Below are positions 1-64,000 of a DNA stretch of 64,000 nt, in pieces. The notes under the pieces are model-generated. The model ran no database searches. It was not told the origin of the DNA and saw only the letters and a program-made list of their open reading frames with translations. The stretch comes from Stappia indica (GTDB lineage: Bacteria; Pseudomonadota; Alphaproteobacteria; Rhizobiales; Stappiaceae), in NCBI RefSeq assembly GCF_020177335.1, contig NZ_JAIVMG010000015.1, forward strand, positions 1-64,000. Reading direction: 5' to 3'. Position 1 is the stretch's first letter. Every line of letters starts with the position of its first letter. The position numbers were made by a program, and so were the translations under genes.

Positions 1-653
1 TTGCGCGCACGCGGATTGGGCAGGGCGGTGGCCAACCGCGCCGCCTCGGTCCGGGTCAGCGCCGCCGCCGGCTTGCCGAACCAGGCCGAGGCCGCCGCCT
101 CGGCGCCGAACACCCCCTCGCCCCATTCGGCAATGTTGAGATAGATCTCCAGGATCCGCCGCTTCGTCAGCATCGCATCGAGCATCACCGCCAGCGGCAC
201 CTCCAGCGCCTTGCGCACGTAGCTGCGGTCGCTCCACAGAAACAGGTTCTTGGCCACCTGCATGGTCAAGGTGGAGGCGCCGCGCACCTTCTCCCCCTCG
301 CCAAGGGCGCCGATCTGGGTTTCCAGCGCCTGCCAGTCGACGCCGCCATGTTCGCAAAACCGGGCATCTTCCGAAGCCACCACCGAGCGGATCAGATGCG
401 GTGAGATCTGCGACAGCGGCACATAGCTGCGGTCGACCCACAGGCCGCGCGCATAGCGCTCCAGCATCAAGGTGCTGACCGGCGGCACCAAGGCGTAGAC
501 CAGCGTCAGCGCCGGCGGCAGCAGCACCAGCACCAGGAACGCCCGCAGAAGCCAGCGGCGCAGCCAGTGCCGCTGGCGGCGCTCGTCGCCCCCCTTGCCC
601 GTCCTGTCGGCCTGCCTCTTGTCCGCCGAGGCATCGCGCCGCCGTCCGCTCAC
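1..653 (-). CDS. mtgA: Monofunctional biosynthetic peptidoglycan transglycosylase, 3' end missing
   Basis: This is a family GT51 glycosyltransferase that polymerises lipid II into glycan strands at the outer face of the inner membrane, without a transpeptidase domain. The GTG start is chosen because it overlaps the stop of the upstream oxyR as GTGA. One transmembrane anchor follows a basic N-terminus (about residues 28-52). Family motifs are clear: SEDARFCEHGG with the catalytic Glu, GASTLTMQVAKNLFL, and the late KRRILEIYLNIAEWGEGVFG block. The reading frame is still open at base 1, so only the last few residues are outside the window. Identification is secure from the motifs. Confidence 0.93.
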   Translation of the reverse strand, partial: MSGRRRDASADKRQADRTGKGGDERRQRHWLRRWLLRAFLVLVLLPPALTLVYALVPPVSTLMLERYARGLWVDRSYVPLSQISPHLIRSVVASEDARFCEHGGVDWQALETQIGALGEGEKVRGASTLTMQVAKNLFLWSDRSYVRKALEVPLAVMLDAMLTKRRILEIYLNIAEWGEGVFGAEAAASAWFGKPAAALTRTEAARLATALPNPRAR

Positions 654-1576
654 GCCCCCTCCCCCCGCGTTCGGCGCCCGCGCTCGCTCAAGTAACCGCG
701 CAAGGCACCCGCCAGCGCCTCAGCATCCGCCGCATGGCCGGACCGGCGGCGCCACACCAATCCCAGCTCGCGCGTGGCCTGCGGCGCCTCAAGCGGGGTC
801 AGCACCAGTCCGGTGCCCCGGGTCACCCCCGCATCCGCCGCAATGCGGGGCAGCAGGGTGATGCCCAGCCCATTGTCGACCATCTGCACCAGTGTCGTCA
901 TCGAGGAGGCCTGGATCTCATCCGATTCGGGCGGCGCGGCGCCATCAAACGCACGCAGCACATGTTCGCGCAGGCAGTGCCCATCCTCAAGCAGCAGCAG
1001 CGGCTCGCCGCGCAGCTTGTGAAGGGAGACGCAGCCCCCCGCCGCAAAGGCATGATCGCCCGGAACCGCCAGCAACAGCGGATCCTCGCCGATCATTTCC
1101 ATTTCCAGACCTTGCGTATCATAGGGAAAGGCAATCAGCAGCACATCCAGCCGCCCCTCGCGCAGGGCCTCCATCAGCGCGCCGGTGAGCCCCTCACGCA
1201 GATGCAGCCGCAGGTCGGGGTAGCGCGCGCGCAAGCCCGGCAACACCTGAGGCAACAGATAGGGGGCAATCGAGGGGATCACGCCAAGACGCAGCCGGCC
1301 GCTGAGCGGCTGCCGCGCCGTGCGCACCGCCCCGGCCAGATCCTCCGCATCGCGCAGGATGCCGCTCACCCGGTCAAGGATTGTCTGGCCGGCATCGGTC
1401 AGCGCGATGCTGCGCCCGGAACGGTCGACCAGTTCGGCACCAAGACAGGTCTCGAACTGACGAATCCCCGCCGACAGGGTGGACTGGGTGACATGGCAGA
1501 CCCGCGCCGCGCGCACGAAGGACCGGGTCTCCGCCAGGGCGACGAAATATTGCATCTGACGAAGCGTCGGAAGCAT
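650..1576 (-). CDS. oxyR: LysR-family hydrogen peroxide regulator OxyR (single redox cysteine variant)
   Basis: A LysR-type activator of 308 residues with an N-terminal winged helix (about 1-65, opening LPTLRQMQYFVALAET) and a substrate-type regulatory domain. It is divergent from ahpC, the classical OxyR target. The peroxidatic cysteine is present in LEDGHCLREH (Cys201), as is the counterpart of E. coli Cys180 (Cys182). The position of the E. coli resolving Cys208 is Phe210 here, encoded by TTT, so the usual disulfide partner is absent. A start 69 bases further upstream is open but adds a tail unlike the family. It is coupled to mtgA by a 4-base overlap. OxyR identity is strong from motif and context; the redox mechanism is uncertain. 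Confidence 0.88.
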   Translation of the reverse strand: MLPTLRQMQYFVALAETRSFVRAARVCHVTQSTLSAGIRQFETCLGAELVDRSGRSIALTDAGQTILDRVSGILRDAEDLAGAVRTARQPLSGRLRLGVIPSIAPYLLPQVLPGLRARYPDLRLHLREGLTGALMEALREGRLDVLLIAFPYDTQGLEMEMIGEDPLLLAVPGDHAFAAGGCVSLHKLRGEPLLLLEDGHCLREHVLRAFDGAAPPESDEIQASSMTTLVQMVDNGLGITLLPRIAADAGVTRGTGLVLTPLEAPQATRELGLVWRRRSGHAADAEALAGALRGYLSERGRRTRGEGA

Positions 1577-1660
1577 GGCCGGAGGGCCTCCCCGTCTTTC
1601 CTGCCAAGCCCTTACGAGCCTGATGGCTTTTCGCGTTTCGCTCACGCTGGGTCACCGCAC

Positions 1661-1700
1661 GATATCGATAATTTCGATAGAGCGGATCGCTTTTATCGGT
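1661..1700. promoter_or_regulatory. Candidate OxyR operator
   Basis: An inverted repeat TATCGA-N5-TCGATA lies at 1663-1679, followed about two helical turns on by another half-site TATCGG at 1694. This spacing resembles the four ATAG/CTAT elements, roughly ten bases apart, that an OxyR tetramer contacts. It sits between oxyR and ahpC and abuts the -35 box of ahpC, the position expected for class I activation. This is a pattern match only. Confidence 0.6.
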
Positions 1701-1728
1701 TTGACCGAACGGCAAATCTTTGCATAAC
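1701..1728 (+). promoter_or_regulatory. Predicted ahpC promoter
   Basis: TTGACC (1701-1706) and CATAAC (1723-1728) are separated by 16 bases. The boxes match five and four of six consensus positions. The candidate OxyR site lies directly upstream. The resulting leader to the ahpC start would be about 85 bases. Confidence 0.5.
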
Positions 1729-1821
1729 CGGTCCTGCCGCCACACACAATGCTGTGGTGCCACCTTCACCCGTCGTGCCGAGCGCCCAGCGCCGCACGGC
1801 AAGCCCCTTGAGGAGACACAC

Positions 1822-2373
1822 ATGATCGGCATCGGCGACAAGCTCCCCGAATTCGAGGTCGTTGGCGTAAAGCCCGGCTTCAACCACCACGAAGAGAACG
1901 GCGAGAGCGCCTTCGAGGCGATCACCGAGGAAAGCTTCCCGGACAAGTGGAAGGTGATCTTCTTCTACCCGAAGGACTTTACCTTCGTCTGCCCGACCGA
2001 GATCGCCGAGTTCGCCCGTCTCGCCGGTGAGTTCGAGGACCGCGACTGCGTCGTCCTCGGCGGCTCGACCGACAACGAGTTCTGCAAGCTGGCCTGGCGC
2101 CGCGATCATCCGGATCTCGACAAGCTGCCGATCTGGTCGTTCGCCGACACCAACGGCACCCTGGTCGACGGTCTCGGCGTGCGCTCGCCCGATGGCGTCG
2201 CCTACCGCTACACGTTCATCGTCGACAACGAGAACACCATCCAGCACATCTACGCGACCAACCTCAACGTCGGCCGCAACCCCAAGGACACGCTCCGGGT
2301 CCTCGATGCGCTGCAGACCGACGAGCTGTGCCCGTGCAACCGCGAAGTCGGTGGCGACACGCTCGCGGCCTGA
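1822..2373 (+). CDS. ahpC: Alkyl hydroperoxide reductase subunit C (2-Cys peroxiredoxin)
   Basis: A 183-residue peroxiredoxin that reduces H2O2, organic peroxides and peroxynitrite in the cytoplasm. The start is fixed by GAGGAG seven bases upstream. The peroxidatic Cys57 is in FTFVCPTE, and the C-terminal DELCPCN provides Cys170 and Cys172. That arrangement resembles the mycobacterial AhpC that works with AhpD, not AhpF. The ahpD gene follows immediately, and no ahpF is in the window, so AhpD is the likely electron donor (inference from the family). It is probably activated by the divergent OxyR. The length is typical. Confidence 0.95.
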   Translation: MIGIGDKLPEFEVVGVKPGFNHHEENGESAFEAITEESFPDKWKVIFFYPKDFTFVCPTEIAEFARLAGEFEDRDCVVLGGSTDNEFCKLAWRRDHPDLDKLPIWSFADTNGTLVDGLGVRSPDGVAYRYTFIVDNENTIQHIYATNLNVGRNPKDTLRVLDALQTDELCPCNREVGGDTLAA

Positions 2374-2395
2374 GGCACCAGCCCAGTTGCTTTTC

Positions 2396-2422
2396 GAAGG
2401 CCGGGGTCCCGCCCCGGCCTTC
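2396..2422 (+). terminator. Intercistronic hairpin between ahpC and ahpD
   Basis: Perfect 11-bp stem GAAGGCCGGGG / CCCCGGCCTTC with a 5-base loop, followed by GGTTTGT. The T tract is weak, so it may be a partial terminator or an mRNA-stabilising end. Either would let ahpC be made in excess over ahpD. Confidence 0.65.
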
Positions 2423-2464
2423 GGTTTGTCCAGATGAAGCCCACCGAGTTGAGAGCGGCCTGCC

Positions 2465-2989
2465 ATGTCGATCGAGAACCTGAAGAATGCCCTGCCGGAT
2501 TTCGCCAAGGACACGCGCCTGAACCTGTCCTCGCTGGCCAGCGACGAGACCTTCACCGCACAGCAGAAGTATGGCCTCCTGGTCGCCTGCGCCATTGCCA
2601 GCCGCAATGACACCGTGCGCGCCGAACTGATCGAGGAAGCCGCTCCGCATCTTTCCGCCGAAGCGCTCAGCGCCGCCAAGGCCGCGGCGGTGATCATGGC
2701 CCAGAACAACGTCTACTACCGCTTTGTCCACCTGGCTTCGAACGCCCAGTACAAGACCATGCCGGCCAAGCTGCGCATGAACGTCATCGGCAAGCCCGGG
2801 GTCGACAAGCTCGATTTCGAACTGTGGTCGCTGGCGGTCTCGGCCATCAACGGCTGCGGCATGTGCATCGATGCCCATGAGGACATCCTGCGCAAGGGCG
2901 GGCTCGGTGCCGATCAGGTGCAGGCCGCTATTCGCTACGCCGCGATCATCCAGTCGGCCGCCGTCGCCCTCGAAGCCGGCGCTGCCTGA
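2465..2989 (+). CDS. ahpD: Alkylhydroperoxidase AhpD
   Basis: A 174-residue AhpD/carboxymuconolactone-decarboxylase fold protein. In mycobacteria the family regenerates AhpC using lipoyl-bearing proteins as electron source, and has weak peroxidase activity itself. The catalytic set is intact: Glu119 in the FELWSLAV helix, then Cys131, Cys134 and His138 in GCGMCIDAH, one residue off the M. tuberculosis numbering. It lies 91 bases after ahpC with a hairpin between them. The length matches the family. Confidence 0.95.
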
Positions 2990-3123
2990 GCAGCCCGCAA
3001 AGACCGGCGCTTGACCCGCGGCGCGTTTCGCGACACTGAGACCTGCGAGGGACGCCCACCGGCGCCCTTCCCTGTTCCCCAGATGCCGGCCCCCGACGCC
3101 GGTCCCTGCCGGAGACGCCTCGC

Positions 3124-4029
3124 GTGACACTCGACATCGCCGCCCACCTCACCTGGGACGCCGACCGGATCGCCGCCGCACTGGACGACGCGCTCAACGC
3201 CGCCCCTCTCGATGGCGAGATCGCCCGCCCGGAGCGCCTGATGGCGGCCATGCGCCATGCCGGCCTTGGCGGCGGCAAGCGCCTGAGGCCGGTGCTCTTG
3301 ATCGCCGCCGCCCGGCTGTTCGGCCGGGACGATGCCGGCATCGTGACGGCCGGTGCCGCGCTGGAATGCATCCATTGCTATTCCCTCGTCCACGACGACC
3401 TGCCGGCGATGGACGACGACGACATGCGCCGCGGCCAGCCGACGGTGCACAAGGCCTATGACGAGGCAACCGCGATCCTGGCCGGCGATGCGCTGCTCAC
3501 CCTCGCCTTCGACCTGATCGCCGCCCCTGCGGTCCATGCCGACGCGGAGATCCGCCTTGCCGCCTCGCGCGAGCTGGCGCGGGCCGCCGGTCTCGGCGGC
3601 ATGGCCGGCGGTCAGATGCTCGATCTTGCCTCGCAGCACGCTCCGCGCGGGGAAACCGAGATCCGCGAACTTCAGGCGATGAAGACGGGCGCGCTGATTC
3701 GCTACGCCGCGCGCACCGGCGCCCGGCTGGCCGGCGCCGGCCCGGACGACATCGAGCGTCTGACCCGCTTCGGCGAGATCATCGGCCTTGCCTTCCAGCT
3801 TGCCGACGATCTGCTGGATGTGGAGGGCGATGCCAGTGCGCTCGGCAAGGCCGCGGGCAAGGATGCCGCCGCCGGCAAGGCGACGCTGGTGGCGCTCAAG
3901 GGCGCCGACTGGACCCGGGCCGAACTGACACGCCTCGTCGAGGCCGCGACCACGGAACTCCAGCCCTATGGCGCACAAGCCGAGCCGCTGCTGGCGCTGG
4001 CCCGTTTCGTCGCCATCCGCGACCGCTGA
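3124..4029 (+). CDS. ispA: Polyprenyl synthetase, probably farnesyl diphosphate synthase
   Basis: A 301-residue trans-prenyltransferase that condenses DMAPP/GPP with IPP. The first Asp-rich motif DDLPAMDDDD (91-100), with the Pro-Ala insertion and the preceding HCYSLVH, is the signature of bacterial type II FPP synthase. The second motif is LADDLLD (about 227-232). GGKRLRP (about 50-56) binds diphosphate. GTG is the only plausible start, with GGAG about ten bases upstream. In alphaproteobacteria this gene often sits beside dxs; here it does not. Geranylgeranyl product specificity cannot be excluded. Confidence 0.88.
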   Translation: MTLDIAAHLTWDADRIAAALDDALNAAPLDGEIARPERLMAAMRHAGLGGGKRLRPVLLIAAARLFGRDDAGIVTAGAALECIHCYSLVHDDLPAMDDDDMRRGQPTVHKAYDEATAILAGDALLTLAFDLIAAPAVHADAEIRLAASRELARAAGLGGMAGGQMLDLASQHAPRGETEIRELQAMKTGALIRYAARTGARLAGAGPDDIERLTRFGEIIGLAFQLADDLLDVEGDASALGKAAGKDAAAGKATLVALKGADWTRAELTRLVEAATTELQPYGAQAEPLLALARFVAIRDR

Positions 4030-4077
4030 GCGCCCCTCCATGTCTCCCCGCTCTCCCCTGAAGGTCGAGGACGCGGT

Positions 4078-4749
4078 ATGACGACACTGCTGGAACGTTG
4101 GAGCCACACGGCAACCGCTCCCTCGCGCGAACTGATCCTGCCTGACGGTTGCCGCGACCTGATCCTGGTCGCCGCGCCGGAACAACGCCCGGACTGCTTT
4201 GTCTCCGAGCTGCAGGCGGCGCCGCGCGTGACGGAGATTGCCGCCGGCGCCCGCATGACCGGCTTTCGGCTGCAGCCGGGTACGGTGATCGACACCGCGC
4301 CGCTGCTTGCCCGGGTTGCCGCCGGCGGCTGCGATCCGGAGGACGCCTCTGCGCTACTGGGCGAACACACTGCTCGCCCCCCAATGATTGCCGAGGCCAT
4401 CCACAGCCTGGAAACGGAAACCGCCTCGGTGGCAAGGGCGGCACGGCGCATCGGTCTTGGCCTGCGCAGCCTGCAGCGGCTGTTTCGCGATCACGAGCTG
4501 CCACCGCCGGGCTTCTGGCTGCAACTGGCCCGCGCCCGGCGGGCGGCGGCGGCACTCGCCCCGCATGTGCCGCTGTCGGATCTGGCCGCCGAGGCCGGCT
4601 ACGCCGATCAGGCGCACATGACCCGCGCCTTCCGCCGCTGGTTCGCCATATCGCCGGCGCGGCTGCAACACGATGCCCGCAGCCGCCACCTGTTGCGTCA
4701 GTCCGGGCTTGCCGTCCCGCTCACCGGCGAACAGATCTCGATCAGATAG
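4078..4749 (+). CDS. AraC-family transcriptional regulator with DUF6597-like N-terminus
   Basis: A 223-residue regulator. The N-terminal part (about 1-110) contains RELILPDGCRDLI, typical of the DUF6597 sensor-like domain. The C-terminal part (about 125-210) is an AraC double helix-turn-helix with SVARAARRIGLGLRSLQRLF and DLAAEAGYADQAHMTRAFRRWF. Its last 52 bases overlap the end of the convergent VOC gene. Regulators of this type are often found beside small VOC or DinB proteins, so that neighbour is a possible target. The ligand is unknown. Confidence 0.85.
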   Translation: MTTLLERWSHTATAPSRELILPDGCRDLILVAAPEQRPDCFVSELQAAPRVTEIAAGARMTGFRLQPGTVIDTAPLLARVAAGGCDPEDASALLGEHTARPPMIAEAIHSLETETASVARAARRIGLGLRSLQRLFRDHELPPPGFWLQLARARRAAAALAPHVPLSDLAAEAGYADQAHMTRAFRRWFAISPARLQHDARSRHLLRQSGLAVPLTGEQISIR

Positions 4750-5096
4750 CCGTCGGGATCCGTCACATAGGCGGTGGTCTGCCCCCAGGCTTCCTCGCGC
4801 ACCTCCTGCACCACCGTCGCCCCGGCCTCGCGTGCCCGCTCAAGCGCCGCCGCGACGTCATCTGTCTCAAACGCGATTTCGAAGGTCGGCCGCTGCGGAT
4901 CCGGGACAAGCGGCGATTTGCCCAGGGAAGTCATCAGCGCGCGCGAGGAAAAGGCCAGCTTGGTCTCGCCCGTGACCAGCTCGCCATAGTCCTTGCTTTC
5001 ATGCAGAAAGCCGGTCTCCAGCCCGAAGGCGCGGTTGAAGAAGGCCAGCGTTGCCGCCACATCCTCGACGTAGAAAATCGTGTATCTCAGCTTCAT
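4698..5096 (-). CDS. VOC (glyoxalase/bleomycin resistance fold) protein
   Basis: A 132-residue vicinal-oxygen-chelate protein with two beta-alpha-beta-beta-beta modules. It opens MKLRYTIFYVEDVAATLAFF and ends with VTDPDGYLIEIC, the usual metal-site region carrying a Glu ligand. The substrate is unknown; the family covers glyoxalase I, dioxygenases and antibiotic-binding proteins. Its 3' end runs antisense into the AraC gene for 52 bases, so the two transcripts may interfere. Confidence 0.88.
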   Translation of the reverse strand: MKLRYTIFYVEDVAATLAFFNRAFGLETGFLHESKDYGELVTGETKLAFSSRALMTSLGKSPLVPDPQRPTFEIAFETDDVAAALERAREAGATVVQEVREEAWGQTTAYVTDPDGYLIEICSPVSGTASPD

Positions 5097-5240
5097 CTGC
5101 GAACTCCTCTGTGTCCCCCCTGATAACTACGGGGCCAGCGGGCGTCTTGAACAATCGCGACACGTGTAAAAAGCGACAGCTTGCCCGCGCGCCGGTTTGA
5201 CGGGAAACTTGCAATCCCTCTCGTCCAGCCGGAGCCGGTC

Positions 5241-5759
5241 ATGGAATTCGAGAAGACCCGATACTTTCGCCTTGCGGTCAGTCTTGTCGTCGTCCTTGTC
5301 GGCGGCACCTTCATCGGTCTTGCCGTCTACAATCACCAGATGCAGGCAGAAAAGACCTATATGACGATCACCGGCGGCGGGTTCATCTACAACTACCGGC
5401 ACGCCGATATCCACTACGGCATCACCGCCGCCGTGCAGCGACCAACGCCCACGGGCCTGCGCCTGATCGCCCGCTTTGAAAACCCCACTGGCGGACAGCC
5501 GATCACCCTGCAGCACGCGATCACCGCCCGCGCCACCCGCTACAGCTTTGAAACCCCGCCGGTTCAGGGCGTGAAGGAAGGGCACCCCTACAAGGTCACC
5601 CTGACGTTGGAGGAAAACGCCAGCGGCAAGGTGATCGAGACCCACGAACGGCACCTGGTGAGCGATGTCGACCCCGGCCTGGTGCCCGACAGCCCGCTGA
5701 CCATCGGCCCGGGCTACCACCGCAACCCGGAGCGCGAGCGCCCGACTTCCGTCAATTGA
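5241..5759 (+). CDS. Membrane-anchored protein of unknown function
   Basis: I do not recognise this 172-residue protein. It has one N-terminal transmembrane segment (about residues 10-29, RLAVSLVVVLVGGTFIGLAV) and then a mostly beta-strand periplasmic part, ending in a proline- and charge-rich tail. The ATG at 5241 is preferred over an in-frame start 60 bases upstream because of the GGAG before it. The topology suggests a single-span anchor facing the periplasm. The neighbours give no functional clue. Confidence 0.65.
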   Translation: MEFEKTRYFRLAVSLVVVLVGGTFIGLAVYNHQMQAEKTYMTITGGGFIYNYRHADIHYGITAAVQRPTPTGLRLIARFENPTGGQPITLQHAITARATRYSFETPPVQGVKEGHPYKVTLTLEENASGKVIETHERHLVSDVDPGLVPDSPLTIGPGYHRNPERERPTSVN

Positions 5760-5785
5760 CGACGTCGGGTCGAACACTCCTGCGA

Positions 5786-6469
5786 CTAGCTGAAAAACGC
5801 CCGCATGTGAAACGTCCCTTGCGCCGGGTCCTGGGCATAAGCACGCCCGAAGGGGCAGGCCCTGCGGGCGAGGCACCCGCTGCGGCAGGGCGCGTCTCGT
5901 CGCGCTTCAAGATGAGACCGGCAGCGCGGCACGTCATAGCCCGCCTCCAGCGACAGCGCCCCGGCCGGGCAGGCGGCAACGCACGGGGTATCCGCACAGG
6001 TTTCGCAAGGCCCCGATGTGCCATTCGCCTCGAACCGGCCAAACCGCTCGTCCGACAGCAAGGCCGCGCGCAAGCCCGCCCAGGGGCCGAACACCGCGTG
6101 AGATAAGACTCCCATCGGCGAGCGGGAAAAGCCGCCCACACGCAGCGCCCAGCGCTGGAACGGGTGATAGGGCGGGCCATCGAAGGGAAAGAGCGGCACA
6201 AGGCCAAAATCGCCGGCAATCGCGCCGAGCAGGCGGCGGGTGTAGCGGTCGAGCGGATCGGGCGCGCCATCGGCGGCTTCAGGCGCTGCGCCAAAGGCGC
6301 GAAAGAGATCCGGGCCAACGCTGCCGATGAGGAGCAGGGTCCGCGTGTCCGGTCCGCCGGGGCAGACCGGCGGCACCGCGTCGCCGGGCTCGGGGTGAAA
6401 CCCGCCGAGCCCGAGAAAGCCGGCACGGGCGAGGGCCTTGGAAAGCCGGGTCGCCCGTGCCATGTCCAT
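5786..6469 (-). CDS. QueG-like Fe-S protein (ferredoxin-type)
   Basis: A 227-residue protein with two cysteine clusters in its C-terminal third: CETCADTPCVAACPAGAL and CRSGCLARRACPFG. This pattern predicts iron-sulfur clusters as in the ferredoxin half of epoxyqueuosine reductase QueG. The cobalamin-binding catalytic half of QueG appears absent or very reduced, and it is shorter than QueG (about 350). It starts 11 bases after argG and is probably cotranscribed. A redox partner role is inferred; the substrate is unknown. Confidence 0.75.
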   Translation of the reverse strand: MDMARATRLSKALARAGFLGLGGFHPEPGDAVPPVCPGGPDTRTLLLIGSVGPDLFRAFGAAPEAADGAPDPLDRYTRRLLGAIAGDFGLVPLFPFDGPPYHPFQRWALRVGGFSRSPMGVLSHAVFGPWAGLRAALLSDERFGRFEANGTSGPCETCADTPCVAACPAGALSLEAGYDVPRCRSHLEARRDAPCRSGCLARRACPFGRAYAQDPAQGTFHMRAFFS

Positions 6470-6480
6470 GGGCCTTCGCC

Positions 6481-7707
<1,227 letters not shown>

Positions 7708-7732
7708 TGCCGTCCGATCGCGAGTGGCCCGA

Positions 7733-7794
7733 CCGGGCGCGACGACGCGCCCGGAAAGTCGCGCGCACTGTAGCGGCGCACACGCTCAAAGCAA
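7733..7794 (-). promoter_or_regulatory. Predicted argG promoter and leader hairpin
   Basis: Reading toward argG, TTGCTT (7794-7789) and TACAGT (7772-7767) are 16 bases apart. The leader of about 50 bases then contains a perfect 9-bp stem CCGGGCGCG / CGCGCCCGG with a 4-base loop (7754-7733). No T run follows, so this is not an obvious terminator. It may protect the mRNA 5' end. Confidence 0.4.
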
Positions 7795-7822
7795 GACGGG
7801 AAAGCACCGATCGCGGCGCCGG

Positions 7823-8296
7823 TCAGCCGCGCGGGCGCGGCCGCCAGCCCTTCGGCGCCATTTCGAAGCCGGCAAACTCGAACCCCGGCGCCACCGTGCA
7901 GCCGACCAGCGTCCAGCGGCCAAGGCTTTCCGCCGTCTGCCAGGCATTGCGCGGCACGATCCCTTGCGGCCGCTGGTGGGTGGCAAGATCCAGGCCCAGA
8001 TGCATCGCGCTGACGTCATGGCCGTTTGGCGAAATGGTCAGCGCCAACGGCCCGCCCGCGTGCCAGTGCCAGATTTCCACCGCATCGACCCGGTGCCAGG
8101 CCGACACCTCGCCCGCCTCCAGCAGGTAGTAGATCGCCGTCGACAGGGCGCGCCCTCGCGCATCCGTTGTCGGATCGCGGAAGGTTTCGCGGTAATGCCC
8201 GCCCTCCGGATGCGGGGCGAGATCGAGCAGGCGGATGATGTCGCGCGCGGTGAGCGAGGGATCCATCATCTGACCGGACACCATCGGATCGCTCAT
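7823..8296 (-). CDS. Cupin domain protein, DUF985 family
   Basis: A 157-residue protein of the cupin_5 (DUF985) family, recognisable by LDLAPHPEGGHYRETFRD near the start and by STAIYYLLEAGEVSAWHRVD and EIWHWHAGGPL. The histidines and glutamates of the cupin barrel are present. The biochemical role of the family is not settled. Its start overlaps the gloB stop as ATGA, so translation is coupled and a link to glyoxal or thiol metabolism is possible but unproven. Confidence 0.85.
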   Translation of the reverse strand: MSDPMVSGQMMDPSLTARDIIRLLDLAPHPEGGHYRETFRDPTTDARGRALSTAIYYLLEAGEVSAWHRVDAVEIWHWHAGGPLALTISPNGHDVSAMHLGLDLATHQRPQGIVPRNAWQTAESLGRWTLVGCTVAPGFEFAGFEMAPKGWRPRPRG

Positions 8297-9093
8297 CGGA
8301 AGCTGTCCTTGCGCCGGCGGATCTCGGCGAACACCTCCGCCGGATCGGCGCCACTCATGCCAAGATGCCGCTGGATCGCCGGGTCCCGGGCGCGCAGGAA
8401 CGGATTGGTCGCCAGTTCCTCCGCCATGGTCGTCGGCAGGGTCGGCTTGCCGGCGGCGCGCAGCGCCTCGATCTGGCGAACCCGCTCCGCCAGCGCCGCG
8501 TTGTCCGGATCGATGGTCAGGGCAAACCGGGCATTGGCAAGGGTGTATTCATGACCGCAGTAGATCTGCGTCTCCAGCGGCAGCATGCGCGCCAGCCGGT
8601 CGAGCGAGGTCCACATCATCTCCATGTCGCCCTCGAACACCCGGCCGCAGCCGAGCGCGAACAGGGTATCGCCGGTGTGGGCAAAGCCGGCATCCGGCGC
8701 CCACCAGGAAATCTGGTCAAGCGTATGCCCCGGGGTGCCGATGGCCTGGAACGCAAGGCCGCCGACGGTGAGCTTCGCCCCGCCCTCGACCCAGTCGTCG
8801 AGCCCCTCGATGCGGTCGCGTGACAACGCCGGACCGATGGCCCGCGCGCCGGTCTGCCGCTTCAGCTCCTCCAGCCCCTGCACATGGTCCCAATGGTGAT
8901 GGGTGATAAGAATATCGGTCAGCGTCCAGCCGGTCTCAGCGAGCGCCGCCACATAGGGCCCCTGATCGGGCACGTCGAAGGCGATGGTCGCCCCCGTTTC
9001 CGGCACATGCACCAGCACCCCGAAATTGTCCTCAAGACAACCGAACTGCCTGATTTCCACTACTGCGCCGGTGCCTGTCCCGTCTGCGCTCAT
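8293..9093 (-). CDS. gloB: Hydroxyacylglutathione hydrolase (glyoxalase II)
   Basis: A 266-residue metallo-beta-lactamase-fold hydrolase that splits S-lactoylglutathione into D-lactate and glutathione. The binuclear metal motif THHHWDH is at about residues 62-68. Further ligands are in GTPGHTLDQ, HTGDTLFALGCGR and YCGHEYT. The C-terminal glutathione-binding segment ending NPFLRARDPAIQ and FAEIRRRKDSF is present. It is the first gene of a two-gene unit with the cupin and is divergent from the methyltransferase. Confidence 0.94.
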   Translation of the reverse strand: MSADGTGTGAVVEIRQFGCLEDNFGVLVHVPETGATIAFDVPDQGPYVAALAETGWTLTDILITHHHWDHVQGLEELKRQTGARAIGPALSRDRIEGLDDWVEGGAKLTVGGLAFQAIGTPGHTLDQISWWAPDAGFAHTGDTLFALGCGRVFEGDMEMMWTSLDRLARMLPLETQIYCGHEYTLANARFALTIDPDNAALAERVRQIEALRAAGKPTLPTTMAEELATNPFLRARDPAIQRHLGMSGADPAEVFAEIRRRKDSFR

Positions 9094-9277
9094 TCGCTCA
9101 ACTCCCCTTGCAAGACGACCCGCCAGGCCGCGCCTCGTGCTTTGCGCTCACAGTGCCCCGGCACGGCCACCGGAACAAGAGGCGAGGCCGCGCCGCAATC
9201 ACCGCTGTTGCATCGGCGGGCGCGGGAGGGTTCAATCACCCGCCGCGTTTTCCTCGCACCGTCATCACAAGGCCTCC

Positions 9278-10051
9278 ATGTATCTCGACGTTGCCCATCA
9301 GCGCACCTTCTACGATCTGCCGCTTGGCCGCATGCTGCGGGTGCTGGTCGGCGCGCGGATCCGCACTTTCTGGCCAACTCTGACCGGACGGCGGCTGATC
9401 GGCATCGGCTACACCGGCCCCTATATGCGCCCCTATCTCGATGAGGCGGAACGCTGCATCGCCGCCATGCCGGCGGCGCAAGGGGTGGTCGCCTGGCCGC
9501 GCGGCGGGCGCAATTCGGCGACCCTGGTCGATGAAACCGACCTGCCGTTTCCCGACAGCATCTTCGACAATGCCCTGTTGGTGCATGGCATCGACCATTG
9601 CGGCGACCCGGATGCCCTCCTGCGCGAGGTCTGGCGGGTGCTCACCCCCGGCGGCCGGCTGATCGTCGTCGTCCCCAACCGGCGCGGGCTCTGGGCGCGC
9701 TCGGAAATCTCGCCCTTCGGCTATGGCCGTCCGTTCTCGCGGGGTCAGATCGAGCAACTCCTGAAGACCTGCCAGTTCCGCACCACCGGCAGCGACGAGG
9801 CGCTGTGCCTGCCGCCGACCCGCTCGCGGCTTTTGCTGCGCAGCGCCCGTGCCTGGGAACAGGTGGGCCGGCGCCTGTGGCCGGCCTTCGCCGGCCTGTT
9901 GATCATCGAAGCGGAAAAGCAGCTGTTCCGCGGCGTGCCCGTGGGGAAAAAACGCCTCGTGCACGCCCTTCGGCCGGTGTTCATCCCCGATGGCGCCGCC
10001 CCGGGGATGCACGGCTCGGCGCATCGCCGCGACCCGGCGCCCAAAAGCTGA
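9278..10051 (+). CDS. Class I SAM-dependent methyltransferase
   Basis: A 257-residue protein with a Methyltransf_11-type Rossmann core. DLPFPDSIFDNALLVHGIDH (motif II region) and VLTPGGRLIVVVPNRRGLW (motif III region) are clear. The N-terminal part, beginning YLDVAHQRTFYDLPLGRMLR, is conserved in alphaproteobacterial homologues encoded next to gloB. The substrate is not known. The ATG at 9278 is chosen because the upstream in-frame extension is low-complexity and lies antisense to gloB. Confidence 0.85.
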   Translation: MYLDVAHQRTFYDLPLGRMLRVLVGARIRTFWPTLTGRRLIGIGYTGPYMRPYLDEAERCIAAMPAAQGVVAWPRGGRNSATLVDETDLPFPDSIFDNALLVHGIDHCGDPDALLREVWRVLTPGGRLIVVVPNRRGLWARSEISPFGYGRPFSRGQIEQLLKTCQFRTTGSDEALCLPPTRSRLLLRSARAWEQVGRRLWPAFAGLLIIEAEKQLFRGVPVGKKRLVHALRPVFIPDGAAPGMHGSAHRRDPAPKS

Positions 10052-10080
10052 AGCGATCCATCAGCCCCTGTGGGCCGCCG

Positions 10081-10710
10081 CTAGCGTCTCAGCAGGAACA
10101 CCGCCTGTTCGCCGATCAGGTTCCAGACCCACCACGGCGCGGTAAACGGCACCGGCTCACCGCGGGCATTGAGCGCCATCGCCTTTTCCATCCGCGCATC
10201 CACCTCCCGGCACAGCGAGACGAAATCGCGGATGGTGCAGAAATGGATGTTCGGCGTGTCGTACCAGGAATACGGCAGATGCTCGGTGACCGGCATGCTG
10301 CCGGTGAACAGCAGTTGCAGCCGATTGCGCCAGACCCCGAAATTCGGGAAGGACACGATCACGTGCTCGCCGATGCGCAACAGCTGCTCCAGCACCTTGC
10401 GCGGTGCACGGGTCGCCTGCAGGGTCTGGCTCAGGATGACGAAATCGAACGCATCGTCCGGATAATCCTCCAGATCGCGATCCGCATCGCCCTGCACCAC
10501 AGACAGCCCGCGGGCGACACAGGCGTTCACCCCGGCCTGCGACAGCTCCATGCCGCGCCCGTCGACCTGCTTCTCGCGCATCAGCAGATCGAGCAGGGCG
10601 CCATCGCCACAACCGATATCGAGCACCCGCGCGCCGGGGGTGACCAGCCCGGCGACCAGCCGATGATCGCCGCGGCTTGCCCCTGTCTCGGGTGTCTGCA
10701 CCCCGCTCAT
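10081..10710 (-). CDS. metW: Methionine biosynthesis protein MetW
   Basis: A 209-residue methyltransferase-fold protein. It has the SAM-type motif [15 protein letters not shown] (about 32-46) and the MetW blocks [21 protein letters not shown] and [18 protein letters not shown]. In several proteobacteria MetW is needed together with MetX for homoserine O-acylation. The start overlaps the metX stop as ATGA, the conserved metX-metW arrangement. Family identification is secure; its exact reaction is debated. Confidence 0.95.
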
Positions 10711-11945
10711 GCGCCCGCTCCCGGCGGCGTGATGCCGCGCGCGTTGGCCGCCCCGGTCAGGAAGCCCCGCACCGTGCGGAACATTTCCGGCTCATCGAGC
10801 AGAAAGGCGTCGTGGCCCCGGTCGCTTTCCACCTCGACGAAGGACACGTTTGCCGCCGAGGCGTTGAGCGCGCGCACCACCACCTTGCTTTCCTCGGTCG
10901 GAAACAGCCAGTCGGAGGTGAAGGACATGATGCAGAACCGGGTCGGGGAGTGCAGGAAGGCGCGGGCGAGCGAGCCGTCATAGTCGGCGGCCAGATCGAA
11001 ATAATCCATCGCCCGCGTCACATAGAGATAGGAGTTCGGATCGAACCGGTCGACGAAGGTCATGCCCTGGTGTCGCAGGTAGCTTTCGATCTGGAAATCG
11101 GCGTCGAAACCGAAGGTCACCGTCTCCCGATCCTGCAGATTGCGCCCGAACTTCCTGTGCAACGCCGGATCGGAGAGATAGGTGATATGCGCGGCCATCC
11201 GCGCCACCGCCAGCCCCTTGGACGGGCGCACGCCGCGTTCGAAATAGCGCCCGCCGCACCAGTTCGGATCCGCCATCACCGCCTGGCGGCCAACCTCGTG
11301 GAAGGCGATGTTCTGCGAGGAATGGCGCGCGGCGGTGGCAATCGGAATGGCGGCAAAGACCCGTTCCGGATAGCTCGCCGCCCATTGCAGCACCTGCATG
11401 CCCCCCATCGAGCCGCCGACGACGGCGAACAGCGTCTCGATGCCGAGATGATCGAGCAGCACGGCCTGGGCATTGACCATGTCCCGGATCGTCACCAGCG
11501 GCAGGTCGAGCCCCCAACGCTGGCCGGTGGCCGGGTTGGTCGAGGCCGGCCCGGTGGTGCCGAGGCAGCCGCCGAGCACATTGGCGCAGATGACGAAATA
11601 ATGGTCCGTGTCGACCGGCCGGCCGGGGCCGACCAGCATCGACCACCAGCCCGGCTTGCCGGTATAGGGGTTGGCCGAGGCGACATACTGGTCGCCGGTC
11701 AGCGCGTGGCACACCAGCACCGCGTTGCTGCGGTCGGCATTCAGCGTGCCGTAGGTCTCATAGGCAATCTGCCAGGGGCCGAGCTTCGGCCCGCTGTCCA
11801 GCGTCAGCGCCGCATCGGCGCCGAACCGCATTACCTTGCTGGACGGGTGATCCGCCCGGTTCGCGGCATCCGCGCTCACCCCAGCCTCCGTGGTCGTCTG
11901 TGCCGTCCCATCCAGCGCCTCGGAACGCCCATTGTTTCCAGACAT
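10707..11945 (-). CDS. metX: Homoserine O-acyltransferase
   Basis: A 412-residue alpha/beta-hydrolase-fold enzyme that acylates homoserine for direct sulfhydrylation to methionine. The nucleophile elbow is GGSMGGMQ, with [11 protein letters not shown] and the [10 protein letters not shown] block before it and the RGHDAFLLD His region near the C-terminus. Acetyl versus succinyl specificity cannot be read safely from this. The N-terminal 35 residues are low in conservation. It heads the metX-metW unit and is divergent from hisC. Confidence 0.95.
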
Positions 11946-11984
11946 CTGGCGTTATCCCATGCAGGTATGACGGCCTGTCTCCAG

Positions 11985-12066
11985 CCGGACCCGTCGTCCG
12001 GTCCGGCGCGCGCGATCTGCTCGCGCGCAGGGCCCGACAGGTAGGAGGCAACCTCGCCAAGGTCAA
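11985..12066 (-). promoter_or_regulatory. Structured metX leader
   Basis: TTGACC (12066-12061) could be a -35 box with a poor -10 17 bases on. The following leader holds two strong hairpins: GCGCGCGA/TCGCGCGC (12028-12008, 5-base loop) and CCGGACC/GGTCCGG (12006-11985, 8-base loop). I find no GCTAAA element or other core of the SAM-II riboswitch that often precedes alphaproteobacterial metX or metA. Any regulatory role is speculative. Confidence 0.35.
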
Positions 12067-12201
12067 TGTTTTCTTTTGCTTTCGCAAGCCTGTCTGCCTA
12101 TGACTGAACGCCCCCGTCCCGGGCATGTTCCGAGCAGGAAACCATTCGGATACCGGACGCGGGCACTCGCGACCCACTCCTTGCGCTGGACGACGAAGAC
12201 A

Positions 12202-13305
12202 ATGCAGCCTCAATCGACCCACCCGCAGCCCCGGCCCGGCATCCTCGACATCGCCCCTTACGTTCCCGGCAAGACGATGGCGACCGGCGGTGCCAAGCTG
12301 CACAAGCTCTCATCCAACGAGAGCCCGCTCGGTGCCAGCCCGAAGGCGCTTGCCGCCTATCGCGAGGCCGGGGTCGATCTGGAGCGCTACCCCGATGGCA
12401 GCTCCGCCCTGTTGCGCGCGGCCATCGCCGAGGTGCATGGGCTCAACGCCGACCGGATCATCTGCGGCAACGGCTCGGACGAGATCCTGGAGCTGGTGGC
12501 CCGCTGCTACATCGGCCCGGGCGACGAGGCGATCTACAGCGAATACGGTTTCCTGGTCTACAAGATCGCCATTCTGGCCGCCGGCGGCACGCCGGTCGTG
12601 GCGCCGGAGCGCAATCTGACCACCGATGTCGACGCGATCCTGGAGCGGGTCACCGAGCGTACCAAGGTGGTGTTCCTCGCCAATCCGAACAATCCGACCG
12701 GCACCTATCTGCCGTTCGACGAGGTCAAGCGGCTGCAGGCGGGCCTGCCGCCGCATGTGCTCCTGGTGCTCGATGCCGCCTATGCCGAATATGTCCGGCG
12801 CAACGACTACGAGGCCGGCGTCGAACTGGCGGCGACCGCGCCGAATGTCATCATGACCCGGACCTTTTCCAAGATCCACGGCCTGGCGGCCCTGCGCCTT
12901 GGCTGGGGATACGGCCCGGCCCATGTGATCGACGCGCTCAACCGGGTGCGCGGCCCGTTCAACATCAACACCGCCGCCCAGGCCGCCGGCATTGCCTCGA
13001 TCCGCGACGCCAGTTTCCTCGACCTGGCCATCGCCCATAACGAGAAATGGCGCGGCTGGGTCACCGAGGAGATTACCGCGCTCGGGCTCACGGTGACGCC
13101 GAGTGTCGGCAATTTCGTGCTGATCCACTTCCCGGACACGTCCGGAAAGACGGCGGCAGAGGCCGACAGCTATCTCAGCGCGCGCGGCTGCGTGCTGCGC
13201 GCGGTCGGCGCTTATGGCCTGCCCGGCGCGCTGCGCATGTCGATCGGCGACGAGGAAGCCAACCGGGCAACCGTCGCCATCCTGAAGGAGTATCTCTCGG
13301 CCTAG
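12202..13305 (+). CDS. hisC: Histidinol-phosphate aminotransferase
   Basis: A 367-residue fold-type I PLP aminotransferase. It converts imidazole-acetol phosphate to histidinol phosphate and, in this group, often also prephenate or phenylpyruvate. [24 protein letters not shown], the lysine site [18 protein letters not shown] and the late arginine region [11 protein letters not shown] are typical. It lies 107 bases before the prephenate dehydrogenase gene, a conserved pairing that supports a role in aromatic amino acids. The ATG at 12202 is preferred over an in-frame start 126 bases upstream, which adds a tail unlike the family. Confidence 0.92.
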
Positions 13306-13412
13306 GCCGATCTTCGCGGCCCGGGCGGGACGCGCCCGTCCGGCGCCTCCCGTCCGGCCTTCCTCCCCTTCGGGTGCGCTGGTCCGGCGGCCCGAACAGC
13401 CAAGTCCAATCC

Positions 13413-14357
13413 ATGTCAGACCCGCATTTCAATCGCATCGCCCTGATCGGCATCGGCCTGATCGGCTCCTCGCTGGCTCACGTCATCCGCCAGCGGAAGC
13501 TCGCCGACGAGATCATCGTCTCCACCCGCTCCACGCACACCCTGCGCCGGGCAGAGGAACTGGGCCTTGGCGATCGATATTATCTGGATGCGGGAGAGGC
13601 GGTTGCCGGTGCGGATCTTGTCATCATCTGCGTGCCGGTCGGCGCCAGCGAGGCGGTGGCAAAATGGATCGCCCCGGCGCTGAAGCCGGGCGCAATCCTC
13701 ACCGATGTCGGCTCCACCAAGGGATCGGTGATCAGCCAAATCGCCCCGCACGTGCCCGAAGGCGTGCATTTCATCGCCGGACACCCGATTGCCGGCACGG
13801 AGGAATCCGGTCCGGACGCGGGCTTCGCCGACCTGTTCGACGACCGCTGGTGCATCCTGACGCCGACCCCGGACAGCGACCGGGACGCGCTTGCCCGGCT
13901 CTCGGCCTTCTGGCAGGCCTGCGGCTCGATGGTCGACACCATGGATCCCGAACATCACGACCTGGTTCTGGCGATCGTGTCGCATCTGCCGCATATCATC
14001 GCCTACAACATCGTCGGAACGGCGGATGACCTTGAAACGGTGACCAAGTCGGAAGTGATCAAATATTCCGCTTCGGGCTTTCGCGACTTCACCCGGCTCG
14101 CCGCCTCCGACCCGACCATGTGGCGCGACGTCTGCCTGCACAACAAGGAGGCGATCCTGGAGATGCTGGCACGGTTCTCCGAGGACCTTTCGGCGCTTCA
14201 GCGGGCGGTTCGCTGGGGCGACGGCGAGGCGCTGTTCAACCTGTTCACCCGCACCCGGAGCATCCGCCGCTCCATTGTCGAGGCCGGCCAGGACACGGAT
14301 ATCCCGAACTTCGGCCGAAACGCGTCGACGCAAAAACCGGACACACCCGCCTCATAG
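13413..14357 (+). CDS. Prephenate/arogenate dehydrogenase
   Basis: A 314-residue TyrA-family enzyme for oxidative decarboxylation of prephenate or arogenate toward tyrosine. The N-terminal NAD-binding motif is GIGLIGSSLA (about 12-21). DVGSTKGSV, FIAGHPIAGTEESG and SHLPHIIAYNIV carry the catalytic histidines. There is no chorismate mutase or ACT domain. It follows hisC on the same strand, so it would be called tyrC in cyclohexadienyl nomenclature. Its stop codon TAG lies inside a palindrome (14343-14361). Confidence 0.92.
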   Translation: MSDPHFNRIALIGIGLIGSSLAHVIRQRKLADEIIVSTRSTHTLRRAEELGLGDRYYLDAGEAVAGADLVIICVPVGASEAVAKWIAPALKPGAILTDVGSTKGSVISQIAPHVPEGVHFIAGHPIAGTEESGPDAGFADLFDDRWCILTPTPDSDRDALARLSAFWQACGSMVDTMDPEHHDLVLAIVSHLPHIIAYNIVGTADDLETVTKSEVIKYSASGFRDFTRLAASDPTMWRDVCLHNKEAILEMLARFSEDLSALQRAVRWGDGEALFNLFTRTRSIRRSIVEAGQDTDIPNFGRNASTQKPDTPAS

Positions 14358-14570
14358 GCGGGTCGGACCGCCGACAAACCGCGCCCCCTTCTTCGTCATC
14401 CCGGGCAAGCGTCAGCGCGACCCGGGATCAGGGAGCCGAAAGGCAAGCGTTTTCAATCGGCTGAACCCTCGAGGCCGTGCCTCGCCGATCCCGGATCTCC
14501 GCTTTGCTGCGTCCGGGAGGACACCAGCTAAGGCGCTTTCTTCTCACACTCATCCGCCTCATAGGCGGGT
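14345..14570. repeat. 17-bp direct repeat of a palindrome bracketing an inverted REP-like pair
   Basis: CCGCCTCATAGGCGGGT occurs identically at 14345-14361 and 14554-14570. Each copy is itself a hairpin (stem of 7-8 bp, loop CAT). The first contains the stop of the prephenate dehydrogenase gene (TAG) and the second the stop of folK on the other strand (TGA). Both genes converge here. The copies may act as the ends or terminators of the two transcripts, or may mark duplication around an inserted repeat. Confidence 0.75.
14393..14522. repeat. Inverted pair of REP-like CCCGG...CCGGGATC elements
   Basis: A 35-base unit at 14393-14427 starts GTCATCCCGG and ends CCCGGGATC. The same pattern appears inverted at 14487-14522, reading GTCCTCCCGG...CCGGGATC on the minus strand. 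Units with these ends are common intergenic palindromic repeats in alphaproteobacteria. The pair could fold into one long cruciform. It fills most of the gap between two convergent genes, the usual REP location. Confidence 0.75.
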
Positions 14571-15065
14571 GATATCCTCCTGCCCCGGACAGGTGGCGAG
14601 CGCCTCGGCGGCGGTGCGCCCGTCGCCGAGCGGCGCGTCCGGCCAGATCTCCGCCAGCGGCACCAGCACGAAGGCCCGCTCGCCCATGCGCGGATGGGGG
14701 ATCGACAGGCCTTCTTCCTCGACCTTCCGGTCGCCGTAGACAAGCACGTCGATATCGATCACCCGGGGCCCCCAGCGGATGTCCCGGACCCGTCCCAGCG
14801 CCTTTTCGACCGCCAGGCAGCGGTTCAGCAGCTCGCGCGGCCCCAGCCGGGTCTCCACCACGACACAGGCGTTGCGGTAATCGTCCTGCGGCACCGGCCC
14901 CCAGGGCGGGGTGCGGTAGTCGCTGGAGCGGGCCACCACCACGATATCGCCTTCACGCTCCAGCCCGCCCAGCGCCGCATCCAGATGCGCCCGGGTGTCG
15001 CCGATGTTCGAGCCAAGCCCGAGCGCGACACGCACCGGCCGACCTTGCGGGTCCTCATGGGTCAT
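14559..15065 (-). CDS. folK: 2-amino-4-hydroxy-6-hydroxymethyldihydropteridine diphosphokinase
   Basis: A 168-residue enzyme that transfers pyrophosphate from ATP to 6-hydroxymethyl-dihydropterin in folate synthesis. GLGSNIGDTRAHLD opens the fold, and the metal- and ATP-binding block RDIRWGPRVIDIDVLVYGDR is intact, as is IPHPRMGERAFVLVPL. Its ATG overlaps the folP stop as ATGA. The usual folB between folP and folK is missing. Its own stop falls in the duplicated palindrome shared with the convergent gene. Confidence 0.95.
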   Translation of the reverse strand: MTHEDPQGRPVRVALGLGSNIGDTRAHLDAALGGLEREGDIVVVARSSDYRTPPWGPVPQDDYRNACVVVETRLGPRELLNRCLAVEKALGRVRDIRWGPRVIDIDVLVYGDRKVEEEGLSIPHPRMGERAFVLVPLAEIWPDAPLGDGRTAAEALATCPGQEDITRL

Positions 15066-15901
15066 TCACAGTCCTCTCGCTCAATGGCGGCCAGTATCCG
15101 GGCGGCATCCACATGGGCCCGCACATCATGCACCCGGACCATCGCCGCGCCCCGAGCGAGCGCGAGCGTATGGATCGCCAGCGATCCGTACAGCCGATCG
15201 TCCGTATCCACGTTCAGAACGGTACCGATCAGCCGCTTGCGCGACGCACCGACCAACAGCGGCAGGCCATGCCGTGCGAAATGGTCGAGCCGCTTGAGGA
15301 TCTTGAAATTCTGCGCCAGCGTTTTGCCAAAGCCGATGCCCGGATCGAGCATCTGTCGCTCGGTCGGGATCCCCGCCCGGGTGGCCCGCTCCATCGACCG
15401 CTCGAACGACCGGTCGATATCGGCGAGAATGTCGATATGAGGATCCACCTCCCGCCGGTTGTGCATCATGATGACCCCGGCCTCCGCCTCCGCCACCGTA
15501 TCGGCCATCGCCGGATCGTGCAGAAGGCCCCAGACGTCATTGACGATCCCCGCGCCGGCAGCGCAGGCCTTCGCCGCCACCTCCGCCTTGTAGGTATCGA
15601 TTGAGACCGGCGTTCCCAACCCGGCGAGATCGGCCATCACCGGCTCAAGGCGCCGCCATTCCTCCGCCGCATCCACCGGCTCGCTGCCGGGTCGCGTGCT
15701 CTCCGCGCCAACGTCGATGACGTCCGCCCCATGGGCGATCATCTTGCGCGCATTCGCCAGCGCGTCATCCCGGTTGATGAAGCGGCCGCCGTCGGAAAAA
15801 CTGTCCGGCGTCACATTGAGAATACCCATGACCCGCGGCACGGACAGCTCGAGCGCACCACCGCGAAAGCAGAACCGGCCGGTTGCTGTGTCTGCCGTCA
15901 T
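15062..15901 (-). CDS. folP: Dihydropteroate synthase
   Basis: A 279-residue TIM-barrel enzyme joining p-aminobenzoate to dihydropterin pyrophosphate; it is the sulfonamide target. GILNVTPDSFSDGG, DVGAESTRPGSEP, GIVNDVWGL and LVGASRKRLIG are the standard motifs. The ATG at 15901 gives the family length; an earlier in-frame start would add 41 atypical basic residues. It is the first gene of a translationally coupled folP-folK pair. Confidence 0.95.
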   Translation of the reverse strand: MTADTATGRFCFRGGALELSVPRVMGILNVTPDSFSDGGRFINRDDALANARKMIAHGADVIDVGAESTRPGSEPVDAAEEWRRLEPVMADLAGLGTPVSIDTYKAEVAAKACAAGAGIVNDVWGLLHDPAMADTVAEAEAGVIMMHNRREVDPHIDILADIDRSFERSMERATRAGIPTERQMLDPGIGFGKTLAQNFKILKRLDHFARHGLPLLVGASRKRLIGTVLNVDTDDRLYGSLAIHTLALARGAAMVRVHDVRAHVDAARILAAIEREDCE

Positions 15902-16077
15902 GCCGTCGCTCTCCCGCTGCCACCCGTGCCCAACCCGGGCGATTGGCCTGCCCGCGCCCGCGCGATCACGCGCAAGGTCCCTGTTCGAGCGAAGGGTCTT
16001 GCGGCTTTCCCGCCCATTCGTCAAGCCGTCCAGTTACCGGAAGGCGCGATAGGTGAGCGCCGGGGCGGAACCGCCAC

Positions 16078-17289
16078 CTATTCGGCAGCGATGGCCCGCC
16101 TGCGGTTGCGCATGCCCAGCACCTGGTAGAGCCCGACCGCCAGCAGCATCATGCCCGGCGGAACGATCACCACGCCGAGCAGCGGGTCACCAAGCGCGGC
16201 GGCGACCAGACTGCCGGCAAGCCCGGCGCCGAACTGCAGGAAGCCCATCATCGCCGACGCCGCGCCGGCAATCTTGGGAAAATCATGCAGCGCCGAGGTG
16301 AAGGCGGAGGGCATCACCGTCGCCAGGAAGAAGACGAACAGCCCCACCGGCCCCATGACCGTCAGGAAATGCAAGGGGAACATGGTGAGCAGAACCACCA
16401 TCGACACGGCGGCGACCACAATGCCGGCGATGCCGTAGGGCAACAGCCGATGCGCCTCGACCCGGCGCAGCAGGCGGGCGGTGACAATGGTGCCGGCGAT
16501 GAAGGAACAGGACTGCACCATCATGCCGAAGCCGAACTCGACCGGCGTCAACCCGACCTTGTCGATCAGCACGAAGGGCAGAATGGTCGCCATGGTGTAG
16601 ATCGTCCCGGTGCCGATCCCGGTCAGAAGGCTTGGCTGGAGAAAGCGGGTATCGGTGATCAGGGTGAGATAGTTGCGGAACAGCCGGTAGGGATGCAGGT
16701 TGCTGCGGTCGATATAGGGGTTGGTCTCGCGCATGAAGACCATGACGCCCAGCATCAGGGCAACACCGTAGATGATCATCGCGATAAAGATCTCACGCCA
16801 GCCGAACAGCTCCAGCGTGACACCGCCGATGGTCGGCGCCAGCGCCGGTCCGATCGCCAGCATCATCCCGGTGGTGTTCATGATCCGCGCCGACGCCTGG
16901 CCGACGAACTGATCCCGGGCGAGTGCCCGCGACACGGCGATACCGACCGAGGCGCCGACCCCTTGCAGCGCGCGGGCCGCCAGCATCCATTCGATGGTCG
17001 GTGCATAGGTGGCCAGCAGCGTCGAGGCCAAATAAAGGCTCAGGAACAGCAGCGCGATCGGCTTGCGCCCGAAGGCATCGGTCAGCGGTCCGCACAAAAG
17101 CTGGCTCAGGGCAAAACCGGTGAAATAGGCGGTCAGGGTCAGCTTGATCATCGCCTGGGACGTGTCGAAGGCAGCCGCCAGCACGGGCATCGCCGGCGTG
17201 TAGAGTGCCATGGAGATCGGGCCGATGGCCACCAGCGCGCCGCCGAGCATCGCCGTGCGCCGCTCGCTCATCAAGGGCGTTCGGTTCAT
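16078..17289 (-). CDS. Bcr/CflA-type MFS multidrug efflux transporter
   Basis: A 403-residue major-facilitator protein with about 12 hydrophobic segments. The loop 2-3 motif GPLTDAFGRKPIALLF and the DHA1 opening ISMALYTPAMPVLAAAF place it near the Bcr/CflA drug-proton antiporters. The start at 17289 overlaps the marR stop as ATGA; an earlier in-frame start is less likely. Coupling to a MarR regulator supports an inducible efflux function. Substrates are unknown. Confidence 0.88.
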   Translation of the reverse strand: MNRTPLMSERRTAMLGGALVAIGPISMALYTPAMPVLAAAFDTSQAMIKLTLTAYFTGFALSQLLCGPLTDAFGRKPIALLFLSLYLASTLLATYAPTIEWMLAARALQGVGASVGIAVSRALARDQFVGQASARIMNTTGMMLAIGPALAPTIGGVTLELFGWREIFIAMIIYGVALMLGVMVFMRETNPYIDRSNLHPYRLFRNYLTLITDTRFLQPSLLTGIGTGTIYTMATILPFVLIDKVGLTPVEFGFGMMVQSCSFIAGTIVTARLLRRVEAHRLLPYGIAGIVVAAVSMVVLLTMFPLHFLTVMGPVGLFVFFLATVMPSAFTSALHDFPKIAGAASAMMGFLQFGAGLAGSLVAAALGDPLLGVVIVPPGMMLLAVGLYQVLGMRNRRRAIAAE

Positions 17290-17744
17290 GACAGCTCCTC
17301 CGGCCCGCAACAACAGAGATTTCCATGCATCCGTTGCAAGAGCGCGTAGAGCCGGTCCGCGTCTTCCTCGGAAAAGCCTTCCAGCGCCTCCAGCCGGATT
17401 GCCACCATTTCCTCATGGATCCGCTCCAGCACCGGCGCGGCCGCCGGAGCCAGGGTAATCAGCTTGGCCCGCCGGTCGTTCGGGTCCGGCTTGCGAACGA
17501 CAAGTCCGGCCGCTTCCAGGCGGTCGAGAAAACCGCTCAGCGTCATCGGCTCGATGCCCATGCGATCCGCCAGCGCCGTCTGGCGCCAGCCGGAATAATG
17601 CTCGACCATCGCCAATGTGCGCGCCTCGCTGACGGTCAGACCGGTGTCGCTCCCGGCCAGCCGGCGTTCGAAACGCCGGCGCATCAGGCGCGCCAGATCA
17701 CCAATAAGGAAGCCCATCGGGCGGGATGCTGCGGCAGATTTCAT
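17286..17744 (-). CDS. MarR-family transcriptional regulator
   Basis: A 152-residue winged-helix regulator. The recognition region TALADRMGIEPMTLSGFLDRLEAAGLV and the wing PDPNDRRAKLITLAPAA are clear (about 58-100). It precedes and overlaps the Bcr-type efflux gene, so it most likely represses that operon and itself. No conserved redox cysteine is in the N-terminal helix, so a ligand-binding sensor is more likely than a peroxide sensor. Confidence 0.9.
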   Translation of the reverse strand: MKSAAASRPMGFLIGDLARLMRRRFERRLAGSDTGLTVSEARTLAMVEHYSGWRQTALADRMGIEPMTLSGFLDRLEAAGLVVRKPDPNDRRAKLITLAPAAAPVLERIHEEMVAIRLEALEGFSEEDADRLYALLQRMHGNLCCCGPEELS

Positions 17745-17746
17745 GA

Positions 17747-17802
17747 GGAATCCATATAATCAGATTTCCTTACTATCTGCCCGCACCCGCGCCCCTTGTC
17801 AA
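17747..17802 (-). promoter_or_regulatory. Predicted marR promoter and operator
   Basis: On the minus strand a perfect TTGACA (17802-17797) is followed by GATAGT (17777-17772), with a long 19-base spacer. Just downstream lies an imperfect inverted repeat GGAAATC-N9-GGATTCC (17769-17747) that ends two bases before the marR start. The position fits autorepression. Both calls rest on sequence patterns alone. Confidence 0.4.
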
Positions 17803-17844
17803 TCCGCCCGTGTGCCCAGCCGGATGACGCCACGTATTGCTGCG

Positions 17845-17873
17845 TTGCAAGATGGCCCTTGCCGGTTTATACA
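17845..17873 (+). promoter_or_regulatory. Predicted typA promoter
   Basis: TTGCAA (17845-17850) and TATACA (17868-17873) are separated by exactly 17 bases. The predicted transcript would start near 17880, only a few bases before a terminator-like hairpin. Confidence 0.55.
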
Positions 17874-17886
17874 GGCCGCACAATTG

Positions 17887-17917
17887 CGCGGGTCCAAACG
17901 GCCCGCGTTACTTTTTT
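17887..17917 (+). terminator. Terminator-like hairpin in the typA leader
   Basis: CGCGGG-(T)-CC pairs with GG-CCCGCG around an AAAC loop (17887-17907), followed by TTAC and a run of six T. This has the form of an intrinsic terminator, but it stands just 18 bases before the typA start and about 10 bases after the predicted transcript start. ATTGC at 17883-17887 could instead pair with GCAAT at 17924-17928 next to the ribosome binding site GGAG, giving an alternative fold. Confidence 0.55.
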
Positions 17918-17934
17918 CTCGGAGCAATCAACTG

Positions 17935-19758
17935 ATGCAACTGCGCAATATCGCCATCATTGCCCATGTCGATCATGGCAAGACCACGTTGATTGACGTG
18001 CTCCTGAAGCAATCCGGCTCCTTCCGCGACAACCAGCGGACCGAAGAGCGGATGATGGATTCCAACGATCTTGAGCGGGAGCGCGGCATCACCATTCTCG
18101 CCAAGGTCACCTCGCTGACCCATGGCGACACCCGGATCAACATCGTCGACACCCCCGGCCACGCCGATTTCGGCGGCGAGGTGGAGCGTATCCTGCACAT
18201 GGTCGACGGTGTCGTCCTGCTTGTCGATGCGGCGGAAGGTCCCATGCCGCAGACCAAGTTCGTGCTCGGCAAGGCGCTGAAGCTCGGGCTTCGCCCGATC
18301 GTCGCGATCAACAAGATCGACAAGCCGGACCAGCGCTCCGAGGAAGTCCTCGACGAGGTGTTCGACCTGTTCGCCGCCCTCGATGCCGATGAGGAGCAGC
18401 TCGACTTCCCGGTGCTCTACGGCTCGGCCAAGCAGGGCTGGATGGCCGCCGATCCGGACGGGCCGAAGGACAGCATGGACCCGCTGTTCGATCTGGTTGA
18501 AAAGCACATTCCCGCCCCGGCGGCCGAGGAAGGCGCTTTCCGCATGCTGGCGACCACCGTCCAGCCGAACCCGTTCCTCGGCCGGATTCTCACTGGCCGC
18601 GTCATCTCCGGCGAGGCGGTGCCGAACATGGCCGTCAAGGCCCTGTCCCGCGACGGCAAGACCGTCGAAACGGGGCGCATTTCCAAGGTGCTCGCCTTCC
18701 GCGGTCTGGAGCGCCAGCCGATCGACAAGGCGGTCGCCGGTGACATCATCTCCATCGCCGGCCTGCAGGAAGCCACCGTTTCCGACACGATCTGCGCGCC
18801 GGAAGTCGGCGAGCCGCTGCCGGCCCAGCCGATCGACCCGCCAACCCTGTCCATGACCTTCCACGTCAACGACGGTCCACTCGCCGGCACCGAGGGCGAC
18901 AAGGTGCAGTCGCGCGTCATCCGCAAGCGGCTGATGGACGAGGCGGAAGGCAACGTGGCGCTGACGGTCGAGGATTCCCCCGAGGCCGATGCCTTCATCG
19001 TCTCCGGACGCGGCGAGTTGCAGCTTGCCATCCTGATCGAGAACATGCGCCGCGAGGGCTTCGAGCTGTGCGTCGGCCGGCCGCGCGTGGTGTTCCAGAC
19101 CGCCGAGGACGGCACCCGTCTGGAGCCGATCGAGGAAGTGACCATCGACGTCGACGAGGAGCATTCCGGCGTCGTCGTGCAGAAGCTGTCGGAGCGCAAG
19201 GGCGAGCTCCTGGAAATGCGCCCCTCCGGCGCCGGCCGCACCCGGCTGGTGTTCCATGCCCCGACCCGTGGCCTGATCGGCTACCTGTCCGAGCTCCTGT
19301 CCGACACCCGTGGCACGGCGATCTTCAACCGCGTCTTCCACGACTATGCGCCGTTCAAGGGCGAGATCGCCGGCCGGCACACCGGTGCACTGATCTCCAA
19401 TGGCGACGGCGAGGCCGTGGCCTATGCCCTGTTCAACCTGGAAGATCGCGGCCCGATGCTGATCGACCCGGGCGTCAAGGTGTACCGGGGCATGTTGATC
19501 GGCGAGCATACGCGCGGCAATGACCTTGAGGTCAATGTGCTGAAGGGCAAGCAGCTCAGCAACGTGCGCTCCTCCGGCAAGGACGAAGCGGTGCGGCTGA
19601 CGACGCCGATCCGCCTGTCGCTCGAAGCCGCGCTGTCCTACATCACCGATGACGAGCTGGTCGAGGTGACGCCGCAAACCATCCGCCTGCGCAAGGCCCT
19701 GCTCGATCCGAACGACCGCCGCCGCGCCGAGCGCGCCGCAGGCAAGGCCGCCGGCTGA
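17935..19758 (+). CDS. typA: Ribosome-associated GTPase TypA/BipA
   Basis: A 607-residue translational GTPase that binds the ribosome and aids 50S assembly and growth under stress and at low temperature. G1 AHVDHGKTTL (about 10-19), the switch region ERERGITI, G3 DTPGHADFGGEV and G4 NKIDK are intact. The EF-G-like domain V and the BipA C-terminal domain follow. GGAG lies eight bases before the ATG. The length is typical. It is monocistronic, ending at a strong terminator. Confidence 0.96.
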   Translation: MQLRNIAIIAHVDHGKTTLIDVLLKQSGSFRDNQRTEERMMDSNDLERERGITILAKVTSLTHGDTRINIVDTPGHADFGGEVERILHMVDGVVLLVDAAEGPMPQTKFVLGKALKLGLRPIVAINKIDKPDQRSEEVLDEVFDLFAALDADEEQLDFPVLYGSAKQGWMAADPDGPKDSMDPLFDLVEKHIPAPAAEEGAFRMLATTVQPNPFLGRILTGRVISGEAVPNMAVKALSRDGKTVETGRISKVLAFRGLERQPIDKAVAGDIISIAGLQEATVSDTICAPEVGEPLPAQPIDPPTLSMTFHVNDGPLAGTEGDKVQSRVIRKRLMDEAEGNVALTVEDSPEADAFIVSGRGELQLAILIENMRREGFELCVGRPRVVFQTAEDGTRLEPIEEVTIDVDEEHSGVVVQKLSERKGELLEMRPSGAGRTRLVFHAPTRGLIGYLSELLSDTRGTAIFNRVFHDYAPFKGEIAGRHTGALISNGDGEAVAYALFNLEDRGPMLIDPGVKVYRGMLIGEHTRGNDLEVNVLKGKQLSNVRSSGKDEAVRLTTPIRLSLEAALSYITDDELVEVTPQTIRLRKALLDPNDRRRAERAAGKAAG

Positions 19759-19795
19759 TCCGGCCGGAAAGCCCCCCAGAAAGACCTCAATGACA

Positions 19796-19829
19796 AAAAA
19801 GGCGCGGCCCTCACGGACCGCGCCTTTTT
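19796..19829. terminator. Bidirectional intrinsic terminator
   Basis: AAAAAGGCGCGG and CCGCGCCTTTTT form a perfect 12-bp stem around a 10-base loop. A and T runs on either side make it active on both strands. It ends typA on the plus strand and the MFS gene on the minus strand. Confidence 0.9.
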
Positions 19830-19857
19830 CAATGGATCGACTGCGAGGCAGGGCGGA

Positions 19858-21234
19858 TCAGCCCGCGTGGGGATCTCGCACCCGCGTCAGCAACACCAGC
19901 CCGACGCTGAAGAACAGGAGGATCACCGCCATGCCGGCGGCCTGGTTGAGCGTCGCCGCCGTGACAACGCCGACGGCGAGCGGCGCGAGGAAGCTCGTCA
20001 CCTTGCCCGACAGCGCGAACAGGCCGAAGTATTTCGTCAACTCGCCGCGCGGCACCAGATGGATCAGCAAGGTGCGCGAGGCCGCCTGCAACGGTCCGGC
20101 GACGGCGCCAAGCAGCCCGCCCAGCACCAGGAACACCTGTTCCGGCAAGGTGGTGAACAGCCCGGCCCCATCGGCCGGCGCCACGTTGATCACGAAGAAC
20201 ACCGTCTGCCGGTCGACGGAGACCAGCCCGAGCCCGCACAGGATCAGGATCAGAAGCGCACCGGCAATCACCGGCCTCGGCCCGAACAGGTCATCGAGCC
20301 GCCCGCCGAGAAAGGCACCGAGCGTTCCGGTGATGGTCAGCAGGATGCCGAAGGTGCCGATCTCGATGGTCGACCAGCCGAGCACCCCGGCGGCATAAAT
20401 GCCGCCGAAGGCAAAGAGCGCCACCAGTCCGTCCTTGTAGACCATGTTGGCGACAAGGAAGAGAAAGACATTGCGGTCGGCGCGAGCGCCGCGCGCGGTC
20501 TCGCCGAGATCGGCAAGCCCCTGGCGAACCGCCGCCTTCAAGGCAACCGCCCGGCGCGGCACATCGGGCACGAACAGGAACAGCGGCAGCACGAACACCA
20601 GATACCACAGAGCCGAGAATGGCCCCGAGGCCCGGTCGCCGGCCCGGGTCGCCGGATCGAGCCCAAGGATCGGATCGAGCCCGAGCAGGGTCTTGCCCGT
20701 CTCCGGATTGGCCGCCATCAGCCCAAGCGCCAGCACCAGCGATATCAACCCGCCGGCATAGCCCACCGCCCAGCCACTGCCCGACAGCCGCCCCAGCCGA
20801 TGCGTCGGCACCAGATCCGGCATCATCGCATTGGTGAAGACCGTGGCGAACTCGACCCCGAGCGTCGCAACGGCGAAGCCGGTCAGAGCCACGGCAACGC
20901 CGAAGCCGCTGCCCGGTTCGGCGAAATAGAGCAGCAGACAGCCCAGAACCAACGGCACGGAAAACGCCCCGATCCAGGGCTTGCGCGCACCGGTCTTGTC
21001 GGCGACCGCGCCGAGCACCGGCGCGAGCAGCGCGATCATCAGCCCGGCCGCCGCGGTGGCATAGCCCCACAACGCCTGCCCCTCCGCCGGGCTGGATGCC
21101 ACGGCGGAGGCAAAATAGGGCGCGAACACGAAGGTGGTGACCAGCGTGAAGAACGGCTGCGCCGCCCAGTCGAACAGCACCCAGCTGGCGACCGCGACGC
21201 GGCCGCCAGAGGGCATGCAATGGGCTTCGCTCAC
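19858..21234 (-). CDS. MFS transporter, UMF1 family
   Basis: A 458-residue membrane protein with about 11-12 hydrophobic segments. VLFDWAAQPFFTLVTTFVFAPYF at the start and the loop AVADKTGARKPWIGAF are typical of the UMF1 family (related to yeast Atg22, a vacuolar amino-acid exporter). The start overlaps the stop of the NAD-glutamate dehydrogenase gene as ATGA. That coupling hints at transport of amino acids linked to glutamate turnover, which is inference. Confidence 0.85.
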   Translation of the reverse strand: MSEAHCMPSGGRVAVASWVLFDWAAQPFFTLVTTFVFAPYFASAVASSPAEGQALWGYATAAAGLMIALLAPVLGAVADKTGARKPWIGAFSVPLVLGCLLLYFAEPGSGFGVAVALTGFAVATLGVEFATVFTNAMMPDLVPTHRLGRLSGSGWAVGYAGGLISLVLALGLMAANPETGKTLLGLDPILGLDPATRAGDRASGPFSALWYLVFVLPLFLFVPDVPRRAVALKAAVRQGLADLGETARGARADRNVFLFLVANMVYKDGLVALFAFGGIYAAGVLGWSTIEIGTFGILLTITGTLGAFLGGRLDDLFGPRPVIAGALLILILCGLGLVSVDRQTVFFVINVAPADGAGLFTTLPEQVFLVLGGLLGAVAGPLQAASRTLLIHLVPRGELTKYFGLFALSGKVTSFLAPLAVGVVTAATLNQAAGMAVILLFFSVGLVLLTRVRDPHAG

Positions 21235-24200
21235 CGGGCCAGTTCGGCCAGCAAGCTTGCCGCGACGGAGAACTTCGACACCGTCAGGTCACCCTCGACG
21301 ATCTCGTTGGCCGCCCGGGCGGTGCGCTCCACCCGGATTTCATTGGCCTCCAGCCAGTTCTCGAACCCATTCGCACCCAGCGCCTGAGCGGTGATCTGGC
21401 GGTGGGCGTCGGCGAGCAGCGCCCGCGCCCGGTCGAGCGCCAGCCCGTCGTAATAGTCGTGGATCGACAGGCCGCGCGCCTTGGCCTCCATGGCACCGAG
21501 GCGGAAATGCCCCGCCGCCTTGAAGAACACCTCGGCCACATCCGCCAGCGGCCGGTCGACCTGCTCGGCGACAAGGACGATGTCCGGGATCTCGGTTTCC
21601 ACCGGCAGCCGGGCGATCCGGGCGGCGAGTGCCTCCGGCACGCCTCCTTCGACCAGCCGCGCGGTTTCCGCCGCCAGCCCCTCGCGCATCGCCTCGTTGA
21701 CGATGCCCGTCAGCGTTGGCGCCACCGCGTCGATGCCGTCCCGGAACCGGCCGATCACCGCTTCCAGCCCGTCCTCGAAGTCGACGTTGCGCAGGAACCA
21801 GACCGTCTGGTCGAGCACCAGATCCTGCACCGCGCGATAGAGCGACAGCTGCAGCGCGCCATCGATATGCGTGTCCAGCCTGTCGATCTCGGTGTTCAGG
21901 TCGGTCAGGCCATAGGCATCGCGCACCGCCGCGAAGGCCTGGGCGATCCGGGCGAAATCGGCTCCGGTCTGATCGGCGATCCGGGTCGGGAAGGTCGGTC
22001 CGCCCCGGTTGATCATCGAGTTCGCCAGCATGGTGGCGATGATCTCCCGCCGCAGCCGGTGTCCCGCGATTTCCTCCGCATAGGTCTCCTGCATGGCAAC
22101 CGGGAAGTAGCGGAACAGCTCCTTGGCCAGATAGCTGTCATCCGGCACGGAGCTTTCCAGCAACCGATCGTAGAGGGTGAGCTTGGCATAGGCCAGCAGC
22201 ACCCCGATCTCCGCCCGGGTCAGGAAGCTCTCGGCAAGCTGCAACTCATCCAGCGCCGCCTCGTCCGGCAACTGCTCCACCGCACGGTCGAGCAGACCCG
22301 CCTGTTCGAGCTGGCGCATCATCCGCCGCTGATAGCCGAAGTCCTCCATGCCCCGCGCCTCGGCAAGGCTGATCGCCAGGGTCTGCAGGTAGTTGTTGCG
22401 CAGCACCAGCCCCGCCACCTCGTCCGTCATTTCCGACAGGAGATGGTTGCGCGCGGTCAGGGTCAACTTGTTGGTCCGCACCGCCGCGCCCAGCGCGATC
22501 TTGATGTTGACCTCCACGTCTGACGAATTGACGCCGGCCGAGTTGTCGATCGCATCGGAGTTGCAGCGGCCGCCGTGCCGGTTGAAGGCGATGCGCGCAA
22601 GCTGGGTCATGCCGAGGTTCGCACCCTCGCCGATCACCTTGGCGCCCACCTCGGCCGCAGTCACGCGGATGGCGTCGTTGGCCCGGTCGCCCACATCCGC
22701 ATCGCTCTCGCTGGCGGCGCGGATATAGGTGCCGATGCCGCCGAACCAGAACAGATCCACCGACATGCGCAGGATCGCGTTCATCACCTCATGCGGTGTC
22801 GCCTTGGCCTTGCCGATACCCAGCATCGCCTGTACTTCCGCCGAGAGCGGGATCGATTTCGCTTGCCGCGAGAACACCCCGCCGCCCTTGGAAATCAGCG
22901 CCGCATTGTAGTCGTTCCAGGACGAGCGCCCCAGATCGAACACCCGCTTGCGCTCCTCCCAGCTCGCCTCCGGATCCGGATCCGGGTCGAGGAAGATGTC
23001 GCGGTGATCAAACGCGGCCACCAGCCGGATCGCCCGCGACAACAACATGCCGTTGCCGAACACGTCGCCCGACATGTCGCCGACGCCGGCGACGGTGAAG
23101 GGCTCGCACTGGATATCCTTGTTCATCTCCCGGAAATGCCGCTTGACCGCTTCCCAGGCGCCCCGGGCGGTGATGCCCATCTTCTTGTGGTCGTAGCCGG
23201 CGGACCCGCCGGAGGCGAAGGCATCGCCGAGCCAGAAGTTGCGGCTTTCGGAAATCGCATTCGCCGTGTCGGAGAAGCTTGCCGTGCCCTTGTCGGCGGC
23301 AACCACCAGATACGGATCGTCCTCATCGTGACGCACCACCCGCTCCGGCGGCCAGATCTTGTCGCCGCTGAGGTTGTCGGTGACGTCCAGCAGCGAGGAA
23401 ATGAAGATCTTGTAGGCCTTGGTGCCCTCGGCGAAGATCTCCTCGCGCGACCCGCCGACCGGCAGATTCTTGGGCACGAACCCGCCCTTGGCGCCGACCG
23501 GCACGATCACCGCGTTCTTCACCTGCTGCGCCTTGACCAGGCCCAGCACCTCGGTGCGGAAATCCTGCGACCGGTCGGACCAGCGCAGACCGCCGCGCGC
23601 CACCTTGCCGAAGCGCAGATGCACGCCTTCCACCCGCGGGCTGTAGACGAAGATCTCGCGGAACGGGCGCGGCCGGGGCAATTCGTCGATGCGCTGCGGA
23701 TCGAGCTTGAAGGCGAAGGTCGGCTTCGGCTGACCATGCACGTCGAGCTGGAAGAAGTTGGTCCGCAGCACCGCGTCGATGACATTTTCGAACCGGCGCA
23801 GGATCCGGTCGTCGTCGAGGCTTTCCACCCCGTCGAAGACATCAGCCAGTTCCTGCTCCAGCTGCGCCGCCACCAGCGCGCGATCCTCATCGCCCGGTTC
23901 GGGGTCACAACGCAGGTGGAACAGCTCCACCAGCTTGCTCGCCACATCGCAATAGCGGTTCAGGGTCCGCCACATGTAGTCTTCCGAGTAACGGATCCCG
24001 GCCTGACGCAGGTAGCGCGACAGCGCCCGCAGCATGGCGACATCGCGCCAGGCAAGTCCGGCGTTGAGCACCAGCGCGTTGTACCCGTCCGATTCCGACT
24101 GCCCGCGCCAGATCGCCATGAACAGCGCTTCGAGCCGGCCCTTCAGATCGTCATCGAGCAGAAGGTCGTCGCCGCTGGCCGCCTCCAGCGTCAGCTCATG

Positions 24201-26027
24201 CAGATAGGCCAGCGGCCGGTCCGCCGGGGTGACCCGGTAGGTCCGCTCGTTGATGACGCGGAAACCCATGTTCTCCAGGATCGGCACCCGGGCCGACAGC
24301 GGGATCGGCACCAGATGGTGATAGACCTTGAGCGTCACCCGGCGCGGCGCATCCTCCGGGCGCTGGGAGAAGGTCAGCGCCGTGTCCGCCTCATCGGACA
24401 GCTTTTCCACGATGCCGATGTCCGACAGCGCCGCCTCGCCGCCATAGGTTTCCTTGTAGCCGGCCTGGAAGGCGTCGGCATAGCGCGTGGCCTGCTCCAC
24501 CGCCCGGTTGCCGCCATAGGCGACGCGCAGCACGTCGCGGAAATCGTCGGCCCAGGTCCGCACGATACCGGTGACCGCCTGCTCCAGATCCTCCTGGCTG
24601 GGGTCCGGGGTCTCGCCTTCATCGCGGCCGATGATGAAATGCACCCGCGCCAGCGGACCTTCCGGGTAGGACACGTACCAGGCCGACAGGCGCCCGTCAT
24701 AGACCCGGGCGAAATAGTCGCCGACCTTCAGCCGGACCTCGGTGGTGTAGCGGTCGCGCGGCACATAGCACAGGATCGACACGAACCGGTCGAACTTGTC
24801 CCGCCGCGCCAGCACGCGGATGCGCGGACGCTCGTCCAGTTGCAGGATCGAGGTGGCGAAGTAGTAGAGCAGGTCCACGTCGACCTGGAACAGTTCGTCA
24901 CGCGGATAGCTTTCCAGAACGTTCAGCAGAGCGCGGCCGGAGTGGCTTTCCGGATCGTACCCGGCCTGGTTCAGCACCGCGTCGATCTTCCGGCGCAGGA
25001 AGGGAATGTTCTTGGTCGACAGGGTGTAGGCGGTCGCCGTCAACAGCCCGACGATGCGCAACTCGCCCGCCAGTTCGCCATTCTCATCGAACAGCTTGAC
25101 GCCGACATAGTCCATGTGCACCCGGCGGTGCACCCGGCTCTTCACATTCGCCTTGGCGATGATCAGGGGTTCGGGCTTGATCAGGAAGTCGCGGATCTCC
25201 GGGGTCATCACCACGAATTCGGACCCGCGGCGCAGCACCCGCACCTCCGGGTCGGCCAGCAGGCCGAGCCCCGTGCCCTTCTTCAAGGACAGTTCGCCCT
25301 CGGCGGCGCCGCCCTCGAAATAGTATTCCCGCATGCCCAGCAGGATGAAATTGTCCGCAGCCAGCCATTCCAGGAACTGGACCGCCTCGCCGAGCTCAGC
25401 GGCCGGCACCGGCGGCGGCGTCTCCTTGAAGGTGGCGATCGCCTGCACCAATCGCTCGCGCATCGGCACCCAGTCGTCGACGGCGGAGCGCACATCGCGC
25501 ATCACCGCCTCCAGCCGCTCCCGCAGTCCGGTGCGCTCCACATCCGCATCGATCCGCGCCACATGCATGTGAATGAGGCTTTCGCGCCGGTATCCGGCCT
25601 TCTTGCTGCGAACAATGCCGTGGCAGGCGATCAGCCCGCCCTTGTCGTCGCGCTCCACCGTCAGGATCGGGTGCAGCACCAGCCGCACCTCCAGGCCGCT
25701 CGCCTGCAACTCGCCCATCACGGAATCGACCAGGAACGGCATGTTGTCGTTGACGACCTCGATCACGGTGACGTCGCCCGTGCGCCCGCCCTCGATCTTG
25801 AAGTCCGGATTGTAGATGTTGATCCGATGCGTTCCGATCGGATGGGTTGCCATGTCGGCCCAGGCGACCTCGGCGATGGCGACAAGCTCTTCCGGTGTGT
25901 AGCTGACGAGATCCTCGGCGGCACCGCGTGCGAACAAATCGCGCGCAAAGGCCGCCAGATCGGGCGCGAGACCCGCGACCACCGCCTCGATGAGCCGGAC
26001 CTTTGCTTGCTCTTGTCCTTCGGGCAT
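21231..26027 (-). CDS. gdhZ: NAD-specific glutamate dehydrogenase, large (about 180 kDa) type
   Basis: A very large 1598-residue NAD-dependent enzyme that deaminates glutamate to 2-oxoglutarate and ammonia, mainly a catabolic reaction. The N-terminal half carries ACT-like regulatory segments. The catalytic part includes IVPVGAKGGFVPKNLP, the VAADKGTASFSDTAN block and GVGDMSGDVFGNGMLLSRA. The ATG at 26027 is chosen for AGGGGG five bases upstream, against an ATG nine codons earlier. Caulobacter, Pseudomonas and Streptomyces enzymes of this class are of similar size. The MFS gene downstream is translationally coupled. Confidence 0.96.
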   Translation of the reverse strand: MPEGQEQAKVRLIEAVVAGLAPDLAAFARDLFARGAAEDLVSYTPEELVAIAEVAWADMATHPIGTHRINIYNPDFKIEGGRTGDVTVIEVVNDNMPFLVDSVMGELQASGLEVRLVLHPILTVERDDKGGLIACHGIVRSKKAGYRRESLIHMHVARIDADVERTGLRERLEAVMRDVRSAVDDWVPMRERLVQAIATFKETPPPVPAAELGEAVQFLEWLAADNFILLGMREYYFEGGAAEGELSLKKGTGLGLLADPEVRVLRRGSEFVVMTPEIRDFLIKPEPLIIAKANVKSRVHRRVHMDYVGVKLFDENGELAGELRIVGLLTATAYTLSTKNIPFLRRKIDAVLNQAGYDPESHSGRALLNVLESYPRDELFQVDVDLLYYFATSILQLDERPRIRVLARRDKFDRFVSILCYVPRDRYTTEVRLKVGDYFARVYDGRLSAWYVSYPEGPLARVHFIIGRDEGETPDPSQEDLEQAVTGIVRTWADDFRDVLRVAYGGNRAVEQATRYADAFQAGYKETYGGEAALSDIGIVEKLSDEADTALTFSQRPEDAPRRVTLKVYHHLVPIPLSARVPILENMGFRVINERTYRVTPADRPLAYLHELTLEAASGDDLLLDDDLKGRLEALFMAIWRGQSESDGYNALVLNAGLAWRDVAMLRALSRYLRQAGIRYSEDYMWRTLNRYCDVASKLVELFHLRCDPEPGDEDRALVAAQLEQELADVFDGVESLDDDRILRRFENVIDAVLRTNFFQLDVHGQPKPTFAFKLDPQRIDELPRPRPFREIFVYSPRVEGVHLRFGKVARGGLRWSDRSQDFRTEVLGLVKAQQVKNAVIVPVGAKGGFVPKNLPVGGSREEIFAEGTKAYKIFISSLLDVTDNLSGDKIWPPERVVRHDEDDPYLVVAADKGTASFSDTANAISESRNFWLGDAFASGGSAGYDHKKMGITARGAWEAVKRHFREMNKDIQCEPFTVAGVGDMSGDVFGNGMLLSRAIRLVAAFDHRDIFLDPDPDPEASWEERKRVFDLGRSSWNDYNAALISKGGGVFSRQAKSIPLSAEVQAMLGIGKAKATPHEVMNAILRMSVDLFWFGGIGTYIRAASESDADVGDRANDAIRVTAAEVGAKVIGEGANLGMTQLARIAFNRHGGRCNSDAIDNSAGVNSSDVEVNIKIALGAAVRTNKLTLTARNHLLSEMTDEVAGLVLRNNYLQTLAISLAEARGMEDFGYQRRMMRQLEQAGLLDRAVEQLPDEAALDELQLAESFLTRAEIGVLLAYAKLTLYDRLLESSVPDDSYLAKELFRYFPVAMQETYAEEIAGHRLRREIIATMLANSMINRGGPTFPTRIADQTGADFARIAQAFAAVRDAYGLTDLNTEIDRLDTHIDGALQLSLYRAVQDLVLDQTVWFLRNVDFEDGLEAVIGRFRDGIDAVAPTLTGIVNEAMREGLAAETARLVEGGVPEALAARIARLPVETEIPDIVLVAEQVDRPLADVAEVFFKAAGHFRLGAMEAKARGLSIHDYYDGLALDRARALLADAHRQITAQALGANGFENWLEANEIRVERTARAANEIVEGDLTVSKFSVAASLLAELAR

Positions 26028-26265
26028 TTTTCCCCCTAGAGCCATTTCTGGCATTCACTGCTGTTTGTGATTTCGACACCGGAGCGGCCACCTGGCCGTC
26101 GGAACTGATTCGCCGGTCGCTATCTCCGACAAACGGCCCCATGCTAGGCCGAGTTGTCGTCCGATGTAATCACTTCATGCGCCGCGATCCACCGATCACG
26201 GCGGACAAACGGACGATTGGGTAAATGGCGGCGCATTTGCCGTCTGTTTTCGGGAGGAGAACTGC

Positions 26266-26838
26266 ATGAACGACGCGACCAGCCCCATCGCCTTGACCCT
26301 GGCGCAGGAAACCGAGCTCGGCCCCGAGACCGAGGCCTATTTCGCCAAATGCGAGGAAAAACTCGGCATGGTGCCCAATGTGCTGCGCGCCTATGCCTTC
26401 AACGAGGACAAGCTGCGCGCCTTCACCGCCATGTACAATGACCTGATGCTGGCCGACAGCGGGCTGAGCAAGCTGGAGCGGGAGATGATCGCCGTCGCCG
26501 TCTCCTCGGTGAACCGCTGCTTCTACTGTCTTACCGCTCATGGCGCGGCCGTGCGCCAATATTCCGGCGATCCGGAACTGGGCGAGCTGATGGTGATGAA
26601 CTACCGGGCCGCCGAGCTCGACCAGCGCCAGCGGGCCATGCTCGATTTTTCGGTGAAGCTGACCGAGCAACCCCATGCCATCGTCGAGGCGGATCGCGAG
26701 GCCCTGCGCGCGGCCGGCTTTTCCGACCGGGATATCTGGGACATCGCCGCGGTGGCCGCCTTTTTCAACATGTCCAACCGGGTCGCCGCCGCCACCGACA
26801 TGCGGCCCAATCCGGAGTATCATGGCCAGGCCCGCTGA
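26266..26838 (+). CDS. AhpD-like peroxidase-related protein (CMD family)
   Basis: A 190-residue alkylhydroperoxidase/carboxymuconolactone-decarboxylase family protein. The catalytic block is NRCFYCLTAHG, giving Cys85, Cys88 and His92. The C-terminal DIWDIAAVAAFFNMSNRVA is the second family signature of the uncharacterised peroxidase-related subgroup. A strong site GGAGGAG precedes the ATG. It is monocistronic, and its electron donor is unknown. It adds to the peroxide-defence genes in this region. Confidence 0.88.
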   Translation: MNDATSPIALTLAQETELGPETEAYFAKCEEKLGMVPNVLRAYAFNEDKLRAFTAMYNDLMLADSGLSKLEREMIAVAVSSVNRCFYCLTAHGAAVRQYSGDPELGELMVMNYRAAELDQRQRAMLDFSVKLTEQPHAIVEADREALRAAGFSDRDIWDIAAVAAFFNMSNRVAAATDMRPNPEYHGQAR

Positions 26839-26895
26839 CAGACCCGCGGACATGCTCACGAACAGGCAACCGGGCAGCTCTCGGGCAGGAGAAGA

Positions 26896-26922
26896 ATGAC
26901 AAACCGGTCGCCGGTGGTGTAG
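26896..26922 (+). CDS. Possible 8-residue leader peptide upstream of argC
   Basis: A very short frame (MTNRSPVV) starts eight bases after an excellent AGGAGAAGA site and ends 108 bases before argC. A 7-bp hairpin CCGGGCG/CGCCCGG follows at 26935-26962. Only one Arg codon is present, so classical arginine attenuation is doubtful. It could equally be a chance frame. Confidence 0.25.
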   Translation: MTNRSPVV

Positions 26923-27030
26923 AAGTCCGCCGAACCGGGCGTGGCATCGCCGCCGCGCCCGGCGAAATCAGTTACGCCTGCCAGGTTTTGCGCCTGGAAG
27001 TCAGAGGCGTCCACCAACGGAGAGAAGGAC

Positions 27031-27981
27031 ATGGTCGCGAAAGTGTTCATCGACGGCGAAGCCGGCACGACGGGTCTCCAGATCCGCGAGCGGCTGGCGC
27101 GTCGCCGCGACCTCGACCTCCTGTCGATCGCCCCGGAGCGGCGCAAGGACATTGCCGCCCGCGCCGAGCTTTTGCGCGAGGCGGATATCGCCATCCTCTG
27201 CCTGCCGGACGACGCGGCGCGCGAAAGCGTGTCGCTGATCGGCGATGCCGACACCCGGGTGATCGATGCCTCCACCGCCCATCGCACGGCGGAGGGCTGG
27301 GACTACGGCTTTGCCGAGATGGCTGCCGATCAGCGCGCGAAGATCGCCGCCTCGGCCCGGGTCGCCAACCCGGGCTGCTATCCGCAAGGGGTGATCGCCT
27401 GCCTGCGGCCGCTGATTTCCGCCGGCCTGCTGCCGGCCGATCTGCCGGTGACGGTCAATGCGATCTCCGGTTACAGCGGCGGCGGCCGCACGATGATCGA
27501 GGCCTATGAGGCCGAGGGCAACGCGGCCGCGGCCTACATGCCCTATGCGCTGACCCTCGACCACAAGCACCTGCCGGAAATGGGGCTGTACTCCGGGCTT
27601 ACGAGCACGCCCTTGTTCGTGCCGGCCGTCGGCAACTTCGCCCAAGGCATGGTGACCATGGTGCCGCTGCAACTCGGCGGCCTCGCCCGCGTCCCCACAG
27701 GCACGCAGCTGCATGCAGCGCTCACGGAGCATTACGGCAGCCTTGCGGGCAGCTTCGTCGATGTGGCGCCGCTCTCCCAGAGCGCCCGGCTGGACGAGTT
27801 GGACCCGGAAACCTTCAACGGCACCAACCGCATGCAGCTGCATGTCTTTGCCAATGACGCCCGCGCCCAGGCGGTGCTGGTCGCCGTATTCGACAATCTC
27901 GGCAAGGGCGCCTCCGGCGCCGCCGTACAGAACCTCAACCTGATGCTGGGTTGCGACAGCGCCACAAGCCTTGCCGCCTGA
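27031..27981 (+). CDS. argC: N-acetyl-gamma-glutamyl-phosphate reductase, type 2
   Basis: A 316-residue NADPH enzyme for the third step of arginine synthesis. It begins [19 protein letters not shown], the short-form ArgC2 nucleotide site. The active-site cysteine is Cys116 in ANPGCYPQG, and [12 protein letters not shown] follows. GAGAAGG is close to the ATG at 27031. The leuD start is 31 bases after its stop, so the two are probably cotranscribed although they serve different pathways. Confidence 0.95.
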
Positions 27982-28012
27982 CCCGCGACTGACCTGCAGG
28001 AGACCTTGCGAA

Positions 28013-28618
28013 ATGGACAAGTTCGACACCTTGACCGGCGTTGCCGCGCCGTTGCCGATCATCAACATCGACACGGACATGATCATCCCGAAGCAGTTTC
28101 TCAAGACCATCAAGCGGACCGGGCTCGGCAGCGCCCTGTTCCACGAGATGCGCACCCTTGACGACGGTTCGGAGAACCCGGATTTCGTGCTCAACACGCC
28201 GGCCTACCGCAAGGCCAGCATTCTGGTCGCCGGTGACAACTTCGGCTGCGGCTCCTCGCGCGAGCACGCACCCTGGGCGCTGCTGGACTTCGGCATCCGC
28301 TGCGTGATCTCCACCAGCTTCGCCGACATCTTCTACAACAACTGCTTCAAGAACGGCATCCTGCCGATCGTCGTCTCGCCGGAAGAGCTGGACAAGCTGA
28401 TGGACGACGCCCAGCGCGGCGCCAATGCCACCCTGACGGTGGATCTGGAAGCCCAGGAAATTCGCGGCCCCGATGGCGGCGTGGTCACCTTCGACATCGA
28501 TCCGTTCCGCAAGCACTGCCTGCTGAACGGCCTCGACGATATCGGCCTGACCATGGAAAAGGCACCGTCGATCGACCGGTTCGAGAAGACCACGGCGGAA
28601 AGCCGCCCTTGGGCGTGA
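28013..28618 (+). CDS. leuD: 3-isopropylmalate dehydratase small subunit
   Basis: A 201-residue swivel-domain subunit that with LeuC isomerises 2- to 3-isopropylmalate in leucine synthesis. [19 protein letters not shown] opens the protein and [17 protein letters not shown] is the substrate-specificity loop. CAGGAG lies about 11 bases before the ATG. LeuC is not in the window, as is common in alphaproteobacteria where leuC and leuD are separated. Confidence 0.96.
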
Positions 28619-28628
28619 ACCTCTGACA

Positions 28629-28651
28629 GGCGGCCAGCCACACTGGCCGCC
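28629..28651 (+). repeat. Stem-loop after leuD
   Basis: Perfect 9-bp stem GGCGGCCAG/CTGGCCGCC with a 5-base loop, 11 bases after the leuD stop. There is no T run, so it may shield the mRNA 3' end, with true termination at the next hairpin. Confidence 0.6.
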
Positions 28652-28671
28652 TGAGAGCAGACGCTTTGCAG

Positions 28672-28709
28672 ATCCCCCGGTGCCAGCGGCGCCGGGGGAT
28701 TTGTCTTTT
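28672..28709. terminator. Intrinsic terminator between leuD and ohrR
   Basis: Stem ATCCCCCGG/CCGGGGGAT (9 bp, 11-base loop) followed by TTGTCTTTT on the plus strand. It terminates argC-leuD. The convergent ohrR ends just beyond it, but only the plus-strand side has the T tract. Confidence 0.8.
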
Positions 28710-28720
28710 GTGTATCCGGA

Positions 28721-29191
28721 TTATGCGCCCGCTTCGCCGGTCAGCCCGTCCCGCAGCGCTTCCAGCTCCCCCTTCAGCCGCTGAAGATCGACGCCAGAGG
28801 TGTCGCAGGCCGCCATCACCTGATGCGGGATGGGCCGCGCCGCCTGGCGCAGCGCCTCGCCCGCCTCCGTCAGCGTGACGATCACCCGCCGTTCGTCGGC
28901 GGGATCGCGCCGGCGCGACACCAGCCCCGCCGCCTCCAGCCGCTTCAGCACCGGGGTCAGCGTGCCGGAATCCAGCATCAAGGCCGCGCCCAGCGCCTTC
29001 ACCGGATGGCTGCGGTGCTGCCACAGCACCAGCATCACCAGGTACTGCGTATAGGTCAGTCCCAACGGCGCCAGCAGCCGGGCATAGAGCCGACCAAGTG
29101 CCAGCGTGGTGGAATGCAGGCTGAAACAGAGCTGATGCGACAGCAGCAGCGCCGCATCTTCCTCCACCTGCGCCGAAATGGTCTCGGTCAT
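28721..29191 (-). CDS. ohrR: Organic hydroperoxide sensor OhrR (MarR family)
   Basis: A 156-residue MarR-family repressor. The reactive cysteine is Cys22 in LSHQLCFSLHSTTLA, the position used by Xanthomonas OhrR, and TYTQYLVMLVLWQ supplies the conserved tyrosines. The wing is RRRDPADERRVIVTLTEAG. A second cysteine near the C-terminus (CDTSG) could resolve the oxidised form, as in 2-Cys OhrR. It is divergent from ohr. The start at 29191 is chosen by family length over one 26 codons upstream. Confidence 0.93.
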   Translation of the reverse strand: MTETISAQVEEDAALLLSHQLCFSLHSTTLALGRLYARLLAPLGLTYTQYLVMLVLWQHRSHPVKALGAALMLDSGTLTPVLKRLEAAGLVSRRRDPADERRVIVTLTEAGEALRQAARPIPHQVMAACDTSGVDLQRLKGELEALRDGLTGEAGA

Positions 29192-29327
29192 CCGTCTTGT
29201 CGCTTGCCCTTTGCGCCGTTCGCGCCTTGCCGGCGGCGGTCGCGTACAGCCGCACCGCGCGCTTTCCATCTTCTCTCAAATCTCCCGGTGCGCCCGGCCT
29301 GTCAAGTTTGCTTGCTTGATATTGAAT

Positions 29328-29355
29328 TTGACAAAATTAAATTTTGCGCAATAGT
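29328..29355 (+). promoter_or_regulatory. ohr promoter with OhrR operator
   Basis: A perfect 15-base palindrome CAAAATTAAATTTTG (29332-29346) overlaps a consensus -35 TTGACA (29328-29333) and its spacer, with AATAGT (29350-29355) as -10 after 16 bases. This AT-rich palindrome in an otherwise very GC-rich region is the expected form and place of an OhrR operator, and it also lies upstream of ohrR. Confidence 0.75.
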
Positions 29356-29395
29356 TTTTCTCGAAACGTACCGCCTTTCGGGAAAGGACCCGCAG

Positions 29396-29818
29396 ATGAG
29401 CATCCTCTATACCGCCCACACGAGCGCCACCGGCGGCCGTACCGGCACCGCGCAATCCGACGATGGTCGGCTGGAGATTACCCTGTCGACGCCGAAGGAG
29501 CTGGGCGGAGACGGCGGCGCTGGCACCAATCCGGAGCAGCTCTTTGCCGCCGGCTATTCCGCCTGTTTCATCGGCGCCCTCGGCTTTGTCGCCGGGCGCG
29601 ACAAGATCAAGCTGCCGGCGGAGACCTCGATCAATGCGGAAGTGGGCATCGGCCCGCGCGAGGATGGCGGCGGCTTCGGCATCGCGGTCACCCTCAACAT
29701 CGCCCTGCCCGGGCTCGACAAACCCACCGCCGAGGCGCTGATCGCCAAGGCCGATGTGGTCTGCCCCTATTCACACGCAACCCGGGGCAACATTCCGGTC
29801 ACGCTGAAGCTGGTGTGA
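29396..29818 (+). CDS. ohr: Organic hydroperoxide resistance protein Ohr
   Basis: A 140-residue OsmC/Ohr-fold thiol peroxidase that reduces fatty-acid hydroperoxides and peroxynitrite, generally with lipoylated proteins as donor. The two catalytic cysteines are Cys57 in GYSACFIGAL and Cys123 in VVCPYSHATRGN. GGAAAGGA precedes the ATG. It is monocistronic and divergent from ohrR, with the operator between them. Family identification is unambiguous. Confidence 0.96.
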   Translation: MSILYTAHTSATGGRTGTAQSDDGRLEITLSTPKELGGDGGAGTNPEQLFAAGYSACFIGALGFVAGRDKIKLPAETSINAEVGIGPREDGGGFGIAVTLNIALPGLDKPTAEALIAKADVVCPYSHATRGNIPVTLKLV

Positions 29819-29884
29819 CGCCGCGTTGATGCAGCCCGCGTCACACAGCGCAAATTTCAAGACATAACGGGATCTGGCGTCGCC

Positions 29885-30397
29885 CTACTGGGCGTCGCCG
29901 CTCGCCTTCGCCCGGGCGGCGCGGAAGGCGCTATGCTCCCGTTCGAGCTGTTCCAGCAAGGTCCCCACCCGGCCAAGCGCCGCAGTGGTATCGCGGAACC
30001 GTGCCGCCCGGCTGTCGAACAGCCGCTGCGCGATATCGGGAAACTCCTGCAGCATGCGCTTGAACAGGGCGCGGCGAATGCGGATGACCTCGGTGGCGCC
30101 GCTGGCAACGGCCCGCGCCGGGCGCCGGGTCTCCACCAGAAGCGCTGTCTCGCCGATCAGGCTGCCGGGGCCATAGCGCCCCCCCAGCCCATCCGCCTCG
30201 CTGTCGCTTTCCAGCATGACCGCCCCGGAGGCGACCACCAACCCGCCATCGGCCCGCTCGCCTTCCACGAACAGCACCTCGCCATCCCGGTAGGAGACGT
30301 TTTCCGCCGAAAAGGCGAGCAGACGCAATTGCTCATCCGGAAAATCGGCGAGCAACGGCACCTTGCGCAGGAGATCCATATCACGGGCGAGACTCAT
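29885..30397 (-). CDS. Cyclic nucleotide-binding domain protein
   Basis: A 170-residue protein consisting of one CRP-type sensory domain (about 10-125; LLADFPDEQLRLLAFSAENV, GPGSLIGETALLVETRRPARAVA) and a C-terminal helical tail (QLEREHSAFRAARAK). There is no helix-turn-helix, so it is not a CRP-like transcription factor. The phosphate-binding cassette resembles the cNMP consensus, but binding is unproven. It lies 64 bases after the CenR-like response regulator on the same strand and may be cotranscribed with it. Confidence 0.8.
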   Translation of the reverse strand: MSLARDMDLLRKVPLLADFPDEQLRLLAFSAENVSYRDGEVLFVEGERADGGLVVASGAVMLESDSEADGLGGRYGPGSLIGETALLVETRRPARAVASGATEVIRIRRALFKRMLQEFPDIAQRLFDSRAARFRDTTAALGRVGTLLEQLEREHSAFRAARAKASGDAQ

Positions 30398-30461
30398 GAC
30401 TTGAGGAGTACGCCGAAGCCCTTGGCCAGCACAAGACCAGAATTGCACCCCGTCCCCGGTC

Positions 30462-31145
30462 TCAAGGCACCAGCTTGTATCCGCCCGCTTCCGTCACCAG
30501 CAGTTCCGCGTTCGACGGATCCCGTTCGATCTTCTGCCGCAGGCGATAGATATGGGTTTCCAGCGTATGGGTGGTTACCCCGGAGTTGTAGCCCCACACC
30601 TTGTGCAGGAGCACATCGCGGGTCACCGGCTTTTCCCCGGCCCGGTAGAGGAACTTCAGGATCGAGGTTTCCTTCTCCGTCAGCCGGACCTTGCTGCCCT
30701 TGTCGTCGCTCATCAGTTTCTGCGCCGGCCGGAAGGCAAACCGGCCGATGGTGAACACCGCGTCCTCGCTCTGCTCGTGCTGGCGCAGATGCGCCCGCAC
30801 CCGCGCCAGCAGCACGGCGAACTTGAACGGCTTGGCCACGTAATCGTTGGCCCCCGCCTCCAGCCCGAGGATCGTGTCGGAATCCGTGTCATGGCCGGTC
30901 AGCATGATGATCGGCGCCTTGAAGCCGTTTTTGCGCAGGAGTTTGACCGCCTCGCGCCCGTCGATGTCCGGCAAGCCCACATCCATCAGCAACAGATCCA
31001 CATGCTCCGTCTTGGCCGTGTTGATCCCCGCCGCCGCTGTCTCCGCCTCCAGCGTCTCGAACTCGTCGTAGAGCGAAAGCTGCTCGACCAGCGCCTCACG
31101 CAGATCGCTGTCATCATCGACAATGAGGATTTTGCGGGCGCTCAT
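30462..31145 (-). CDS. cenR: OmpR-family response regulator, CenR-like
   Basis: A 227-residue response regulator. The receiver domain (1-120) has ILIVDDDSD, the phospho-acceptor Asp in LLLMDVGLPDIDG and the Lys in VAKPF. The C-terminal winged helix has KVRLTEKETSILKFLYRAG and VWGYNSGVTTHTLETHIYRL. The exceptionally conserved segments HDTDSDTILGLEAGANDY and IERDPSNAELLVTEAGGY match alphaproteobacterial CenR, an envelope and stress regulator. No histidine kinase is adjacent. AGGGAGGA precedes the ATG. Confidence 0.8.
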   Translation of the reverse strand: MSARKILIVDDDSDLREALVEQLSLYDEFETLEAETAAAGINTAKTEHVDLLLMDVGLPDIDGREAVKLLRKNGFKAPIIMLTGHDTDSDTILGLEAGANDYVAKPFKFAVLLARVRAHLRQHEQSEDAVFTIGRFAFRPAQKLMSDDKGSKVRLTEKETSILKFLYRAGEKPVTRDVLLHKVWGYNSGVTTHTLETHIYRLRQKIERDPSNAELLVTEAGGYKLVP

Positions 31146-31302
31146 TCTCTGTCCTCCCTTTTGGGGTTCTCAATCAATTCAATCCCTTGATCATCACTTA
31201 TGCAACAACAACACGCGCCGCGAGCGGGAATTGACCGAAAATGTCCCGCCCGGAAACAAATCTGCTTCACGTGGATTTGATCGAGAGGGTATCACGGTAC
31301 CC

Positions 31303-31878
31303 ATGTCGATCGACCTTCACGCCCCAGACTGCACACCAAGTGCGCCTCCCCCCGCCGGCCCGGCGGATATCCTGCGGGTACGGGCGCTGTCCGCCCACGC
31401 CACCACCGGCCGGCTCAGCCTCGGCCCAATCACGCGCCCCTGTGCGCTCGGCCGGGGCGGCATCACCCGGATGAAGCGCGAAGGCGATGGCGCCACCCCG
31501 GCGGGGATCTTCCTGCTCAAGACCGTCTACTTTCGGCCGGACCGGCTCCCCCGGCCGCGCAGCCGCCTGCCGGTCGTGCCGCTGTCGCCAGAGATGGGCT
31601 GGTGCGACGACCCCGTCCACCCGCGTTACAACCGGATGGTGACCCGCCCCTTTGCCGCTTCGCACGAAGAGATGTGGCGCGAGGATGGGCTCTACGACAT
31701 CGTCGTCGTGCTGGACTGCAATCTGGCGCCGGCGGTGCGCGGCCGGGGCAGCGCCATCTTCTTCCACCTTGCCCGCCCCGGCCTGACGCCGACGGAGGGC
31801 TGTGTCGCCCTTCCCCGCGCCGACATGCTGAAGGTGCTCGGCACCTGCGGCCCGGCAACGCGCATGATCATCGATTGA
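31303..31878 (+). CDS. L,D-transpeptidase (YkuD) domain protein
   Basis: A 191-residue protein whose catalytic block is FFHLARPGLTPTEGCVALP, carrying the His and Cys of the YkuD L,D-transpeptidase fold. GATPAGIFLLKTVYFRPDR precedes it. Members cross-link peptidoglycan or attach proteins to it in the periplasm. No signal peptide is visible from the ATG at 31303. A frame open for 60 more codons upstream does not look like a secretion signal and runs through the cenR promoter. Substrate and location are uncertain. Confidence 0.82.
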   Translation: MSIDLHAPDCTPSAPPPAGPADILRVRALSAHATTGRLSLGPITRPCALGRGGITRMKREGDGATPAGIFLLKTVYFRPDRLPRPRSRLPVVPLSPEMGWCDDPVHPRYNRMVTRPFAASHEEMWREDGLYDIVVVLDCNLAPAVRGRGSAIFFHLARPGLTPTEGCVALPRADMLKVLGTCGPATRMIID

Positions 31879-31977
31879 TGCGCCTGCGGTGAACGGTGTG
31901 TCGCCACACCGGGGCTTTATTCCGCCCCGCCGTCGCCCCAGATGGGAGAAAACGCCCTTTGGCGAGAAGGAGCCGCC

Positions 31978-32895
31978 ATGTCCATCAGACCCGTCACCCA
32001 CACAGCCGCCGCCCAGCCGACCCTTGAAGGGGCCGGCGTCAAGCTGCACCGCGCCTTCGGCTTCAACGATCCGACCCGGCACGATCCCTTCCTGCTGTTC
32101 GACGATTTCCGCAACGAGCGCCCGGAGGATTACCGGGCCGGCTTCCCCTGGCATCCGCACCGGGGGATCGAGACCATCACCTATGTGCTGGCCGGCACGG
32201 TCGATCACGGCGACAGCCTCGGCAACAGCGGCACGCTCGGAGCCGGCGACATCCAGTGGATGACCGCCGGACGCGGCATCATGCATCAGGAAATGCCCAA
32301 GGGCGACGCCCGGGGCCGGATGCATGGTTTCCAGCTCTGGGCCAACCTGCCCTCATCGCTGAAGATGACCGATCCGCGCTATCAGGATGTGCCGGCGGCG
32401 GAGATCCCCGAGATCATCGACGATGACGGCACCACCGTGCGCGTCCTCTGCGGCAGCTTCTGGGGCAAGCGCGGCCCGGTCGACGGCATCGCCGCCGATC
32501 CGGCCTATCTCGATGTGTTCGTGCCGGCCGGCCGGACCCGGCGCCTGCCGGTCGACACCTACCGGCAAGCCTTCGCCTATATCTTCGAAGGCTCGGGCAG
32601 CTTTCGCGACGCCTCCAGCCCGGTGGGGATCCTCACCGAAAAATCGGTCGGCGGCGAGGAGCTGCACATTCGCGATCAAAGCGGCGACCGCACGCTGGTG
32701 CAGTTCGGCACCGGCGACGAGATCACCGTCACCGCCGGCCCGCTCGGCATCCGCTTCCTGCTGGTCTCGGGCAAGCCGATCCGCGAGCCGGTGGCCTGGC
32801 ACGGACCGATCGTCATGAACACCCGGCAGGAGCTGATCGAGGCGGTCACTGAATTGCAGAACGGCACCTTCATCAGGCAAGGAGACGGGCGCTAA
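31978..32895 (+). CDS. Pirin family protein
   Basis: A 305-residue bicupin. The N-terminal cupin has FPWHPHRGIETITYVLAG with the metal histidines and DIQWMTAGRGIMHQEMP. The pirin C-terminal domain follows (YIFEGSGSF, LLVSGKPIREPVAWHGPIVMN). Bacterial pirins include quercetin 2,3-dioxygenases and binding proteins; this one's substrate is unknown. GGAG lies seven bases before the ATG at 31978. Confidence 0.92.
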   Translation: MSIRPVTHTAAAQPTLEGAGVKLHRAFGFNDPTRHDPFLLFDDFRNERPEDYRAGFPWHPHRGIETITYVLAGTVDHGDSLGNSGTLGAGDIQWMTAGRGIMHQEMPKGDARGRMHGFQLWANLPSSLKMTDPRYQDVPAAEIPEIIDDDGTTVRVLCGSFWGKRGPVDGIAADPAYLDVFVPAGRTRRLPVDTYRQAFAYIFEGSGSFRDASSPVGILTEKSVGGEELHIRDQSGDRTLVQFGTGDEITVTAGPLGIRFLLVSGKPIREPVAWHGPIVMNTRQELIEAVTELQNGTFIRQGDGR

Positions 32896-33127
32896 GCCCT
32901 CCCCGACAGAAGGCTCCACCCACGCGCATCCGCTCCTCGCTCTCTCGGTGAGGGGCGGATTTGAAGGCAACACTGGAATATTGCCCCGCTTTCGGCCATA
33001 TAGACGAAAAGCGCGACGATCCCGCTTGCCCTGATATCGGGGACCGGCGCCGCGTCAGGATTCCAGACATCAGGCCCCCGATACCGGGCCCAGGCATCAG
33101 GCCTTCAAGTCACAGGCATTACCGGCG

Positions 33128-34041
33128 ATGAGCGACGGCAGCACCCCTTTCCTGAAGATGAACGGGCTCGGCAATGATTTCGTTGTCTGGGACGCCCGAA
33201 CCACGCCGCTTGCCTTGCCGGTGGAAACGATCCGCCTGATCGGCGACCGGACGACCGGCATCGGCTTCGACCAGATGATCACGGTCGAGCGCTCGCCCGG
33301 CGGCGCCGATGCCTTCATGCGCATTCACAACCGGGATGGGTCGGAAGTGTCCGCCTGCGGCAATGCCACCCGCTGCATTGGCCGCCTGCTGATGGAAGAG
33401 AGCGGCCGTCCCGCCGCCACCATCGAAACCCGGGCCGGCCTGCTCAACGCCGCCGGCACCGATGACCCGCGCCGCGTGACCGTCGACATGGGCCAGCCGA
33501 AGCTCGCCTGGAACGAGATCCCGCTGGCCGAGCCCTTCGCCGACACCCGGGCGATCGAACTGCAGATCGGCCCGATCGACGCGCCGGTGCTGCACACCCC
33601 CTCCGTCGTCAACATGGGCAATCCCCACGCCATCTTCTGGGTGCCGGCGCTTGACGTTGTCGACCTTCAACAGGTCGGCCCGATGCTGGAGAACCACCCG
33701 ATGTTCCCCGAGCGGGCCAACATCACCCTCGCCCATGTGCTGTCGGATACGGAGATCGAGATCAAGGTGTGGGAGCGTGGCGTCGGCCTGACCCAGGCCT
33801 GCGGCACCGCCGCCTGTGCCACCGCGGTCGCGGCGATCCGCGACGGGCGCACCGACCGCCGTGTCACCATCCACCTGCCGGGCGGCCCGTTGCTGCTGGA
33901 ATGGCGCGAAAGCGATGGGCATGTGCTGATGACCGGCGACACGGAAATCGAGTTCGAAGGGCTTGTCGACCTTGCCACCGGCCGCTTCCGCAAGACCGGC
34001 CCGGGCGATGCGGATGCCTCGGCAACGCCGGAGGCAGGCCG

Positions 34042-34045
<4 letters not shown>
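33128..34045 (+). CDS. dapF: Diaminopimelate epimerase
   Basis: A 305-residue two-base racemase converting LL- to meso-diaminopimelate for lysine and peptidoglycan. The first catalytic cysteine is in SACGNATRC and the second in TQACGTAACATAVAA. MNGLGNDFVVWDAR and PSVVNMGNPHAIFW are family motifs. Its stop overlaps the mtaB ATG as ATGA. It starts the dapF-mtaB-ftsY-ispZ unit, an order conserved in Rhizobiales. Confidence 0.96.
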
Positions 34046-35316
<1,271 letters not shown>

Positions 35317-35320
35317 CAGC

Positions 35321-36661
35321 ATGAGTGACGAAAAACGCGGTTTCCTCGGACGTCTGTTCGGCCGTAAGGACAACAAGACGCAGACGGATGCGCGCGAGAC
35401 GGTCGAAACCGCCGACGCCCCTCTCTCCGGCGCGGACGACGCCGCGCAAGCCCCCCTTGCACCCGAGGCGCCAACCGAGGTCGAGCCAAAGGCGCAGCCT
35501 GCGGAGGCCCGCGCCCCCCAAACCGATAGCCCCGACAGCGAGACCTCGGACCTCGCCACGCCGGAAACGCCGGTGGAACCGGCCCCCACCGCGCCCGCCG
35601 ACGGGGAACGGCCTACCCCGGCCGCCGAAGCCCCGCAGCAGCCGGCGCCGGAGGCCGCAGCGGAACCAGCGCAAGAGAGCGAACCGCCTGCCCCCATGGA
35701 GCCTGAGACCAGCGAAGCGGCGCCGGAACCGGCCGCGCCGCGCCTGTCCTGGTTCGCCCGGCTGAAGGCGGGCCTGTCGCGCTCCTCCGCCAGCCTGACC
35801 GGCGGCATCACCGCGCTCTTCACAAAGCGCAAGCTCGATGCGGAGACCCTGGAAGAGCTGGAAGACCTGCTGATCCAGGCCGATCTCGGCGTCGAGACGG
35901 CGATGACCATCACCGAGCGGATTTCCGACGGCCGGTTCGACAAGGAGATCGCCCCCGAGGAGGTGCGCCGTATCCTGGCCGAGGAAGTGGCCAAGGTGCT
36001 GGAACCGGTCGCCCAGCCGCTGGTGCTCGACCCGGCCAACGCCCCGCATGTGGTGCTGATGGTCGGCGTCAACGGCACCGGCAAGACCACCACCATCGGC
36101 AAGCTGGCCGCCAAGCTCCGGGCCGAGGGCAAATCTGTGATGCTGGCCGCTGGCGACACCTTCCGCGCCGCCGCCGTCGAGCAGCTCAAGATCTGGGGCG
36201 AACGGACCGGCGCCCCCGTGGTCGCCCGCGACACCGGCGCCGATGCCGCCGGCCTTGTCTTCGACGCCATGCGCGAAGCCAGGGAAAAGGGCGTCGACGT
36301 TCTGCTGATCGACACCGCCGGGCGGCTGCAGAACCGAGCCGAACTGATGGCCGAGCTGGAAAAGGTCGTGCGCGTCATTCGCAAGCACGACCCGAACGCC
36401 CCGCACAGCGTGCTGCTGACCCTCGATGCCACCACCGGCCAGAACGCCATGAACCAGGTCGAGATCTTCGGCAAGACCGCCGGCGTCACCGGCCTCGTCA
36501 TGACCAAGCTGGACGGCACCGCGCGCGGCGGTATCCTTGTCGCCATTGCCGCCCGGCACAAGCTGCCGGTCCATTTCATCGGCGTTGGCGAGGGCATCGA
36601 CGACCTCGAACCCTTCACCGCCGGCGACTTCGCCGCCGCCATCGCCGCAAGCGAGAGTTGA
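35321..36661 (+). CDS. ftsY: Signal recognition particle receptor FtsY
   Basis: A 446-residue SRP GTPase that docks ribosome-SRP complexes to the SecYEG membrane translocon. A short basic start (KRGFLGRLFGRK) leads into an acidic, Ala/Pro/Glu-rich A domain (about 20-140), then the helical N domain and the G domain with GVNGTGKTTTIGKLAAKL, DTAGRLQNRAEL, TKLDGTARGG and FIGVGEGIDDL. The ATG is four bases after the mtaB stop. The ispZ gene follows by six bases. Confidence 0.96.
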   Translation: MSDEKRGFLGRLFGRKDNKTQTDARETVETADAPLSGADDAAQAPLAPEAPTEVEPKAQPAEARAPQTDSPDSETSDLATPETPVEPAPTAPADGERPTPAAEAPQQPAPEAAAEPAQESEPPAPMEPETSEAAPEPAAPRLSWFARLKAGLSRSSASLTGGITALFTKRKLDAETLEELEDLLIQADLGVETAMTITERISDGRFDKEIAPEEVRRILAEEVAKVLEPVAQPLVLDPANAPHVVLMVGVNGTGKTTTIGKLAAKLRAEGKSVMLAAGDTFRAAAVEQLKIWGERTGAPVVARDTGADAAGLVFDAMREAREKGVDVLLIDTAGRLQNRAELMAELEKVVRVIRKHDPNAPHSVLLTLDATTGQNAMNQVEIFGKTAGVTGLVMTKLDGTARGGILVAIAARHKLPVHFIGVGEGIDDLEPFTAGDFAAAIAASES

Positions 36662-36667
36662 TCCCTG

Positions 36668-37303
36668 ATGGAATTCGAACACAGCCCCAATGCCGCCGAC
36701 CGCAAGGAGGTGGCGCCGCTCCTGAAGATCGCGCTGGAGCTTGGCCCGCTGCTGCTGTTCTTCCTCGCCAACTCACGCGGCGAGATGCTCGCCGAGCGCT
36801 TTCCGGTGATCACCGACCTGGGCGGACCGATCTTCTTCGCCACCGCCGTCTTCATGGTGGCGATCGCCGTGTCGCTGGCCGTGTCCTACGTGCTGACCCG
36901 GCGCCTGCCGGTGATGCCGGTGGTCTCCGGCATTGTGGTGCTGGTGTTCGGCGCGCTGACCCTGTGGCTGCAGGATGAGCTGTTCATCAAGCTGAAACCG
37001 ACCATCGTCAACGTCCTGTTCGGGGCGGTGCTCCTGGGCGGCCTTCTGTTCGGCAAATCGCTGCTTGGCTATGTGTTCGACAGCGTGTTCCGGCTCGATG
37101 ACGCCGGCTGGCGCAAGCTCACCTTCCGCTGGGGGGTGTTCTTCTTCTTCCTCGCCGCCCTCAACGAGGTCATCTGGCGCAGCTTCTCGACCGATTTCTG
37201 GGTGTCGTTCAAGGTGTTCGGCATGATGCCGATCACCGTGGTCTTCACCCTGATGCAGCTGCCGATGATCCAGCGTCACACGCTGGATCACGACAAGGAT
37301 TGA
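36668..37303 (+). CDS. ispZ: Inner membrane septation protein IspZ/YciB
   Basis: A 211-residue integral membrane protein with five or six hydrophobic segments, belonging to the YciB/IspZ intracellular septation family. [36 protein letters not shown] and [20 protein letters not shown] are signatures. The family affects envelope integrity and division in enterobacteria and Shigella. It is the last gene of the dapF unit; convergent genes follow. Confidence 0.92.
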
Positions 37304-37334
37304 CCACGCTGCCGCGCGGCCTTGGCGCGGACCT

Positions 37335-37541
37335 TTAGTAGTCCGACAGCTTGATCTCCGGCGAATAGCTTTCGCCGCTGACATCCTTGGTCACCGCCTG
37401 GCCGCAGACGACGATCCCCTTGGCCGCGTCGAAGGTCAGGCTCGGGGTGCCATGCAGGTCCCAGCCGGCATTGAGCGCCGCCGTCACCCGGTGGCAGAAG
37501 GCGCTGTCGTCCGGGCCGGTGATGAAGCGATAGAGTTTCAT
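37335..37541 (-). CDS. DUF1737 domain protein
   Basis: A 68-residue protein beginning MKLYRFITGPDDSAFCHRV, characteristic of DUF1737, with GWDLHGTPSLTFD in the middle. The function is unknown. The ATG at 37541 is chosen because homologues start with the MKLYRFITG block. It lies 56 bases after the CoA-ester lyase gene on the same strand, with a perfect 9-bp GC stem-loop (37564-37586) in the gap. Confidence 0.85.
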   Translation of the reverse strand: MKLYRFITGPDDSAFCHRVTAALNAGWDLHGTPSLTFDAAKGIVVCGQAVTKDVSGESYSPEIKLSDY

Positions 37542-37597
37542 GAAATGCGTCTCCGGGAGGAACCCGGCCGGGCGGCACCCGGCCGGCAAAAAACACG

Positions 37598-38506
37598 TCA
37601 GCCGGCTGCGGCCGCGGCACTGCGAGCGGCGATCGCATCGGCGATCCGCACCACCCGCTCGCCCATCTCCGCGTGCAGCCGCTCAACCATCCGGCCATCC
37701 ACCTGCAAGGCGCCCTTGGAAGCGTTTTCCGGCTTCTCGAATTCGGCGATGATCTTGCGCGCCTGCGCCACCTCGGCCGCATCCGGCGAGAAGGCGGCAT
37801 TGCAGGCCTCGACCTGCTTGGGATGGATCAAGGTCTTGCCATCCATGCCCATCTCGGCGCCCTCACGGCATTCGGCGGCAAAGCCGTCCGCGTCCGACAG
37901 GTCATTGTAGACCCCGTCGATGATGTCGAGCCCATGGGCCCGGGCCGCGGCGACGCAAGCCATCAGCCAGGGACGCATCGGCGCCCGTCCCGGCACCAGC
38001 CGTGCCCGGGTCTCCTTGGCCAGATCGTTGGTTCCCATGATGAAACAGGCAAGCCGGGTTTCGGGATTGGCCGCCGCCGCCGCGATCTCCCGCGCGTTCA
38101 GCATGGCAAGCGGCGTTTCCATCATCGCCCAGAGCGCCAGCCCGGCCGGAGCCTTGGCCGCGTTGACCTTGTGCGCCGCCCGCTCCAGATCCGCCGGGGT
38201 CGACACCTTCGGCAGCAGGATAGCATCGGGACCGGCGGCAATCGCCGCCTCCAGATCCGCCTCGCCCCAGGGCGTCCCGGCGCCATTGACCCGAATCACC
38301 ACCTCCCGGTGCCCGTAGCCGCCGGCGGCCACCGCCTCGGCCACCTGCTGGCGGGCCAGATCCTTGGCGTCGGGCGCCACGGCGTCCTCAAGATCGAGGA
38401 TCAGCGCATCCACATCGAGGCTGCGTGCCTTTTCCAGTGCCCGAGCGTTGGAACCGGGCATGTAAAGGACGCTGCGGCGAGGTCTGATGGCGGCGGATGT
38501 CGTCAT
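37598..38506 (-). CDS. HpcH/HpaI aldolase / citrate lyase beta-type CoA ester lyase
   Basis: A 302-residue TIM-barrel lyase of the CitE/malyl-CoA lyase group. RRSVLYMPGSNARALEKA, LILDLEDAVAPDAKD with the metal Glu/Asp, RVNGAGTPWGEADLEA, LWAMMETPLAMLN and DGKTLIHPKQVEACNAAF are typical. It probably cleaves or forms a 3-hydroxyacyl-CoA such as malyl-CoA or citramalyl-CoA; the exact substrate is not determined. It is followed by DUF1737. Confidence 0.88.
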   Translation of the reverse strand: MTTSAAIRPRRSVLYMPGSNARALEKARSLDVDALILDLEDAVAPDAKDLARQQVAEAVAAGGYGHREVVIRVNGAGTPWGEADLEAAIAAGPDAILLPKVSTPADLERAAHKVNAAKAPAGLALWAMMETPLAMLNAREIAAAAANPETRLACFIMGTNDLAKETRARLVPGRAPMRPWLMACVAAARAHGLDIIDGVYNDLSDADGFAAECREGAEMGMDGKTLIHPKQVEACNAAFSPDAAEVAQARKIIAEFEKPENASKGALQVDGRMVERLHAEMGERVVRIADAIAARSAAAAAG

Positions 38507-38582
38507 GGGCGAACCTGTCCCTTTTGGTTGGTTGCGAGAATTTGCCTGCGGCGCTGGAAAGCCGGGCCTTGGGATGTGGACC

Positions 38583-39524
38583 CTAATGCGCGGAACGGTC
38601 CTCCGCCACCGGTCTTTCGGCGGAGGCGCGAGCCGATGCGCCTGCTGCGGGACGAAACAGCATGTCCCGGGCAGCCACCAGCGCACCGAGAGTCACCAGC
38701 GCGCAGGCGAGCGCAACGCTGACGGTGAACGTGCCGAAGCCGAAGAGGATCAGCAGCAAGGTCGACAGCACCGGCGCCGCATAGGCCCCCGCCCCCAGAA
38801 CCTGGATGTCACCGCGCTTCACGCCGATATCCCAGACGAAGAACGCCAGACCGACGGGAAAGGCCGCAAGGCCGAGCACCGCCAGCCACTCGCCCGCCCC
38901 CGCCGGCCAGATCGTCTGTTCCACCGCCAAATGGGCGACCAGCGACAGAACCGAGGTGCCGAGGCAAAAGCCCGCCACCGCCTCGGTCGGCACCTGATCA
39001 AGACGCCGCGACAGCACCGAATAGCTCGACCAGAACAGCGCCGAGGCAACCGCCGCAAGATAGCCGGTCAGATACGCGGGATCGAGCGCCAGGCTCTCTC
39101 CCCGGGTGACGAGCAGCGCCGCCCCGGCAAGCCCCAGCCCGGTGCCGATCAGGTGATGCGCCCGCAGCCGTTCCCCCGGCAGCAGCGCGGAGAAGACGAC
39201 GATCAACAACGGCCAGGTGTAGTTGATCAGATTGGCCTCCACCGGCGGGGCATTGCGGATCGCCGTGAAATAGAAAAAATGAAAGCCGAACAGGCCCAGC
39301 GTTCCGAACGCCCAAACGCCAAGCGACTGGCGCATCAGCCGCAGTCTACCCCGCGCGGCCAGCCACAGGGTCGCCGCCAGCCCGGAGATGCCGAAGCACA
39401 GGGCATTCAGCAGAAACGGCGGTACAGCGCCCGAAGCGGCGCCGAAGACACCGAGCATCGACCACATCAGGACGGCGGTCAGGCCGATCATTGTCGCACG
39501 GCGACGGCGCGAATCCTCGCTCAT
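38583..39524 (-). CDS. EamA (DMT superfamily) transporter
   Basis: A 313-residue membrane protein with ten predicted helices arranged as two EamA repeats. NAPPVEANLINYTWPLLIVV and SALFWSSYSVLSRRL mark the two halves. The family exports metabolites such as amino acids; the substrate is unknown. The C-terminal 25 residues are polar and Ala/Arg-rich. The ATG at 39524 begins MSEDSRRRRATM, a cytosolic basic start that fits the topology. Confidence 0.87.
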   Translation of the reverse strand: MSEDSRRRRATMIGLTAVLMWSMLGVFGAASGAVPPFLLNALCFGISGLAATLWLAARGRLRLMRQSLGVWAFGTLGLFGFHFFYFTAIRNAPPVEANLINYTWPLLIVVFSALLPGERLRAHHLIGTGLGLAGAALLVTRGESLALDPAYLTGYLAAVASALFWSSYSVLSRRLDQVPTEAVAGFCLGTSVLSLVAHLAVEQTIWPAGAGEWLAVLGLAAFPVGLAFFVWDIGVKRGDIQVLGAGAYAAPVLSTLLLILFGFGTFTVSVALACALVTLGALVAARDMLFRPAAGASARASAERPVAEDRSAH

Positions 39525-39713
39525 GGCATGGCTTTCCGGAAGAGAAACGGCAGGGCACCTCACAACTATGCGGCGACCTTTCCACCACGGTCAATGGGGC
39601 CAGCGGCGCACGGATCGACAGAGGCGGTTGCAAAACCGTCACGGTTCGGGACAAGGTGAGCGCCGCGTTCCGGTCCCCCGGGTCGCTGACCACCGATCCA
39701 ACGCGGAGCTTTC

Positions 39714-40175
39714 ATGAACACCATCGACATCAAGACGCTTGGCCCAGACGACGCACTTGCTCTCGCGCCCCTGATCGCGGAATACGCCCAGGCCCTGAAG
39801 CGCGGCGCGCCGCGCCGTCCCGACCAGTTCTACGCCGAGCGCATTCTTGGCGACCGCACTGCCGAGGTCATCGGTGCGGAGCTGAATGGCCGCCTTGTCG
39901 GCTTTGCCATCTTCTTCGACCTGCCGGAGATCATCACCGGCCTGCGCGCCGGACAGCTCGATGAGCTCTATGTGCATCCGGATGCCCGCAACAACGGCGT
40001 TGCCCGGCGGATGATCGAGACCCTGGTGCAGGAAGGCGCCCGCCGCGACTGGTCGGAACTGCGCTGGATCGTTCCGGGCAAGAACGTGCCTGCCGTCACC
40101 CTTTACGACCAGATCGCCGAACCGGCCAACTGGAAGGGGTACACCCTGGCGATCGACCGGCCGACAACCGACTGA
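39714..40175 (+). CDS. GNAT-family N-acetyltransferase
   Basis: A 153-residue acetyl-CoA-dependent transferase. The acetyl-CoA site is around LDELYVHPDARNNGVARRMI, with Q/RxxG partly replaced by ARNNGVAR. LNGRLVGFAIFFD is beta strand 2-3. The acceptor is unknown. It stands alone between divergent and convergent neighbours. The ATG is supported by GGAG about 12 bases upstream. Confidence 0.87.
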   Translation: MNTIDIKTLGPDDALALAPLIAEYAQALKRGAPRRPDQFYAERILGDRTAEVIGAELNGRLVGFAIFFDLPEIITGLRAGQLDELYVHPDARNNGVARRMIETLVQEGARRDWSELRWIVPGKNVPAVTLYDQIAEPANWKGYTLAIDRPTTD

Positions 40176-40242
40176 TCCCTGTCCGAGTGCCCACAACGCG
40201 CCGCGCCCGACACGCGGTGCGTTGCGCGCCGGAACCGCCTGG

Positions 40243-41298
40243 CTACATCATCGGCCCGAGCCGTCCGATCGGGATGAGGCCGACACGGGCGACACCGCCC
40301 TCGAAGCGGAGCGGCACGGTGACCGCCGGCGCGCCATCGAGCTCCGCCGGACTGCCGAAGCCCATCAACGCCCCTTGCAAGGTTGCCGGCACGGTGGACT
40401 CCGGTGGGAAGAACGGCGCCAGCGCCTGGGCGAGTTGGTCCACACCGACCACGGTCAGCGGCAGGCCGCCGCTCAGCCGGCCCGCCTCATCGAGCCACAG
40501 CGCCCCGCTGGCTTGCAGGGAAAGCTTGCCTGACGACAGCACCAGCCGGTCGATCGCCAGCGCCTCGCGCGACGACAGCACCGCCCGCCAGTCGCCATCC
40601 GAGCGGCCGAGCAGCGGCGCAGCGCCGACAACCGTCATGTCGGCGAACAGATCGACCGACGGCACGGACGGCAGGGTCGAAACGGCGGCAAGCCGCACGG
40701 CGAGATCCACGTCCTCCGCCGCCTCCGGCGATTGCCTCAGATGCACCTCAGCCGTATCGGCAGCGACCCGGAAGGGCATATCCGCACCGGCGCCCTCCAG
40801 CGCGATATCGAGCGCTGGCGCCTCGACGACGAGATCCATCCGCGCCACTGTCTCATCGCCGAGCCGGGCGCTGGACCGCGCCGTGCGCCAGGTCGCATCG
40901 ACCGCCAGGCCGGCGGGACCGGCGGAGCGCACCAGCCGCGCCGGCGCGTCCGCCTCGACGATCAGCTGGCGCGGGTTATAGGCAAGCGCCACCGCCCGCA
41001 CGCCTCCAAGGCTCAGGCTGTCGCCGGTCGCCGCCGCAACCTCCAGCGGCGCGCAGCGCAGCTCGAAGCGGAACGGATACCCTCCCAGCGACTGATCGCC
41101 GCAAGCAAGCCGGCCGCCTTCGGTTTTCGCCACTTCGACCGTGTTGCGCAGGATATCGATGGCCATCCCCCGGCCGATCGCCCAATAGGCGCTCCAGAGG
41201 GCGACAACCAGAAAGACGAGCCCCACCAGCAAACGGTACTTCCAGCGGGAGGGCGAGCGCCCTTTCGGCGTCCCGGTGGCTGTCGGCGTCTCGGTCAT
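40243..41298 (-). CDS. DUF2125 family envelope protein
   Basis: A 351-residue protein with a single N-terminal membrane anchor (about 21-41, YRLLVGLVFLVVALWSAYWA) and a long, beta-rich, periplasmic region without cofactor motifs. The block CGDQSLGGYPFRFELRC is the DUF2125 hallmark; its two cysteines could form a disulfide. The function is unknown; related proteins are found across alphaproteobacteria. GAGGA precedes the ATG at 41298. Confidence 0.85.
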   Translation of the reverse strand: MTETPTATGTPKGRSPSRWKYRLLVGLVFLVVALWSAYWAIGRGMAIDILRNTVEVAKTEGGRLACGDQSLGGYPFRFELRCAPLEVAAATGDSLSLGGVRAVALAYNPRQLIVEADAPARLVRSAGPAGLAVDATWRTARSSARLGDETVARMDLVVEAPALDIALEGAGADMPFRVAADTAEVHLRQSPEAAEDVDLAVRLAAVSTLPSVPSVDLFADMTVVGAAPLLGRSDGDWRAVLSSREALAIDRLVLSSGKLSLQASGALWLDEAGRLSGGLPLTVVGVDQLAQALAPFFPPESTVPATLQGALMGFGSPAELDGAPAVTVPLRFEGGVARVGLIPIGRLGPMM

Positions 41299-41543
41299 CT
41301 GGTCCTCGCGGCTGGAAATCGACCCTCCGCGTCTACGCCCGGATCGCGACAGTTTCAAGGAGGATCGGCGCGCGGCTCCCGCGTCACATCCGCGCCCGTG
41401 GGAGGAAAATCCGACCAACCCGGCCGGAAACAACCGCCGGAGGGTTGATCCTCCCCCCGGTTCTGACGCACCCTGCCGGCCGCCTCGCCAGGCCCGAGCA
41501 AGGGCAAAGGCACGGCCGGAAGCGATGAGAGGATCAACGGCGA

Positions 41544-42083
41544 ATGAGCGATCTTTGGGTGTTCGGATACGGCTCGCTGATGTGGCGACCGGGTTTTCCC
41601 TACGAGATCGCCGTTCCCGGCGTTCTTCATGGCGCCCACCGCTCGCTTTGCGTCTATTCCTGGGTGCATCGCGGCACCGAGCAGCGGCCCGGCCTCGTGC
41701 TTGGTCTTGATCGGGGCGGCGCCTGCCGGGGCATCGCCTTTCGGGTTGCCGGTCGCAACCGGGAAGAGGTGATCGCCTATCTGCGCGAACGCGAGCAGGT
41801 CACCGCCGTCTATCTTGAAGCGGAAAGGCGGGTGCGACTCGATGGCGAAGAGGGCGGCACGGTCTCCGCTTTGACCTACCTGGTCAACCGCGACCACCAT
41901 CAATATGCCGGCGTTCTCAGCACTGAGCGCCAGTTCGAGCTGGTACAAGGGGCCCAGGGTCAATCCGGCCCCAATCCCGAATATGTGCTCAACACCGCCG
42001 CGCATCTGGAGGAACTGAAGATCCACGATCCGGCGCTGTCAGCGCTGGCGAAGCGACTGAAGGCCCTCGCCGCGGTCGTCTGA
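41544..42083 (+). CDS. ChaC-type gamma-glutamylcyclotransferase
   Basis: A 179-residue enzyme that cleaves glutathione to 5-oxoproline and Cys-Gly. LWVFGYGSLMWRPGFPYE is the substrate loop, and the catalytic glutamate is in YLREREQVTAVYLE. The end GPNPEYVLNTAAHLEEL is conserved. GAGAGG lies about 12 bases before the ATG. A gamma-glutamyltransferase is encoded 15 kb away, so two glutathione-degrading routes are present. Confidence 0.92.
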   Translation: MSDLWVFGYGSLMWRPGFPYEIAVPGVLHGAHRSLCVYSWVHRGTEQRPGLVLGLDRGGACRGIAFRVAGRNREEVIAYLREREQVTAVYLEAERRVRLDGEEGGTVSALTYLVNRDHHQYAGVLSTERQFELVQGAQGQSGPNPEYVLNTAAHLEELKIHDPALSALAKRLKALAAVV

Positions 42084-42115
42084 GGCGGCGCGCCCGGCCT
42101 TCCCTGCCCGGGAGG

Positions 42116-42577
42116 CTAATCGCCTTCCGCCACAGACAGGTCCGTTCCCACCTCCGCGCCCGCCGCGTCGGCGGCGAAGATGCAGCTCGCCCGGGACAGG
42201 TCATCGGCCACGGCGCGACGTTCGTCGGGCCGGCCGGCGAGCAGATGCACATAGGCGATGCGCCGACCGAGGTCGCGGCTGGCGATGGGCGCGCCGCGCC
42301 GCTGTCCGTAGCGGTCGACCTCGCCGATCCAGACGGCCCCGCCGCTGCGGCGCGGCAACAGCACGACCACCGCGCCGCAATAATCTTCCAGCGCCTCCAC
42401 CGGCACGGCAGAGAAAAGGTACCGCCGGCCCGAATGGCCGAAGAAATACCGGTAGCGATCATCCAGCCCCAGCGCCGCGGCCGCGCGCGGCGCCGCGGCG
42501 CCGCCGCTTTTCCCCTCGCCCGAGCTGGGAACCACCCCGGAAACAGCCCGATCTATATTGGTCAGCGATGACGTCAT
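42116..42577 (-). CDS. Conserved hypothetical protein
   Basis: A 153-residue soluble protein I cannot assign. After an unstructured N-terminus (1-35, Gly/Ala/Ser) it has a compact alpha/beta region with DDRYRYFFGHSGRRYLFSA and AVVVLLPRRSGGAVWIGEVD. There is no signal peptide or catalytic motif. It lies 77 bases after plsC on the same strand. Codon use matches its neighbours, so it is probably a genuine gene. Confidence 0.65.
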   Translation of the reverse strand: MTSSLTNIDRAVSGVVPSSGEGKSGGAAAPRAAAALGLDDRYRYFFGHSGRRYLFSAVPVEALEDYCGAVVVLLPRRSGGAVWIGEVDRYGQRRGAPIASRDLGRRIAYVHLLAGRPDERRAVADDLSRASCIFAADAAGAEVGTDLSVAEGD

Positions 42578-42654
42578 GCTGGCAACAATAGAACAAACCG
42601 GAAACCTTGTCAGCAGACAATCGACGCGAGCAACGCCGCGTCTTGCGCACCCTG

Positions 42655-43446
42655 TCAGTCGCGCGGAAGCACGAGCCCGCGCGCGCGCCAGCGCTCTTCC
42701 ACCTGAGCCAGAACGGGACTGCCGGGATCGCGCCGCGCCGCCTCCCGCAACAACTCGTCCGACGCACTCTCCACCACTGAAACCAGCTGGTCGTAGCAGG
42801 CATGAAGGTCCTGCCCCGGCTGGATCGGCGGCAGGATCTCCACCAGCACCGTGCCCGGGTAAAGGGTCCAGCCACGCCGGGGCCAATAGACGCCGGAGTT
42901 CAGCGCGATCGGCAGCACCGGACAGCCGAGCGAGCGGTAAAGATGGGCCACGCCATGCTTGTAGCGCGGTTCAGCCCCGGCCGGCCGGCGGGTGCCTTCG
43001 GGAAAGATCAGGATCTGCCGTCCTTCGGCCACCGCTTCGCTGGCCTTTTCCGTCATCCGCGCCAGCGCCACGGAGCGCTTGCCGCGATCGACCGGGATCT
43101 GCCGGTACTTGGCGGTGTACCAGCCAAACAGCGGAATGTAGCGCAGCTCCCGCTTCAGCACGTAGGTCGGCGAGGCGAACAGCGGCAAGAGGGCGAAGGT
43201 TTCCCAGGCGGACTGATGCTTGGCGGCGACGATATAGCCGCCCTCGGGAATGTTCTCCAGACCGCGCACCTCGACCCTGAGGCCCACGATCCAGCGCAGC
43301 AGCGCCAGGCAGGTCCGCGCCCAGAACGGCACGACCGGCCAGCCCCAGCGGCGCGGCAGGATGAGCACCGGCGAAAACAGGATCATCAGACCCAGGGTCA
43401 CCAGATAAAACAGCGCATGAAACAGGAGCGAGCGAAGAAGAAGCAT
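42655..43446 (-). CDS. plsC: 1-acyl-sn-glycerol-3-phosphate acyltransferase
   Basis: A 263-residue membrane acyltransferase that makes phosphatidic acid from lysophosphatidic acid. Two hydrophobic segments lie in the first 60 residues. Motif I is AKHQSAWETF, that is HX4E instead of the common HX4D; motif II is PVDRGKRS and motif III IFPEGTRR. The Glu variant is seen in a proteobacterial subgroup. It lies 68 bases after the ydcF-like gene on the same strand. Confidence 0.92.
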   Translation of the reverse strand: MLLLRSLLFHALFYLVTLGLMILFSPVLILPRRWGWPVVPFWARTCLALLRWIVGLRVEVRGLENIPEGGYIVAAKHQSAWETFALLPLFASPTYVLKRELRYIPLFGWYTAKYRQIPVDRGKRSVALARMTEKASEAVAEGRQILIFPEGTRRPAGAEPRYKHGVAHLYRSLGCPVLPIALNSGVYWPRRGWTLYPGTVLVEILPPIQPGQDLHACYDQLVSVVESASDELLREAARRDPGSPVLAQVEERWRARGLVLPRD

Positions 43447-43514
43447 CGAATGGCCAACCGGATGAATTGCGTGTCGCGGCCAATCGACGGGAGGTACAAG
43501 GCCGGCAACGCCCC

Positions 43515-44231
43515 TCAGGACGACGCGCCGTCAACCATCCCTATTCTCAGCCAGGTGAGCATATACTTCACATATTCGCGCAGGAGAAGCCGCGTCGTCT
43601 GCGGATCCGCATACCAGCGTTCAAGCGGCAGGTCGGCGCTCTGCACCTTGGCCGGGATCAGGCGCAGGTCCGGCGCCACCGAACGCAATTCCAGCATGGC
43701 GCGCGGCATGTGATAGGCGCTGGTGACCACCAAGAGGCTGTCGAAATGCCGGCTACGCGCCCATTTCGCGGTTTCCGCAGCGTTTTCCAGCGTGTTGTTG
43801 GCAATCCGGTCCAGATCGACGCAGCAGCGGAAGAGCGCGAGATTGCTGGAGGTCAGGGCAACGATCTGCTCCGGCCGCGTGTCCGGATGCACACCGGAGA
43901 TCAAAAGGCGATTGGCCCGCCCCTCCTCCAGCAGCATCAAGGCCTTCTTGACCCGCTCGCGTCCGCCGGTCAGCACCACGATCGCATCGGCGCGGGTCAG
44001 CACCGCAGGCTCCCCCTCCGTCACCATGCCGGCGAAGCGGAAAAACCCGCCAACCAGGAACCCGCCGCCAACCACGACCACCGCCAGGGCAAGCACCAGC
44101 AGCCAGCGGAGGAACCGCCGCCGACGGGGCATCCGCCGACGTGTTTCCGCTCCCGCGCCCTCAGGCGTCGCTTGCGCCTCCTTGGCCGTCTCGTCCTGCG
44201 GCAGTGAAGTTGCTCGATCCATCATCATCAT
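43515..44231 (-). CDS. YdcF/ElyC family DUF218 protein
   Basis: A 235-238 residue protein with a basic N-terminus, one membrane anchor (about 40-65) and a DUF218 domain: ADAIVVLTGGRERVKKAL, NRLLISGVHPDTRPE, NTLENAAETAKWAR and VTSAYHMPRAMLEL. The family includes E. coli ElyC, involved in lipid-carrier and peptidoglycan homeostasis. Four ATG codons in a row (44231-44220) make the exact start uncertain. It probably forms an envelope unit with plsC. Confidence 0.87.
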   Translation of the reverse strand: MMMMDRATSLPQDETAKEAQATPEGAGAETRRRMPRRRRFLRWLLVLALAVVVVGGGFLVGGFFRFAGMVTEGEPAVLTRADAIVVLTGGRERVKKALMLLEEGRANRLLISGVHPDTRPEQIVALTSSNLALFRCCVDLDRIANNTLENAAETAKWARSRHFDSLLVVTSAYHMPRAMLELRSVAPDLRLIPAKVQSADLPLERWYADPQTTRLLLREYVKYMLTWLRIGMVDGASS

Positions 44232-44388
44232 CGGCCGCCAGACCAGCAGTTTCCACGCAAAGTGCCGCCTCCGGCGTCCTTCCCACCTTTCGCACTCCAG
44301 CAATCGAGGCGGCCATCCGCCAACCGGGTCATCGGGCGCAATCCTCCGTTCCGGAGTTGACCGTTTTTGGGCGACAAGTTCAACCAGC

Positions 44389-45228
44389 CTATCGGAATCG
44401 GTGCAAAAACGCCCGGGTGCGCCTCGCAAGCCCGCAGGCCAACCGGCACCCGGCCCGGCGCAGCCAGCCTCCAACCCGGGCGAGCCCGGAGCGCAGCGAC
44501 GCCTCCTGAAGCATCGCCGGCGGCGCGACGTAGAACAGCCGGTACATGGTGAGGATCACGAGAAGGGTCAGGCCCCAGGAGAGCAGGGTGTCGGACAGGA
44601 AATGACCGCCGAAGGCCACCCGGTTGATGGACAGCGCCGCGCAGAGCGGCCCGATCACCGCCAGCATGCCCAGGCGCCAGCGCCGGGGCGCAAGAAACAC
44701 CAGACTCACCAGCCAGAGACTGGCCGAGGCCTCGCCGGACACGAAGGAACAATTGGTGTCGCAATGGTCGGTGACCTTCCAGACCGGCACATAGGGGGCG
44801 TCACCGCCGAAGGCGGTCACGTCACGCGGGCGCGGCCGGCCCCAGTTGTTCTTGAACAGCGCATTGACCACCAGTCCCGGCCCCAGCGCCAGCGTCGACA
44901 GCAGGAACAGCGAGGCCCGCAGCCGCACCCACTCGGGCAAGCGCGGCAGGAGAAGCGCCGCCAGCAGCGGCAGAGCCGCCAGCACCGCAACCACCTTCAC
45001 CAGATAGGGGCCGAGCGCGCGCAGCCGCACGAAAAACGGCACCTCGGCGAGCCAGAACCCCGCCTCGGCATCGTAAAACAGCCCGGTCGCCATCAGGTCC
45101 AGGGCGGGGACCGCGAGAAACAGCAGGGACACCAGCAGCAGATAGACGAAGGTGGCAAGAAACGGATGGGCAGCGCACCACGCACACAGGTTGCGCGGAA
45201 CGGAGGCTTGATGCGGCACGGGCGTCAT
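44389..45228 (-). CDS. PAP2-family membrane phosphatase
   Basis: A 279-residue six-helix membrane phosphatase. The three active-site motifs are KNNWGRPRP, CSFVSGEASAS and RVAFGGHFLSD; the second has SGE instead of the common SGH. It may dephosphorylate lipid A, undecaprenyl pyrophosphate or phosphatidylglycerol phosphate, consistent with the plsC and ydcF neighbours. The start at 45228 follows family length; the open frame upstream looks non-coding. Confidence 0.87.
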   Translation of the reverse strand: MTPVPHQASVPRNLCAWCAAHPFLATFVYLLLVSLLFLAVPALDLMATGLFYDAEAGFWLAEVPFFVRLRALGPYLVKVVAVLAALPLLAALLLPRLPEWVRLRASLFLLSTLALGPGLVVNALFKNNWGRPRPRDVTAFGGDAPYVPVWKVTDHCDTNCSFVSGEASASLWLVSLVFLAPRRWRLGMLAVIGPLCAALSINRVAFGGHFLSDTLLSWGLTLLVILTMYRLFYVAPPAMLQEASLRSGLARVGGWLRRAGCRLACGLARRTRAFLHRFR

Positions 45229-45536
45229 CGCGAGCAGGGATCCTCGATCGGCATGGCGGTACGCGTCAACGGAAGACACCGGCGGCGCCGCAACGATATT
45301 GGCAGGCCCGACAAATCGGACCGTTTCAGGTCCGCCGGTTATAAAGTGCTGCGTACGCCTGTCCAGCATCGCCCTGCGCGCAGCGCAGCCCAGCGCGGCA
45401 AAACGGCCATCGACCGGGCGTTGACACCCGTGATAGGTTGCATCTTTGTGGTCGCTCACGGTGACTGCGCCACCTGAACCAAAGCCCTTGTACAACCGGC
45501 CTGGACGACCGGTCTGGACGGTCCAACGGGGAATTC
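45229..45536. other. Divergent intergenic region between the PAP2 and LysE genes
   Basis: This 308-base gap has no convincing gene. A perfect TTGACA at 45421-45426 faces the LysE gene but lacks a good -10 at 16-18 bases. I see no operator palindrome or terminator. Confidence 0.5.
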
Positions 45537-46181
45537 ATGAGCTTCATTCCCGATCTTGCCACGCTGGCGACCTTCACCGCTGCCTGCCTCGTTCTGGTGC
45601 TGACCCCCGGTCCGGACATGACCCTGTTCGTCAGCCGCTCCCTGTCCGAGGGACGCGCCGCCGGCATGGCCTCGATGCTGGGCGCCGCGACCGGCAATCT
45701 GGTGCATACCCTGCTGATTGCCTTCGGCCTGTCGGCCCTGATCGCCGCCTCCGCCGAAGCATTTCTGGTGGTCAAGCTCGTCGGCGCCCTCTACCTGCTG
45801 TGGCTGGCCTATCAGAGCATCCGCCACGGTTCGGCGCTGACGGTACGCGCCGACGCACCAGCGCAGCGCAGGCCCCTGTCCCGGGTGTTCGCCACCGGCC
45901 TGCTGGTGAACCTGCTCAATCCGAAGATCATCCTGTTCTTCCTCACCTTCCTGCCGCAGTTCGTAACGGCGGGCGATCCGGAAGCTTCGGCCAAGCTGGT
46001 CTTTCTCGGGCTTTACATGATTGCCTTTTCCCTCCCCTTCTGCGCCGCCATGGTCCTGGCCGCCGAGGGCTTTTCCGCCTCCTTGCGCAAATCGCCGCGC
46101 GTCATGCGCCTGGTCGACTGGCTGTTCGCCAGCGTGATCGGCGGTTTCGCCGTCAAGATCCTTCTGACCAACCGGACCTGA
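45537..46181 (+). CDS. LysE/RhtB family amino-acid exporter
   Basis: A 214-residue membrane protein with six hydrophobic segments. The signature LTPGPDMTLFVSRSLSEGRAAG is near the N-terminus, followed by GAALYLLWLAYQS-like and NLLNPKIILFFLTFLPQFV segments. It exports amino acids or homoserine lactone-type compounds; the substrate is unknown. The class III aminotransferase follows by 30 bases, suggesting a unit that handles one amino acid. Confidence 0.92.
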   Translation: MSFIPDLATLATFTAACLVLVLTPGPDMTLFVSRSLSEGRAAGMASMLGAATGNLVHTLLIAFGLSALIAASAEAFLVVKLVGALYLLWLAYQSIRHGSALTVRADAPAQRRPLSRVFATGLLVNLLNPKIILFFLTFLPQFVTAGDPEASAKLVFLGLYMIAFSLPFCAAMVLAAEGFSASLRKSPRVMRLVDWLFASVIGGFAVKILLTNRT

Positions 46182-46211
46182 GCGTCCCCTTCACGATCGA
46201 CATCTAACATC

Positions 46212-47537
46212 ATGACCCATATCTTCCCCAGACATACCGCCATGCGCCTGCCGCGCGCCGTCTCCGGCGACGGCTGCTACATCATCGATGACAGCGGCAA
46301 GCGCTATCTGGACGCCTCTGGCGGCGCCGCCGTGTCCTGCCTCGGGCATTCGGACAAGACCGTCACCGAGGCGATCAAACGCCAGCTCGATGCCATCCCC
46401 TTCGCCCATACCGGCTTTTTCACTTCCGAAGCCGCCGAGGAGCTGGCCGATCTTCTGATTGCCCATGCCCCGGGCGACCTCGACCGGGTCTATCTGGTGT
46501 CCGGCGGATCGGAGGCGGTGGAAGCCGCGATCAAGCTTGCCCGCCAGTACCATCTTGAGCGGGGAGAGCCGAGCCGAGCGCGCATCATCGCCCGCCGCCA
46601 GAGCTACCACGGCAACACCATCGGCGCCCTGTCCGCTGGCGGCAACATGTGGCGGCGCGAGCCCTTCGGACCGCTGCTGGTCGACATGTCGCATATCGCT
46701 CCCTGCTACGCCTATCGCGACCAGCGGGAGGACGAGAGCGCCGAGGAATACGGCCGACGGGTCGCCGACGAATTGGAGGCGGAAATCCTCGCCCGCGGAC
46801 CGGAAACCATCGCCGCCTTCATCGCCGAACCGGTGGTCGGCGCCACCCTTGGCGCCGTGCCCGCCGTGCCGGGCTATTTCGCCCGGATCCGCGAAATCTG
46901 CGACCGTTACGGCGTCCTGCTCATTCTCGATGAGGTGATGTGCGGCATGGGCCGCACCGGGCACCTGTTCGCCTGCGACGCAGATGGCGTGGTGCCGGAC
47001 ATCCTGTGCATCGCCAAGGGCCTTGGCGCCGGCTATCAGCCGATCGGCGCGACCTTGTGCAGCGCGGCGATCTATTCGGCCATCGAGACCGGTTCCGGCC
47101 TGTTCCAGCACGGCCACACCTATCTGGGGCACCCGGCCGCTGCCGCCGCCGGCCGGGCGGTGGTCAGCGCGCTGGTGGAGCGCGATCTCGTCGGCCGCTC
47201 GCGCGATATGGGCGCAAAGCTCGACGCGGCCCTGCGCGACCGCTTCGGCCAGCACCCCCATGTGGGCGACATTCGCGGCCGAGGCCTGTTCCTCGGCCTG
47301 GAACTGGTCGCCGACCGGGAGAGCAAGACCACGTTCGACCCGGCCCGCAAGCTTCACGCCGTCATCAAGAAGGCGGCCTTCACCCGCGGCCTGATCTGCT
47401 ATCCGATGGGCGGCACGATCGACGGCCGGCATGGCGACCACATCCTGCTTGCCCCGCCGTTCATCCTGGAGGACAGCCAGATCGACGAACTGGTCGACAA
47501 GCTCGCCGGAGCAATCGAGGACGGTCTGGCAAGCTGA
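46212..47537 (+). CDS. Class III PLP aminotransferase
   Basis: A 441-residue enzyme of the omega-amino acid/4-aminobutyrate aminotransferase class. VSGGSEAVEAAIKLAR, RRQSYHGNTIGAL, ILDEVMCGMGRTGHLFA (PLP Asp) and the lysine site CIAKGLGAGYQPIGA are intact. Substrate candidates are omega-amino acids or diamines; specificity cannot be read. It follows the LysE-type exporter, which may remove a related amino acid. Confidence 0.92.
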   Translation: MTHIFPRHTAMRLPRAVSGDGCYIIDDSGKRYLDASGGAAVSCLGHSDKTVTEAIKRQLDAIPFAHTGFFTSEAAEELADLLIAHAPGDLDRVYLVSGGSEAVEAAIKLARQYHLERGEPSRARIIARRQSYHGNTIGALSAGGNMWRREPFGPLLVDMSHIAPCYAYRDQREDESAEEYGRRVADELEAEILARGPETIAAFIAEPVVGATLGAVPAVPGYFARIREICDRYGVLLILDEVMCGMGRTGHLFACDADGVVPDILCIAKGLGAGYQPIGATLCSAAIYSAIETGSGLFQHGHTYLGHPAAAAAGRAVVSALVERDLVGRSRDMGAKLDAALRDRFGQHPHVGDIRGRGLFLGLELVADRESKTTFDPARKLHAVIKKAAFTRGLICYPMGGTIDGRHGDHILLAPPFILEDSQIDELVDKLAGAIEDGLAS

Positions 47538-47640
47538 CGCAGCGGCCTGCCCCAGTCCTGTCACCATTCGCCGCCACAACAGGCGGCGAATGCACAGGAT
47601 CGGAGGCAGCTGTTTCACCACGATGCACGGGAACAGGCAC

Positions 47641-48462
47641 ATGCGACGCGGACAACCATGCCGGCCCCTGCCGCTGGCCGGAACGGTGCTCGCCGCCGGA
47701 TCGATCCTGGCAATGCTTGCCGGTAGCCGCACAGCGGAAGCAACGGAGGCGATCCCCGTCCCGGCGTCCTGCCGCGCCGAGGCCACCGGACGCGAGGTCG
47801 TCATCGCCAGCATCGGCACAAACGGCGATCTGATTGCCGCCGACGGCGCCCTGTTCCGGCAGTCCGACCTCGTCTTTCCGGCAAAGGCCGCCCCCGCCCT
47901 GTCGGCGCGACGCCTGCCGACATCCCTGCAATTTACCGATACGTCGGGGGAACCGGACCGCTGGAACCGGCGCCTGGGGCATTTTTCCAATAAGAAAACG
48001 AATGGCTGGCTGGCCCATGCGCTTGTTTCCGCTGGTCAGGCGCTGGTCGCTCCCGCTCAGAGCCCCACCGACTGTCTGGCTCCGCTTTTCGGCGCCGAAC
48101 GGCAGGCCCGCAAGGCGCGGCGCGGTCTCTGGGCGACAGAACGGGTCTGGTCGGCGCACGAGCCGGACCAGCTTGCCCCGCGTACCGGCCGCTACACGCT
48201 GGTCAGCGGCCGGGTGCGCTCGGTGGGCCAAACCCGCTCGACGCTCTATCTCAATTTCGGTCGCCGCTGGAGCCGCGACTTCACGGTCACCATTCCGGCG
48301 GACGACGAAGCGGCCTTCGCGAAAGCCGGTCTCGACCTTCCTTCCCTGAAAGGCGCCACGGTGCGTGTGCGCGGGGTCATTCAATTTTCCGGCGGTCCGG
48401 GTATAAGGGTATTCCATCCCGCGCAGATCGAGCGGCTCGACAAGGACAACATGCGGCAGTGA
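47641..48462 (+). CDS. Exported thermonuclease-like protein
   Basis: A 273-residue protein with an Arg-rich N-terminus and a hydrophobic signal (about 1-35, ending near SRTAEA). The region VSAGQALVAPAQSPTDC followed by GAERQARKARRGLWATE matches the C-terminal part of staphylococcal-nuclease-like (TNase) domains. The catalytic Arg/Asp/Glu set of active nucleases is not clear, so it may be inactive. It overlaps the M48 lipoprotein gene by a TGATG-type junction, and the pair is probably cotranscribed. Earlier in-frame starts exist. Confidence 0.7.
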   Translation: MRRGQPCRPLPLAGTVLAAGSILAMLAGSRTAEATEAIPVPASCRAEATGREVVIASIGTNGDLIAADGALFRQSDLVFPAKAAPALSARRLPTSLQFTDTSGEPDRWNRRLGHFSNKKTNGWLAHALVSAGQALVAPAQSPTDCLAPLFGAERQARKARRGLWATERVWSAHEPDQLAPRTGRYTLVSGRVRSVGQTRSTLYLNFGRRWSRDFTVTIPADDEAAFAKAGLDLPSLKGATVRVRGVIQFSGGPGIRVFHPAQIERLDKDNMRQ

Positions 48463-49937
48463 TGACGCCCTCGCTCTTCAAACGGTTCGTTGCAAAGGGG
48501 ACCCGCCTCGCGCTCGTGAGCGTGGCCGCGGCTCTGCTTTCCGCCTGCCAGTTCTCCGGCTCCTCGCCGATCGACATCGGCACGCCGGCGCCGGGCAAGC
48601 TGCGTCCGGGCCTCTCCTCCGATCTTGGCGCCCGCGAACACCCGAAGGTGGTTGCGACCTACGGCGGCGTCTACGAGGACCGGGGCGCGGAACGGGCCGT
48701 CGCCCAGGTGGTCGGACGGCTGGTCGAGGCCTCGGACGATCCCTCGCAGAGCTACCGCATCACCATCCTGAACTCGCCGGCGGTCAACGCCTTTGCCCTG
48801 CCCGGGGGCTATCTCTATGTCACCCGGGGCCTTCTGGCACTGGCGACCGACACCTCGGAAGTGGCCGCCGTCCTCGCCCATGAGATGGCCCATGTCACCG
48901 CCAGCCACGCGATCAAGCGTCAGCAGCGGGCGGAGGCGACCGAACTGGCCGGCAAGGTGCTCGGCAATGTCGTCCGCGATCCGGATCAGGCCCGCGCGGC
49001 GATCATTTCCTCCCAGCTCTCCTTCGCCCGGTTCTCCCAGATCCAGGAACTGGAGGCGGACGGAGTTGGCGTGCGCACCCTGTCGCGTGCCCGCTACGAT
49101 CCGTTCGCCGCTGCCCGTTTCCTCAACGCCATGGGCCTCTACGCCGCCTATCAAAGCGCTCAGGGCACCACCTCCAGCGCGCCAGACTTCCTGTCATCCC
49201 ACCCGACCACGCCGGAGCGGGTGCAGACCGCCGTGCGCGCGGCCCGGCAGATCGGCGCGCCCGGTGTCGGCGAGCGCGACCGCGACGCCTATCTGACCAA
49301 GATCGACGGCATGCTCTATGGCGACGATCCGCTTGAAGGCTTTGTGCGCGGCCGCTCCTTCCTGCACAAGGCGCTCGGCATCAGCTTCACCGTCCCGCGT
49401 GGCTATGTGCTGGAAAATTCGCCCGAAGCAGTGCTGGCCAGCAACTCCGCCGGCACGGCCCTGCGCTTCGATGGCGCCGACCTGACGGACTTCGAATCAC
49501 TCACCGCCTATATGACCAGCGGCTGGATCAATGGCCTGATCCGCGACAGCGTGCGCGAAACCACGGTCAATGGCCTGCCGGCAGTCACCGCCTCGGCCAT
49601 CACCGATGGCTGGACCTTCCGCATCGCCGTGGTGCGCATCGGCCGCACCGGTTACCGCTTCATCTTCGCCTCGCGCAAGGGCGGCAATGCCTTCGCCGCC
49701 GATTATCAGAACACTCTGGAAAGCTTCCGCCAGCTCACACCGACGGAACGGGCGCGGCTGCGTCCCTTGCGGATCAAGGTGATCCGCGCCGATGCCGGCG
49801 ATACCCCGGAAAAGCTGGCGGTCGGCATGAGCGGCATTGAGCCGGCACGCCGGCTTGAGCTGTTCACGATCCTCAACCAGACGCCCGCCGGCAAGCCGAT
49901 CCCCGCAGGCACTGCCCTGAAACTGATCGTCGACTGA
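48462..49937 (+). CDS. M48-family metalloprotease lipoprotein
   Basis: A 491-residue protein with a lipobox (LLSACQF, Cys29), predicting attachment to a membrane in the periplasm. The zinc site is LAHEMAHVTASH (about 139-150), with the third ligand in ELEADGVGV. A C-terminal domain ending PIPAGTALKLIVD may bind substrates or the cell wall. It resembles BepA/LoiP-type outer-membrane quality-control proteases. A GTG three bases upstream is an alternative start. The stop of the preceding gene overlaps it. Confidence 0.9.
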   Translation: MTPSLFKRFVAKGTRLALVSVAAALLSACQFSGSSPIDIGTPAPGKLRPGLSSDLGAREHPKVVATYGGVYEDRGAERAVAQVVGRLVEASDDPSQSYRITILNSPAVNAFALPGGYLYVTRGLLALATDTSEVAAVLAHEMAHVTASHAIKRQQRAEATELAGKVLGNVVRDPDQARAAIISSQLSFARFSQIQELEADGVGVRTLSRARYDPFAAARFLNAMGLYAAYQSAQGTTSSAPDFLSSHPTTPERVQTAVRAARQIGAPGVGERDRDAYLTKIDGMLYGDDPLEGFVRGRSFLHKALGISFTVPRGYVLENSPEAVLASNSAGTALRFDGADLTDFESLTAYMTSGWINGLIRDSVRETTVNGLPAVTASAITDGWTFRIAVVRIGRTGYRFIFASRKGGNAFAADYQNTLESFRQLTPTERARLRPLRIKVIRADAGDTPEKLAVGMSGIEPARRLELFTILNQTPAGKPIPAGTALKLIVD

Positions 49938-49990
49938 CACCGCTTCCGCCCGCTTGAGGAAAATCAAGGCGCCCGCATCTTCCTTCCGAT

Positions 49991-50006
49991 ATTCATATAT
50001 TGGAAT
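49991..50006. promoter_or_regulatory. Candidate SqrR/BigR-type operator
   Basis: ATTC-ATATATTG-GAAT fits the ATTC-N8-GAAT pattern described for persulfide-sensing ArsR regulators SqrR and BigR. It is 40 bases before a YeeE/YedE transporter, a typical member of such regulons. It also contains TATATT, a possible -10 box. No ArsR gene is in the window. Confidence 0.5.
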
Positions 50007-50045
50007 GTGATATGCGTGCCTGGACGGGATGGCGGGAGGCAGGAA

Positions 50046-51134
50046 ATGGATCTGACCGGCTGGTTCGAGATTTTCGGCGAGGAGGGAACCTCGGCCATCG
50101 GCGGCCTGTTGATCGGCATCGCCTTTGGCGCCTTCGCCCAGCGCAGCCGCTTCTGCCTGCGCGCCGCCGTGGTGGAATTCGTGCGCGGCGCCATTCAGTT
50201 GAAGGTGGCCGTCTGGCTGATTGCCTTCGCTTCCGCCGTCTTCCTGACCCAGGCGCTGATCAGCCTGGACCTGCTGGACGTGTCCGAGGCCAGGCAATTC
50301 GCCGCGCGCGGCTCCATCTCCGGCGCGTTGATCGGCGGGGCGCTGTTCGGCTGCGGCATGGTGCTGGCCCGGGGCTGCGCCAGCCGGCTGCTCGTCCTGT
50401 CCGCCACCGGAAATCTGCGTGCGCTGCTCTCCGGTCTGATCTTCGCCGTCGCCGCCGAAGCCTCCATTCATGGCCTCTTGTCGCCCTTGCGCGACTGGCT
50501 CGCCGGCTTGTGGACCGTCGGCGGGCGCGACCGGCTCGACCTCTTGCAACTGCTCGGACCGGGCCCCGAAGCCGGTCTGGTGATCGGGCTCCTGTTCCTG
50601 TCCGGTGCGGTGTTCTTCGCCGTCCGCGCCCGCCTCGGCCCCTGGGGCTGGCTTGGCGCTGCCGGTGTCGGCGCCACCGTCGCCGCCGGCTGGTGGTTCA
50701 CCTATCAGCTGTCGTTCCAGGCATTCGAGCCCATGACGGTGAAGAGCATGACCTTCACCGGTCCTTCCGCTGACACCCTGATGACCGTCCTTACCCCGCC
50801 GGGCACCAACATCGATTTCGACATCGGCCTTGTCCCCGGCGTCTTCATCGGCGCGGCCATCGCTGCCCTGCTTGCCCGCGAGTGGACGCTGGAGGGGTTT
50901 CGGGATGGGCACAGCATGCGCCGCTACATTGCCGGTGCGGTACTGATGGGCTTCGGCGGAATGCTGGCCGGCGGCTGCGCCGTCGGCGCCGGCGTCACCG
51001 GCGGTTCGATCTTCGCCCTCACCGCGTGGCTGACGCTCAGCGCCATGTGGGCCGCCGCCGGGCTGACCGATCTGCTGATCGACCGCCGCGGCGCGCAGGC
51101 CAGCGGCACGGCGGAAGCGCCCGCCCTGCCCTGA
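50046..51134 (+). CDS. YeeE/YedE family sulfur-compound transporter
   Basis: A 362-residue membrane protein with about nine hydrophobic segments, related to the thiosulfate importer TsuA. The conserved cysteines thought to pass the sulfur compound are at RSRFCLRAAVVEF, LFGCGMVLARGCASRLL and GGMLAGGCAVGAGVTGGS. The AGGA site supports the ATG at 50046. The predicted operator upstream suggests induction by reactive sulfur species. No sulfurtransferase follows, so its partner is elsewhere. Confidence 0.88.
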   Translation: MDLTGWFEIFGEEGTSAIGGLLIGIAFGAFAQRSRFCLRAAVVEFVRGAIQLKVAVWLIAFASAVFLTQALISLDLLDVSEARQFAARGSISGALIGGALFGCGMVLARGCASRLLVLSATGNLRALLSGLIFAVAAEASIHGLLSPLRDWLAGLWTVGGRDRLDLLQLLGPGPEAGLVIGLLFLSGAVFFAVRARLGPWGWLGAAGVGATVAAGWWFTYQLSFQAFEPMTVKSMTFTGPSADTLMTVLTPPGTNIDFDIGLVPGVFIGAAIAALLAREWTLEGFRDGHSMRRYIAGAVLMGFGGMLAGGCAVGAGVTGGSIFALTAWLTLSAMWAAAGLTDLLIDRRGAQASGTAEAPALP

Positions 51135-51158
51135 CCAAGCCAGGTCCGGACGTCCGCC

Positions 51159-53309
51159 TCAATAGCGCCGCTGGCGCCGGCGCAAGGCGACCTGCCGGTT
51201 GGAGACCTTGATCGCATCGCTCAGGGTCACGACACCCAGCGGCGTCAACAGGGCGATCAGCTTGCGCAAGACCTCCGCGGTCGCCAGCGCATCCCCCAGC
51301 GCCGTATGCCGGTCCTCCACGGGGATGACGATGCCGAACCGCTCGGCCAGCGCATCAAGCGTGAGGCTTTCGCTGGCGCCGAAGATGTGACCGGCCAGCA
51401 GCACCGTATCCAGCACCGGCTGTTCAAAGCGCAGGCCGGTGCGGCCCTGGTATTTTGACAGGAAGGTCATGTCGAAGGCCGCGTTATGCGCCACCAGGAC
51501 ACTGTCACCGATGAAGGCATAAAAGCGCGGCAGCACCTGCTCCACCGGATCCGCCTCCGCCACCATGTCATCGGTGATGCCGTGGATGCGGCTGGACGCC
51601 GGCGGGATCGGCCGCCCCGGGTTGACCAGGCCGTCAAAGATCTCGCCGCGCAACACCCGGTCGTTGACGATCCGCACCCCGGCCACCGACACCAGGTCGT
51701 CGCCGCGCGACGGTTCCAGCCCGGTGGTTTCCGTATCGAACACCACATAGGACAAATTGCGCAAAAGCGTCTCGCCGATGGTGCTCGGTGTCGGCCGGGC
51801 AAACAGGTCGAAGTCATAGAACTCCGGCCGCGGCGCCAGCGGCGCGCTGGACTTCATCGGCCGGTCCTGATGCTCCACCGCCACGGCCAGCGGCAACCGA
51901 AGCCGGGCCTGCCCGCCGCCAAGCACATCGCTCCACACGTCGGTCTTGTGCCGGCTGAGCACATCCCGGCCGGTCATTGCCCCCAGCGCCTCTTCCAGCG
52001 GTTCGTCGAGCCAGCCTTCCAGCACCGGTTCGGGCACCGGCTCCCCCGCCCACAGCAGATCGAGATAGGCCGTTCCATCGCGCCGGCTGGTCGACAGGCG
52101 GAAATCACGCACCTGCGCCCAGACGCCGATGCGATTCATCATCCGGTCGACCAGATCGACCACGGTGGCACTGTCGCAGGACAGCCACAGCGGATCGCCC
52201 ATCACCGTCACGGACAGGTCCCGTCCCTCGGACCGGCGAGCGGCGATACAGTCCATCAGTGTGGACGAGTAGACCTCCGTCATCGGCCAGGCCCCGGCCA
52301 GAAGGTCTCCCGCTACCTGGTCGAGCCGATCGAGCCGCTCCCCCAGCGCCCGGGTTTCCACGTCGACCGTCTCGCGCAGCCGCTCGCGGGCCGCGTCATC
52401 CATCGGCGCCTTGCGCAACAGCACCTCCCCCGACAGGGACAGCGTCGCCACCCGCTGACGCATGTCGCGGGTCACGTCCTGAAGCAGACGGTCGCGCCAG
52501 ATCCCGGCGGCCAGCTCGTCGGTCACCTTGTCGAAGGTCACCACATAGCCGATCGCCTCGCGCTCCTCCTCGCCGAGGATCAGCGACATGCGCCCGCGCA
52601 GGCTTTCGTGACCGCAGGCGGTGGTGCCGATGAACTGGGCCGCCAGCCCGTCCTTGTGGCTGCGGTACCGGCCGGAGGAAAAGCGCCGCGTCAGCCGCTC
52701 CAGACTGTGCCGCAGCGGCTGACCGGCGACCAGACCGGTCAATCGCCGCTCCAGCCCAAGCGGGCTGCTGCGCCCCTGATCGAGCAGGTGATGGGCAAAC
52801 CGGTTGTACAGAAGAACCTTGTGATCGAGGGTGCAGATCACCACCCCCTGCTGCAGATCGCGCAGCACCGCTTCCAGTTGCCCCTTCTGCCGGTCCGCTT
52901 CGGCGGTGGCAACGGCGACCATCTCTTCCACGTCGGCCCGCGCCTCGAGCAGCGCCACAGCCGCCTCCCGCACGGCCGGCGCGAGCAGCCCGAGATAGCG
53001 CCCGGTGTCCTGAGGGATTTCGCGCGGGGTGCCGGCATGAACACTGGCGCGCAACTCCGCGCCCAGTTTCATCAACGGCTGGGCGACATGGTCGTCGAAC
53101 TTCAGCCAGACCCACAAGGTCAGTCCGGCGCTGGCGAACAGCGCCACACCGCCCCCCAGCACCAGCGCATTGACCGGCACCTGCGGCGCCGCTGCCGCAA
53201 GATAGATCATGGCACCGGCAATGCTTGCCGAGGTGCCGAGCAGGATCAGGGCGAAGAACAGAAAAAACCGCAGCCGCAGGTTCCAGCGCTCGGCCCAGCC
53301 ATCAGGCAT
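51159..53309 (-). CDS. Sensor-like protein fused to DnaQ-type 3'-5' exonuclease
   Basis: A 716-residue fusion. Two transmembrane helices (about 12-37 and 45-68) are followed by a helical linker, a PAS-like region (about 145-270), a helix pair like a histidine kinase DHp (about 272-335; VTRDMRQRVATL has no phospho-acceptor His) and a degenerate ATPase-like region (about 345-440). The C-terminal third (about 515-690) is an intact DEDDh exonuclease: FDTETTGLEP, VAHNAAFDMTFL and HTALGDALAT. It overlaps the upstream response regulator by eight bases. Such fusions exist in alphaproteobacteria, but their role is unknown to me. Confidence 0.85.
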   Translation of the reverse strand: MPDGWAERWNLRLRFFLFFALILLGTSASIAGAMIYLAAAAPQVPVNALVLGGGVALFASAGLTLWVWLKFDDHVAQPLMKLGAELRASVHAGTPREIPQDTGRYLGLLAPAVREAAVALLEARADVEEMVAVATAEADRQKGQLEAVLRDLQQGVVICTLDHKVLLYNRFAHHLLDQGRSSPLGLERRLTGLVAGQPLRHSLERLTRRFSSGRYRSHKDGLAAQFIGTTACGHESLRGRMSLILGEEEREAIGYVVTFDKVTDELAAGIWRDRLLQDVTRDMRQRVATLSLSGEVLLRKAPMDDAARERLRETVDVETRALGERLDRLDQVAGDLLAGAWPMTEVYSSTLMDCIAARRSEGRDLSVTVMGDPLWLSCDSATVVDLVDRMMNRIGVWAQVRDFRLSTSRRDGTAYLDLLWAGEPVPEPVLEGWLDEPLEEALGAMTGRDVLSRHKTDVWSDVLGGGQARLRLPLAVAVEHQDRPMKSSAPLAPRPEFYDFDLFARPTPSTIGETLLRNLSYVVFDTETTGLEPSRGDDLVSVAGVRIVNDRVLRGEIFDGLVNPGRPIPPASSRIHGITDDMVAEADPVEQVLPRFYAFIGDSVLVAHNAAFDMTFLSKYQGRTGLRFEQPVLDTVLLAGHIFGASESLTLDALAERFGIVIPVEDRHTALGDALATAEVLRKLIALLTPLGVVTLSDAIKVSNRQVALRRRQRRY

Positions 53310-53700
53310 TCGCGCGCCCCGCCAGCCCCGGCGTCTCCGTGAGCAGCCGCGCCACCACGGCCATCAGCTCGGAGGCGGTGAAAGGCTTGGCCAGATGGGC
53401 ATCCGCACCAAGGGCTTGCCCCTTCTCGATGTCGACGGCGCGCGAACAGGCGCTCATCATCACCACCGGGATTTCCCGGGACAGCGGATCGCCGCGCATC
53501 GACTGGCACAGGGCATAGCCGGTGCCATCCGGCAGTTCCGCATCCAGCAGGACAATATCCGGCGGATGCGCGTTCAGCGCCGCGCGCGCTGTCCCGGCGC
53601 TATCGGCGGTGTCCACCAGATAGCCGTCTTCCTCGATCAGGTCCTTGAGAAACCCGGTCAGGGTTATCGCATCGTCGACAATCAGAACCCGTGCGGTCAT
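53302..53700 (-). CDS. Single-domain response regulator
   Basis: A 132-residue receiver-only protein: VLIVDDAIT with the acidic pair Asp9/Asp10, phospho-acceptor Asp53 in VLLDAELPDG, Ser83 in VVMMSAC and Lys105 in HLAKPF. There is no output domain beyond a short Gly/Ala tail. It is translationally coupled to the sensor-exonuclease fusion, so the two probably act together. No complete kinase that would phosphorylate it is nearby. Confidence 0.92.
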   Translation of the reverse strand: MTARVLIVDDAITLTGFLKDLIEEDGYLVDTADSAGTARAALNAHPPDIVLLDAELPDGTGYALCQSMRGDPLSREIPVVMMSACSRAVDIEKGQALGADAHLAKPFTASELMAVVARLLTETPGLAGRANA

Positions 53701-53887
53701 GCGCTTTCCTCCTCCGCATATTACTATGCCCGCCGGGCCGGGCCAGCACTAGAACGCCATTCGTCTAGGGTGCGGTCCGCGGGATGGGGCCCCGAGGTCA
53801 TGACATCGCCGGCCAAGCGCGCTAAAGCAGGGCCAATCGCCGCGCCCCTGCCGATCGCGCGGCCGCACACATGAACGAAGGCACACG

Positions 53888-54304
53888 ATGACCGATCAGA
53901 TCGCACCGTTTCTAGGCACCTGGCTGCTCGACCTTGATGACAGCGAGTTTGACCAGAGCGACCTTCCCCGCTCCGGCCAGTGCCGGATCGAGGAGGAGTT
54001 CGGTCTGGTCACCATCCGCATGATGCTGGTCACCGCCGAGGGAGAAACCGTGGAAGGCGAGATGGCGGCAATCCCTGGCGGTCCCGGCCAGCGCCTGTCA
54101 CAGAGCGGCCTTGCCGACCGTCTGCTGCTGTTCTTCGAAGGCGACCGCACCCTGACCTCGGAGGCCAAGCGCGGCAACGAGGTGCTGATGACCGCGCGCA
54201 GGCGTTTGTCAGAGGATGGCCGCACCCTGGAAATCGAACAATCGGTGAATGTTCCCGGCCAGGGCGAAGTGGTCAACACGGCCATCTACCGCCGGGCGCA
54301 GTAG
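53888..54304 (+). CDS. Hypothetical protein, possibly lipocalin-like
   Basis: A 138-residue protein without signal peptide. It begins with GTWLLDLDDSEFD, a pattern seen in small beta-barrel lipid-binding proteins, and is mostly predicted beta strand with alternating hydrophobic residues. There are no cysteines at catalytic positions and no known motif that I recognise. It is divergent from the response regulator, with 187 bases between them. Function unknown. Confidence 0.7.
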   Translation: MTDQIAPFLGTWLLDLDDSEFDQSDLPRSGQCRIEEEFGLVTIRMMLVTAEGETVEGEMAAIPGGPGQRLSQSGLADRLLLFFEGDRTLTSEAKRGNEVLMTARRRLSEDGRTLEIEQSVNVPGQGEVVNTAIYRRAQ

Positions 54305-54321
54305 CCGGATATCCGACCGGG

Positions 54322-54837
54322 CTACCAGACCGCTGGCCAGGACGGCGGCCAGCCCGCCTGCCAGCGTCCGGCCGCCAGAACGCCGAGCCACAACGCCAAC
54401 GAAATCAGACCGGCGGTGCGGAACCGGGAGATCGTCCCGCGCGAATCCACCTGCGCCAGCAGGCGCCAGGCCGGGACGATCCGCAGCATCAGCGCATTCA
54501 GCCCGGCCAGAGCGATCAGCCCCATCTTGAGCTGGAACCCGGGCAGCGCCGCCAGCGCATGCGGTCGTAGCGACATCATCGCCAGACCCGTGGCAAGCGC
54601 CAGCAGAAACCCGACGGCGGAGACCGGGACCAGAACTCGGGCAAGTTCGGACAGCGGCACCGACGGCCACAGCCCGAGCATCCTGAGATCGAACGGCAGA
54701 ATGGCGCCAAACAGCATCGCCGCACCAATGACATGGGCAAAGGCGGTCAGATCGCGCGCAAGCGCGGACCCGGCCAGGAAGACCGCCACCGGCGAGCCTT
54801 GCAGAAAATCGTAAAACGCCCCGAGTTCCGTGATCAT
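54322..54837 (-). CDS. Integral membrane protein, DUF6644-like
   Basis: A 171-residue protein with four to five hydrophobic helices. FAHVIGAAMLFGAILPFDLRML has a conserved His within the first helices, as in small heme-binding or DUF2214/DUF6644 membrane proteins. LPGFQLKMGLIALAGLNAL is the second signature. Function unknown. It converges on the upstream hypothetical gene, leaving 17 bases. Confidence 0.7.
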   Translation of the reverse strand: MITELGAFYDFLQGSPVAVFLAGSALARDLTAFAHVIGAAMLFGAILPFDLRMLGLWPSVPLSELARVLVPVSAVGFLLALATGLAMMSLRPHALAALPGFQLKMGLIALAGLNALMLRIVPAWRLLAQVDSRGTISRFRTAGLISLALWLGVLAAGRWQAGWPPSWPAVW

Positions 54838-55018
54838 GGTCCGGCTTGTCCGCTCGCCTCAGTCCATCCTTGATAGCGTGATTCTCCCATTTCACGACCT
54901 GTGTCCAGCAGCGGATGGCGTCCCCGCACCGCTTTTCGCGTCCCACCGCAGGACCGGGGACTTGTCATTGCACCCATCGCCCCCCACAAGAATAAGGCGA
55001 ACCTCGGAGCGGCCGATC

Positions 55019-55645
55019 ATGACACTCGACATCCTCCCCTTCGTGCGCGCGGGCGACGAGACCGCCGCGACGCGCCTTTTTGCCGAGGCGCTGTTTCAGA
55101 AGCTGCGCCCGTTCTTCGGCGAGGTGGACCGTGCTGTCGCGTTTCTCGCACCCCACCTGTGCCGGGAGCGTGCCGTCACCGCCCTTGTCGATGGCCGGAT
55201 CGCCGGCATCGCCGGGTATCGGCTGGCGGGGCGCGAGCTGTTCAACCCCGGCTGGGCCGACCTTCAGCGGCATTTCGGACTGTTCGGCGCGAGTTGGCGT
55301 GCCGCCGGGCTGTCCTTGCTGGAAAAGGGCAAGGAGGCAGGCGTTCTGTCCATGGACGGCATCGCGGTGAGCCCCGAGGCGCGGGGACGGGGCATCGGCA
55401 CCGCGCTGCTCGACGCCATCTGCGGCATCGCCCGGCAGGCCGGGCGGCACAGCGTGCGGCTCGATGTCATTGACAGCAACCCGCGCGCCCGCGCGCTTTA
55501 CGAGCGCAGTGGTTTCATTGCCGGCGAGACCAGACAGCTCGGGCTCTTCCAGCTGCTGTTCGGGTTCTCCGCCGTGACAGAGATGCACCGGGCGATCGAC
55601 CCGGGAAATGCGCCATCGATCCAGCCCCCGGCAACCGGGCCATGA
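55019..55645 (+). CDS. GNAT-family N-acetyltransferase
   Basis: A 208-residue acetyltransferase. The acetyl-CoA motif is VSPEARGRGIGTALLDAI (Q/RxxGxG/A form), preceded by LSMDGIAV and followed by LDVIDSNPRARALYERSGF. The acceptor is unknown. CGGAG lies about ten bases before the ATG. The next gene, an MFS carrier, overlaps its stop as ATGA, so the product may act on a compound handled by that carrier. Confidence 0.9.
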   Translation: MTLDILPFVRAGDETAATRLFAEALFQKLRPFFGEVDRAVAFLAPHLCRERAVTALVDGRIAGIAGYRLAGRELFNPGWADLQRHFGLFGASWRAAGLSLLEKGKEAGVLSMDGIAVSPEARGRGIGTALLDAICGIARQAGRHSVRLDVIDSNPRARALYERSGFIAGETRQLGLFQLLFGFSAVTEMHRAIDPGNAPSIQPPATGP

Positions 55646-56835
55646 TCGGCGCTGCCACCGCCGCCCCCGGAACCCTCGACCGACTGGCGATCTCGGTGGT
55701 GCTGGGCATGGTCGCGGTGTTCGGCCTCGCCCAGGGCCTCACCTATCCGCTGCTTGCCTTCATCCTGGAACGGCAGGGCGTGCCGGCCTGGTTGATCGGC
55801 GCCAATGCGGCGATGATGGCGATCGGCCTGATCGTCTCCGCCCCGCTGACCCCGCAACTGGCCCTGCGCTTCGGCGCCGCGCGTCTGGCCATCGCCAGCG
55901 CGCTGCTACTCGCCGTCCTCTTCGCCCTGATCGGCCTGTTCCAGTCACTCCTGGTCTGGTTCCCGGCGCGGCTCTTGCTCGGCTTCGCCATCAACGGGCT
56001 CTACATCTCCAGTGAGACCTGGGTGAACCAGCTTGCCCCCGACCGGATGCGCGGGCGCCTGCTCGGCCTTTATTCCACCGCCCTTGCCGGCGGGTTCGCC
56101 CTGGGGCCGGCGAGCCTGGTGCTCACCGGCACGGACACGCTCGCCCCCTTCCTGATCTGCATCACCGTCTGTCTGGTCTGCGGCGGGTTGATCCTGTCGA
56201 TCCACCATCGGTTGCCGCAATTCTCCGCCGGCGACACCGGTTCGATCCGCCAAGTCGCGCCGCTCATTCCCTTCCTGCTCGTCATCACCGGCACCGCCGC
56301 AGCCTTCGATCAGGCGATCCTGACCCTGTTCCCGGTCTACGGGCTGGGGCACGGGCTGACCGCCGGCGCGGTCTCCACCGCTCTGGCCATCCTGATCGTC
56401 GGCAACATCCTGTTTCAGGTGCCTATCGGTATCATCGCCGACCGTTGGGGCGCGGAACGGATGATGACGCTGCTCTGTGCCCTGACCATTCTCGGCGCCG
56501 CGTTGCTGCCGTTGGTGATCGCCGCACCGCTGCCTCTGTGGGCCATGCTGTTCGTCTGGGGATCGGCGGCCTATGGCATCTACACCATCGCCCTGATGGA
56601 GCTTGGCCGCCGGTTTTCCGGCGCCATGCTGATCGCCGGCAACGCCGGTTTCGCGGTGATGTGGGGTGTGGGCGGCGCGCTCGGTCCGGCGCTCGCCGGC
56701 AGCGCCATGGATCTCTTCGGCCTGAACGGCCTGCCGCTTCTGCTCGCCGGCGTCTATACGCTGCTCTTGGTCGTCGCCCTTTATCGGCAACTCGTCCCAC
56801 AGCGGCCAGCAGCGCGATCAGCCGCAAGCGACTGA
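55642..56835 (+). CDS. MFS transporter
   Basis: A 397-residue protein with 12 hydrophobic segments. SSETWVNQLAPDRMRGRLLGLY in the central loop and GIIADRWGAERMM in the second half resemble the YcaD/MFS_1 transporters. The substrate is unknown. It is translationally coupled to the GNAT gene, a combination seen in export or resistance modules. The stop is 19 bases from the convergent ggt. Confidence 0.88.
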   Translation: MIGAATAAPGTLDRLAISVVLGMVAVFGLAQGLTYPLLAFILERQGVPAWLIGANAAMMAIGLIVSAPLTPQLALRFGAARLAIASALLLAVLFALIGLFQSLLVWFPARLLLGFAINGLYISSETWVNQLAPDRMRGRLLGLYSTALAGGFALGPASLVLTGTDTLAPFLICITVCLVCGGLILSIHHRLPQFSAGDTGSIRQVAPLIPFLLVITGTAAAFDQAILTLFPVYGLGHGLTAGAVSTALAILIVGNILFQVPIGIIADRWGAERMMTLLCALTILGAALLPLVIAAPLPLWAMLFVWGSAAYGIYTIALMELGRRFSGAMLIAGNAGFAVMWGVGGALGPALAGSAMDLFGLNGLPLLLAGVYTLLLVVALYRQLVPQRPAARSAASD

Positions 56836-56854
56836 TCGCACCGCGCGTTTCTTG

Positions 56855-58612
56855 CTAGTTGTGACCGACGGCCAGCGCGCCCTGACGGCGCGGATCGGCG
56901 GCACCGGCCAGACCGCCCTCGACGCTCATCACCGACTGGGTCGAGCCCATGGTCGGCTTCAGCGCGATGGTGTGCCCCTTGGCCCGCAGCAGCGCCAGCG
57001 TATCGGGGGAAACCCCCTCCTCCACCCGCAGCTCATCGGGCAGCCACTGGTGATGCACCCGCGGCGCCGCGCTCGCCTCCGCGACATTCATGCCATGGTC
57101 GACCACGTTGAGGATCACCTGCAGCACGGTGGTGATGATCCGGCTGCCGCCAGGCGATCCGGTGGCCATCAGCAATTCGCCATCCTTGAACACCAGCGTC
57201 GGGCTCATGGAGGACAGCGGACGCTTGCGCGGCGCCACCGCATTGGCGTCGCCGCCGATCAGCCCATAGGCATTGGGAACGCCCGGCTTGGCGGAGAAAT
57301 CGTCCAGCTCATTGTTGAGGAGAACACCCGTATCCCCGGCCATCAGGCCGGCGCCATAGGAAAAGTTCAGCGTATAGGTGTTGGCGACCGCGTTGCCGTC
57401 GTCATCGACGATGGAATAATGGGTCGTCTGATCGCTCTCATAGGGCACCGGGGCACCCGGCTTGATCTCCGCCGCCGGCGCCGCCCGATCCGGCGAGAAA
57501 TCGGCCATCCGCTCGCGGGCATAGGCCTTCGAGGTCAGGCCCTTGACCGGTACATCGACGAAATCCGGATCGCCGAGATACTCGGACCGGTCCGCATAGG
57601 CCCGCTTCATCGCCTCGGCCATCACGTGCAAGGTGGCCGCCGAACCGGCGCCGGAGCCGGCAAGGTCATGATCCTCCAGCATGTTGAGGATCTCCACGAT
57701 ATGCACCCCGCCGGAGGAGGGCGGTGGCATGGAGGCAATGGTGTAGCCGCGATAGGTGCCGGTGACCGGCGCGCGCCAGACCACCTTGTACTCGGCCAGG
57801 TCGGCAAGGGTCATCGGACCGCCCGCCTCCTCAACCCGCGCGACGATCGCCTCGGCCACCGGCCCGCTGTAGAACCCTGACGGCCCCTCGCTGGCGATCT
57901 TGTCCAGGGTCGCCGCCAGATGTGGCAGCTTCAACGTGTCCCCGGCTTCATAGAAGCTTCCGTCCGGCTTGTAATAGGCGGCAAGGCTGGCCGGGTCCTT
58001 CGACAGGCGCGGGTGCACCTGCTTGAGCGATCCCGCCAGATCGTCGGAGACGATAAACCCGTCGCGGGCCAGCGCGATCGCCGGGGCAATCAACTCGGCG
58101 AAGGTGAAGGTGCCGCTGCCGTATTTCTCATGAGCGGCAAACATGCCGGCGACGGTGCCCGGCACACCAACGGCAAAGCCGGAATAGCGCGACTTGTTGC
58201 TGTCCGCATTGCCATCGGCATCGAGGAACATGTCGCGGAACGCCCCCGCCGGCGCCAGCTCGCGATAGTCGAGCGCATGGGTCTGGCCGCTGTCGGCCAG
58301 ATGCACCATCATGAAACCGCCGCCGCCGAGATTTCCTGCCCGGGGCAGGGTCACCGCCAGGGCGAACCCGACCGCGACCGCCGCATCCACCGCATTGCCG
58401 CCCCGGGCGAGAATGTCGCGGCCGACAGCGCTGGCCAGCGCTTCCTGGCTCGACACCATGCCGCCACGCGCCACCACCGGATGGAACCGGTCGTCGCCGG
58501 ACAGGATCGGCCCTGTCTGAACGCTCCCGCTCTGGGCCGCGACCGGCCCGGTTGCCAGTCCGCAGACAAGCCCCGCCATGAGCATGATGCGGGATATTCG
58601 CCGAAACGCCAT
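56855..58612 (-). CDS. ggt: Gamma-glutamyltransferase
   Basis: A 585-residue N-terminal-nucleophile hydrolase acting on periplasmic glutathione. A Sec signal peptide (about 1-26, ending PVAAQ) is present. Autocatalytic cleavage is expected before the Thr in SDQTTHYSIVDDDGNAV (about residue 395), giving two chains. PRAGNLGGGGFMMVHL, PPPSSGGVHIVEILNML and MSPTLVFKDG are family blocks. With ChaC this points to active glutathione turnover. It is divergent from the cytochrome c gene. Confidence 0.94.
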   Translation of the reverse strand: MAFRRISRIMLMAGLVCGLATGPVAAQSGSVQTGPILSGDDRFHPVVARGGMVSSQEALASAVGRDILARGGNAVDAAVAVGFALAVTLPRAGNLGGGGFMMVHLADSGQTHALDYRELAPAGAFRDMFLDADGNADSNKSRYSGFAVGVPGTVAGMFAAHEKYGSGTFTFAELIAPAIALARDGFIVSDDLAGSLKQVHPRLSKDPASLAAYYKPDGSFYEAGDTLKLPHLAATLDKIASEGPSGFYSGPVAEAIVARVEEAGGPMTLADLAEYKVVWRAPVTGTYRGYTIASMPPPSSGGVHIVEILNMLEDHDLAGSGAGSAATLHVMAEAMKRAYADRSEYLGDPDFVDVPVKGLTSKAYARERMADFSPDRAAPAAEIKPGAPVPYESDQTTHYSIVDDDGNAVANTYTLNFSYGAGLMAGDTGVLLNNELDDFSAKPGVPNAYGLIGGDANAVAPRKRPLSSMSPTLVFKDGELLMATGSPGGSRIITTVLQVILNVVDHGMNVAEASAAPRVHHQWLPDELRVEEGVSPDTLALLRAKGHTIALKPTMGSTQSVMSVEGGLAGAADPRRQGALAVGHN

Positions 58613-58726
58613 CGAACAACCTCCTGAATGAAACCCTCTTCCCGACGGAAAGGCCCTGTCGCCACGCGGGTTGAAACGCTACCATTTGCCAAACGGTGGC
58701 AGTCAGAACGCAGGGAGCATAGCACC

Positions 58727-59056
58727 ATGAACGCGATGCGGAAGCCGGTTGCAACGATTGCGGCCATACTCGCTCTGGCAGGCATTGCGGGTACGCCGGG
58801 CACGGCGCTGGCCGATGCCAAAGACGGTGCGCGCCTTGCCCGCCTCTGGTGCGCCGCCTGCCACGTGGTCGCCGATGACCAGGCGTCCGGCAGCGAGGCG
58901 GTGCCGCCCTTCGCCGAGATCGCCAACCGGCCGAATTTCGACCGCGGCGGGCTGGCCGCCACCCTCTCCGGCCAACATCCGATCATGCCCGACATGACCC
59001 TGTCACGGCAGGAGATTGCCGATTTGTCCGCCTATATCGCTTCGCTCGCCCGCTGA
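58727..59056 (+). CDS. Exported class I cytochrome c
   Basis: A 109-residue protein with a signal peptide (about 1-29, ending TALAD). One c-type heme site, LWCAACHVV, gives Cys-X2-Cys-His, and the axial Met is in HPIMPDMTLS. It is a small periplasmic electron carrier. The redox partner is not evident; no oxidase or reductase genes adjoin. GGGAG precedes the ATG. A terminator follows. Confidence 0.9.
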   Translation: MNAMRKPVATIAAILALAGIAGTPGTALADAKDGARLARLWCAACHVVADDQASGSEAVPPFAEIANRPNFDRGGLAATLSGQHPIMPDMTLSRQEIADLSAYIASLAR

Positions 59057-59096
59057 CCGGCTGCCCGTTTGCAGTGCCTACGGGGCCGCCAACGAA

Positions 59097-59129
59097 AAAG
59101 GGGACCATGGCCGCGCCATGATCCCCTTT
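59097..59129. terminator. Terminator between cytochrome c and asd
   Basis: AAAGGGGA-CCATGG pairs with CCATG-ATCCCCTTT around a CCGCG loop, with AAAAA on the other flank. It can serve the plus-strand cytochrome gene and the minus-strand asd gene. Confidence 0.75.
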
Positions 59130-59178
59130 CGGTATGTCCCAGTTCCCGGAGCGACCTCCGGTCCTTGATCCGTCCCGA

Positions 59179-60213
59179 TCAGGCGGCAGCCTTCTTCGGC
59201 GCGATCAGCTGGCGATTGACCAGCACCTCGGCGATCTGCACCGTGTTCAGCGCCGCGCCCTTGCGCAGGTTGTCGGCCACGACCCAAAGGTTCAGACCGT
59301 TTTCCACCGTCGCATCCTCGCGGATACGGCTGACATAGGTCGCATCCTCGCCGGCGCATTCATACGGGGTGACGTAGCCGCCATCCTCGGTCTTGTCGAC
59401 GACCAGCACGCCCGGCGCCTCGCGCAGAATATCGCGGGCCTCGTCGGCGGTGATCGGCTTGTCGAACTCGATGTTGACCGCTTCCGCATGGCCGATGAAC
59501 ACCGGCACGCGCACGGCGGTGCAGGTGACCTTGATCGCCGGATCCAGCATCTTCTTGGTCTCGGCCAGCACCTTCCATTCTTCCTTGGTGTAGCCGTCTT
59601 CCATGAAGACATCGATATGCGGAATGACGTTGAAGGCGATCCGCTTGGTGAACTTCTCCGGCACGATCGGATCGTTGACGAACACGGCACGCGTCTGGTT
59701 GAACAGCTCGTCCATCGCTTCCTTACCGCCGCCGGAGACCGACTGATAGGTCGAAACGACGATACGCTTGATCTTCGCCGCATCATGCAGCGGCTTCAGC
59801 GCAACGACGAGCTGTGCGGTCGAGCAGTTCGGATTGGCGATGATGTTCTTCTTGGTGAAGCCGGCAATCGCATCCGCATTCACCTCCGGCACGATCAGCG
59901 GCACATCCGCGTCGTAGCGCCAGGCGGAGGAGTTGTCGATGACGACGCAGCCCTGCGCGGCGATCTTCGGCGACCACTCCTTCGACACCTCGCCGCCCGC
60001 CGACATCAGGCAGATATCGACATCGGAAAAGTCGTAGTGGTCGATCGCCTGACAGGTCAGCGTCTTGTCGCCGAAGGACACGTCGACGCCCTGGGACCGG
60101 CGCGAGGCAACCGCAACCACTTCCGAAGCGGGAAAGCCGCGCTCGGCGAGAATATCGAGCATTTCGCGCCCCACGTTGCCCGTGGCGCCGACAACAGCGA
60201 CCTTGTAAGCCAT
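59179..60213 (-). CDS. asd: Aspartate-semialdehyde dehydrogenase
   Basis: A 344-residue NADPH enzyme that reduces aspartyl phosphate to the semialdehyde, the common precursor of lysine/diaminopimelate, threonine, isoleucine and methionine. The dinucleotide site is VVGATGNVGREML (about 6-18) and the active cysteine is in IANPNCSTAQL; QSVSGGGKEAMDEL follows. The start is preceded by GAGAGGAAGA, which lies partly in a long stem formed with the region after a Thr/Lys-rich leader ORF. The gene stands alone, 349 bases after the phytase-like gene. Confidence 0.96.
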   Translation of the reverse strand: MAYKVAVVGATGNVGREMLDILAERGFPASEVVAVASRRSQGVDVSFGDKTLTCQAIDHYDFSDVDICLMSAGGEVSKEWSPKIAAQGCVVIDNSSAWRYDADVPLIVPEVNADAIAGFTKKNIIANPNCSTAQLVVALKPLHDAAKIKRIVVSTYQSVSGGGKEAMDELFNQTRAVFVNDPIVPEKFTKRIAFNVIPHIDVFMEDGYTKEEWKVLAETKKMLDPAIKVTCTAVRVPVFIGHAEAVNIEFDKPITADEARDILREAPGVLVVDKTEDGGYVTPYECAGEDATYVSRIREDATVENGLNLWVVADNLRKGAALNTVQIAEVLVNRQLIAPKKAAA

Positions 60214-60223
60214 AGAGTTCTTC

Positions 60224-60318
60224 CTCTCGTTCCGCTCCCCGCGAGCCGTGCGGAGCGCCTGTCGCGGTCCATCGGCTCTTCCTGACCCCCGTCGAACCGG
60301 GGGAGCGCGGAACGAGAG
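60224..60318 (-). promoter_or_regulatory. Long-range stem covering the asd ribosome binding site
   Basis: In the asd mRNA, CTCTCGTTCC-GC-GCTCCCC (60318-60300) can pair with GGGGAGCGGAACGAGAG (60240-60224), 17 pairs with a 2-base bulge. The 3' arm includes most of the GAGAGG ribosome binding site. The 5' arm starts seven bases after the leader ORF stop. A competing hairpin CCCCCG/CGGGGG (60303-60286) uses part of the 5' arm, so alternative folds are possible. No T run follows, which argues for control of translation over transcription termination. Confidence 0.6.
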
Positions 60319-60324
60319 AGGCCG

Positions 60325-60459
60325 TCAGACGGTTTTGGTGGTCGTCGTGGTTTTGGTGGTCGTCGTGTCTTCGCCCGCGGAGGCCCCCGCCCATGCGCAA
60401 ACGCCCGCGCGCGGCGCGGTCATGCAGGCACTGGAACCAAGGGTACGGCGATCAATCAT
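60325..60459 (-). CDS. Thr/Lys-rich leader peptide upstream of asd
   Basis: A 44-codon frame (ATG 60459; a second in-frame ATG at 60423 gives 32 codons) ends EDTTTTKTTTTTKTV then TGA. Ten Thr and two Lys codons fall in the last fourteen. Both amino acids are end products of the pathway that Asd feeds, as expected of an attenuator peptide. GGAAAGAG lies just before the first ATG. A predicted promoter stands at 60523-60495. The frame ends 111 bases before asd and just before a stem that covers the asd ribosome binding site. The peptide itself would have no separate function. Confidence 0.6.
   Translation of the reverse strand: MIDRRTLGSSACMTAPRAGVCAWAGASAGEDTTTTKTTTTTKTV
60331..60366 (-). repeat. 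Two tandem copies of an 18-base unit
   Basis: ACGACGACCACCAAAACC is repeated exactly twice (minus strand, 60366-60349 and 60348-60331). Each unit encodes Thr-Thr-Thr-Thr-Lys-Thr in the leader frame. The exact repetition suggests recent slippage or selection for stacked regulatory codons. Confidence 0.9.
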
Positions 60460-60494
60460 CGCTCTTTCCGCGATTGAAGGGACACTAGGCGCCT

Positions 60495-60523
60495 TTCATG
60501 CGGGCAGCGACGATCAAAGTCAA
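60495..60523 (-). promoter_or_regulatory. Predicted asd leader promoter
   Basis: TTGACT (60523-60518) and CATGAA (60500-60495) are 17 bases apart on the minus strand. The -10 box is weak. The transcript would start near 60488 and carry a leader of about 275 bases before asd, with room for the leader ORF and its downstream stem. Confidence 0.4.
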
Positions 60524-60561
60524 CAAATACGATCACAAAAACGGACAGCGAGGACCGCGCC

Positions 60562-61599
60562 TCAATCGCCGTCCAGACGAAACCGCAGCAACAGGGTCCG
60601 CTGCAGGATCGACCGGTTGTCATCCGAGACAAGCGTCACAACGGTATCGCCGGACGGCGAGCGATGCACCGACAGCCCTTCCATGTTGTCGATCTGCTCG
60701 TTGAACCCAGCCTCCAGCAGCACGGTGCCGACGACTTGCGCCCCGGGCACCAGCTCGGCGGCCGGCAACAGTCTGAGCCGCATGCCGATGCCGTGGCGCA
60801 GGGTGAAGCGGCGCTCCAGCAGCAAGAGATCGCCATCGGGCAGGAAGGCCGCGTCGGTGGCGTCGTAATCGTCCTGGCGTTTCAGGGTAAAGGTGCCGGG
60901 CCGGGGACCGCCGATGAGAAACCCGGGCATGTCGTCGGCGAAGGTCGGACCACGCTCGGCGATCACCACCAGCGTGCCCGCCAGGGGGCCGGAATTGGCC
61001 GCGGCGACCGCTTCCATCCCCTTGTTGTGGCGCAGGGACTTGATGGCGGCAGGCAGCGGGATTTCCCGCCCATGTGCCGCGAAATCGAGCGGATAGGGAA
61101 AGGCGAAGATGCCATGCCGGCGCTCGGTCGACACCAGCAGCTCCGCCCCGGCATCACTGCGGCGCAGGGTCAGCGCCTCGCTGTCGCCGCGCCCCAGCTC
61201 CATCAGGGTCTCGCCGCCTGGCCCCAGCAGCGGGGCGACCCGCGCGCCTTCCAGCGCCAGCGGCCGTCCCGTATCGTCCTGCTTCACGCGCGCCGACAGC
61301 CAGAGCCCGTTGTCGGCCACCGCGATCAGATCGCGCCCTTCATCGGTGACAAGCAGACCGGACAGCCCGCCCATGTGCCGGTTCGGCGACAGCAGTTCCA
61401 GCCCACCGAGGAAGGTGAGCCGCCCGAACTGCGTCACCTCCGGTCGGCCGATGCGGAAATGATCGATGGGACGCGCGGTGAGCGGCACCGCCTCGCCCTG
61501 CGGCCCGATGCCGGACGCCGTCGCGACCCCCGCCGTCGCCAGCACCGCAAGGCAGGCGATGACGGCGGCAAGCCGGCGCGCGAAGGGCGTCTTCGCCAC
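60562..61599 (-). CDS. Exported phytase-like/esterase-like beta-propeller protein
   Basis: A 345-residue protein with a signal peptide (about 1-29, ending TASG) and a phytase-like domain: LGGLELLSPNRHMGGLSGLLV, LIAVADNGLWLSARV, NKGMEAVAA and FNEQIDNMEGLSVHR. Members are annotated as esterase-like activity of phytase family; the substrate is unproven. It starts six bases after the cobT stop, so it may be cotranscribed with cobS-cobT. No link to cobalamin synthesis is known to me. Confidence 0.87.
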   Translation of the reverse strand: MAKTPFARRLAAVIACLAVLATAGVATASGIGPQGEAVPLTARPIDHFRIGRPEVTQFGRLTFLGGLELLSPNRHMGGLSGLLVTDEGRDLIAVADNGLWLSARVKQDDTGRPLALEGARVAPLLGPGGETLMELGRGDSEALTLRRSDAGAELLVSTERRHGIFAFPYPLDFAAHGREIPLPAAIKSLRHNKGMEAVAAANSGPLAGTLVVIAERGPTFADDMPGFLIGGPRPGTFTLKRQDDYDATDAAFLPDGDLLLLERRFTLRHGIGMRLRLLPAAELVPGAQVVGTVLLEAGFNEQIDNMEGLSVHRSPSGDTVVTLVSDDNRSILQRTLLLRFRLDGD

Positions 61600-61605
61600 C
61601 GTCCG

Positions 61606-63498
61606 CTAGCCCCGCGACCGCATCCGGCGGCGCCCGGTGGCCCGCGGCATCAGGGTCTGATCGTCGAACAGGTTCGCCAGCTGATCGGTCATCGCTCCGG
61701 CCAGCTCCTCCGCGTCGATGATCGTCACCGCCCGCTGGTAGTAGCGCGTCACGTCATGGCCGATGCCGATGGCGATCAGTTCGACCGGCGACCGGGTCTC
61801 GATCTCCTCGATCACATAGCGCAGATGTCGCTCCAGATAGTTGCCCGGATTGACCGACAAGGTGCAGTCATCCACCGGCGCGCCATCGGAGATCATCATC
61901 AGGATCTTGCGCTGTTCGGGCCGGCCGAGCAGACGCTTGTGCGCCCAGTCGAGCGCCTCGCCGTCGATGTTCTCCTTCAGCAGCCCCTCGCGCATCATCA
62001 GGCCAAGATTGCGCCGTGCCCGGCGCCACGGCGCATCCGCCGACTTGTAGATGATATGCCTCAGGTCGTTGAGCCGGCCGGGCTGGGCCGGCTTGCCGGC
62101 GGCAAGCCATGCCTCACGCGACTGACCGCCCTTCCACGCCCGGGTGGTGAAGCCGAGGATCTCCACCTTGACGCCGCAGCGCTCAAGTGTGCGCGCCAGG
62201 ATATCGGCACAGGTGGCGGCAACGGTGATCGGCCGGCCGCGCATCGAACCGGAGTTGTCGAGCAGCAGGGTGACCACGGTGTCGCGGAAATTGGTGTCGC
62301 TTTCCTGCTTGAAGGCCAGCGGCTGCATCGGGTCGGTCACCACCCGGGTCAGCCGGGCGGTGTCGAGCATCCCCTCTTCCAGATCGAAGCTCCAGGAGCG
62401 GTTCTGCTGGGCCAGAAGCTTGCGCTGCAGCCGGTTGGCGAGCCGCGCCACCGCTCCTTGCAGGTTCACAAGCTGCTTGTCGAGATGTCCGCGCAGCCGG
62501 TCCAGCTCCGCGGTGTCGCACAGCTCCTCGGCCGGGATCATCTCGTCGAACTGGGTGGTGAAGACCTTGTAGTCGGACACCGGCGGCTGATTGGAGAACG
62601 GCAGCTCGCGGCGCTGGCTCTCGCCCGGCTCCTGCGCATCGGCCGCGTCATCGTCCTCGGCCATTTCCTGCAGATCGCCATCGAGCGCTTCGGTCTCGCC
62701 GGCCTCGGTTTCCTCGCCGGACAGCTCCACGTCCTGCGGCGCGCCTTCCTCCTCGCCGGTGTTTTCCTCACCTTCCGAAGCGGTTTCGCCGCGCTCGCCG
62801 TTGCCGTCCTGCTCGTTCTCCTCGCCGTCCGTATCCTCGCCTTCCTGGCCGAAATCCTCGTCCATTTCCAGCGAGGACAACAGGTGACGGATCTGGCGCG
62901 CGAAGCTGCCCTGATTCTCCATCTGCCCGGACAGAAGATCGAGATCCTCGCCGGCCTTCTCCTCGATCCAGTCACGCCACTGGGCGATCATCGGCTCGGC
63001 GCTCTTGGGCGGCGCAAGGCCGGTCAGACGCTCGCGCACCATATGCGCGACCGCCTCCTCAAGCGGCGCATCCTCGCGGCTGGCCACATCCGCATAGGCG
63101 GCCTTGTTGCACCGGTCTTCCAGCATCGCCGCGAGATTGTCCGCCACACCGGGCATCCGGTTGGCGCCGACCGCCTCGCAGCGCGCCTGCTCCACCGCCT
63201 CGAAAATCGACCGCGCCATCTCGCCCTGCGGCGCCAGCTTGCGATGCATGGCCGGATCGTGACAGGCGAGTTTGAGCGCCATGGAGTCGCCAAGCCCGCG
63301 CGTCACCGCGACATCCGTCCCGCTCAGCCGACGCGCCGGCTCCGGCATCCGGGCAGTATGCCCGGACAGGGAGGCCCGGTCAGAGGAGAACAGAACTTCC
63401 AGTTCCGGGTCGCCGGCAATGGCCCGCATGGTGTCGCCGACCGCCCGCTTCAGGGGCTCCACGGTCGGTTTGCTCTTTTCCGAAGGCGGATTGCGCAT
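61606..63498 (-). CDS. cobT: Aerobic cobaltochelatase subunit CobT
   Basis: A 630-residue subunit of the ATP-dependent CobNST complex that inserts cobalt into hydrogenobyrinic acid a,c-diamide. A long acidic, low-complexity middle (about 210-300, Glu/Asp/Gly-rich) separates the N-terminal helical domain from a C-terminal VWA domain with the MIDAS motif [13 protein letters not shown] (about 414-426). The order cobS-cobT is conserved. The symbol here is the Pseudomonas denitrificans cobaltochelatase CobT, not the phosphoribosyltransferase of the same name. Confidence 0.96.
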
Positions 63499-63512
63499 GG
63501 AGAGATGCCCCG

Positions 63513-64000
63513 TCAGCTCATCACCACGTTGGCGGCCGATTCAGGAAGATCCACCCCGAAGCAGCGCTGATAGAACTCGGCCACCAGGGTCCGCTCCATC
63601 TCGTCGCACTTGTTGAGGAAGGTCACGCGGAAGGCGAAGCCCAGATCGTCGAAGATCTCGGCATTCTCCGCCCAGGTGATCACCGTGCGCGGGCTCATCA
63701 CCGTCGACAGATCGCCGTTGATGAAGGCATTGCGGGTCATGTCGGCGAGCCGCACCATGCGCGAGACCGTCTGCCGGCCTTCCTCGTTCTGGTAGTGCTT
63801 GGCCTTGGCCAGAACGATTTCCACCTCGTTGTCATGGGGCAGATAGTTCAGCGTGGTGACGATCGACCAGCGGTCCATCTGGCCCTGGTTGATCTGCTGG
63901 GTGCCATGATAAAGGCCGGAGGTATCGCCGAGACCGACGGTGTTCGCCGTGGCGAACAGGCGGAAGGCGGGATGGGGACGGATCACCCGGTTCTGGTCGA
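63513..64000 (-). CDS. cobS: Aerobic cobaltochelatase subunit CobS, 5' part missing
   Basis: The C-terminal 161 residues of the AAA+ ATPase of cobaltochelatase. [20 protein letters not shown] carries the sensor region, followed by [35 protein letters not shown] and the lid ending [15 protein letters not shown]. The Walker A and B motifs are beyond the right edge, so the start lies outside the window. It forms hexameric rings with CobT. The gap to cobT is 14 bases. Confidence 0.95.

Follow-up and report, generated by a model that had tools for sequence, protein, structure and literature searches.

The window, by which we mean the whole 64,000-nucleotide stretch of Stappia indica DNA that was analysed, belongs to a genome of 4.66 Mb and carries on its reverse strand the gene asd. 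Its product, Asd, acts at the branch point between the lysine/diaminopimelate and the threonine/methionine/isoleucine routes. The gene calls place a gamma-glutamyltranspeptidase (56855-58612) and a small cytochrome c (58628-59056) on one side of asd, and a phytase-like esterase (60562-61599) and CobT (61606-63498) on the other. The gene is present in 61 of 61 genomes, its own included, and the closest of the 80 named asd loci that were kept is that of Stappia stellulata (Hyphomicrobiales, Stappiaceae), at 93% identity. The features from asd to its candidate promoter are as follows.

59179..60213, reverse strand: asd, aspartate-semialdehyde dehydrogenase, 344 aa (Pfam PF01118 and PF02774)
60221..60227, reverse strand: Shine-Dalgarno sequence of asd, AGAGGAA
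60325..60459, reverse strand: leader peptide ORF of 44 codons (from the reading frame list and the conserved Thr/Lys tail)
60331..60366, reverse strand: Thr/Lys run made of two exact 18-base units (ACG ACG ACC ACC AAA ACC)
60495..60523, reverse strand: candidate promoter, with a -35 element TTGACT (60523-60518), a 17-nt spacer and a -10-like element CATGAA (60500-60495)

The first-pass annotation had proposed that a Thr/Lys-rich frame of 44 codons, built on two exact 18-base repeats, precedes asd, and re-reading of the sequence confirms this. The frame at 60459-60325 is translated as MIDRRTLGSSACMTAPRAGVCAWAGASAGEDTTTTKTTTTTKTV-stop and ends in TTTTKTTTTTKTV; the two copies of ACGACGACCACCAAAACC lie at 60366-60349 and 60348-60331, and the last 14 codons include 10 for Thr and 2 for Lys. 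The peptide has no Pfam match. A cmscan of 59900-60700 against Rfam, with E values up to 5, returned a single match, far under the gathering score and within the asd coding sequence; the leader region thus fits no described RNA family or riboswitch. Runs of five Thr codons occur at 10 places in the genome, some of them overlapping, and only that of asd forms a short frame that ends in Thr/Lys before a stop. Moreover, upstream of hom, lysC and three DHDPS-family (dapA-like) genes of the same genome no Thr/Lys/Ile/Met tail matches the 12 of 16 residues found at asd, the highest being 8 of 16, upstream of the DHDPS-family gene L193.

Transcription probably starts near 60488, a position that we infer from the promoter-like element. 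A generic sigma-70 scan of the window did not report this candidate promoter. The TTGAC word is invariant across an 11-locus alignment and is found 60-260 nt ahead of the leader end in 96 of 97 leaders, against 11 of 97 and 19 of 97 for the control words GTCAA and CAGTT under the same test. A start downstream of 60331 would have spoken against attenuation; instead, a conserved promoter-like element lies upstream of the leader, which very probably places the short frame (60459-60325) within the asd transcript, ahead of the gene.

Conservation among relatives had likewise been named as decisive. The upstream DNA of 139 asd loci was collected (37 from the Stappiaceae, 22 from further families in the order and 80 named loci), of which 136 are distinct, since L004/L060, L018/L062 and L031/L067 have identical upstream DNA. 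With a threshold of at least 7 Thr/Lys within the final 14 residues, a Thr/Lys tail is found in 97 of the 139 regions (94 of the 136 distinct ones): 37/37 in the family, 11/22 in the other families and 49/80 among the named loci. On the reverse strand, used as a control, no such tail is seen in 245 upstream regions. The leader is therefore conserved in frame among relatives. A Thr/Lys leader was not recognised in Bradyrhizobium, in Ancylobacter (L085 and L098) or in any but one of the Methylobacterium/Methylorubrum loci. The Bradyrhizobium loci concerned (L122, L124, L125, L127, L128, L130, L131, L134 and L139) have a conserved upstream sequence of their own, ending in a GGAGARTGAACG-like stretch. 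Over the last 8 codons, differences at codon positions 1, 2 and 3 number 260, 546 and 1206 in 375 non-independent pairs. The 12-codon tails of the Rhizobiaceae are an exception, varying most at position 2 (68/174/117). Judged by codon position, the tail shows coding-type change in most groups. In 58 deduplicated leaders the tails comprise 375 Thr, 141 Lys, 23 Ile and 10 Met among 812 residues, and the final Thr/Lys codon stands one codon ahead of the stop in 44 of the 58. Codons for pathway products thus form a run that is conserved in frame. Threonine is a likely, and lysine a plausible second, input of the leader.

A small-proteome study of Sinorhizobium meliloti published in 2023 reported SEP5, a small protein whose frame has six Thr codons and three Lys codons towards its 3' end; it is translated and lies in the 5'-UTR of a gene called 'aspartate dehydrogenase', as stated in the accessible parts of the article (PMC10117765). 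The leaders of the Sinorhizobium loci L073 and L081 end in ..SKTTAKTTTKTV. Because these ends match the codons and the position of SEP5, we take SEP5 to be the asd leader, and its downstream gene, from position and codon count, to be asd. In the same parts of that article SEP5 is called 'possibly a leader peptide' and 'conserved only in Sinorhizobium' (PMC10117765). Its upstream position, its Thr and Lys codons near the 3' end and the suggested leader role agree with what we find; the account differs in restricting conservation to Sinorhizobium, and the available text gives no RNA fold or alternative pairing (PMC10117765). The first-pass annotation knew of no description for alphaproteobacterial asd. 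This holds for the RNA switch, which we did not find in print, but not for the leader itself, since a leader role had been proposed for the Sinorhizobium counterpart (PMC10117765, as far as accessible). Our literature search likewise found no description of the breadth of the leader or of the split between lineages with and without a terminator; by titles and the openings of abstracts, mostly outside the subscription literature, it brought up no further paper on an asd attenuator. A paper on alphaproteobacterial motifs (PMC1273637) does not contain the words asd and aspartate, and the leader-peptide passages of a Caulobacter map name none for asd (PMC4117421).

That SEP5 is made, and that a tagged form is found in the soluble fraction according to the available text (PMC10117765), is what would be expected if the small peptide were itself the product, a functional small protein to which the RNA fold is secondary. 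We consider this very improbable. By eye, the N-terminal part of the peptide is variable while the tail codons persist, there is no Pfam match, and throughout the family the frame keeps its place next to asd. A model of the leader tail plus the A:C pairing described below (R1; 7 base pairs, built on 23 sequences that come mostly from the searched genomes) gives a single strong match in each of the 37 family genomes, every one adjoining asd, and its top match away from asd scores 23.4 bits. In one genome (G008:C1:3814962-3815994) the asd next to the match is in two frames, possibly through a sequencing error.

Between the leader and asd, the following elements can be drawn.

60305..60324, reverse strand: element A, immediately past the leader stop
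60300..60318, reverse strand: 5' arm (A+B) of the putative sequestor stem
60286..60303, reverse strand: local GC hairpin, CCCCCG..CGGGGG
60273..60282, reverse strand: element C in this species (GGAAGAGCCG), predicted to pair with A in the nascent fold
60224..60240, reverse strand: element D, the 3' arm of the sequestor, overlapping the asd Shine-Dalgarno sequence

The proposed 17-bp stem over the Shine-Dalgarno region can be formed as described, 60318-60300 pairing with 60240-60224 over 10 + 7 bp interrupted by a 2-nt bulge; its arm had been placed seven bases after the leader stop, whereas six bases intervene and the arm starts at the seventh. In the predicted fold of the window, the 3' arm pairs 4 of the 7 bases of the Shine-Dalgarno sequence (60227-60221), a fold that would inhibit the asd start. 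How far the sequence is covered differs among relatives, with a mean probability of being unpaired of 0.46. The 146-nt leader has a mildly low minimum free energy (z -1.96, 6 of 200 shuffles being equally good). Compared with dinucleotide shuffles, A+B:D of the window falls at 1.3%, and A:D lacking B at 5.6%. Since the register of A+B:D differs between species, this pairing was tested without an alignment, by swapping partners among 59 leaders that remained after deduplication of 100 (4 weak ones of 104 having been excluded); the shuffle tests used the same set. Swapped partners matched the own ones in 3 of 5000 permutations overall and in 1 of 5000 when swaps were kept within groups, one of which is a mixed 'other' group. 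Absence of covariation in the stem had been set as grounds for rejecting it, and the swap test, in which own partners do better, does not bear this out. The corresponding figures for A(1-26):D are 4/5000 and 7/5000; own partners are not clearly superior for A(1-18):D (739/5000), and the controls gave 166/5000 (leader ORF with D) and 1060/5000. Against shuffles, A+B:D is within the best 5% for 8 of 59 leaders, a modest excess (p 0.009); A(1-20):D without B (4/59) and B:C (5/59) are not above shuffles, and three controls gave 0, 1 and 3 of 59. Together, these tests lend moderate support to A+B:D as a sequestor pairing.

A competing GC hairpin had also been proposed. It exists, at 60303-60286, but overlaps the 5' arm by 4 bases only; a competing fold is present, yet the better supported competitor of the sequestor is A:C. 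This pairing is possible in three clades with differing sequences, with C 20-30 bases past A: GGUGCC..CUCGUCCC with GGGAY..GGYGCC in the Stappiaceae, GUCUCUGGCC with GGCCGGGGAC in the Rhizobiaceae, and UCCCU-GGCC with GGCC-GGGG in the Phyllobacteriaceae/Brucella-like group. In the Stappiaceae (34 rows) 82.7% of the cells are paired, as against 44-55% in slid versions, 36 cells have double changes against 13.7 after shuffling (0/500), and the covariation is 0.230 against 0.139 (0/500). Double changes affect 8 pairs (22 of 500 shuffles have as many), and pair types are no more numerous than in shuffles (436/500). The Rhizobiaceae (20 rows) have 98% of cells paired and zero two-sided changes; the Phyllobacteriaceae/Brucella-like group (16 rows) has 97.2% paired, covariation at 4/500 and double changes in a single pair, a number reached by 163 of 500 shuffles. 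Covariation of the aligned A:C pairs is thus clear in the Stappiaceae and weaker elsewhere. Partner swaps for A(1-26):C gave 0/5000 overall and 15/5000 within groups, those for A(1-18):C 0 and 0, and A:C is in the best 5% of shuffles for 21 of 59 leaders (p 4e-13). The window's own A:C of the family type is weak, ranking at 35% of shuffles, and some of the apical A:C pairs typical of the family have been lost in this species. In the nascent fold predicted for the first 58 nt, A of the window pairs instead with GGAAGAGCCG at 60282-60273, which also lies within the middle hairpin's 5' arm.

The missing terminator T run noted earlier is borne out, in that no intrinsic terminator-like site was found in the window between the leader and asd on their strand. 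In the order, 95 of 97 leaders are without such a site and the other 2 have a weak one. The layout of a classical transcription attenuator, with an intrinsic terminator between leader and gene, is therefore not that of the window. The same leader and the same sensing could also act by Rho-dependent termination, a Rho loading site within A/B being masked either by A:C or by the ribosome. Such an output would agree with the lack of intrinsic terminators in this order, sister orders having them, and with the C- and pyrimidine-rich character, by eye, of A/B in three clades. We nevertheless regard it as unlikely, because the complementarity of A+B to the Shine-Dalgarno region, which exceeds that of swapped partners, is not needed for control by Rho, and B:D, which recurs clade by clade, would be superfluous. 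A translational output, at the initiation of asd, is likely.

Outside the order, 106 loci were taken (104 distinct; one, L150, actually belongs to the order of the window). Two other orders were sampled since the leader had already been seen there; it stands at 10 of 30 loci in one of them and at 11 of 16 in the second, and at 4 of 60 in the remaining sample. With L173/L203 and L179/L238, which are the same places, each counted once, there are 23 distinct Thr/Lys leaders before asd, and 20 of them have an intrinsic terminator-like site. These leaders (L155, L173/L203, L179/L238, L186 and some among L199-L241) are all upstream of asd. In 17 of the 20, bases past the leader stop complement the 5' arm of the terminator over 5-9 bp, although pairing of A with the terminator arm surpasses composition shuffles at 5% in only 5 of the 20. 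A pairing of this kind would be antiterminator-like and would give the same polarity as the one favoured below. The order of leader, A and a competitor of A looks common across orders, with a different output device. Possibly, then, the Thr+Lys attenuator of asd has kept its leader and A:C logic across orders and differs in its output, a terminator in some and a Shine-Dalgarno sequestor in the Hyphomicrobiales; we advance this tentatively, as a proposal that falls somewhat short of probable. If true, it offers a natural series in which an attenuator passes from transcription to translation control, and the contrast with the terminator-type leaders of other orders is a testable case of a changed attenuator output.

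For the order of the window, we think it reasonably probable that the Thr/Lys leader peptide serves an attenuator of asd that reads charged threonine tRNA, and probably also lysine tRNA, with a likely output at initiation. In this scheme, the ribosome would translate the leader, in which the Thr/Lys run stops about one codon short of the stop codon. When A+B is paired with D, part of the Shine-Dalgarno sequence would be hidden; A:C, the putative antisequestor, would hold A and B off D and make the asd start cheaper to open. If Thr (or Lys) is scarce, the ribosome would stall in the run with its footprint ending about where A begins, A:C could form while the RNA is being made, and asd would be ON. 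With a good supply, the ribosome at the stop would cover A, A:C would fail, and A+B:D would later close the start (OFF). The usual ribosome footprint was applied to place the stalled and stop-codon ribosomes relative to A: because the last Thr/Lys codon is one codon before the stop, a stalled ribosome would end near the start of A and one at the stop would cover it. The reach of the footprint, the polarity, the kinetic trapping of A:C, the translational output and the lysine input are the parts of the scheme that we infer.

On average over the 59 leaders, the asd start takes 8.8 kcal/mol to open in the free RNA and 6.5 kcal/mol when A/B is barred from pairing beyond position 60; for the window the values are 15.4 and 7.6 kcal/mol. 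With bases 1-10 masked (ribosome at the stop) the mean is 7.4 kcal/mol, and with 1-4 masked (stalled ribosome) 8.9 kcal/mol, so that, at equilibrium, stalling does not make the start more accessible than it is in free RNA. In this model the stop state opens more easily than the stalled one in 33 of 59 leaders and less easily in 11, and in the window the costs are 8.6 at the stop, 13.8 stalled and 15.4 kcal/mol free. Masking of 13 nt is equivocal, access to the Shine-Dalgarno sequence rising in 27 and falling in 17 of 59. Keeping A local makes opening easier than masking 1-10 in 31 of 59 and harder in 17; the advantage is clear in Rhizobiaceae-like (10/11) and Phyllobacteriaceae-like (4/5) loci and not clear in Stappiaceae-like (10 vs 6 of 20) or the remaining loci (7 vs 10 of 23). 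Simple equilibrium folding thus does not support the favoured polarity (shortage ON, plenty OFF) and, within the model, speaks against it. The same figures, 33 against 11 leaders and 8.6 against 13.8 kcal/mol in the window, agree with translational coupling of the opposite polarity, in which a leader ribosome at the stop opens the sequestor and aids asd, and slow leader translation lowers it. Coupling of this kind would make little sense for a biosynthetic gene and leaves the conserved A:C and the antiterminator-like layout of other orders unexplained; we judge it improbable. Given the equilibrium result, the favoured polarity could hold only if the sequence of folding events settled A:C, the way it does in transcription attenuators, and the antiterminator-like layout of other orders is its best external support. 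The original reading of the locus as an attenuator therefore stands as to the Thr/Lys leader, the missing terminator, a competing fold and a fold able to hide the start, but the equilibrium model opens the start more with the ribosome at the stop than stalled.

In the transcription attenuators of amino acid operons, such as thr and trp of E. coli, a leader rich in codons for the products of the pathway and competing folds are combined, and stalling decides between the folds. Such a leader is also found at asd, with putative competing folds between which stalling would decide; the E. coli attenuators end in an intrinsic terminator, which the window and 95 of the 97 leaders of its order are without. 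In the translational attenuators of erm and cat, stalling of the ribosome on the leader frees a start that had been sequestered. The freeing of a sequestered start site by a stalled ribosome would be shared by asd, although the inducers of erm and cat are antibiotics and not a shortage of amino acids. In the Actinobacteria, according to the accessible text, the LEU element places a leader with regulatory codons at the Shine-Dalgarno sequence, and Shine-Dalgarno-sequestering T-boxes a sequestor/antisequestor pair, in both cases with no terminator (PMC1262725). These elements control leucine or isoleucine genes, and in LEU it is the run of codons that base-pairs with the Shine-Dalgarno sequence; for the threonine and lysine operons of Actinobacteria that text reports no conserved upstream structure (PMC1262725). 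The asd leader is, in sum, a genuine attenuator candidate that is conserved and has been little described. If it does sense two of the products of the pathway, such a conserved leader would explain how many alphaproteobacteria, rhizobia and Stappiaceae among them, set the Asd branch point.

Some leaders depart from the common form. In Bartonella (L129 and L135) the tail is GHKKTTKKII, with more Lys than Thr, and is followed by A and C sequences resembling those of related families. The leader of L104 has Ile next to Thr/Lys (TKTTITI). Those of L078, L103, L105, L106 and L123 are very short, with an ATG that lies, by eye, about 7-9 bases past a -10-like element; L078, L103 and L106 fall under the Thr/Lys threshold and are thus outside the leader counts. 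All five are possibly leaderless frames, like those reported for trpL of S. meliloti.
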